Origin: Rhodospirillaceae bacterium TMED23
Lineage (GTDB): Bacteria > Pseudomonadota > Alphaproteobacteria > Rhodospirillales > UBA2165
NCBI GenBank assembly: GCA_002168115.1
Contig: NHCC01000014.1
Span: 164,525 to 198,254 of the forward strand
Direction of reading: 5' to 3'
DNA length: 33,730 nt
Shown: positions 1 through 33,730 of the stretch, piece by piece
Layout of the letters: the number at the start of each line of letters is the position of its first letter
Position numbering within the stretch: the stretch's first letter is position 1
Program-made: the position numbers and the translations under genes
Notes under the pieces: model-generated
Told to the model about the DNA's origin: nothing
Database searches by the model: none
The model's input: only the letters and a program-made list of their open reading frames with translations

Positions 1-725
1 AACTCTTTAAACGCGGTAATTTCAATATAAATTTAGAAGTAAATAGTGAAGCGTCTAATGAGGTTTATGAGATTAATGCTAAACATTTAAAAAATCTGAT
101 AAATTTTATTGATCGTGAGCATTCTAGTTTAAAGAACTTTGCCAAACCGCAACTCGATAATTTATTAAATGTGAGAGGAGTTATTGAAAAAAGTAAAAAA
201 CCTGAATTTCATGAGAATAAAAAAAAATTAACTAAGAATATTTTGATGGGAATGGAAAAAGTTTTAAACGCTCTTCTAGAAAGTAGGTCAAATGAAGGGT
301 ATAGAATTCATAAGTTTTTATTTGCGCAGTTAATATCTATAAGAAAGTTGCATAAAAAAGCTATAAAAATAGCAAACGTTCAATCGAAAAAAATGTATGA
401 TAATTTGAGAGAACAAGTGCTTTTGTTAACCTCCTCTGATTTGGCTTTTTCAGATGGTAGACTTGAGCAAGAGGTTGTTTTGTTGGTCGCTAAAGCAGAT
501 ATTCGAGAGGAATTGGATCGTCTACAGTCGCATATCGAAGCTGCAGATGCTTTAATCAAAAATGGTGGCGTTATTGGACGTCAACTAGACTTCTTGTGTC
601 AAGAATTTAATCGAGAGGTAAATACAATCTGTTCAAAAAGTTCGGATATTAGAATTGTAAAGATAGGACTAGAGATGAAGCTACTTTTTGAACAATTTCG
701 AGAGCAGGTACAAAATATAGAGTAA
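1..725 (+). CDS. yicC: YicC family endoribonuclease, 5' end outside window
   Basis: C-terminal part of a YicC-family protein; full codons run from base 3 without a stop to TAA at 723-725. YicC proteins are small conserved bacterial proteins, shown in E. coli to be endoribonucleases acting on RNA. Seen here: an N-terminal-domain stretch starting LFKRGNFNINLEV, the linker ending LLNVRGVIE (the family has a similar hydrophobic GVIE-like segment), then a long, charged, helical C-terminal half rich in Lys and Glu ending EQFREQVQNIE, which matches the DUF1732 region. The GTG at 171 lies inside the domain and is not a real start. The neighbour downstream is gmk, the usual partner of yicC in proteobacteria. 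The gene is cut only by the window edge; there is no sign of degradation. Confidence 0.9.
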   Translation, partial: LFKRGNFNINLEVNSEASNEVYEINAKHLKNLINFIDREHSSLKNFAKPQLDNLLNVRGVIEKSKKPEFHENKKKLTKNILMGMEKVLNALLESRSNEGYRIHKFLFAQLISIRKLHKKAIKIANVQSKKMYDNLREQVLLLTSSDLAFSDGRLEQEVVLLVAKADIREELDRLQSHIEAADALIKNGGVIGRQLDFLCQEFNREVNTICSKSSDIRIVKIGLEMKLLFEQFREQVQNIE

Positions 726-868
726 CTAATAATTAAATAACCACTAAATTATTTAAATATTTGTAGTTGGTTACTTAGATTGTAATTTTCTACCCGAGAT
801 TATATGAGTTATACATGATTTAAATCTCAAATAGAGGTTATTTCTGGCAAACTTGATAAAAACTAATT

Positions 869-898
869 TTGTGAATACTCTATATACTAGGCTATAAT
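869..898 (+). promoter_or_regulatory. Candidate sigma70-type promoter for the gmk transcript
   Basis: TTGTGA at 869-874, an 18-base spacer, and a perfect TATAAT at 893-898. A start near 905 would give a leader of about 100 bases before the small ORF at 1008 and about 210 before gmk. The rest of the 726-1007 gap is AT-rich, and I see no RNA gene or convincing terminator in it. By-eye match only. Confidence 0.4.
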
Positions 899-1007
899 TC
901 TTTTTTACTTTTCTTTGCTTAAATGCCGACATTATTTTTTTCAAGATTCATTGAACTAAAAAAGATTTATATTAAATTATTTTCTAAGTAGGAGGAGGCA
1001 GTCAATA

Positions 1008-1124
1008 ATGTTTGTTTGCTTGAAAAGACTTAAAAAGAAAATAAAATTCAAAACCATCGATGATAAAAGCCGAATGTTGATGATTGGCAGGTTTATTTTG
1101 GTAAGAGGTAATAGTGGGCCATAG
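1008..1124 (+). CDS. Possible 38-residue leader ORF overlapping the gmk start
   Basis: ATG at 1008 is preceded nine bases upstream by AGGAGGAGG (990-998), among the strongest Shine-Dalgarno matches in the window. The frame runs 38 codons to TAG at 1122-1124 and overlaps the GTG of gmk (1114) by 11 bases in another frame. The predicted peptide starts MFVCLKRLKKKIKFK, is strongly basic at its N-terminus and has a short hydrophobic stretch (MLMIGRFILV). I recognise no family. It may be a leader peptide that couples translation into gmk, or the site may belong to an untranslated leader. The evidence is the ribosome-binding site and the overlap; there is no homology evidence. Confidence 0.4.
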   Translation: MFVCLKRLKKKIKFKTIDDKSRMLMIGRFILVRGNSGP

Positions 1125-1770
1125 TATAGGGCAAGGTAGTTTTAAACGCAGAGGATTGATGCTTATATTGTCATCACCATCTGGCGCCGGTAAGACGTCA
1201 ATTGCTCGTGAGATTTTAAACCGTGATCCAAATTTAGTTATGTCGATTTCAGCAACAACACGTTCTAAGAGGCCAAGTGAGGTTGACGGGAAGGATTATT
1301 ATTTCATCGACAAGATGGATTTTGAGGCTAAAATAAATAATAATAGTTTTATTGAATATGCTCGTGTTTTTGATAATTATTACGGAACGCCAAAAGAGCC
1401 AGTAGAGAAGGCAATATTGTCAGGCAAGGATATGCTTTTTGATATTGATTGGCAGGGAACTCAACAGCTGGTTAGTAAGCAAAATATTGGACAAGATATT
1501 GTAACTATTTTTATTTTACCGCCAAATATATCGGAACTAGGGCGAAGGTTAAAAAATAGAGAACAAGATAGTTTATCAGTTGTTGAGTATAGGATGTCAA
1601 AAGTTTCAGACGAGTTAAGTCACTATCCAGAATACCAATATGTCATTGTTAATAATGAAATAATAGATAGTGTTGTCCAGGTTGAGAAAATTTTATCCGC
1701 AGAGCGGTGCAAGATTGAACGGCAAATAGGACTTCATGATTTTGTTCAGAATTTACGCGGTTTATCTTAG
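1114..1770 (+). CDS. gmk: Guanylate kinase
   Basis: Phosphorylates GMP to GDP with ATP in the cytosol, feeding GTP, dGTP and (p)ppGpp pools. The 218-residue protein has the P-loop SSPSGAGKTS at residues 20-29, the GMP-binding region with TTRSKRPSEVDGKDYYF near 49-65 and the EYARVFDNYYGTP segment just after it, and the lid/IDWQGTQQL segment; length is normal. The GTG start at 1114 has AGAGG at 1104-1108 five bases upstream, and an in-frame TAA at 1102-1104 rules out a longer form; the ATG at 1159 (residue 16) is a possible but shorter start. Its start overlaps the end of the small ORF at 1008. It converges on rsmA with only 5 bases between the two stop codons, so the two transcripts must overlap at their 3' ends. 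Confidence 0.97.
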   Translation: MGHSIGQGSFKRRGLMLILSSPSGAGKTSIAREILNRDPNLVMSISATTRSKRPSEVDGKDYYFIDKMDFEAKINNNSFIEYARVFDNYYGTPKEPVEKAILSGKDMLFDIDWQGTQQLVSKQNIGQDIVTIFILPPNISELGRRLKNREQDSLSVVEYRMSKVSDELSHYPEYQYVIVNNEIIDSVVQVEKILSAERCKIERQIGLHDFVQNLRGLS

Positions 1771-1775
1771 ATTTG

Positions 1776-2621
1776 TTATTTCTCTTCAATAGCGTTAGCC
1801 AGAGAGACATATTCTTCAACTGTTAAATTTTCTGCTCTCAATTTTGGATTAATACCCAAAGCGATCATATTAATATCAAGGGATTTTAGCGAAGTTCGAA
1901 GCATTTTTCGGCGCTGGCCGAATGCTGCAGCTGTAACTTTTTCCATATTCTCAAATTTCGGCTTTGATGTGATATTAGGTCGTGGCTTTAATGTAATTAA
2001 ACTGGAGGTCACATTAGGGGGAGGCGTAAAAGCACGAGAGTTAATATCAAACTCAAATTTTGTATGGCATAGCCACTGCGTAATAACACTCAAACGACCG
2101 TAAGCTTTACTAGAAGGCTTAGCTATTAGTCTATCGACAACCTCTTTTTGGAACATTAGTGTCATTTGATTTATATGGTGGGCCTGTTTTAACCATTTTA
2201 TTAGAAGTGGAGCCCCTATATTGTATGGAAGGTTAGCAATAATTTGTATCGGTTTAGTTCCTAGTTCCGACAAGTTTATATTTAGTGCATTTGATTGCTT
2301 AATTACTAGCTTGTTTTTATACTCAGCTTTGAGATCGGATATTGCTTTTATACATCGAGTATCTTTTTCAATAGCAATCAGCTCCCGCGGATTGCATTCT
2401 AATATAGACCTTGTGAGTCCTCCTGGCCCCGGTCCAATCTCAATAATTGTATAATTTGATAAATCAACATTTTTGCCTAAAGCACGATTTACGATCCTAT
2501 CATTTAAATTCCTATCTAACAGGAAATGTTGTCCTAAGGACTTCTTCGCAGTCAATCCATATCGATTTATCACATCTCTTAAGGGTATCAACTTATCTAA
2601 TCTTTCAATTATTAAGCTCAC
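1776..2621 (-). CDS. rsmA: 16S rRNA (adenine1518-N6/adenine1519-N6) dimethyltransferase
   Basis: Dimethylates two adjacent adenines in the 3' terminal helix of 16S rRNA late in 30S assembly, using S-adenosylmethionine; its loss gives kasugamycin resistance, hence the older name ksgA. The 281-residue protein shows the family N-terminus AKKSLGQHFLLD (25-36), SAM motif I EIGPGPGGLT (61-70), the acidic motif IEKD, and the catalytic motif IV NLPY (130-133). The C-terminal FGQRRKMLRTSLK segment is also typical. The start codon is GTG at 2621 and lies 17 bases inside the 3' end of pdxA, so it is probably translated by coupling. It is the last gene of the operon lptF-lptG-lptD-surA-pdxA-rsmA. Confidence 0.97.
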   Translation of the reverse strand: MSLIIERLDKLIPLRDVINRYGLTAKKSLGQHFLLDRNLNDRIVNRALGKNVDLSNYTIIEIGPGPGGLTRSILECNPRELIAIEKDTRCIKAISDLKAEYKNKLVIKQSNALNINLSELGTKPIQIIANLPYNIGAPLLIKWLKQAHHINQMTLMFQKEVVDRLIAKPSSKAYGRLSVITQWLCHTKFEFDINSRAFTPPPNVTSSLITLKPRPNITSKPKFENMEKVTAAAFGQRRKMLRTSLKSLDINMIALGINPKLRAENLTVEEYVSLANAIEEK

Positions 2622-3615
2622 TTGATTTTATTGCTCTTTTAGCCAGTTTTATTGCGGAGATTATACTATTGGGGCTGGCGATGCCGAGGCTTGCAATATC
2701 AAGAGCCGTGCCGTGGTCTGGGGAAGTACGAATAAATGGCAAACCTAGTGTAATATTTACAGCTGTTTCAAAATCAATTGTTTTTATAGGTATGAGTCCC
2801 TGATCGTGATACATTGTTATTACAGCATCATAATTTTTTCTTGCGGTAGTATGAAAAAGCGTGTCTGCAGAATAAGGACCGCTGACTGAAATATCTAATT
2901 TTATGAGTTTATCAATTGCGGGTTTGATAATAAATATCTCTTCCGTTCCCATGTTGCCACCTTCACCAGCATGTGGGTTTAGACCAGTTATTGCAATTCT
3001 TGGAGATGTTATATCAAAGTATTTCTTTAGAGACCTATTTAAAATTATTGTCGTTTCAATTATTGATTCGATCGTTATATTTTCAATCGCTTGTTTTAGG
3101 CTTAAATGGCGGGTTAGAGGAACAACTTTTAATCTATTTGACGAAAGCATCATTACAGGCTGACATTTAATGCCACAAATATCAGCTAAATATTCTGTAT
3201 GCCCAGGAAAATTAAATCCAGTATTATATAATGCTTCCTTATTAATGGGATTAGTTACAATACCACCCACACTGCCTTGTTGGATTAGTGAAACGGCTTT
3301 TCTAATTGATAAAATTGTTGCTGGACTATTAATTGGATTTACTGAACCAAGTTTTGGTTTTTCTTTTAGTGCTATTGGAAATACTGGCAACGCCTTATTA
3401 AAAAATTCTAGCGTATCAGAAATTTTATCAATTGCTTTTATTGGTGTATTTATATCAAATTTATCAGCGATATATGTTAGTCGCTTGGGACAATCAATTA
3501 TACAAAATGGTGGTAAGTTCTGATGATTAGCGCTCCAGGCTCTTAAAGTAATCTCTCCCCCTATACCACTAGGTTCACCCATAGTTAGGACCAAAGGTAA
3601 ACTATTATATTTCAT
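2605..3615 (-). CDS. pdxA: 4-hydroxythreonine-4-phosphate dehydrogenase
   Basis: NAD-dependent oxidation of 4-phosphohydroxy-L-threonine in the DXP-dependent pyridoxal phosphate pathway; its product is condensed by PdxJ. The 336-residue protein has the N-terminal TMGEPSGIGGE motif (11-21), GHTEYLAD (138-145), and the three metal-binding histidines expected from E. coli PdxA (His166, 211, 266), seen here as His170 (PLTRHLS), His215 (LNPHAGEGG) and His270 (MYHDQGL). RTSPDHGTALD near residue 296 is the usual C-terminal signature. Its ATG overlaps the surA stop as ATGA (3612-3615), and its end overlaps rsmA by 17 bases. The surA-pdxA-rsmA order is widely conserved in proteobacteria. Confidence 0.97.
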   Translation of the reverse strand: MKYNSLPLVLTMGEPSGIGGEITLRAWSANHQNLPPFCIIDCPKRLTYIADKFDINTPIKAIDKISDTLEFFNKALPVFPIALKEKPKLGSVNPINSPATILSIRKAVSLIQQGSVGGIVTNPINKEALYNTGFNFPGHTEYLADICGIKCQPVMMLSSNRLKVVPLTRHLSLKQAIENITIESIIETTIILNRSLKKYFDITSPRIAITGLNPHAGEGGNMGTEEIFIIKPAIDKLIKLDISVSGPYSADTLFHTTARKNYDAVITMYHDQGLIPIKTIDFETAVNITLGLPFIRTSPDHGTALDIASLGIASPNSIISAIKLAKRAIKSSELNN

Positions 3616-4925
3616 CTTCGAATTTCCAAAAATGCTGACCTCTGAATATCTCTTAACATACTTCTTTCTAATAATTCAGCACGTTTCATTAATAACATAC
3701 GTCTAACTTGATCTCTTGTGTCCTTAGTAATTTTACCGCCACTTCTATTGCAAACCATTAAAACAATTACTCCCGAGCTAACAACGATTGGCTCACTTGC
3801 TGTATTTAGTGGTATCGTAACCACTATTTTTTTTATTGGATCTGGTAATTTAGACACATCATCAACTTCTATTCTTCCGGAGTTTTTGGATGGCAATTCC
3901 TTTCCTTTCTCAGACATTAAATTACAATTTTTAAGTGAGGCTGTAATCTGTTTTGCTTTTCTTTTGATCTTATCTAAAGTTAGTTTATTCGATGCCGAGT
4001 GAGTTGGAAAAAAAATTTGTTCTACAGTTACTTTAAATTTGCTGTTAGGAAAACCTTTTGATCTTCTTTTTTTATGAAGTTTAATAATATAATATCCATC
4101 TTCGCCTTTGATTGGATTGGATATGCCATTCGGAGTTAAATGGGTTATGGCTTTTGCAAGATTTTCGTCAATTTGCCCTTGACGAACCCAGCCTAATTTA
4201 CCGCCATTTGCTGCTGAAGCACTTTGAGAAAATGATTGTGCGAGAGTAGAAAAATTATTACCTTTTTTTGCTTCAAGAAATAATTTCATAGCACTCTGAT
4301 AAACAAGATTACTTGGTTCGTTATTGTTAAAGGGCAAGAATATTTCAGAAATCAAAAATTCTGGTTTCCCCTTGTTGGCTGTAATTTCATTTATTGTTTC
4401 ATCGATTGAGCTTTGGCTAATTTTAATAGTTGATTTAACTTTTTTTAAAACCACTTTACGCCAAGCTATTTGTGCCTCCATTTGTAATTTAAAAGTTTGA
4501 TAGTTAATTCCATTCTTTTGTAAAAACTGGATCATTTGTCCTTTTGGAATTTTATTATTTTGTTCTACCTCGTTAATTGCTGTGGTTAGTTCTCTTTCTG
4601 ATACCTTAACTTTTAACTCTTTAGCCGCCTGAAGCTTAAGTTTATCATTAATTAGGCCATTAATTACTTGGGATCTGATTCGTTTTATTACTTTCTCGTT
4701 GTTTGGTAGTTTGGACAAAAACAGTATAAAATTAATACGACTGTTTAAGTCAAAACGTGAAATAATTTCGCTATTAACAATAGCAATTATGCTCTGTCTT
4801 AAATTTAAAGAGTCTTGAGATTTTCCCTGGTTATGAGCGAATAGGCTAACTGTTATGATACTGAAAAATAAAACAACTCTAAAAAAAAAGAATTGATCTA
4901 ATTTTACGCTTTCCCTAATCATCAT
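3612..4925 (-). CDS. surA: Periplasmic chaperone / peptidyl-prolyl isomerase SurA
   Basis: Chaperone that escorts unfolded outer-membrane proteins, LptD among them, across the periplasm to the BAM complex. The 437-residue protein has a hydrophobic N-terminal segment (about residues 12-30) that looks like a signal peptide. The SurA N-domain follows (about 43-170, opening IIAIVNSEIISRFDLNSRI), then a parvulin-type PPIase domain (about 190-286, with GGKLGWVRQGQ and GYYIIKLH). A second, more degenerate PPIase-like stretch begins near residue 298 (FKVTVEQIFFP). Two adjacent ATG codons (4925, 4922) are possible starts. The gene follows lptD after 50 bases and shares ATGA with pdxA. Confidence 0.93.
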   Translation of the reverse strand: MMIRESVKLDQFFFFRVVLFFSIITVSLFAHNQGKSQDSLNLRQSIIAIVNSEIISRFDLNSRINFILFLSKLPNNEKVIKRIRSQVINGLINDKLKLQAAKELKVKVSERELTTAINEVEQNNKIPKGQMIQFLQKNGINYQTFKLQMEAQIAWRKVVLKKVKSTIKISQSSIDETINEITANKGKPEFLISEIFLPFNNNEPSNLVYQSAMKLFLEAKKGNNFSTLAQSFSQSASAANGGKLGWVRQGQIDENLAKAITHLTPNGISNPIKGEDGYYIIKLHKKRRSKGFPNSKFKVTVEQIFFPTHSASNKLTLDKIKRKAKQITASLKNCNLMSEKGKELPSKNSGRIEVDDVSKLPDPIKKIVVTIPLNTASEPIVVSSGVIVLMVCNRSGGKITKDTRDQVRRMLLMKRAELLERSMLRDIQRSAFLEIRR

Positions 4926-4943
4926 ATATTATACCTAAGCTAG

Positions 4944-4977
4944 AACAGTGATTAACTCATATAAAACTTAAACTGTT
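4944..4977. repeat. Inverted repeat between lptD and surA
   Basis: AACAGT-GA-TTAA pairs with TTAA-ACTGTT across a 12-base loop: ten pairs with a two-base bulge, beginning at the lptD stop codon. There is no T-tract on the minus strand, so it does not look like an intrinsic terminator. It may be an RNA hairpin that sets transcript stability, or simply chance in AT-rich DNA. Confidence 0.3.
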
Positions 4978-7147
4978 ATAAATTAGTTTTTACATCGCCC
5001 AAAGTTTTGAAGCTTAATTTAAATAAAATTGTATTCGAAGGCTTTATGTCTCTGTCCTGAAAAAACTCTCGATTAAACGAAGTTGAAAATAAAAAACACT
5101 CACACTCGTAGTTAAGGTTTATAGAAAAATTTCTAAGATCGCCATTATCTTTCATATCATATCGACCCAAAAGTTTTGAAGACCAATTTCTATTCAGTTT
5201 AGTAAGTAGCGAACCTGATAGTTCTTCGCGCCCCAAGAATTGGTCGTTTTGGGGAGAAAAAAATATGTAGTTTGCCGAGAGTTTTAGTGCATCAGGCCCA
5301 AGATTGGTTTGAAACTCATTCCGTTGTGGCGAAAAATTATCTTTGTCTAACCGAGTCCGGTAGAGAATATCAAGATAATTATTAGGAGAAATGTTGAGCC
5401 GAGCTACATAGTCTGACAAATTTTCGTCTAACCCTGACCCAGTTGCAAATGTGCTATCCGCTTTAAGGCGATAGCGCTGTCCAATGAAAATACCCGTGTA
5501 CCCCCCTTCGTCTCCGATTAACCCCCACTTTAATCCATAACTAGCCCGCGGCCCTCCCTCGATTTTATCATAACCGGTAAAAATATTATTTCCAAATAAA
5601 TTGGTATCATCAAATTCAAAATCGATGCTATCTTCATTAGGAATTGTATTAGGGTTTCCTCCATAGGGACTAAGAGTAATTGCTACTCTTGGCTCTAAAT
5701 TTTCACTGATAGAGCCTTTTTTCTTTGCCAATGGAAGGCGCCATTCGCCTTCTAATTTTGGATTTATTCGGTAAGATAAGCCATTAAAACTCTCGTCTTT
5801 TGTTGTTCGTTGTAGATTATTTACGTGGTATAAATCACCATTTAAATTTCCCGAAAGGTTGAAAATTTCGCCGTATTTGCTCACAAATGGTCGACTTAAC
5901 TGTCCGCGTATCGATATTCGTCTCGTATCGGTTCCGTCGGACCTTGTCATTACAACTGTACTCGCTTCCCAACTTGGTCTTGTTCCGTAACTATTAGGTT
6001 CTCCAACTGCGCTATAGCTTATTGCAGGGGCTATAAGAGGCGTTGTACCCGAGTCATCATCAATTGATGTGCCTTGAAAAGCATATGCGTCAAACAATAG
6101 ATAATTTTTAGTTCCAAAGCCCTCAATATAAGCTCGAGAGGTTAATGTTCTTGATGAACGGAAATTATAAAGTCTTAAGTATGTGTCATCTGCTGCACGA
6201 TGTGCATTGAATCCCCACCTCCACTTTTCATCTATATCAAATTTGCCAAAACTGTCTATGTGACCTCGAAACTCATTATCCGTATCATAGGTTGCGCTTA
6301 TTGTGCTATCAATTTCTCCTGATCCAAAATGTTGCCTGTATTTTCCTGATATCAGAGCATTTTCTTTGCTTGTTAATGTTGGTGTTAAAGTAAGATCTTT
6401 ACTAGGTGAAATAGCATAAAAATAAGGAGTAGTTATAGTGGTACCCAAGTATGTGGATGTGCCTGTGCTGGGTGTTAAAAACCCACTCTTTCTTTTCACA
6501 CTTGGATCTGGATGCGTAAAATATGGCAAGTACATAACGGGTACTCCTGCCATTTCCATCCATGAATTATAATATTCTAATTGTTTTTTCTCCTGATTAT
6601 GAACAACTTTCTTGGCCTTTACTTGCCACAAAGGGTTGTTTTCATTCAAATTGCCACAACCATTACAAGGCGAATATACAGCATTAATCATTTCGGTTCT
6701 ATTGCCGTTTGTCCGACGGCCAAATATTGCTGCTATTCGTGCATTATCAGAGAGGCGAATCCGTAAATTTTTTATTATTCCAGATTTAAAGTCACCACTT
6801 ATCTCAGTATATTCCGAAAATAAGACATTTCCATTTGGTTCAAGAAGCGAAACGTTACCTGTAGCTATTAAAATATCTTGAATTTCATTGTAGTTAACTG
6901 AATCAGCTCTTAATATATTATTTCCATACAATATCTCAACATTTCCACGAGCTTTAATTACATTATTATTTTCATCACTAATAACTTCATCCGAGGTAAA
7001 AATAATCGGCTCTTTATTTATCAAATCACTAGCATTTGTTGAGTTTTGAATAAAAAAGCAGAATATTAAACTTATCAGTATACATAAATGAAACTTCAGT
7101 TTTACATCTTTGTGAAAAGAATTATGTAAACTTCTATTACAAATCAT
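4976..7147 (-). CDS. lptD: LPS-assembly protein LptD (outer-membrane translocon)
   Basis: Outer-membrane beta-barrel that, with LptE, inserts lipopolysaccharide into the outer leaflet. With the ATG at 7147 it has 723 residues: a signal peptide (about 15-40, ending STNAS), an LptA/OstA-like periplasmic domain (about 45-160), then the barrel. Two cysteine pairs are visible, CNGC at 161-164 and CEC at 682-684 near the C-terminus, consistent with the inter-domain disulfides of the family. I chose 7147 because that ATG overlaps the lptG stop as TAATG, has GGAAGA 7 bases upstream and puts the signal peptide near the N-terminus; a longer GTG start at 7213 would overlap lptG by 67 bases and add residues unlike a secretion signal. 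SurA, its likely chaperone, is the next gene. Confidence 0.93.
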   Translation of the reverse strand: MICNRSLHNSFHKDVKLKFHLCILISLIFCFFIQNSTNASDLINKEPIIFTSDEVISDENNNVIKARGNVEILYGNNILRADSVNYNEIQDILIATGNVSLLEPNGNVLFSEYTEISGDFKSGIIKNLRIRLSDNARIAAIFGRRTNGNRTEMINAVYSPCNGCGNLNENNPLWQVKAKKVVHNQEKKQLEYYNSWMEMAGVPVMYLPYFTHPDPSVKRKSGFLTPSTGTSTYLGTTITTPYFYAISPSKDLTLTPTLTSKENALISGKYRQHFGSGEIDSTISATYDTDNEFRGHIDSFGKFDIDEKWRWGFNAHRAADDTYLRLYNFRSSRTLTSRAYIEGFGTKNYLLFDAYAFQGTSIDDDSGTTPLIAPAISYSAVGEPNSYGTRPSWEASTVVMTRSDGTDTRRISIRGQLSRPFVSKYGEIFNLSGNLNGDLYHVNNLQRTTKDESFNGLSYRINPKLEGEWRLPLAKKKGSISENLEPRVAITLSPYGGNPNTIPNEDSIDFEFDDTNLFGNNIFTGYDKIEGGPRASYGLKWGLIGDEGGYTGIFIGQRYRLKADSTFATGSGLDENLSDYVARLNISPNNYLDILYRTRLDKDNFSPQRNEFQTNLGPDALKLSANYIFFSPQNDQFLGREELSGSLLTKLNRNWSSKLLGRYDMKDNGDLRNFSINLNYECECFLFSTSFNREFFQDRDIKPSNTILFKLSFKTLGDVKTNL

Positions 7148-8247
7148 TATCCATCTTCCAAATGAAAAACCATTGCTAAACCTAAAAGCAAAGATATGCC
7201 TGATGGCGCCCACGCCGCTAGGATAACGGGAATACTCTCACGAAGTCCCAAAGCAAAAATTACATCTGTTATAAAAAAAAGTAAAAAGCCCGTGATTATA
7301 GCACCAATTATAACGAATGATCCACTATTTCTTCTTGCTTGCCTCAATGTAAACGTAGCAGCTATTAAAACCATCGCGCAAAGGAGAAATGGTGCCGATA
7401 ACAATGAATGCCAATATAGTTGATGTCTTATTGCAGAAAACCCTGATTTTTCTAAATTATTAATAAATCCAGGTAAGCTCCAAAACGACATCGTTTCTGG
7501 CGGAGAAAAACTATCATGAATTTTATTTAGAGTAATATCTGTGTCTATCCAATGTTCTTTTTTAAATTTTGGCCTTTTATCTATGCTGTTTACCCAAACA
7601 TCAGTTAAATGCCAAAACCCATCTTCAAGTTCACATTTTAACGCATCAATTCTTCCAATAAACTTATTTGCTCCTTCATAATTAAAAATGGTAACATCTG
7701 ATAATGAAATATAATTTTTAATAATATTTAATCTGGGAGCATGAATTACTGACTGATTTTTTCCATTTGACTGCCTTAACCATAAACCATTTTTTGATAT
7801 TGCTAGTAGATTGGATTGACCCTTAAGGTGAATTGCGTTCATGTTATCATATTTCGATAGCATAGCCGAAGCTAAGGGGTTAAACAAAGTAATTTTTATT
7901 ATACCTAGAATAAAACTGGCAAGAAGTACTGGTAATAAAAACTGCCAGGCGGAGACACCTGCCGCCCTTGTAACTACTAATTCACTAGTTCTTGTTAAGC
8001 TCCAAAATGAGGCCATGCCACCAAATAAAACCGCAAAAGGAAAAATCTTTTGTGCCATAAAGGGTAGTTTTAATAACCCCATTTCGAGAATAAGGGCCAT
8101 ACTAATGTTGGGATGGTTTGATGCTCTTCTAAGTAACTCGACTGTATCAATAAGGAAAATAATAGCCAAAAATATTATAAAGACGGTAAAAAAGTTCTTT
8201 AGAAAACGTCGGCCAATGTATTTCGTAAGAGTTAGTGATAGACGCAT
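7147..8247 (-). CDS. lptG: LPS export ABC transporter permease LptG
   Basis: Inner-membrane permease of the LptB2FG exporter, which extracts LPS from the inner membrane and passes it to LptC and the periplasmic bridge. The 366-residue protein has the YjgP/YjgQ layout: three N-terminal membrane segments within the first 120 residues, a periplasmic beta-jellyroll domain, then three C-terminal membrane segments (from about 275). The cytoplasmic coupling segment TRTSELVVTRAAGVS (residues about 80-94) contacts LptB. It lies 15 bases after lptF and its stop overlaps lptD as TAATG. Order and ending (HLEDG just after the last helix) fit LptG rather than LptF. LptB, LptA and LptC are not in the window. 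Confidence 0.94.
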   Translation of the reverse strand: MRLSLTLTKYIGRRFLKNFFTVFIIFLAIIFLIDTVELLRRASNHPNISMALILEMGLLKLPFMAQKIFPFAVLFGGMASFWSLTRTSELVVTRAAGVSAWQFLLPVLLASFILGIIKITLFNPLASAMLSKYDNMNAIHLKGQSNLLAISKNGLWLRQSNGKNQSVIHAPRLNIIKNYISLSDVTIFNYEGANKFIGRIDALKCELEDGFWHLTDVWVNSIDKRPKFKKEHWIDTDITLNKIHDSFSPPETMSFWSLPGFINNLEKSGFSAIRHQLYWHSLLSAPFLLCAMVLIAATFTLRQARRNSGSFVIIGAIITGFLLFFITDVIFALGLRESIPVILAAWAPSGISLLLGLAMVFHLEDG

Positions 8248-8262
8248 TTATTTTAATTCCAT

Positions 8263-9402
8263 TTAGTGGCTATTTCTGTCAGTGATACGATGTTTGAATA
8301 ACAAAATGTTGTTATCTAATCGAGGATGAAATAACAAAAGTAAGAATAGTAAGAGAACTGGTGTTAAAATCCATAAATATAAAAATGGAATTATGGCCAG
8401 ATTTTTTGCTGCCAGGCTGATAATTCCAACATTAGAGATCCATAAAGTCAGAAATAGAGCGCTTGCCAATATAATTCTCTTTGTTTGTCCTTTTCTAGAA
8501 AAATCACCAAGAAGCAAACAAACAAGTGCTATTAAGACAAAAGTTAATGTATTTAATGGTGCCGTAATACGTTGATGGCCTTCAGCTTTAAATTTTCCAT
8601 AGTCTTTGGGATTTCCAACATCTTTTCGCTTAAGGGACAATAATTCCCCTACCATACGTTCTCTAGCTTCGCGATATCGATTTTCTGGTTTAGGGGTTAG
8701 GCCACTCAAATCCAGAGTATATTGGTCAAAATAGAGTACAGAAAGTTTTTTTGTTTCTGAGCTCATTTCTTGCCTATTACCTTCAAAAACTATCACTCTA
8801 GCACCGTTTTCGCTTTTGGTTAATACACCGCGTTCAGCAATTATAGTTACAGGATGGGTTTTCTTTCTAGTATCATGATACATTACTCCCTTTAATTCGG
8901 ACTCTCCCAACCTCTCCTGAATGAACACAGTAATAGTGTCAGAAATATTATTAAAAACACCTTCTTTTAACAAAACGTGAGCAAAATTGTATCGAATATC
9001 CCATTGTAGGTTTCGAAAATTTTGATAGGATTTTGGTGTGGCATATAAAGTTAGAAAATATCCAACTAGAACAGCAATAAAGCCAACTATTAAAGCTGGT
9101 TTAGCAAGTGAAATCGGACTCAAGCCGGCAGCACGAAGTACAATTAGTTCACGGTCCGAATTCAATTGGCTATAAACAAATATTGTTGCTATAAACATCG
9201 AAAAGGGGATAATATGAACTAAAAAGTTTGGTATTTGGAGCATACTTAAATATAAAAATAACTCCACCGAGACACCGCGATTTACGATGTGTTCTATTGC
9301 CCGAACGGCTATAAATAACCAAATCACCCCAGTCATAACAAAACCTATAATCAGAGATGACATCAGAAGTTGTCGTATTATATATCTATTTATACTTTTC
9401 AT
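8263..9402 (-). CDS. lptF: LPS export ABC transporter permease LptF
   Basis: Partner permease of LptG in the LptB2FG exporter. The 379-residue protein has three membrane segments in the first 125 residues, the coupling segment NSDRELIVLRAAGLSP, a periplasmic domain (about 130-270), and three C-terminal segments ending in LLLLLFHPRL. The ATG at 9402 has GGAGA 12 bases upstream, a rather distant ribosome-binding site. It is the first gene of the six-gene minus-strand operon, and a candidate promoter lies just upstream (9439-9467). LptF and LptG are homologous to each other; the order lptF-lptG is the usual one. Confidence 0.94.
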   Translation of the reverse strand: MKSINRYIIRQLLMSSLIIGFVMTGVIWLFIAVRAIEHIVNRGVSVELFLYLSMLQIPNFLVHIIPFSMFIATIFVYSQLNSDRELIVLRAAGLSPISLAKPALIVGFIAVLVGYFLTLYATPKSYQNFRNLQWDIRYNFAHVLLKEGVFNNISDTITVFIQERLGESELKGVMYHDTRKKTHPVTIIAERGVLTKSENGARVIVFEGNRQEMSSETKKLSVLYFDQYTLDLSGLTPKPENRYREARERMVGELLSLKRKDVGNPKDYGKFKAEGHQRITAPLNTLTFVLIALVCLLLGDFSRKGQTKRIILASALFLTLWISNVGIISLAAKNLAIIPFLYLWILTPVLLLFLLLLFHPRLDNNILLFKHRITDRNSH

Positions 9403-9438
9403 AGAAACCGACTTTCTCCGGATTAATGAGATTTAAAA

Positions 9439-9467
9439 CTATTAACTAATAATAAAAACTAGGGCAA
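9439..9467 (-). promoter_or_regulatory. Candidate promoter of the lptF-rsmA operon
   Basis: On the minus strand TTGCCC (9467-9462), a 17-base spacer and TAATAG (9444-9439), placed so that the leader would be roughly 30 bases. It lies in the 160-base gap between lptF and the flavoprotein gene, where I see no other feature apart from a weak 5-bp stem near 9532. Confidence 0.35.
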
Positions 9468-9562
9468 ACGATTAGAGGTGATTCTTACTCCATACTGTCC
9501 GAAAGTTAAGATGCATTTTAATATTTAAAAAGTAATGCTCATTATTTTTTTAATTAGTAACA

Positions 9563-10969
9563 TTAAAATATTTTGCCTGGGTTCATTATATTATCTGGAT
9601 CTAAAGCAGCTTTGATTGAACGCATAATTCTTATTTTTACCGGAGATGCATAATGGTTTAATTCAGATTTCTTTAAGTATCCTATTCCATGTTCTGCACT
9701 TATGCTTCCATCCATCTCTGCTACAAGATCATGAACCACTCTATTAATTTCAGAAGAATAAGACATGAATTCATTTCTACTAATTGTAATAGGTTGTGTT
9801 AGATTATAATGAATGTTCCCGTCGCCGATGTGTCCGAAAGGACAGGGCCTAATACCTGGCAGTATTATTTTAACCCTCTTAGAAGCCTCGGTGATGAAAT
9901 CTACAGTTTTAGATACTGGCACGGAAACATCATGCTTAATACTTCCTCCTTCACGTGATTGAGCCGCGGGAAGCTCTTCACGAATTCTCCAAAGGCTAGA
10001 TTTTTGTTGGGTATTCTCAGCAAACACAGCATTAATTATTATCTGATTTTCTAAAAAACTTTCTAACAGGCTTTCTAATCCTGTTCTTAAATCGGGGTCT
10101 TCAAATGAAGTGGTTAATTCAACTAATGTATAATATGGGTAATTTTGCAGAAATGGATCATTAATTCCGCTTAAATGTTGCAATTCCATATCTAATCCAA
10201 TTCTAGATATTAATTCGAACGCGCTGAGGCTCTCGTGAAATCTTTTTTGTACACCTTCGTAAAGCTCCAATACTTTATTTAATTGGTTTAAACCTATAAA
10301 AGCGGTGACAGTGGTTTTAGGTAAGGGAAATAATTTTAATACTGCTTTTGTAATAATCCCCAATGTACCTTCAGAACCAATCAATAAATTTTTTAGATCA
10401 TAACCAGTATTATCCTTTCTTAGCGCTGTAAGCCCATCCCATATATCTCCATTTGGCATTATAACCTCGAGGCCTAGTACTAAATCTCTGGTATTTCCAT
10501 AACGTAAAACCCCGACCCCACCTGCATTAGTTGCTAAATTACCACCTATCCTACAACTTCCTTCAGCACCAAGGCTTAGAGGAAAAAAACAATCATGTTT
10601 AATAGCTTCCTTTTGAATATTTGCCAGGATACAGCCTGCTTCGACAGTCATCGTCTTATTAACTTGGTCAATGCTTAATATTTTACTCATACGATCTGTT
10701 GCCGCTATTACACCACCTGTTGCCACAGCGCCTCCAACAAGCCCAGTAAGGCCACCAACAGGTACAATTGGAATTTTGTTTTTTGAACATAATTTGACTA
10801 AAATTGCTAAATCTTTAGACGATCTTGGTCTCACCACAATATCTGCATTGCTTCTTTTTAAACCTCTTTCTTCGTGTAAATACGGCGAAATATCATTGGG
10901 ATCGGTCAACACAAAATCTGCGCCAAAAATTTGAATAATTTGATTACGGAATTTAGTAATAGGTTTCAT
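9563..10969 (-). CDS. FAD-binding D-2-hydroxyacid dehydrogenase-like oxidase (GlcD / D-lactate dehydrogenase family)
   Basis: Flavoprotein of the VAO/PCMH superfamily, subgroup of GlcD, D-lactate dehydrogenase and D-2-hydroxyglutarate dehydrogenase, which oxidise D-2-hydroxyacids to 2-oxoacids. In the 468-residue protein the FAD domain shows PVGGLTGLVGG (70-80), GGNLATNAGG (142-151) and NTGYDLKNLLIGSEGTLG (187-204). The C-terminal cap has GHIGDGNIHYN (379-389) and SAEHGIG (424-430), which in metal-dependent members supply two histidines and a glutamate (here His380, His387, Glu426). There is no FeS domain, so it is the stand-alone form. The exact substrate cannot be told. It starts 6 bases after the sua5-type gene, with AGGA for its ribosome-binding site inside the end of that gene. 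Confidence 0.88.
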   Translation of the reverse strand: MKPITKFRNQIIQIFGADFVLTDPNDISPYLHEERGLKRSNADIVVRPRSSKDLAILVKLCSKNKIPIVPVGGLTGLVGGAVATGGVIAATDRMSKILSIDQVNKTMTVEAGCILANIQKEAIKHDCFFPLSLGAEGSCRIGGNLATNAGGVGVLRYGNTRDLVLGLEVIMPNGDIWDGLTALRKDNTGYDLKNLLIGSEGTLGIITKAVLKLFPLPKTTVTAFIGLNQLNKVLELYEGVQKRFHESLSAFELISRIGLDMELQHLSGINDPFLQNYPYYTLVELTTSFEDPDLRTGLESLLESFLENQIIINAVFAENTQQKSSLWRIREELPAAQSREGGSIKHDVSVPVSKTVDFITEASKRVKIILPGIRPCPFGHIGDGNIHYNLTQPITISRNEFMSYSSEINRVVHDLVAEMDGSISAEHGIGYLKKSELNHYASPVKIRIMRSIKAALDPDNIMNPGKIF

Positions 10970-10975
10970 GCAAAT

Positions 10976-11932
10976 TTAATCCTTTAAAGAAGCTCGCCGC
11001 AGTCTATCATTAATCGCTATACCAAGGCCGACCTCTGGAATTGGCATAACCGCTATTGATTGCGTGTCTGAATGGTCAAGTTTATGCAAAAACTTGAATA
11101 AATTGCTTGCAGCTTCGTCCAAATTTGATGAATAGCTCAAATTCATCGCTAAAGTGGGAGCTTTTGGTCCAAATCCTAAAACTTTTTCATTTTTTAAAAA
11201 TTCTGTCGCGTTGATACGCATCGGAACGTTTGGTGAGTAATGTTTGTTTATCATTCCAGGTGAAATAACGTTAGTGCCATTAGTACTGCCATCATTAACA
11301 GTAACGGAATACTTGATGCTTTTTTCAATTTGCTCCTTGGTTATATAACCTGGCCTCAAAATGGCTGGGGCATCCTGAGACAGGTCTATTACAGTTGACT
11401 CAAGTCCTATCTTAGTGGCTCTACCATCAATAATGTATGGAATTTTATTGAAGAGTGATTTCATAACATGTTGCGCATCAGTCGGGCTTATCAAGCCAGA
11501 TTCATTCGCGCTAGGTGCTGCGATGGGTGCCCCGCATTCTTGAATTAGAATTTTCGCAATATAATGTCCTGGAACCCTTACTGCGACGGTCTTTAAGCCG
11601 GCTGATGCTAATACAGATATTTTACTAGTGTTCTTTCGGTTTAAAATTAATGTTATTGGTCCTGGCCAAAAAGTTCTTGCTAATGCCTCAGCTGTATCAT
11701 TCCAAAAAACTTCTTTCTTTACATCTAAAATATTTTTAAAATGTATTATGAGTGGATTAAATGACGGCCTAGACTTTGCTTTAAATATTTTAGCAACAGC
11801 GTCGTCGTCAGTCGCGATAGCGCCCAGCCCGTATACGGTTTCGGTTGGGAAGGCGACAAGTTTGCCAGATTTTAAGGCAGTCGCCGCTAATGAGATGTTA
11901 TCCAGATTACCTTCTAAAATTTTAGTGATCAT
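10976..11932 (-). CDS. L-threonylcarbamoyladenylate synthase, Sua5/YwlC type
   Basis: Makes threonylcarbamoyl-AMP from threonine, bicarbonate and ATP, the first step of the t6A37 modification of ANN-decoding tRNAs; TsaD/TsaB/TsaE complete it. The 318-residue protein has the YrdC domain (about 8-195) with PTETVYGLG (29-37), KAKSRPSFNPL (51-61) and APSANESG (139-146). A linker, ILRPGYITKEQIE, and a shorter Sua5 C-terminal domain follow, so it is the long two-domain form (Sua5) rather than TsaC. The start overlaps the end of the CysQ gene as ATGA (11929-11932), so translation is probably coupled. Confidence 0.94.
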   Translation of the reverse strand: MITKILEGNLDNISLAATALKSGKLVAFPTETVYGLGAIATDDDAVAKIFKAKSRPSFNPLIIHFKNILDVKKEVFWNDTAEALARTFWPGPITLILNRKNTSKISVLASAGLKTVAVRVPGHYIAKILIQECGAPIAAPSANESGLISPTDAQHVMKSLFNKIPYIIDGRATKIGLESTVIDLSQDAPAILRPGYITKEQIEKSIKYSVTVNDGSTNGTNVISPGMINKHYSPNVPMRINATEFLKNEKVLGFGPKAPTLAMNLSYSSNLDEAASNLFKFLHKLDHSDTQSIAVMPIPEVGLGIAINDRLRRASLKD

Positions 11933-12708
11933 GATTTTACTGGCATTCGGCCTCTAGCAATGAATTTTGGATTAATTATATTTTTTTTGCCATAAAGAAA
12001 AGGTGTCCCATCAATTTGGGTTAATTGTCCTCCAGCGGCTTTCAATATTGCATGGCCTGCAGCGATGTCCCATTCAGACGTTGGCGTAAGGCGGGGGTAT
12101 AAATCAGCCGAGCCTTCTGCTATCAAGCAAAATTTTATTGAACTTCCAGTGTATATGGTATTATTTATTTTATAATTTTTTAAGATCTGGTCTTCATTAC
12201 CTCTATGAGATCTACTTGTTGTTACGGTTATACCCTCCTTTTTTGGAGTTCGGGCATAAATATTAGTTTCAGAACCGTTCATATTTCTTTTGAATGCACC
12301 CATTTCTCCACCATGATATAAAATATTAAGAGCCGGAGCATAAATTATCCCAAAGACTGGCTTTTTATCATTTATAAGAGCAATATTGACCGTAAATTCA
12401 TCCCGTTTATTGATAAACTCTTTTGTTCCATCGAGTGCATCTACAAGCCAAAAAATACCTTTGCTGATGTCCGGTCGGTGCCCAGCATTATAGGCCTCTT
12501 CACTTATTATAGGTAGGTGAGGTGAAAAATTATCTAGACCTGACAATATAATTTTTTCAGCGATCTCATCCGCTTCGGTTACCGGAGAATTATCTTTCTT
12601 AAATCGCGTTTCAAAAGTGGAATTATAAATCTTAAGTATTTCCTCTCCTGCAATTAAAGCCAGGTCTATTAAGCTTTCTATGTTTTTATCAATCATTTTA
12701 GGTAGCAC
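11929..12708 (-). CDS. cysQ: 3'(2'),5'-bisphosphate nucleotidase CysQ (inositol monophosphatase family)
   Basis: Li-sensitive, Mg-dependent phosphatase that removes the 3' phosphate of PAP, a by-product of sulfate assimilation and of carrier-protein loading. In the 259-residue protein the metal site is visible: PVTEADEIAE (42-51), the ISEEA glutamates (70-71), and VDALDGTKEF (89-98), with WDIAAGHAIL in the C-terminal half. The DGTKEF form separates CysQ from true inositol monophosphatases (usually DGTxNF). I kept the GTG start at 12708 because AGGA lies about 8 bases upstream, while the in-frame ATG at 12696 has no ribosome-binding site. It sits 20 bases after the cupin gene and overlaps the sua5-type gene by four bases. 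Confidence 0.9.
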   Translation of the reverse strand: MLPKMIDKNIESLIDLALIAGEEILKIYNSTFETRFKKDNSPVTEADEIAEKIILSGLDNFSPHLPIISEEAYNAGHRPDISKGIFWLVDALDGTKEFINKRDEFTVNIALINDKKPVFGIIYAPALNILYHGGEMGAFKRNMNGSETNIYARTPKKEGITVTTSRSHRGNEDQILKNYKINNTIYTGSSIKFCLIAEGSADLYPRLTPTSEWDIAAGHAILKAAGGQLTQIDGTPFLYGKKNIINPKFIARGRMPVKS

Positions 12709-12728
12709 TTTAAGATCCTATAATGTTA

Positions 12729-13214
12729 TTAATCACTAGCTTTAAGGACGCCTTTATGCCAGTGGTTCTTAGGCTCATTGGAACCAATTAGAATAAAAGC
12801 TATTTGACACGGTTCAGAGTAGGGGTTTGCCCAACCATGCATCGTTGCTCGCTGAACCATCACATCGCCAGTGTTAAACTGAACTTTGTCTCCCTCATCA
12901 AGCAACATTTCACATTTGCCGGACATGCAAATTGCATAATCAATAGTGTCGGTTCGATGCATGTAAGCTTCCTTGCCTGGAACTAACTCAAGGATTCGGA
13001 AGATTGAGCCAGTTTTTGGGGGCTCTATGTCTCTCGGCACATCTGTAGGATCTTGGCCATCTATATCAGCTGGCGTTTCATCGGTTACCCAAAGTAATGT
13101 TTCATAGTTTCCCGATCTGAGTTGCTGAACATTATCGGTAATTTTATCTACACCAACAATCGCCTTTCCGTCTGGTGCATGTGATGTAACAATCCTACGA
13201 ACATTAAGTGCCAT
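12729..13214 (-). CDS. Cupin-domain protein of unknown substrate
   Basis: Small single-domain cupin of 161 residues from the ATG at 13214. The beta-barrel core is visible: ILELVPGKEAYMHRTDTIDYAICMSG in the first motif region and FNTGDVMVQRATMHGWANP in the second, with His residues in the usual metal-binding places (one in MHRT, one in TMHGW). The second motif is typical of cupins that bind a small acid or act as a sensor. The start is set by AGGAG 9 bases upstream of ATG 13214; the longer ORF from 13253 adds 13 charged residues that lie over this ribosome-binding site. I do not recognise a characterised family. It precedes cysQ by 20 bases and follows the EamA gene by 70. Confidence 0.8.
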   Translation of the reverse strand: MALNVRRIVTSHAPDGKAIVGVDKITDNVQQLRSGNYETLLWVTDETPADIDGQDPTDVPRDIEPPKTGSIFRILELVPGKEAYMHRTDTIDYAICMSGKCEMLLDEGDKVQFNTGDVMVQRATMHGWANPYSEPCQIAFILIGSNEPKNHWHKGVLKASD

Positions 13215-13284
13215 ATTTTTTTCTCCTAGTTTATCGTTAAGGTTACGTTCCAATTAATTAAAAAGTCTACGCCTTTGAAGTTTC

Positions 13285-14172
13285 TTACTCGAGTTTATCC
13301 ATATTCCGTTTTTCCATATAGATATTAAAGTAGTTTCCGCCAAAAATTAATATGGCGCCGATAAATATATATACTGAAAACGGTTCTGAATATATAAAAT
13401 ACCCTAAAATTGCGATTAGAGGCATCCGAAGAAAGTCAATTGGAAGGATAACTGTTGCATCAGCGAGCATAAGCGCACGGGTTAGAGTGTAATGCCCACT
13501 TAAAGCTGTAATACCGACAAATATTAGCCACGGCAGGTCTTCCCAAGAGGGCATTGTCCAAAATATAAAAGCAAGAATTAAACTAACAGGCAATTGCATA
13601 CTGAACATGATAAATAAGATTGTAGATGCGTTGTCTTTTTGCGATAGAAATTTTGTGCACACATGCACTATGCTAAAGCTAAAGGCAGCAAATAAAACAA
13701 CTATCGAGCCGTACTCAATTCCTATTATTCCAGGTTGTAAAATAATTAAAACACCAACAAAACCTAGCACAATTGCTATTAATTTTCCGGTTGTAATCTT
13801 TTCCTTTAAAAAAAGAGTAGCTAAAATAGCAACCCATATTGGAACGCTAAATTCTAGAGCAAAGACCTGTGCTAGGGGAATGAGGCCAACACCCATTATC
13901 CACGCCACAACACCTAAATAATGGATACTATTACGCAAAAAATGAAATGAAATTTGATTTGTTGAAACGTATTTAAATCCATAAAATGCTACAGTTGCTG
14001 AAATTATTAAAAAACCAAAAAATGTTCTAAAAAAGACAATTACAAAGGGGCTAAGTGTATCTGATAACTCTCTCGCGGCTATTGCCATGGTCAAAAACGA
14101 GACAAGAGCGCCGGTTATCCAAAAAAGTGATTGGCGCAGAGATTTGGGATCTGATTGATTGGCACTACCCAT
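13285..14172 (-). CDS. EamA/DMT-superfamily permease
   Basis: Inner-membrane protein of the drug/metabolite transporter superfamily, 295 residues, with about ten hydrophobic segments arranged as two EamA repeats (about 15-145 and 160-288). Typical features are the FFRTFFGFLI segment in helix 2 and the LEFSVPIWVAILATLFLKE segment at the end of repeat 1, with an ALSGHYTLTRALMLAD segment in repeat 2. Such proteins export or import amino acids, nucleosides, osmolytes or drugs, and substrate cannot be assigned. The ATG at 14172 lacks a close Shine-Dalgarno (AGGA lies some 16 bases upstream). It is divergent from the flippase-like gene at 14292 and probably first in the block leading to the cupin gene. 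Confidence 0.85.
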   Translation of the reverse strand: MGSANQSDPKSLRQSLFWITGALVSFLTMAIAARELSDTLSPFVIVFFRTFFGFLIISATVAFYGFKYVSTNQISFHFLRNSIHYLGVVAWIMGVGLIPLAQVFALEFSVPIWVAILATLFLKEKITTGKLIAIVLGFVGVLIILQPGIIGIEYGSIVVLFAAFSFSIVHVCTKFLSQKDNASTILFIMFSMQLPVSLILAFIFWTMPSWEDLPWLIFVGITALSGHYTLTRALMLADATVILPIDFLRMPLIAILGYFIYSEPFSVYIFIGAILIFGGNYFNIYMEKRNMDKLE

Positions 14173-14291
14173 CTTTTTCTTTATTTCCTTTTAGAGTATT
14201 ATTTATGAAAAAAATTATAAATGGAATCTCTGATTATCGTAAATCAATAAATAATTTGGCTTAGTCACCAATACCGTGCTAAACGATTTAT

Positions 14292-15254
14292 ATGCAAAAA
14301 AAAAGCCTATTTTTAATATTGAAGATTCTAGTCTCTTCAGTGTTGATATGGCTCTTAGTTCTTAATATAGATTTTAATTTATCACTCATACGCCCTGAAG
14401 AGATTAGATACTTTTACTTATTTTTAGCTAGTATACTATTTATCTTAACCATACTCAATAATACCGTTCGGTGGCTAATTGTTATGTCTGTGATTGGTGG
14501 AACTATGAAATTTTTAACTACCCTCAAAATTTTGTATATTTCAATCTTTTTAAACCAAGCATTGCCATCGGCGATTGGGGGTGATGTGCTAAGAATTTTT
14601 CTATCGCGAAAAGCAGGTATTGGTCTAAGGGAAGCAATTAATGGTGTAATGTTAGAGCGCATTATCACAATTTTGGGCCTAATTTTGCTCGTTTTGATTA
14701 CTCAACCTTTTGTAATTACGTCTATTGAGGATACCTCGCTTAAAATTATTTTCCCTATAATGGCTGTTGTGGCCATACTGGGGGTGTATTGCTTGACATG
14801 GCTTGACAGATTGCCGCGGGTAATAGGGGATTGGAAAATCATACAAAGTTTAGCCAATATAGCGCTCGATACACGAATATTTTTTTCAAATTTACGTTTT
14901 TCTATTTACTCTATCGGAATGGGAGTAACAGGTAATATCTTGATGTCTTTAATAGTATACTGTTGCGCCAAATCTCTATCGATAGAAGTCACAGTCTTGC
15001 ACTGCCTTGTATTAGTTCCACCTGTTATTCTTATCTTAACTATACCGATATCTATAGGAGGTTGGGGGGTGCGAGAGGGGGCAATGATTGGAGCTTTTGG
15101 GCTTGTTGGTGTTTCTAGTAGTGACGCCTTTATGCTATCTATTTTATTTGGGTTCTCGACTTTATTTGTTTCGTTACCCGGAGGGTTATTTTGGATATCA
15201 GGTAATTATAAAAACGAGATTGAAGAAGAAGAGAAAGACTTAAATGATCGCTAA
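14292..15254 (+). CDS. Flippase-like membrane protein (LPG synthase transmembrane / UPF0104 family)
   Basis: Integral membrane protein of 320 residues with about eight hydrophobic segments, matching the family that includes the membrane domain of MprF and many stand-alone proteins annotated as flippase-like. Visible signatures are FLNQALPSAIGGDVLRI (86-102), GVMLERIITI (118-127) and GGWGVREGA (256-264). MprF membrane domains flip aminoacylated lipids; for stand-alone members the cargo is mostly unknown. There is no catalytic GNAT-like domain, so it is not a lysyl-PG synthase. No ribosome-binding site is visible before ATG 14292, and a poor TTGGCT/TAAACG pair lies so close that a leaderless start is conceivable. 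It precedes pepA by 85 bases on the same strand. Confidence 0.85.
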   Translation: MQKKSLFLILKILVSSVLIWLLVLNIDFNLSLIRPEEIRYFYLFLASILFILTILNNTVRWLIVMSVIGGTMKFLTTLKILYISIFLNQALPSAIGGDVLRIFLSRKAGIGLREAINGVMLERIITILGLILLVLITQPFVITSIEDTSLKIIFPIMAVVAILGVYCLTWLDRLPRVIGDWKIIQSLANIALDTRIFFSNLRFSIYSIGMGVTGNILMSLIVYCCAKSLSIEVTVLHCLVLVPPVILILTIPISIGGWGVREGAMIGAFGLVGVSSSDAFMLSILFGFSTLFVSLPGGLFWISGNYKNEIEEEEKDLNDR

Positions 15255-15339
15255 TTTACTAGTTTTTTAAACTAAGTCTTTATTTCTCAAACTTTGTAAC
15301 TAAATTAGACAGCTTACAGACAACAATGAAGAGGGCCTT

Positions 15340-16836
15340 ATGAAAATTACTTTTGCAAAACCAGAGACTACCTCAAAAGGTATTGTCGTTGTTACCGCCA
15401 ATGCGGGAAATAAACTATCTCCCTCGGCTAAGATACTGGATGTTGAAACCGGAGGTGCTCTCGTACGAGCAATTCGAGCGAGCAGATTTGAAGGAAAAAA
15501 AACTCAGACCCTAAATATTATAGCTCCTGAACACACGAAGCTAGATCGCATTATGATCGTGGGCCTCGGCAAATCGACTGATATTACCAATATCGAGATG
15601 CAAAATCTTGGTGGAAGAATTTATGCGGCGACCAAACAAGCTAAAAATGGATTAGTTAGTATAGTTTTAGATACAGTTGCTGGTTCAAAATTGAATTCAA
15701 ATGAGATGGCTGCAGAAATCGGTTATGGCGCAAAATTACGTTCCTATTCATTTCTAAAGTATAAAACACAAATAAAGGCAGATCAAAAAGTTGCAATTAA
15801 AACGGTAAAAATAACCTGTGATAATATTGTAAGTGCTAGAAAAATCTATAACAAACTCTCGAAGGTTGCCGAAGGTGTATTCTTTACTCGTGACCTTGTA
15901 TCAGAGCCGCCAAATATTTTATATCCCGAGACATTAGCCAAAGAGGCAAAGACCTTAGAAAAAATAGGTATAAAAGTGCAAATATTAGGTGAGTCTCAAA
16001 TGCGTAGGTTGGGAATGGGTGCATTATTAGGTGTTGGGCAGGGTAGTGTTCGAGAGTCAAAATTAGTAGTGATGCAGTGGAACGGTGGATCTAAATCAAA
16101 ATCTTCAAAGCCAATAGCGTTTGTTGGAAAAGGGGTTACTTTTGACACAGGCGGTATCTCAATAAAGCCTTCTTCTGGCATGGAAGATATGAAATGGGAT
16201 ATGGGGGGCTCTGCTGTTGTAATTGGTTTAATGAAGGCTTTAGCTGGTCGGAAGGCTAAGGTTAATGCTGTGGGCGTTGTAGCTTTAGTGGAGAATATGC
16301 CAGATGGGAATGCGCAACGACCAGGCGATATTGTAACTTCAATGTCGGGCCAGACTATCGAAGTTTTAAATACTGATGCAGAGGGACGTTTGATTTTAGC
16401 AGATGCGCTTCATTACACTAATGAAAAATTTAAACCGAAATTTATGGTAAATTTAGCAACATTAACTGGAGCTATTATTGTTTCCTTAGGTAGTCATCAT
16501 GCAGGACTTTTTTCTAATAATGACCAATTGTCAGATCGCTTAACACAAGCAGGTTTGGACGTTGAAGAACGTTTGTGGCGTCTTCCAATTAGTGATGATT
16601 ATGATAAAATGATAAATTCTCAAGTTGCAGATATGCAGAATATTGGAGGAAGAGGTGCTGGTAGTATTACGGCAGCCCAGTTCTTGCATCGGTTTGTGGG
16701 TAAGACACCTTGGGCTCACCTTGATATCGCCGGGGTAACTTGGTCAAAATCAGATAAACCTACCATTCCTAGAGGCGGGACAGCATTTGGTGTAAGGCTA
16801 TTGGATAGATTAGTCGAAAACCATTATGAGGGTTGA
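15340..16836 (+). CDS. pepA: Leucyl aminopeptidase (cytosol aminopeptidase, M17 family)
   Basis: Two-metal exopeptidase that removes N-terminal residues, preferably Leu, from peptides; some homologues also bind DNA (XerCD cofactor, carAB repressor in E. coli). The 498-residue protein has the metal ligands in full: Lys264, Asp269 (VGKGVTFDTGG), Asp287 (KWDMGG), and Asp346 with Glu348 in NTDAEGRL (344-351), each six residues below the E. coli numbering. The N-terminal macro-like domain spans about 1-165. The ATG at 15340 has GAGGG about five bases upstream. The pepA-holC pair is standard in alphaproteobacteria, where pepA often faces divergently away from lptF; here about 6 kb of other genes lie between. 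Confidence 0.97.
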   Translation: MKITFAKPETTSKGIVVVTANAGNKLSPSAKILDVETGGALVRAIRASRFEGKKTQTLNIIAPEHTKLDRIMIVGLGKSTDITNIEMQNLGGRIYAATKQAKNGLVSIVLDTVAGSKLNSNEMAAEIGYGAKLRSYSFLKYKTQIKADQKVAIKTVKITCDNIVSARKIYNKLSKVAEGVFFTRDLVSEPPNILYPETLAKEAKTLEKIGIKVQILGESQMRRLGMGALLGVGQGSVRESKLVVMQWNGGSKSKSSKPIAFVGKGVTFDTGGISIKPSSGMEDMKWDMGGSAVVIGLMKALAGRKAKVNAVGVVALVENMPDGNAQRPGDIVTSMSGQTIEVLNTDAEGRLILADALHYTNEKFKPKFMVNLATLTGAIIVSLGSHHAGLFSNNDQLSDRLTQAGLDVEERLWRLPISDDYDKMINSQVADMQNIGGRGAGSITAAQFLHRFVGKTPWAHLDIAGVTWSKSDKPTIPRGGTAFGVRLLDRLVENHYEG

Positions 16837-16869
16837 TAGGAATCTTAACTTTAAAATTCGTTATTTTTC

Positions 16870-17316
16870 ATGAATGTGGGGTTTTATCAATTAACAAAAA
16901 GTGCTATTGAGATAGCACTTCCTAAGCTTTTAGATCTGACACTACAAGCGGGTAAAAGAGGCTTGGTAAGGCTTGGAAAGGATAGTAATTTATCAAAATT
17001 GGATGATTTGCTATGGACATATGATAATTTTTCTTGGTTACCCCATGGCTCAAAAAAAGATAAATACTCTAGCTTTAATCCGATTTGGATAACGACCGAA
17101 CTAGAGAATCCAAATAAGTCCGAGTTTGTGTTCATGCTAGATGTTTATGAACCTAATGAGCTTATTGGATTTGAACGTTGTTTTGATTTGTTTGACGGGA
17201 ATGATCAAGTAGCTGTTGCGAGTGCGAGAGAAAGGTGGAAAATACTGAAGGGCGAAGGCCATGATCTTCATTACTGGCAACAAAGTGGTGATGGTAAATG
17301 GTTCGAGAAATCTTAA
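16870..17316 (+). CDS. holC: DNA polymerase III subunit chi
   Basis: Accessory subunit of the clamp-loader complex that contacts single-stranded DNA-binding protein (SSB) through chi and the clamp loader through psi. The 148-residue length and the layout MNVGFYQLTKS ... LLDLTLQAGKRGLVRLG ... LDDLLWTYDNFSWLPHG ... FERCFDLFDGND ... ARERWKILKGEGHDLHYWQQ are those of the HolC family. It starts 33 bases after pepA and ends 38 bases from the convergent DapA-like gene. The pepA-holC order supports the call. No strong terminator is visible after it. Confidence 0.93.
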   Translation: MNVGFYQLTKSAIEIALPKLLDLTLQAGKRGLVRLGKDSNLSKLDDLLWTYDNFSWLPHGSKKDKYSSFNPIWITTELENPNKSEFVFMLDVYEPNELIGFERCFDLFDGNDQVAVASARERWKILKGEGHDLHYWQQSGDGKWFEKS

Positions 17317-17354
17317 TTTTAAAATTTCTCATTTTAAATATACTTTATCACCTA

Positions 17355-18278
17355 TTAATAATCGATAAGACCGGGCATTGAAAATTCAATTTCTCTCAAA
17401 GTTGATTCAAGTTGTTCGAGTTGTGGTTTGTTCAAAGATAATAAAGGTGGTCTTACTCGACACCACTCTAGGTCATTTTTATAAATTGCTGCAGCTGCTT
17501 TGAGTGCTGGTATCATTGGAAATTCTTCAAAAATATTGCGAACTTTTTCTAGTTTTTTCTGATAATTTGATGCGTTTTCGTTATTCCAATTTTGATAAAG
17601 GTGTCTGATAGCTGCTGGATTAACATTAGCAGTTGCCGAAATACATCCCGATCCGCCATTACGCATATTGTCTAATAAGAATATCTCTGATCCAACAAAG
17701 ACCCTGAAGTCATCCCATTTTTGATTGAGCATGTTTATTGTATTATCCCAATCGCCTGAGCTATCTTTTATACCAACGACTGTATTAGGGTAATTTTTTA
17801 TTAGGCGTTCGATTAGTTTTATACTTATAGGAACATTTGATACTGGCGGAATATTATATAAATAAATACGAAAATTTGAATTTCCTATTCTTTCAATTAT
17901 CTCAGAATAGCTTGCGTATAGGCCCTCGTCGCTTACACCTTTGTAATAAAACGGTGGAAGTAACAAATTGCCACTAACCCCTAGGTTGATTGAATGAGTG
18001 GTTAATTCTATGGTCTCAAATAGACTACAACACCCGGTTCCAGGCATCATTTTATTTGGATCAATTCCATTTTCCACGAGTTTATCCAAAAGTTCCATTT
18101 TCTCTTTAATGGAGAGGGAGTTTGCCTCACTATTGGTCCCGAATATAGCGAGGCCAACACCTTGAGATATCATCCATCTGCATTGTCCTACTAAACGATT
18201 GGAGTTTACAGAAAGGTCTTCGTTAAACGGAGTTATTACTGGGCTTAGAACACCGGAAAACTTTTTTGGTGTTGGCAT
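17355..18278 (-). CDS. DapA/NAL-superfamily class I aldolase or lyase, not a true dihydrodipicolinate synthase
   Basis: TIM-barrel enzyme of 307 residues with the Schiff-base lysine Lys171 in GIKDSSG and the catalytic-triad tyrosine Tyr141 in YLYNIPP. The substrate motif GTTGE of DapA reads GTNSE (47-51), and the position of the DapA arginine that binds the aspartate-semialdehyde carboxylate (R138, five residues after the Tyr) is Val146. This argues against a lysine-pathway role and for one of the many side branches (N-acetylneuraminate lyase, 2-keto-3-deoxy-sugar-acid aldolase, 4-hydroxy-2-oxoglutarate aldolase types). The ATG at 18278 is preceded by AAGGA at 5 bases. It follows the ABC-F gene by 53 bases and may share its transcript. 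Confidence 0.85.
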   Translation of the reverse strand: MPTPKKFSGVLSPVITPFNEDLSVNSNRLVGQCRWMISQGVGLAIFGTNSEANSLSIKEKMELLDKLVENGIDPNKMMPGTGCCSLFETIELTTHSINLGVSGNLLLPPFYYKGVSDEGLYASYSEIIERIGNSNFRIYLYNIPPVSNVPISIKLIERLIKNYPNTVVGIKDSSGDWDNTINMLNQKWDDFRVFVGSEIFLLDNMRNGGSGCISATANVNPAAIRHLYQNWNNENASNYQKKLEKVRNIFEEFPMIPALKAAAAIYKNDLEWCRVRPPLLSLNKPQLEQLESTLREIEFSMPGLIDY

Positions 18279-18331
18279 AATCTTCCTTTATCGACACGTG
18301 TTACAATTATGGTAAATTATTATTTTGGTTT

Positions 18332-20200
18332 TTACTCGAGGCCCTCTTGTAATTCTAACCAATTACCTTCGGTTTCAGCCAGTATCTTCTTTGTATTACT
18401 CAAGTCTTTCTGAGTTTCAGTTATAAATTCACTAGAATTTTCAAAGAATGAAGGACTACTCATCTTTAATTCTAGCAAATTTATTTCTTTGGTTAAGTAA
18501 GCTATTTTTTTCTCTGACGCCTGTAAAGCTCGATTTAAATCAGCCTTTTCTTGTCTTTCTTCAGCTTTAAGTCTTCTTCGTTCTTTCTTACTTACATTAG
18601 GCTTTGTATTAAGCTTCTTATCTACCTTTTGAGTTGAAGATTTATCCAATAGATATTTTTGGTATTCTGTTAAGTCTCCATCAAATATTTTGCAATTTCC
18701 CTCATCTATAAGCCATAAACTATCAGCAACCAGACTTACTAAATGAATATCATGGCTAACTAAAATGACGGCACCTTCATATATGTTTAATGCCTCTACT
18801 AACGCTTCCCTTGAGTCTATATCTAAATGATTGGTTGGTTCGTCAAGCAGCATTATGTGCGGTGTTTCTAGACTCATCAAAGCAAATAATAGTCGGGCTT
18901 TCTCTCCTCCAGAGAGATTCTTAACCTTAGTTTCTGCGCGTTCTTGAATGAAACCAAACCTACCTAAATGACCTCTTAAGCGTACCGGAGGATCCTCAGG
19001 ACGATGTTCCAAGATATGCTCAAAAGCAGATTGGTTAGGATTAAGTTCTTCAGACTGATGTTGTGCAAAATATCCAATTTTTAATTTCTTGGATTTAACA
19101 ATACTACCTGTCATTGGTTTTAGACGTCCAGACAACATTTTCATCATAGTTGATTTGCCGTTACCATTCGCCCCAATCAAAGCAATTCTGTCGTCCATAT
19201 CTATTCTGACATTAACGTCACTTAATACTATATTGCTCTCATCGTATCCAACGGATGTTCTGTTTACAGAAATTAGTGGAGGGGATAGGGGAGATGGATG
19301 TGGAAACTGAAACGATATTGTCTTTTCTTCTATAATTGGTCTAATAGGTTCCATGCGCTCAAGCATTTTTATGCGACTTTGTGCCTGTCTTGCCTTATTT
19401 GCTTTTGCTTTAAAGCGATCAATAAAAGATTGTATACGCTTTCTTTCCGCTGTCTTTTTTGCCGCCATTTTCGATTGTAAGGTTAATTTCTCTCTTCGAG
19501 TTTTTTCGAAGAAATTATAACCACCCGTATAACGGGTGAGTTGGTGATTTTCTAGATGGATAATGTGGTCAACGGACGAATTGAGCAGAGTACGCTCATG
19601 GCTTATGATTACTAGCGTCCCACGCCAACGCTCTAAAAAGTGTTCAAGCCAAATTACTGCTTCGATATCTAAATGATTTGTTGGTTCATCAAGAAGAAGT
19701 ATATCTGGATTCGCAAACAATGTTGCTGCGAGGGCTATACGCATTCGCCAACCACCAGAAAATTCGCTACAAGATTTTAAATGTGTACTCTCAGAAAATC
19801 CGAGTCCAGAGAGAATGATGGCAGCTCGTGAGGGCGCGCTCTCAGCATCTATATCTGCTAAACGAATATAGATTTCGGATATACGATTAGGATCAGTTGC
19901 TATTTTAGCTTCTTTGAGAAGGGTTTCTCTCTCTAAATCCGCTGACAGGACAGTATCTAAGAGGCTTCTGGAATCAGCTGGGGCTTCTTGAGCTACTGTT
20001 CCAATTTTGTATTTAGGATTGACGTTTATTTCCCCCTGATCCGGAGACAAGTCTCCTAAAATAAGGCGAAATAGTGTAGTTTTGCCTGACCCATTTTTCC
20101 CAACCAAGCCAACCTTTTGACCTTCTGGTATTAAGATAGTGGTATTTTTATAGAGTGTTCTTCCCGCTATTTGGTAGGCCATATTGTTAAATTCTATCAT
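18332..20200 (-). CDS. ABC-F family ATPase (Uup/YheS-like)
   Basis: Soluble twin-ATPase protein without membrane segments; ABC-F members act on ribosomes or in related stress functions. Counting from ATG 20200 (622 residues): Walker A GKNGSGKTT (34-42), signature FSGGWRMRIALA, Walker B LLLDEPTNHLD, a linker rich in Lys/Arg (the P-site tRNA interaction region), a second Walker A GANGNGKST, signature LSGGEKARLL and a second LLDEPTNHLD. A C-terminal coiled coil (about the last 90 residues, KKERRRLKAEERQEKADLN onward) resembles the DNA- or RNA-binding tail of Uup. I chose 20200 because MIEFNNMAYQIAGRTLY lines up with the family N-terminus; the ATG at 20242 would add 14 residues, and neither has a good ribosome-binding site. 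The position near pepA-holC and ndk is common in alphaproteobacteria. Confidence 0.93.
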   Translation of the reverse strand: MIEFNNMAYQIAGRTLYKNTTILIPEGQKVGLVGKNGSGKTTLFRLILGDLSPDQGEINVNPKYKIGTVAQEAPADSRSLLDTVLSADLERETLLKEAKIATDPNRISEIYIRLADIDAESAPSRAAIILSGLGFSESTHLKSCSEFSGGWRMRIALAATLFANPDILLLDEPTNHLDIEAVIWLEHFLERWRGTLVIISHERTLLNSSVDHIIHLENHQLTRYTGGYNFFEKTRREKLTLQSKMAAKKTAERKRIQSFIDRFKAKANKARQAQSRIKMLERMEPIRPIIEEKTISFQFPHPSPLSPPLISVNRTSVGYDESNIVLSDVNVRIDMDDRIALIGANGNGKSTMMKMLSGRLKPMTGSIVKSKKLKIGYFAQHQSEELNPNQSAFEHILEHRPEDPPVRLRGHLGRFGFIQERAETKVKNLSGGEKARLLFALMSLETPHIMLLDEPTNHLDIDSREALVEALNIYEGAVILVSHDIHLVSLVADSLWLIDEGNCKIFDGDLTEYQKYLLDKSSTQKVDKKLNTKPNVSKKERRRLKAEERQEKADLNRALQASEKKIAYLTKEINLLELKMSSPSFFENSSEFITETQKDLSNTKKILAETEGNWLELQEGLE

Positions 20201-20270
20201 ATTTAGAGTTTTAGCATGATCAATCTCTACCGAAAAGGTCATCTATTGTTAAAAATTAATAAATAATGAG

Positions 20271-20299
20271 TTGCCTAGAGCTGAGACCTGAGTTATAAG
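20271..20299 (+). promoter_or_regulatory. Candidate promoter of ndk
   Basis: TTGCCT (20271-20276), a 17-base spacer and TATAAG (20294-20299), giving a leader of about 60 bases to the ndk start at 20366. It lies in the divergent gap between the ABC-F gene and ndk. Confidence 0.4.
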
Positions 20300-20365
20300 C
20301 TCGCCGTTTTCAACGTATTGTTGATTACTGTATATCTCTTTAAACAACAGAAGGATTACATGGTA

Positions 20366-20788
20366 ATGGCCATCGAAAGAACATTATCTATTATTAAACC
20401 AGACGCTACTCGCAGAAATCTAAGTGGGAAAATTAATGCAAGATTTGAAGATGCTGGTCTTCGAATCGTGGCTCAGAAGCGTCTTCAACTAACATTAGAG
20501 CAGGCTCAAGGATTTTACGCTGTTCATAGAGAAAGAGCTTTTTTTAGCGAGCTTTGTGATTTTATGGTCTCAGGTCCGATAGTTGCGCAAGTACTTGAGG
20601 GTGAGAGTGCAATAGCTAAAAATAGAGAGGTGATGGGTGCAACAAATCCTGCTAACGCGGATGATGGCACAATTCGAAAAGATTTTGCTGAGAGCATAGA
20701 GGCAAACTCCGTTCATGGATCTGACGCACCAGAAACAGCCGCTGAAGAGATTAACTATTTTTTTGCTCAAATAGAGATAGCCGGATAG
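20366..20788 (+). CDS. ndk: Nucleoside diphosphate kinase
   Basis: Balances nucleoside triphosphate pools by passing the gamma phosphate of ATP to NDPs through a phosphohistidine. The 140-residue protein from ATG 20366 has the canonical start [14 protein letters not shown] and the catalytic His117 in [12 protein letters not shown]; length is exactly that of the family. The longer frame from a TTG at 20318, or the ATG at 20360, adds residues not found in homologues; AGAAGGA at 20349-20355 fits the 20366 start with 10 bases of spacing. It is followed by a perfect hairpin (20808-20835) and then the RND operon. Confidence 0.97.
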
Positions 20789-20807
20789 ATTAAAATACCC
20801 ATGATAA

Positions 20808-20835
20808 CCCCTAATATTTAGCGTAATATTAGGGG
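20808..20835 (+). terminator. Perfect 11-bp hairpin after ndk, possible terminator
   Basis: CCCCTAATATT and AATATTAGGGG are perfect reverse complements around a 6-base loop (TAGCGT), starting 19 bases after the ndk stop. The stem is long and GC-clamped at its base, but no T-run follows directly (the next bases are GGACTATGATATTG), so intrinsic termination is uncertain; it could also protect the ndk 3' end. Confidence 0.5.
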
Positions 20836-20926
20836 GACTATGATATTGTTTCCCTTATTTTCTCATATATTGTTTTTTCTCTACTTTTATTTTCGTAGGC
20901 TGGAATTAAAGATCTGGAATAACTGG

Positions 20927-20954
20927 GTTACACGTAATAAACAATAGGCATAAT
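20927..20954 (+). promoter_or_regulatory. Candidate promoter of the RND efflux operon
   Basis: GTTACA (20927-20932), 16 bases, CATAAT (20949-20954), which would give a leader of about 27 bases before the adaptor gene at 20988. No operator-like palindrome is obvious around it, and no regulator gene is nearby. Confidence 0.3.
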
Positions 20955-20987
20955 ATCTTTTCAAATAATTTAGAGGCCAAATCTTGG

Positions 20988-22271
20988 ATGATACAGTGGA
21001 CTAAAAATAGAAAGCATGCAGGTTTAGCAGTTCTAATTTGTATTATAGGCATTATAGTTGTTGTTTTTTTAAAAATTAGCGCTCCCATATCTGTTGCAAA
21101 GCCAGAGGTTGAAAAACGTTGGGCGGTAGCGACAAAGCAATTATATATGGAAGATGTTCAGCCAACTATCCAAGAGTTCGGGACCATTGTCGCTGGAAGT
21201 CAGGCTGAAATTAAACCATTGGTTTCAGGTCGAATTATAGAGCTTGGGGAGAATTATTACGAAGGTGCGATAGTTAAAAAAGGTAACCTTTTGGCTAAAA
21301 TTGACCCTTTTATTTATCAAATCAAAGTTGAAGACAGTGAAGCTGCTCTTCAAGAAGTCCTAAATAAAATATTGGAAACTGAGGGAGAAATAAAGTTTGA
21401 GTCTAAACTTCTCAAAATAGTGGGTTTTCAGTTAGCTCTTCGAAAAAAAGATTTAGACCGCAGAAAAAAATTATTTCGACAAGGATCTTCATCACGAAAG
21501 TCTCTGGATGATGCGGAGCTTGCATTTAACGAGATGAATCAAAATTTTACTGTTCGAGAGCAAATAATTTTACGGCTAAAGAACCGATTAGCTCAACTTA
21601 GAGCCACTGCTAAGCGGTCAGAGTTGAGGCTTAAATTGGCAAGGCGTGATTTGAAAGAGACTTCAATTTTTGCCCCCTTTGGAGGGTTTCTTGCGAATGC
21701 GAGTTTTTCTAGGGGCCAAAAAGTTGGAATAAATGAGCGAATAGTAAGGTTAATAGAGGCGAAGCGTTTAGAAGTTAAGTTTCGCATTAGTGAACGAAAT
21801 TTTTCGGATTTGTTGACACCAAAGATAGAAATATTTTCCAATAATTTTAAGGTTACAGAGTTAATGGAAAAAAAAATTCAAGTAAAATGGAAGATTGGCA
21901 AAAGAACCTTTATTTATGACGCGATAATAAACCGACTAGGGGCGGAAATTGATGCCTCTGGCGGTGGCATTGATGTATTTGCAGAATTAATAGGTATCGA
22001 TCTGGTTACACCACTAAGACCGGGAGCTTTTGTTGAAGTTAACATTCCATCTCGGTTATATAAGGATGTTGTAATGGTGCCAGATTCGGCTTTAGTTAGA
22101 GATAAAATTATCTATCTAGTAATTAATGGACGCGTGAAAGAAAAGATTGTTAACCCACTGAGGCGTGGAGCGAAAGATATATTATTGGGCGATAAAGATT
22201 TAGATGGTTCTGTTGTTATTACGCGTCCGTTTCCAAAAATTGCGGATGGTCTTATGGTAAGGGCTCGATGA
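20988..22271 (+). CDS. RND efflux periplasmic adaptor subunit (HlyD/AcrA family)
   Basis: Membrane-fusion protein linking an RND pump to an outer-membrane channel. The 427-residue protein has one N-terminal membrane anchor (about 11-30) and no lipobox cysteine, so it is probably membrane-anchored rather than a lipoprotein. The biotinyl-lipoyl half-motif region follows (IKPLVSGRIIELGENYYEGAIVKKG split over about 75-99), then a long coiled-coil hairpin (about 115-215, rich in Lys, Arg, Leu, Glu), the second lipoyl half (ETSIFAPFGGFLANASFSRGQ split near 225-245), and a beta-barrel/MP domain. Its stop overlaps the pump start as ATGA (22268-22271). The Shine-Dalgarno before ATG 20988 is weak. Confidence 0.9.
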   Translation: MIQWTKNRKHAGLAVLICIIGIIVVVFLKISAPISVAKPEVEKRWAVATKQLYMEDVQPTIQEFGTIVAGSQAEIKPLVSGRIIELGENYYEGAIVKKGNLLAKIDPFIYQIKVEDSEAALQEVLNKILETEGEIKFESKLLKIVGFQLALRKKDLDRRKKLFRQGSSSRKSLDDAELAFNEMNQNFTVREQIILRLKNRLAQLRATAKRSELRLKLARRDLKETSIFAPFGGFLANASFSRGQKVGINERIVRLIEAKRLEVKFRISERNFSDLLTPKIEIFSNNFKVTELMEKKIQVKWKIGKRTFIYDAIINRLGAEIDASGGGIDVFAELIGIDLVTPLRPGAFVEVNIPSRLYKDVVMVPDSALVRDKIIYLVINGRVKEKIVNPLRRGAKDILLGDKDLDGSVVITRPFPKIADGLMVRAR

Positions 22272-25200
22272 GTATAAAAAATAACTCTGAAACAAAAAGT
22301 GCGGCGTTAACCGGTCCAATAGCTCTATTTGCCCGACATCCCACTGCAGCAAATTTGATTATGATTCTAATGATCATAGCTGGTATCTGGGGAGTTATAA
22401 AAATGAATTCTCAGTTTTTACCTAGTTTCGGAATTGATATCGTTACAGTCTCGATTGAATGGCCCGGAGCAAATTCTGAGGACATTGATACGAATATTGT
22501 ACAGATTGTAGAGCCTGAGGTAAGGTTTTTGGACGGTGTAAAAAAAGTGCGCTCCACCTCTTCTGAGGGTCGGGCATCGTTCGTTATCGAGTTTAAGGCT
22601 GGATCAGATATGCAATCAGCATTGTCTGATATTGAGGCGGCTGTCTCTCGTATAACAACGTTACCCGTTGGTACTCTCAAACCAAATGTAAAAAGAATTA
22701 TTCGTTATGAAACTATTACAAAGTTAGTGGTTTCTGGTAAAATGCCAGAAGAGGCCCTAAAAGCATATGCAAAAACCTTTCGCGATGATTTGCTTGCCCG
22801 TGGTATCGATCGGGTTGAACTGTTTGGCAGCCGTGATCAAGAAATTTGGATTGAAACCCCGCAGAAAGCTCTTCGTAGGGTTGATTTAACTATTGAGGAT
22901 ATTTCGAAAAAGATAAGTGATACATCTATTGATTTACCCTCTGGTAATCTTGGGCGGGGTCTGAGACAAGTTAGAAGTCTGGGTTTGCTTACCACAGCCG
23001 ATAGCTTGCGGAAAATGGAGGTAAAGTCATTAGATGACGGACGTAAAATTTATCTTAATGACGTTGCTACTGTTGGGGAAAAGTTTAAAGACTCGGATCC
23101 TATTGGATTGCGCAGAGGCTTGCAGGCAATAGAATTGCATTTGATGAGAGCGTTAAATTCCGATGCTCTTCTTTTGGCATCAAAAGTTGATGATTTTCTC
23201 TCCGAAACTAAGGATTATCTTCCCTCAAATTTATTTATAGAGAGATATGACACGGCCACGGACCTGCTTGATGAGCGGATAGGACTACTTTTAAGTAATG
23301 CTATTAGCGGGCTCTTCGTAGTAGCATTGATTTTATTTATTTTTTTACGGGCTTCTATTGCAATCTGGGTTTTATTAGGAATTCCAATTTGTTTTATGGC
23401 AACGCTCGGAGTTATGGAAGCTACTGGACAATCGATAAACATGATTAGTCTTTTTGGACTTATTATGGCACTGGGTATTGTTGTAGATGATGCAATTGTA
23501 GTCGGTGAACACTCGGAATCGCAGAGCAGGCTTGGATTAGATCCACTTTCAGCCTCAGTTTTAGGTGCCCGTCGAATGGCTGCGCCGGTTGTAAGTGCCT
23601 CTCTGACCACAATATGTGCATTTCTTCCTTTAATTTTAATTACTGGTATTATTGGACAGGTAATCTCTGCCATTCCGATGGTAATTGTAGCTGTTTTGTT
23701 GGCTAGTCTCTTAGAGTGTTTTTATGTACTTCCGGGTCACTTAAATCATGGAATGAGTTCAAAATATCCAGTCTTTAAGTTGTATGATACTGCCCGCACC
23801 CATTTTGATGACTGGTTTGCTGATTTTAGAGATAATAAGTTTAAGCAATTAGTGAAATTAAGTATTGAATGGAGATATGTTACGTTATCAATTGTCATTG
23901 CTCTGTGTCTTATTGCCGTTGGTCTTGTCATTGGTGGTCGCGTTGGCTTTACATTTTTTCCTACTCCTGAATCGGATAAAATAGTGGCTAATATAGAAAT
24001 GGTTGCTGGGACCTCTAGGGGCAACACAACAATTATGATTAAAGAGGTAGAGCGAGCAGCTAATGTCGCAGCAAAAAAAATCGGTAATGGTGATAATAAT
24101 TTAATTAAAATGAATTTTTTGAAGGTTGGTGTTCGTGTTTCTGGCAGTGCAAACGCTGCGTCAGCAAATGATGTTGATGACACAACTGCTGGACTTATAG
24201 TTGAATTACTTACTGCGGATAAAAGATCTGTTCGAACGTCTCAGTTTATTGAAGCATGGGCAGCAGAGGTAAACGATATGGCAGGGCTTAAAAACCTAAC
24301 TATCCAAGAAGTCAGAGGCGGGCCACCTGGACGAGATATTGATATTAGACTAAAAGGATCGAATATTACGAGCCTAAAAAATGTGGCTAATAAAGTTATG
24401 CAAATGTTAGAGATGTACCCGGGAGTTAGTAACGTTGAGGATAATATTCCCTACGGCAAAAGGGAAACAATCTTGAAAGTTAATGAGCGTGGAAAGTCTC
24501 TTGGTTTTTCAACGCAAGATATTGGGAGACAAATTAAAAATGCGATTGATGGTAAAATTGCAAAACGATTTGCGAGAGATGAAGAAGAAGTAACAGTGCG
24601 TGTTATGTACCCGCGCAGCAATAATAAGCCTGAGATGCTTAATGATATTTATTTGCGAGGTCCCTCTGGGCAAGAAATACCATTATCACAAATTGTTTCT
24701 TCCAGCGAGACTGTTGGGTTTTCTAAAATTAGGAGAGAGGGTGGAAGTCGTGAAATAGCAATTACTGCGGAAATTGATTCTTCGGTTACAACCGTGGGTA
24801 AAGTACTGTCAGCAATTGAACGTGATGGTATTAATAAAATTGCGAATGATGCTGGGCTGAATGTGGGATTCTCGGGTAAAGCAGAAGAGCAAAAAGAAAC
24901 GTTTGCGGATATGAAGTTAGGTTTATTAATAGGTCTAGCAGGTATTTACGTTGTGTTAGCATGGGCATTTGCTAGTTATACGCGACCAATAGCAGTAATG
25001 ATTGTCATTCCTATGGGATTTATAGGAACCGCGTTTGGCCATTTTCTTTTAGGCTACAATCTAACGATTTTGAGCATGGTAGGTTTAATTGGTTTATCCG
25101 GGATCATAATTAATGGATCTATCATACTTGTTACTACTATTGATGCGAAAGTGAGAGATTCTAAAATTATAGACGCAATTGTGAATGCGTCGTGTGATCG

Positions 25201-25423
25201 TCTGAGACCCATAATGTTAACTTCAGCAACGACAATTGGTGGATTAATGCCGCTATTGTTCGAGCGAAGTATACAAGCACAATTTCTCATACCGATGGCT
25301 ATTACGATCGTATTTGGTTTAGGGGTTGCTACTCTTCTGATATTATTTGTGGTTCCTTCATTTATCGCTGTGTTAGATGATATGAAGAAGTTTTGGATCG
25401 ATCGTTCACGATTAAAAATTTAA
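22268..25423 (+). CDS. RND family efflux transporter permease (AcrB/MexF-like)
   Basis: Proton-driven trimeric inner-membrane pump of 1051 residues with the family layout: one N-terminal helix, a large periplasmic loop, six helices around 340-540, a second periplasmic loop, and five C-terminal helices. Helix 4 carries the paired aspartates Asp407-Asp408 (ALGIVVDDAIVVGEH), the proton-relay pair. In helix 10 the lysine of AcrB (K940) is missing: the stretch reads GLIGLSGIIINGSIILV. That pattern occurs in a side group of HAE-type RND pumps. The substrate is unknown. Adaptor and pump share an ATGA overlap; no TolC-like channel gene or TetR/AcrR-type repressor is present in the window. Confidence 0.92.
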   Translation: MSIKNNSETKSAALTGPIALFARHPTAANLIMILMIIAGIWGVIKMNSQFLPSFGIDIVTVSIEWPGANSEDIDTNIVQIVEPEVRFLDGVKKVRSTSSEGRASFVIEFKAGSDMQSALSDIEAAVSRITTLPVGTLKPNVKRIIRYETITKLVVSGKMPEEALKAYAKTFRDDLLARGIDRVELFGSRDQEIWIETPQKALRRVDLTIEDISKKISDTSIDLPSGNLGRGLRQVRSLGLLTTADSLRKMEVKSLDDGRKIYLNDVATVGEKFKDSDPIGLRRGLQAIELHLMRALNSDALLLASKVDDFLSETKDYLPSNLFIERYDTATDLLDERIGLLLSNAISGLFVVALILFIFLRASIAIWVLLGIPICFMATLGVMEATGQSINMISLFGLIMALGIVVDDAIVVGEHSESQSRLGLDPLSASVLGARRMAAPVVSASLTTICAFLPLILITGIIGQVISAIPMVIVAVLLASLLECFYVLPGHLNHGMSSKYPVFKLYDTARTHFDDWFADFRDNKFKQLVKLSIEWRYVTLSIVIALCLIAVGLVIGGRVGFTFFPTPESDKIVANIEMVAGTSRGNTTIMIKEVERAANVAAKKIGNGDNNLIKMNFLKVGVRVSGSANAASANDVDDTTAGLIVELLTADKRSVRTSQFIEAWAAEVNDMAGLKNLTIQEVRGGPPGRDIDIRLKGSNITSLKNVANKVMQMLEMYPGVSNVEDNIPYGKRETILKVNERGKSLGFSTQDIGRQIKNAIDGKIAKRFARDEEEVTVRVMYPRSNNKPEMLNDIYLRGPSGQEIPLSQIVSSSETVGFSKIRREGGSREIAITAEIDSSVTTVGKVLSAIERDGINKIANDAGLNVGFSGKAEEQKETFADMKLGLLIGLAGIYVVLAWAFASYTRPIAVMIVIPMGFIGTAFGHFLLGYNLTILSMVGLIGLSGIIINGSIILVTTIDAKVRDSKIIDAIVNASCDRLRPIMLTSATTIGGLMPLLFERSIQAQFLIPMAITIVFGLGVATLLILFVVPSFIAVLDDMKKFWIDRSRLKI

Positions 25424-25456
25424 TATTTTTATGCTTAAATTGGCTTTTTAAAATTA

Positions 25457-27091
25457 TCATTCATCGTCTTTAAGGGTACGTACCTCCGTATTCATATCAA
25501 CATCGCTACGACGGCGTTGCGCATTGTTTTTTCCAGTTTGCCAGTAATCGCTCTTCGCAGCGAGTTTTGCCATATATTCAAATTCCTCAGTCCACTCTCC
25601 TAAATCATACCCGTGCCAAGGAGATTCTCTTTTTAGTTTCGGTAATCCCAATTCATCCCATATTTCTGCTGCGTTCTCCATAAATTCTTTTTTTGGTAGA
25701 GAAACTGGCGGAAATGTTCCCTTTAAAGTGGCATCAATTAAAACCGAAGCATCCTCTGGATCCAATAAATTTCGTGGGCCATGTCCAGCATCCTGATGTT
25801 TAATAACCTCTAAATCATGTTGAGGCTTGCAACGATAAGCCATTGCCCAAAAAAGTGCGTCAGCATTCTCACCATCAATATCTTCATTAACTGCAATAAT
25901 CCATTTACCTTCAGACTGTCTAAAAGATGCTAAACCATACATCGCCCGCCAAATTTCAGTCCTTGGAGTATCTCTCTTAAAAATAATAGCATGAACCCGA
26001 TGTAATGATGTCAGTGGCTCATGGGCCTTAACACTGATAACAGTTTTAATACCTAGAGTATCTCTTAGATACGATGTATTTCTGGACTCATAAGAAAATC
26101 GACGGATAACACTAGACTCGCTCGGGGCAACTTGACTAACCCAAGAAGTAATAACAGCAGCTTTTTTTCGAGTAATAGCCGTTATATCCATAAAACCATT
26201 ATATTCCTGCAGATTTACGTATCCATGTGACTCTCCGAAAGGTGCTTCAGGTTCTAAATATTCCGTATCAATAAAACCCTCTATAACTACTTCAGCATCC
26301 GCTGGCACTAAGATGTCAACAGTATGGGCTTTTACGAGTTCAAGAGGTTTTCCCACTAAAGCACCAGCGACTTCTAATTCATCTAAACCTTCAGGTACTT
26401 TTTGGACCGATGCATATGATATTACGGGCGCGCATCCTATTACCACTGCACAAGGCATTTTCTTTCCAAGCGCTTTCCATGAGAGCCAGTTTATATAACC
26501 ACCAGTCCTAAGTTCTGTTGAAGTGTTTATACCTAATCGGTCAGGAGCTTTTATTTGACCCCGATAGTTTCCCATATTTTGGATGCCTGTATTGGGATCC
26601 TTTGTAATATAATGAGAAGATGATGTATAAGGGGCATTGTCCCAACCTGGTGTTGAGATAGGGATCGGAAGATCGTCAAGACCCTTCCCATTATTTAGAT
26701 CTGCGCCCTGGTAGATAAGTTCATGGCATGCAGCATATTTGCTATTTATTATTTTCGGCGGAAGAGGTTTGTCTATTGCAGCCGACCATTTCGCATTTGT
26801 TTCGTCTAGTTTGCAACCAATTCCGATTTCATAGATAGCAGGGCTACCCGCAAGGCCGCATACTAAGACTGGGATATCATACTTGCGACCTTTACTGTCT
26901 ATTACATTAGAAAATAACCATGCTTTTCGCTCATTCTCGGCAATTCCTCCTCTGTATTGCCACCGAACCAGCGGATGCATCTCAGTATCTTTATTGATTT
27001 GACGATCGACTTCAATTAGCAGTCCGGCTTTTTTTAAAGCCTTAATATGTTCACGTATGTTATTATATGTATTTCCATTTTTCTTTGTCAT
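25457..27091 (-). CDS. UbiD-family prenylated-FMN-dependent decarboxylase
   Basis: Reversible (de)carboxylase acting on aromatic, heteroaromatic or alpha,beta-unsaturated acids with prenylated FMN made by a UbiX protein (not in this window). In the 544-residue protein the cofactor and metal segment QNMGNYRGQ (171-179) supplies Asn172 and Arg177; the E-R-E triad is completed by Glu282 and Glu287 in PEAPFGES. The C-terminal part has DPEDASVLIDATLKG and the DLGEWTEEFE tail. It differs from housekeeping UbiD in its partner: its ATG overlaps the stop of the ThDP-enzyme gene as TAATG, with no visible ribosome-binding site, so it is probably translated by reinitiation and works in the same pathway. 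A ubiquinone role is possible but less likely given the neighbours. Confidence 0.9.
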   Translation of the reverse strand: MTKKNGNTYNNIREHIKALKKAGLLIEVDRQINKDTEMHPLVRWQYRGGIAENERKAWLFSNVIDSKGRKYDIPVLVCGLAGSPAIYEIGIGCKLDETNAKWSAAIDKPLPPKIINSKYAACHELIYQGADLNNGKGLDDLPIPISTPGWDNAPYTSSSHYITKDPNTGIQNMGNYRGQIKAPDRLGINTSTELRTGGYINWLSWKALGKKMPCAVVIGCAPVISYASVQKVPEGLDELEVAGALVGKPLELVKAHTVDILVPADAEVVIEGFIDTEYLEPEAPFGESHGYVNLQEYNGFMDITAITRKKAAVITSWVSQVAPSESSVIRRFSYESRNTSYLRDTLGIKTVISVKAHEPLTSLHRVHAIIFKRDTPRTEIWRAMYGLASFRQSEGKWIIAVNEDIDGENADALFWAMAYRCKPQHDLEVIKHQDAGHGPRNLLDPEDASVLIDATLKGTFPPVSLPKKEFMENAAEIWDELGLPKLKRESPWHGYDLGEWTEEFEYMAKLAAKSDYWQTGKNNAQRRRSDVDMNTEVRTLKDDE

Positions 27092-28890
27092 TAAAGCATC
27101 GTTCTAACATCGACAACAGCAACGTTACCCATCTCTAATTGTTCTACCGCTTCTTTAAATACTTTTGAAAGATCTCTAGGATTGCTTATTGGGCCTTCTG
27201 ACCACCCCCCATAACTTCTAACCATTGTTGCGTAATCTGTTGCTGGTTCTGCCATACGTTGTCCAATCCATGCGTTTTCAACAGGTCTATTTCTTTTTTT
27301 TGCTATATTCCTTTGATGAAATTCATCATTTCCCCAACTATTATTATTATTAATAGCAATAAGAACGGGTATTTTGTAATGAACCGCCGTCCAGATCGCT
27401 CCAGACCCCATTTGAAAGTCACCATCTCCCATTATAGCTATTGGAAGTTTCCCTTGTTCTCGATAGGCAAGAGCTGCTCCAACGGCCGCTGCCGGACCAT
27501 AACCGACACCCCCACCACCATCAGCTCCTAGGTATTGACCTGATTTTGAAAAATTCCATAAACCTTCTGGAAAGCTCCTATGATTACGAACCGGTAAAAC
27601 CCAGTCCTTATTCTTAACGGCCTCATATAGCTCAAAGGTAAGACGACCTGTACTTATCGGTTCGGAGTCCCAGGTATCATTCCATTTTTCTTTTTGCTCT
27701 TGCCTTAGTATCTTATGTCTTTTGCTAATCGAAACTTTCCTATCTTCAATAACTTTAATAGTGGCTGGATTATTAGATAGTTGATTTTTAATAGCAGAAA
27801 TTAATTGTTTTATCCCATAAGTTGGATCACAATCAATTTGCAAGTCCACTGCCGCCTGAGGCCCACCGGCATTCGACCATGAGCTGGTAATTAAATTTTC
27901 AAGTGTCATTTCAATTATTTTTTGTCCGGGTCTACCTCTTAAGTCTTTGTTATGCGCCCCCGCAGCTGTTGTTGTATCCACACAATCGATCGCTAGAATA
28001 AGATCTGCTGTTTCTCTTATCTTAGGATCACCATTTAAATTCTGAGGGTGAAAAGTTGGCATGCACACAACGGCTCTATCCTCAACATAATTTGATCCCG
28101 AAATTTCAACGAGTTCAATGAGTATCTCACTTGTTTGGGTCTCACGTCCAAATCGTCCACCTACAATTAATGGATTTTCAGCAGCTATTAGCATTCTTGC
28201 TGCCTCTTCGATAGCTTCAATATTGGCTGAAATTGGTCCAGGTGCTTGATAACAATTGAACGATGCATCGGGTATTATTAAATTTTCTGGCAAAGGGTCC
28301 TCTTGTAAACCAAGGTCTAGAGAAACATAAGTCGGGGCTTGAGGTTTTGATTTTGCTATTTTATTTGCCTTCAACATTGTATCGATTGCTGATTGCAGTG
28401 TAACTGGATCCATCGACCATTTCGTAAATGGTTTTACTAAATCACATTGCATACTCGCAGTATGTGTCCAATCAATGGGGCGACGCCGAGAAGGGTCTTG
28501 TGGCCCGCTACCGCCAAATATAACAACTGGTACGCGATCTACCCAAGCATCAAATACACTAACGGATGCGCACATTAGACCTACTAGGTCGTGTATCACA
28601 CATGCAGCTGCGCTCTCTGACGCCTTAGCATACCCATGAGCCATGGCAACCACGATTGATTCGTGATCGCACATGATCATTTCGGGGTTTTGATTGCGGC
28701 GGTGATTTATCAGTGAGTCATGAAGCCCTCGGTAGCTAGAACCGGGCAAAACAAAAATATGTTTAAAACCCATATCTGATATCACATCTGCCATGACATC
28801 AGAACCATATTCTGGTTTTAATTCATTATCAGGTAAATTAATCGGTGTCTCTGGATACTTCATTGATCCGTAGTCAGAACTTTTATCCAT
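27091..28890 (-). CDS. ThDP-dependent enzyme, 2-oxoacid decarboxylase / acetolactate synthase-like
   Basis: Thiamine-diphosphate enzyme of 599 residues. The N-terminal Pyr domain holds the activating Glu77 in CDHESIVVAMAHGYA; a central Rossmann-like domain follows; the C-terminal PP domain has the cofactor motif GDGDFQMGSG (488-497) to NNNNSWGNDE (514-523). The family includes acetolactate synthase, benzoylformate decarboxylase, sulfopyruvate decarboxylase and oxalyl-CoA decarboxylase, and I cannot place it in any one of these. No FAD-site-specific signature of AHAS and no regulatory subunit gene are evident, so a decarboxylase or carboligase in catabolism is likelier than branched-chain biosynthesis. 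ATG 28890 has GGGGGAT about 8 bases upstream. It is coupled to the UbiD gene and divergent from the hydroxyacid oxidase, whose 2-oxoacid product could be its substrate. Confidence 0.87.
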   Translation of the reverse strand: MDKSSDYGSMKYPETPINLPDNELKPEYGSDVMADVISDMGFKHIFVLPGSSYRGLHDSLINHRRNQNPEMIMCDHESIVVAMAHGYAKASESAAACVIHDLVGLMCASVSVFDAWVDRVPVVIFGGSGPQDPSRRRPIDWTHTASMQCDLVKPFTKWSMDPVTLQSAIDTMLKANKIAKSKPQAPTYVSLDLGLQEDPLPENLIIPDASFNCYQAPGPISANIEAIEEAARMLIAAENPLIVGGRFGRETQTSEILIELVEISGSNYVEDRAVVCMPTFHPQNLNGDPKIRETADLILAIDCVDTTTAAGAHNKDLRGRPGQKIIEMTLENLITSSWSNAGGPQAAVDLQIDCDPTYGIKQLISAIKNQLSNNPATIKVIEDRKVSISKRHKILRQEQKEKWNDTWDSEPISTGRLTFELYEAVKNKDWVLPVRNHRSFPEGLWNFSKSGQYLGADGGGGVGYGPAAAVGAALAYREQGKLPIAIMGDGDFQMGSGAIWTAVHYKIPVLIAINNNNSWGNDEFHQRNIAKKRNRPVENAWIGQRMAEPATDYATMVRSYGGWSEGPISNPRDLSKVFKEAVEQLEMGNVAVVDVRTML

Positions 28891-28988
28891 TTTTGTGATC
28901 CCCCAATTTAGAATTTAACTATTCATAAATAATATCTATTAAAGCCCATTAATTTTTCTAATCGTGGTATAAAATATTATTTTATTTT

Positions 28989-29005
28989 AATAGTATCAAA
29001 CTATT
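28989..29005. promoter_or_regulatory. Palindromic candidate operator in a divergent promoter region
   Basis: AATAGT and ACTATT are exact reverse complements around ATCAA; the inner part has the T-N11-A form often seen in LysR-type regulator sites. It lies in the 217-base gap between the ThDP-enzyme gene and the hydroxyacid oxidase gene, about 80-90 bases upstream of a possible start for the latter. No regulator gene is present nearby, so this is suggestive only. Confidence 0.3.
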
Positions 29006-29045
29006 TTAGATTCAAAATATTACAAGGTTACATCTAATTTTTGAC

Positions 29046-29074
29046 TTTTAAGCTTTGTAAGTAGCGGATATAAA
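29046..29074 (+). promoter_or_regulatory. Candidate promoter of the hydroxyacid oxidase gene
   Basis: A good -10, TATAAA (29069-29074), with a poor -35, TTTTAA, at 17 bases; TTGACT at 29041 is closer to consensus but 22 bases away. The weak -35 fits a promoter that needs an activator. The leader would be about 27 bases and carries AGGAGGG (29094-29100). Confidence 0.3.
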
Positions 29075-29107
29075 TTAGAAATAGACTTTGATTAGGAGGG
29101 TGTTCAA

Positions 29108-30205
29108 GTGCAAAAGAAAGTTAGTGATATACAAACTAATGGTGAATTCATAAAAATAGCTCGCACGAACCTAGATCAAGAAAATTGGGATTATTTAATA
29201 GGTGGTGGCGAATCTGAGACAACTTTATTACGTAATCGGCAATCAATTGACTCGCTAGCATTCAGGCCACGTGTCATGCGAAACGTTGTTAATATTGATA
29301 CTTCGACGGATTTTTTGGGCTCAAAACTAAGAATACCCGTATTTCTTGCGCCGATTGGGTCTTTGCAAAGATTTACCGAAAGGGGAGGAATAACTACTAG
29401 CTCTGCAGCACATGAATTTGGTATCCCAGCTTTTATTAGTTCGGTAACCAAACCAGATGTGCGAGAAATTCGGGAAACTACGAATGGTGATTTATTCTTT
29501 CAGCTTTATGTCCGCGATGATATGGATTGGATTCTAAGTTTTGTTGATCTAGCTTTGGAACTCGGTTGCAAGGGTTTTTGTTTAACTGCTGATACTGCAA
29601 ATTATGGGCGCCGAGAACGAGATAAAATTAAAGGCTTTGAGCCACGGCGAGCTCGAACCAATACAAAATCAGACGGTTTTGTTTACCAAGCAGCACTAGA
29701 TTGGGACGTCGTTGATATAATTAGGAAACATTCATCGATACCGCTTTTAGTCAAAGGTATTGTTACCGCAGAGGATGCTATTCTAGCGGTCGAGCATAGT
29801 GTCGAAGTTATTTATATTTCAAATCATGGTGGTAGACAGCTTGATCACGGAAGAGGTTCGATCGATATAATAACAGAAGTTGTTAATGCTGTTAATGGAA
29901 AAGCCAAAGTAATTGTTGATGGAGGTTTCTGCAGGGGCACTGATATTGCAAAAGCTATGGCACTAGGAGCCGACGCCGTTGGTATTGGTAAAATGTATGG
30001 TTTAGCTGCTTCAGCTGGAGATGGGGAGGCGGTGATTCGAATGCTAGAAATTCTTGAGGAAGAATTCAGGCTAGCACTGGCTTTACTGGGCGTGACTTCT
30101 CCTAAAGAACTTTGCCCAGAACATCTTCAGGCTGTTCAGCCTGTTCGATCACCTAGCTTTAGCAGCGCCTTTCCGCATTTTGACATTGAAAAATATGAGT
30201 ACTAA
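29108..30205 (+). CDS. FMN-dependent alpha-hydroxyacid oxidase/dehydrogenase (L-lactate / glycolate / mandelate family)
   Basis: TIM-barrel flavoenzyme of 365 residues that oxidises L-2-hydroxyacids to 2-oxoacids. By alignment to spinach glycolate oxidase all catalytic positions are present: Tyr29, Tyr134 (FQLYV), Asp162 (TADT), Lys216 (LLVKG), His240 and Arg243 (SNHGGRQLD). The FMN-phosphate site is altered: the DGGxR motif reads DGGFC (271-275) and the later IGR reads IGK (293-295). GTG 29108 has a strong AGGAGGG seven bases upstream. The gene stands alone on the plus strand, divergent from the ThDP-enzyme/UbiD pair and ending 7 bases from the convergent permease gene. Whether it reduces oxygen or a quinone/cytochrome cannot be told. 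Confidence 0.92.
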   Translation: MQKKVSDIQTNGEFIKIARTNLDQENWDYLIGGGESETTLLRNRQSIDSLAFRPRVMRNVVNIDTSTDFLGSKLRIPVFLAPIGSLQRFTERGGITTSSAAHEFGIPAFISSVTKPDVREIRETTNGDLFFQLYVRDDMDWILSFVDLALELGCKGFCLTADTANYGRRERDKIKGFEPRRARTNTKSDGFVYQAALDWDVVDIIRKHSSIPLLVKGIVTAEDAILAVEHSVEVIYISNHGGRQLDHGRGSIDIITEVVNAVNGKAKVIVDGGFCRGTDIAKAMALGADAVGIGKMYGLAASAGDGEAVIRMLEILEEEFRLALALLGVTSPKELCPEHLQAVQPVRSPSFSSAFPHFDIEKYEY

Positions 30206-30212
30206 TATTTTT

Positions 30213-32309
30213 TTAGAATAAGTTAAACTCTCTAATACTTCGTAATACTGGGAACCATGATCCAATTGTTGCAAGTGGCCAAAGTACTTTAAGAACCGAA
30301 TGAAATAAAAGATAACATAATCCCCACATAATAGAGCTTATTGTTAATGTAACTCTCCAACTTTCTTTCGCTTCTAATCTCATATAAGAAATTACAAAGA
30401 CTAATATAGCGGGTAATAGGCCTATAAGTTGAGCAATAACTACATAGCTTATACACCATAGTAAGTATCGCCCTGCCCGGCTATATATTACCTTCGAGGT
30501 AAGATTTCCGTAATCTGCCTGAATATCAAAATGCGTTGTTTCTTCTCCAGTTTGTTGGCCAGGAACGCTTGCGATGTTATCTGTATTTTTAAGAGGAGAT
30601 TTAAAAAGGCATGAACTAATATGAGAGAAGCTTATTATTATTCCAAATATACCAAGCAGCATTGGAATTAATTTGGCATCCATTTCCCATTCTTCGGAAG
30701 TAATTAACGCAAAAGTAAAAACAAGTCCAAATACCAGTGTAAATAAAAAATCCGGATTTGATAAGTAATCTTTTTGAAAACTAATTTTGATTTGTTTATT
30801 CTGCGATTTTCTTCGTTTTCGAAATTTTTGAATTACAGGCGATATTACTGAAATAAAGGTAATTATTAGTATTATAATAACAACGGGGCGACTTAGCCAC
30901 TCAAATTCCCATCGGCTGTATGAAATGTATAAATATCTCTCGATCAAAGCGCCCAGAACAAATCCAAGAACGAGCGGGGGTCTGGGCCATCTCAAACGTT
31001 TCATCAACCAACCGAGCATGCCGAAACCGATTAATACATATAGGTCTGCCCAATCTTTGTGCCCTTGGAAGGCACCCAAAAATACAATGGCGAGAACAAC
31101 TGGGACCAAAATACCAGGTCTTATAATAGCTATCTTCGCAAGTCGATTTGCAAAAATAAAACATAACCCGGCTCCAAAAATATTAGCAAATGCCACAGAC
31201 CAGACCATGGTATATGTAAGATCTAAGTTTTCTGATAACATTTTGGGACCAGGAACTATTCCATGGATTAAAAAGGCGCCAAGCAATAAGGCCATTGAGG
31301 CAGATCCCGGAACACCAAATGCTATAGTCGGAACTAGAGCTCCTCCTTCTTTAGCATTATTAGAGCTTTCTGATGCTATAACACCTCTAATATCTCCTTT
31401 GCCGAATGTTTTCTGTGCATCTTTCTCGGTCCTCGCTGCATGTCCATAGGCTACCCAATCTACGACTGACGCTCCTATGCCAGGAATAGACCCTAGAACT
31501 GATCCAATAACACCACATCTTAGTACCAAGAACCAGTTTTTGAAAACGTCTTTTACACCCTCAATTTGACCTTTTTTACCAAAATTTTTTGTATCTCCCG
31601 AGACTGTTTTTCTAGTAATCATTAAATCAGCTAATTCAGGAATAGCAAAAATACCCAGCGCAAAAGGAACTAAGGGGAGACCATCCCATAGATATTGAGT
31701 ATCAAAAGCCCATCTAATTGTTCCAGTTTGTTGGTCATCGCCTATGGTTGAAATTAGAATTCCCAGCGCTGCTGCTAAAAGACCTTTTGCTACTGAAGAA
31801 CCAGACAAAACCGCTACTAATGAAAGCCCAAATATACAAATTGCAAACATTTCAGGCTGAGAAAACGATAACATGAAAGGTCGCAAAACAGGGACACTGA
31901 CGGCCAATAAAAGCGCTCCAAATAAACCACCTAAAACAGATGCTGTGAAGGCAGCGCCAAATGCTCTACTAGCTTCGCCTTTTCGGGCTAATGGGTATCC
32001 GTCTAATATTGTTGCCGCTGATCCTGATGTGCCCGGAACACCGAACAAAACTGCCGGTATCGTATCAGAAGTGACAGTAACTGATCCTAAACCTAGCATC
32101 ATTGCAATGGCCGCGTATGGATCCATTGCATATGTGAATGGTAAAAGCAATGAAAGACCAACCAGTCCACCCAAACCAGGAATTACGCCTATCACTAGGC
32201 CCATTAGTACGCCAGATATTAAAAAAATAATTCTTGATGGATCAGAAATAATATCTAAGGCCTGTAAAGCCATAGTGAGCATTGAATCAATACCTACACC
32301 CGATTCCAT
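30213..32309 (-). CDS. Tripartite tricarboxylate transporter permease, TctA-TctB fusion
   Basis: Membrane permease of the TTT family, which imports citrate, other carboxylates or aromatic acids using a periplasmic binding protein (TctC). The protein has about 698 residues. The first 500 are TctA with its internal repeat: VIPGLGGLVGLSLLLP and FGVPGTSGSAATILDGYPLA in the first half, SIPGIGASVVDWVAYGHA and FGVPGSASMALLLGAFLI in the second. After a Lys/Arg-rich linker (about 490-510) comes a TctB-like domain of four hydrophobic segments. TctA and TctB are usually separate genes, so this is a fusion. Two tandem ATGs (32312, 32309) follow GGAG; the second has the better spacing. No tctC gene is in the window. 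Confidence 0.9.
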   Translation of the reverse strand: MESGVGIDSMLTMALQALDIISDPSRIIFLISGVLMGLVIGVIPGLGGLVGLSLLLPFTYAMDPYAAIAMMLGLGSVTVTSDTIPAVLFGVPGTSGSAATILDGYPLARKGEASRAFGAAFTASVLGGLFGALLLAVSVPVLRPFMLSFSQPEMFAICIFGLSLVAVLSGSSVAKGLLAAALGILISTIGDDQQTGTIRWAFDTQYLWDGLPLVPFALGIFAIPELADLMITRKTVSGDTKNFGKKGQIEGVKDVFKNWFLVLRCGVIGSVLGSIPGIGASVVDWVAYGHAARTEKDAQKTFGKGDIRGVIASESSNNAKEGGALVPTIAFGVPGSASMALLLGAFLIHGIVPGPKMLSENLDLTYTMVWSVAFANIFGAGLCFIFANRLAKIAIIRPGILVPVVLAIVFLGAFQGHKDWADLYVLIGFGMLGWLMKRLRWPRPPLVLGFVLGALIERYLYISYSRWEFEWLSRPVVIIILIITFISVISPVIQKFRKRRKSQNKQIKISFQKDYLSNPDFLFTLVFGLVFTFALITSEEWEMDAKLIPMLLGIFGIIISFSHISSCLFKSPLKNTDNIASVPGQQTGEETTHFDIQADYGNLTSKVIYSRAGRYLLWCISYVVIAQLIGLLPAILVFVISYMRLEAKESWRVTLTISSIMWGLCYLLFHSVLKVLWPLATIGSWFPVLRSIREFNLF

Positions 32310-32364
32310 CATAATTCTCCATTATCAAAGTTTTTTTTATAATTTTTATTTTTTAGATGTTTTC

Positions 32365-32395
32365 AATATAAAGTTTTTAATCAGTCTCTTGTCAA
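32365..32395 (-). promoter_or_regulatory. Candidate promoter of the TctA-TctB gene
   Basis: A perfect TTGACA on the minus strand (32395-32390) and, 18-19 bases on, TTATAT/TATATT (32371-32365), in the 100-base gap before the permease gene. The spacing is slightly long. It suggests that the permease can be transcribed separately from the crotonase gene upstream. Confidence 0.4.
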
Positions 32396-32412
32396 TCATT
32401 CTGTGTTTGCGT

Positions 32413-33144
32413 TTAGTTCCCCATCATGCCTTTAGATGTATTTATCGTAGCGTGCATATTCTGTGCAAATTGAGTAGCTTGTTCTATTGTCATCGACATA
32501 GCATTTGCAGTGTACTCTTTCACGCCAAGTATTGCAGGCATTGGTGTTTTATCTAGCGCTTTGCATAGAAGATTTAGGTGGTGGTCAAGTTTTCCATCGG
32601 GTACTACCTTGCTTACTAGGCCAAAAGCTAATGCAGTTGTGGCATCTATTTCCTCATTCGAATAAGTTAAATATAATATGCCTTTCCTTCCAACCCGGTC
32701 TATTAACGAGGACATGGCCATGGTTGGCATGATGTTGTGTCCCGTCTCAGGAAGTGCAAAAGAGGCGCTTTCTTCAGAAATAGTAATATCGCAAACTGAT
32801 GCCATCGCACAACCAAAGCCAAGTGCTCTACCTTGAGTTAGACTAATTATGGGAATTTTAGAGTGCCTTAAAGCACCATAAAAATTAAATATTACTTCAC
32901 TCCGGCGTTTTGCATCAAGGGCATCACTTGGTCTGCCAGATTCTCTGCCTGCTGAATCACGTCCAAGGCAGAAATCACTACCGCTACTTCGAACTACAAT
33001 ATATTTAGAGTTCATACTCGCTCCCTGAATTAATTTTGTAAATTCAATAGCCATTGTATCACTCATCAGGCCCCCGCAGTCGGCGCGGTCTATTGTAATA
33101 TAAGTACCATTACCGATTAACTCTGTGACTAAGTAGTTTGACAT
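32413..33144 (-). CDS. Enoyl-CoA hydratase/isomerase (crotonase) family protein
   Basis: Crotonase-fold protein of 243 residues from ATG 33144. The oxyanion-hole segments are DFCLGRD (57-63) and GRALGFGCAMA (105-115); the loop SFALPETGHNIMP has Glu133 at the place of rat crotonase Glu164. The second hydratase glutamate (Glu144) is Ala113 here (GCAMA for GCELA), so a classical hydratase mechanism is unlikely and an isomerase, lyase or other crotonase reaction is possible. The start is supported by AGAGAGG five bases upstream; the longer ORF to 33255 runs into the preceding gene and lacks family residues. It follows the molybdenum-hydroxylase gene by 16 bases, so the two form an operon. Confidence 0.87.
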   Translation of the reverse strand: MSNYLVTELIGNGTYITIDRADCGGLMSDTMAIEFTKLIQGASMNSKYIVVRSSGSDFCLGRDSAGRESGRPSDALDAKRRSEVIFNFYGALRHSKIPIISLTQGRALGFGCAMASVCDITISEESASFALPETGHNIMPTMAMSSLIDRVGRKGILYLTYSNEEIDATTALAFGLVSKVVPDGKLDHHLNLLCKALDKTPMPAILGVKEYTANAMSMTIEQATQFAQNMHATINTSKGMMGN

Positions 33145-33160
33145 TATGGCCTCTCTTCTA

Positions 33161-33730
33161 TTATTGATCGTGGATAATACGCCAAATTTTTTCTGGTGTT
33201 GCTGGCATATCAATATGATCGATTTGAAATTCATCAAGTGCATCAACAATAGCATTTACAATAGCAGCTGGCGCTGCTGTTGTTCCTCCTTCCCCCCCAC
33301 CTTTTACACCTAGATAATTATTTGGCGCGGGAACTTCATTAAATGCTAACTCAAACGATGGAGCATCATTTGCTCTTGGCATAGCGTAGTCCATAAATGA
33401 ACCAGAAAGAAGCTGTGAATTATTTTTATCATAGAGACATTCCTCCATAAGTGCTTGTCCTAGTCCTTGCACTATTCCTCCATGTGTCTGACCATCGACA
33501 ACCATAGGGTTCACAACAGTTCCTACATCATCAACACCAATATATTTGGAAACTTTTACTACGCCAGTCTCTTTATCAATTATAATTTCACAAGCATGGC
33601 AACCATTTGGATAGGTAGGTAGAAAAGTTGAAATTTCTGCTGTGGCTATTAGAGGGCTTACAAATTCTTTTTCTGCGAATTCGGTCTCTGCTAGTTTTGC
33701 GACCTCAAATAAATGGAGTTTTTTGTTTGT
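33161..33730 (-). CDS. Xanthine dehydrogenase/CO dehydrogenase-family molybdopterin subunit, C-terminal part (cut by window edge)
   Basis: Only the last 189 residues lie in the window; the frame is open to base 33730. The stretch KYIGVDDVGTVVNPMVVDGQ is the conserved part of the large molybdopterin-binding subunit, followed by HGGIVQGLGQALMEE and, near the C-terminus, GVKGGGEGGTTAAPAAIVN, a sequence typical of CoxL-like and related hydroxylases. In known members the catalytic Glu is the one in this GxGE-type motif. Such enzymes hydroxylate heteroaromatic rings, aldehydes or acyl-CoAs using Mo, FeS and FAD subunits; the small and medium subunit genes should lie beyond the window. The GTG at 33514 is internal, not a start. 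The substrate-determining active-site loop is not visible. Confidence 0.9.
   Translation of the reverse strand, partial: TNKKLHLFEVAKLAETEFAEKEFVSPLIATAEISTFLPTYPNGCHACEIIIDKETGVVKVSKYIGVDDVGTVVNPMVVDGQTHGGIVQGLGQALMEECLYDKNNSQLLSGSFMDYAMPRANDAPSFELAFNEVPAPNNYLGVKGGGEGGTTAAPAAIVNAIVDALDEFQIDHIDMPATPEKIWRIIHDQ

Follow-up and report, generated by a model that had tools for sequence, protein, structure and literature searches.

A conserved marine gene cluster joining UbiD decarboxylases, Mo-hydroxylases and a benzoylformate-decarboxylase-like enzyme: a candidate upper pathway for aromatic acids

The mandelate pathway consists of an FMN mandelate dehydrogenase, benzoylformate decarboxylase and benzaldehyde dehydrogenase. 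The locus described here resembles it in that an FMN 2-hydroxyacid oxidase adjoins a benzoylformate-decarboxylase-like ThDP enzyme with the catalytic Glu and His, but it has no aldehyde dehydrogenase (ALDH), it adds three UbiD proteins, two Mo-hydroxylases and a tripartite tricarboxylate transporter (TTT), and its ThDP enzyme scores far under the NCBIfam cut-off. With the hmf (5-hydroxymethylfurfural/furoate) pathway the shared elements are a Mo-hydroxylase, a UbiD and a UbiX, whereas the locus lacks a CoA synthetase, its UbiD belongs to a distant subfamily, and the hmf gene table holds neither a ThDP enzyme nor an FMN oxidase. As for phthalate-type catabolism, Rieske systems and 4,5-dihydroxyphthalate-decarboxylase-like proteins stand beside relatives of our ThDP enzyme, but the locus itself contains neither a Rieske dioxygenase nor such a decarboxylase, and has UbiD instead. 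The nearest published example that we found of a ThDP decarboxylase and a xanthine-oxidase-type enzyme on a heterocycle is the lum operon for lumichrome/riboflavin, where the ThDP decarboxylase acts first and the Mo enzyme of the xanthine oxidase family follows (PMC12746152). There, LumK/LumL form a two-subunit ThDP enzyme, and the published reaction sequence, as we read it, includes no UbiD (PMC12746152). In the open-licence literature we found no matching pathway for the gene combination, for UbiD and Mo-hydroxylase with pyridine acids, for isatinate/IAA catabolism, or for marine UbiD with TTT, in agreement with an earlier sequence-only reading of this DNA, which knew of no described pathway with the exact set. 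The enzyme families are all known; the combination is new, and it is not a new kind of system.

The window, that is, the whole stretch of 33,730 nucleotides analysed, comes from a contig (C22) of a marine MAG of 2.57 Mb. According to the ORF list and the Pfam search, the six catabolic genes assigned by the sequence-only reading are all open, in place and clearly matched (Table 1). It had also held that the cluster passes the window edge, and in fact the cluster extends ~7.8 kb further, with the rest of Mo1 and five more genes. The six-gene list was right as far as it went, and the window edge hid from it that there are three UbiD genes with specific partners, as well as Mo2, TctC and the aldolase. 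As listed, the crotonase ORF has 280 aa and begins within Mo1; from its likely start at 33144 it has 243 aa, which is the length of the orthologue in a sister genome. The ThDP and UbiD1 genes overlap by 1 base and UbiD3 and Mo2 by 8 bases, while the gaps are 11 bases between UbiD2 and Mo1 and 16 bases between Mo1 and the crotonase gene. This spacing suggests coupled gene units.

Table 1. Positions of the genes of the cluster and of related genes. Plain numbers are window positions; for the sequence past the edge, window position = L002 + 21475.
Feature	Position	Strand	Remark
UbiD1, prFMN-type decarboxylase, 544 aa	25457..27091	-	Pfam UbiD 1e-48
ThDP-dependent benzoylformate-decarboxylase-like enzyme, 599 aa	27091..28890	-	Pfam ThDP N 4e-22, C 3e-23
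FMN-dependent alpha-hydroxyacid oxidase, 365 aa	29108..30205	+	Pfam FMN_dh 7e-94
Fused TctA-TctB membrane subunits of TTT	30213..32312	-	Pfam TctA 8e-131, TctB 7e-9
Crotonase-family protein, 243 aa	32413..33144	-	Pfam ECH_1 2e-27; revised start 33144
Mo1 C-terminal part, xanthine-dehydrogenase-family molybdopterin subunit	33161..33730	-	MoCoBD_2 5e-35; motifs SYRGAGR, GGEGG
Mo1 whole gene, 781 aa	L002:11686-14031	-	
UbiD2	L002:14043-15683	-	beyond window
TctC binding protein	L002:15802-16893	-	beyond window; start revised; completes transporter
UbiD3	L002:17173-18825	+	beyond window
Mo2, second Mo-hydroxylase large subunit	L002:18818 to L003:1175	+	beyond window
Class II aldolase	L003:1165-1929	-	beyond window; unrelated genes after it
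Putative membrane-fusion protein and RND-type efflux pump	20988-25423	+	assigned by eye
Mo-crotonase pairs in other genomes	L163:10938-14017; L164:12561-17234; L165; L166		
S. fredii NGR234 pNGR234b, UbiD	198271-199869		
S. fredii NGR234 pNGR234b, ThDP enzyme	190824-192551		
Salipiger abyssi pPABY1 cluster	L022:11098-22458		
Thioclava nitratireducens pLX02 cluster	L169:2496-20758		

Several functions are absent from the locus. It contains no ring-cleavage gene, and Mo1 and Mo2 have neither an Fe2S nor a FAD subunit encoded in it; the genome encodes elsewhere a 33% relative of an extradiol-type protein found in two other genomes (G434 and G357, see below) and ten Fer2_2 proteins. Within the cluster no regulator was seen, and no ORF for a furoyl-CoA synthetase lies between window position 25457 and the aldolase.

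The locus is real and conserved as a set, also in other orders of bacteria. A sister genome, which matches the separately published Rhodospirillales MAG BS30m-G14, has the same gene order at 87–96% identity, so the cluster is not an assembly accident; among named relatives, BS30m-G14 also has the most similar ThDP protein (93%). In Neorhizobium, S. meliloti and S. fredii NGR234 the order is TTT-ThDP-TctC-UbiX-MoL-UbiD-MoL-CoxG-Fe2S-CoxM. Rhizobial plasmids (pNGR234b in S. fredii) carry the TTT permease, ThDP enzyme, TctC, UbiX, a GntR gene, a UbiD between two Mo large subunits, CoxG, and Fe2S and FAD subunits. Genome G066 has UbiX-aldolase-Mo2-UbiD3-TctAB-TctC-ThDP within 12.5 kb, and genome G363 has MoL-UbiD-UbiD-UbiD-TctC-ThDP-aldolase. 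A scattering of the homologues in related genomes, which would have spoken against the cluster, is not what we see: a UbiD gene lies within about 10 kb of the ThDP gene in 16 of 27 alphaproteobacterial loci, against 0.9–4.2 expected from UbiD densities of 2–10 per Mb, for loci that were found via the ThDP enzyme and are mutually related.

Three of the five UbiD proteins of the genome fall in the cluster. Their Pfam scores are 165, 167 and 173 bits (cut-off 23.3). Arg177, Glu282 and Glu287 of UbiD1 are invariant across 21 homologues, and the same Glu-Arg-Glu residues, which we take to be the catalytic triad of the family, are kept in UbiD2 and UbiD3. The predicted model of UbiD1 (pLDDT 77) has the UbiD fold, with Z 37 versus 10.7 for the first unrelated structure. 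A UbiX-like protein of 192 aa, assigned by homology (46% to the rhizobial UbiX), is encoded on another contig (C20). In a maximum-likelihood tree the three UbiDs fall into three separate supported clades. All members of the UbiD3 clade adjoin a Mo2-type subunit, and in a second family Mo1-type subunits, together with a crotonase, are the neighbours of close UbiD2 relatives. The tree of the Mo subunits mirrors that of the UbiDs, with a Mo1 clade beside UbiD2 and crotonase and a Mo2 clade beside UbiD, rhizobia included. Both Mo-binding domains are present in the large subunit, along with the conserved Glu motif, as expected in the xanthine dehydrogenase family. The two Mo-hydroxylases each keep a UbiD partner of their own, in the groups UbiD2-Mo1-crotonase and UbiD3-Mo2, and these matching clades of partners are in our view the strongest evidence that a Mo-hydroxylase and a UbiD form a recurring working unit.

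The crotonase is tied to Mo1 and UbiD2 and not to an evident CoA pathway. In an alignment of five proteins, the first of the two Glu positions that we take to be catalytic in enoyl-CoA hydratases is Ala in the window protein and its four relatives. Since this residue is missing, 'enoyl-CoA hydratase' is probably a misnomer for it. Neorhizobium, Paraburkholderia and Sagittula share a conserved pair, in which a crotonase that has the motif DFCxGR but not the first catalytic Glu comes directly after a Mo large subunit.

The ThDP enzyme resembles benzoylformate decarboxylase in its predicted fold and in its catalytic Glu and His. Glu77 and His100 are kept in all 67 ThDP homologues and correspond, with the numbering shifted by 30 throughout the first part of the HMMER match, to Glu47 and His70 of P. 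putida benzoylformate decarboxylase, presumably the ThDP-activating Glu and the active-site His. The predicted model (pLDDT 88) is closest in structure to benzoylformate decarboxylases (Z 35.8), and other ThDP enzymes such as acetolactate synthases come just 1–2 Z units below. The protein reaches 125 bits with the NCBIfam equivalog for benzoylformate decarboxylase, against a cut-off of 493. With a score so far under the cut-off and with the fold and these two catalytic residues kept, we call it benzoylformate-decarboxylase-like and place it outside the curated family. Searched against PDB sequences, the ThDP profile hits 2-hydroxyacyl-CoA lyases best (3e-32) and benzoylformate decarboxylase second (4e-30). 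We rejected the lyase identity, because the position of the active-site His is not occupied by His in such lyases, and because by structure benzoylformate decarboxylases rank ahead, though by only 1–2 Z units; an acetolactate synthase was set aside on the structural ranking, by the same small difference.

The genes of the cluster do not themselves give the class of substrate; for that we rely on what stands beside their relatives in other genomes. In G434 and G357, an operon of UbiD2, Mo1, an extradiol-type dioxygenase and crotonase lies near genes for a CoA transferase, an aconitase-like protein and an aldolase. In Paraburkholderia, a Mo-hydroxylase, a crotonase, a UbiD (of another subfamily, 27–35%), UbiX, a VOC protein, fumarylacetoacetase and aromatic-acid symporters occur together, and in Neorhizobium the Mo-crotonase pair lies near a gentisate dioxygenase. 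Relatives of 4,5-dihydroxyphthalate decarboxylase stand beside the ThDP gene in 14 loci (37% to a protein annotated as such), and the two that were checked have no obvious signal peptide. The bicupin and ALDH beside actinobacterial ThDP relatives and the Rieske-dioxygenase cluster of Thioclava, both described below, point the same way. As relatives of the cluster stand beside ring-cleavage or aromatic-decarboxylase genes, an aromatic acid is favoured as the substrate; the neighbours point to such acids as a class and do not name the compound. This fits the earlier suggestion of a pathway for an imported, possibly aromatic carboxylate.

On balance we lean towards an upper pathway for aromatic or heteroaromatic (poly)carboxylates, made of two Mo-hydroxylase/UbiD units and one ThDP/UbiD1 unit, and consider it somewhat better than an even guess. 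The TTT system (TctC, TctA-B) would import the substrate, an aromatic or heteroaromatic acid that probably bears at least two acid groups. Mo1 with UbiD2 (and the crotonase) and Mo2 with UbiD3 would each oxidise a ring or an aldehyde and then release a carboxyl group as CO2. In the third unit, with its overlapping ThDP and UbiD1 genes, the ThDP enzyme may take CO2 off a 2-oxo (or 2-imino) acid; in this genus the FMN hydroxyacid oxidase could supply the 2-oxo acid. Ring cleavage and an aldolase would then process the products. The reading builds on the gene content, the conservation as a set, the partner pairing, the fold and the intact catalytic residues, and from these we infer in which order the steps run, that the substrate is aromatic and that all units belong to one pathway; with several transcription directions in the cluster, one shared pathway is not proven. 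A bolder version appears rather doubtful: an undescribed route for an abundant marine (hetero)aromatic polycarboxylate, where repeated Mo-hydroxylase/UbiD pairs would strip the carboxyls successively and the ThDP enzyme would act directly on a heteroaromatic 2-imino acid.

Among the alternatives, a single mandelate-like chain is unlikely but survives best. The FMN oxidase would convert ArCH(OH)COOH to ArCOCOOH, the ThDP enzyme would give ArCHO, the Mo enzyme ArCOOH and UbiD ArH and CO2, so that the product of each enzyme type is the substrate of the next. The oxidase seems fit for such a role: in an alignment of its 94% identical orthologue to glycolate oxidase 1gox, the equivalents of Tyr24, Tyr129, Arg164, Lys230, His254 and Arg257, which we take to be catalytic, are all kept, and Val replaces Trp108, which may give a roomier pocket. 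The grouping of oxidase, ThDP enzyme and ALDH recurs in Salipiger abyssi (with a ThDP enzyme of 44%, two ALDHs and TTT) and, inside a Rieske-dioxygenase cluster, in Thioclava, and an ALDH lies near the ThDP gene in 26 of 58 loci. On the other hand, our locus has no ALDH, the Mo subunits pair with UbiDs even where no ThDP enzyme or oxidase is nearby, and most loci lack the oxidase. This is the least conserved gene of the set, near the ThDP gene in 2 of the 58 loci and absent from the rhizobial, G066 and G363 versions of the cluster; the best rhizobial relative has neither ThDP nor UbiD nearby. The sequence-only reading had made the FMN oxidase a fixed partner, which our counts do not support; it lies outside the core of the set.

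The clusters with the oxidase have some further features. On pPABY1 of S. abyssi, the ThDP gene stands between the two ALDH genes, with a 4,5-dihydroxyphthalate-decarboxylase-like protein encoded in the same cluster, and Pelagibacterium lacus (L069) has a similar set. On pLX02 of Thioclava nitratireducens, a Rieske dioxygenase, a reductase, a Gfo/Idh/MocA oxidoreductase, the FMN oxidase, the ThDP enzyme, an ALDH and nadC (quinolinate phosphoribosyltransferase) occur together.

It is less likely still that the ThDP enzyme works after ring cleavage, on a 2-oxo acid fission product, with the UbiD and Mo units upstream. Relatives in several families of Actinobacteria (L071-L100) accompany a 360-aa gentisate-dioxygenase-like bicupin, a CoxD-like AAA protein and an ALDH, mostly without UbiD, and several of these loci have a second ThDP enzyme in tandem. 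The similarity of the bicupin to gentisate dioxygenase is limited, however (36% over 98 aa), and here the ThDP gene is coupled to UbiD1 in a locus without a ring-cleavage gene. We give a similarly low weight to a catabolic patchwork, in which adjacent genes serve two or more separate pathways. The several strand changes, the restriction of the FMN oxidase to this genus among close loci, and the separate occurrence of UbiD2-Mo1-crotonase and ThDP-UbiD1 in other genomes would agree with it, but TTT, ThDP, UbiD, MoL and aldolase stay together in distant families. A furan-acid pathway like hmf, with UbiD as HmfF, the Mo enzyme as HmfA and the crotonase as HmfE, is very improbable: HmfF (6h6x) is the best PDB sequence match of UbiD1, Mo enzyme, UbiD and UbiX are common to both, and a CoA transferase lies in the G434 operon region, but UbiD1 is 26–28% identical to HmfF by structural alignment and about 100 aa longer, and these values, with the missing CoA synthetase, rule it out as an HmfF member, and neither a ThDP enzyme nor an FMN oxidase figures in the hmf gene table.

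The upper pathway that we favour offers a recurrent, testable gene set, which a rhizobium kept in laboratories, S. fredii NGR234, also carries. Relatives of the same class hold 28–37 UbiD genes per genome, so the function of one such unit could shed light on the use of oxidised aromatic carbon by marine bacteria. By genome, we counted 37 UbiD-domain proteins in G357 (complete, 4.15 Mb, alphaproteobacterial), 37 in G434, 28 in G162 (2.5 Mb) and 25 in G010, versus 5 in the window genome. On its UbiD1 side the cluster directly adjoins two genes that stand tail to tail with UbiD1 and whose products are a putative membrane-fusion protein of 427 aa and a putative efflux pump of the RND type with 1051 aa; ORFs of equal lengths hold their place in the sister genome (L024).
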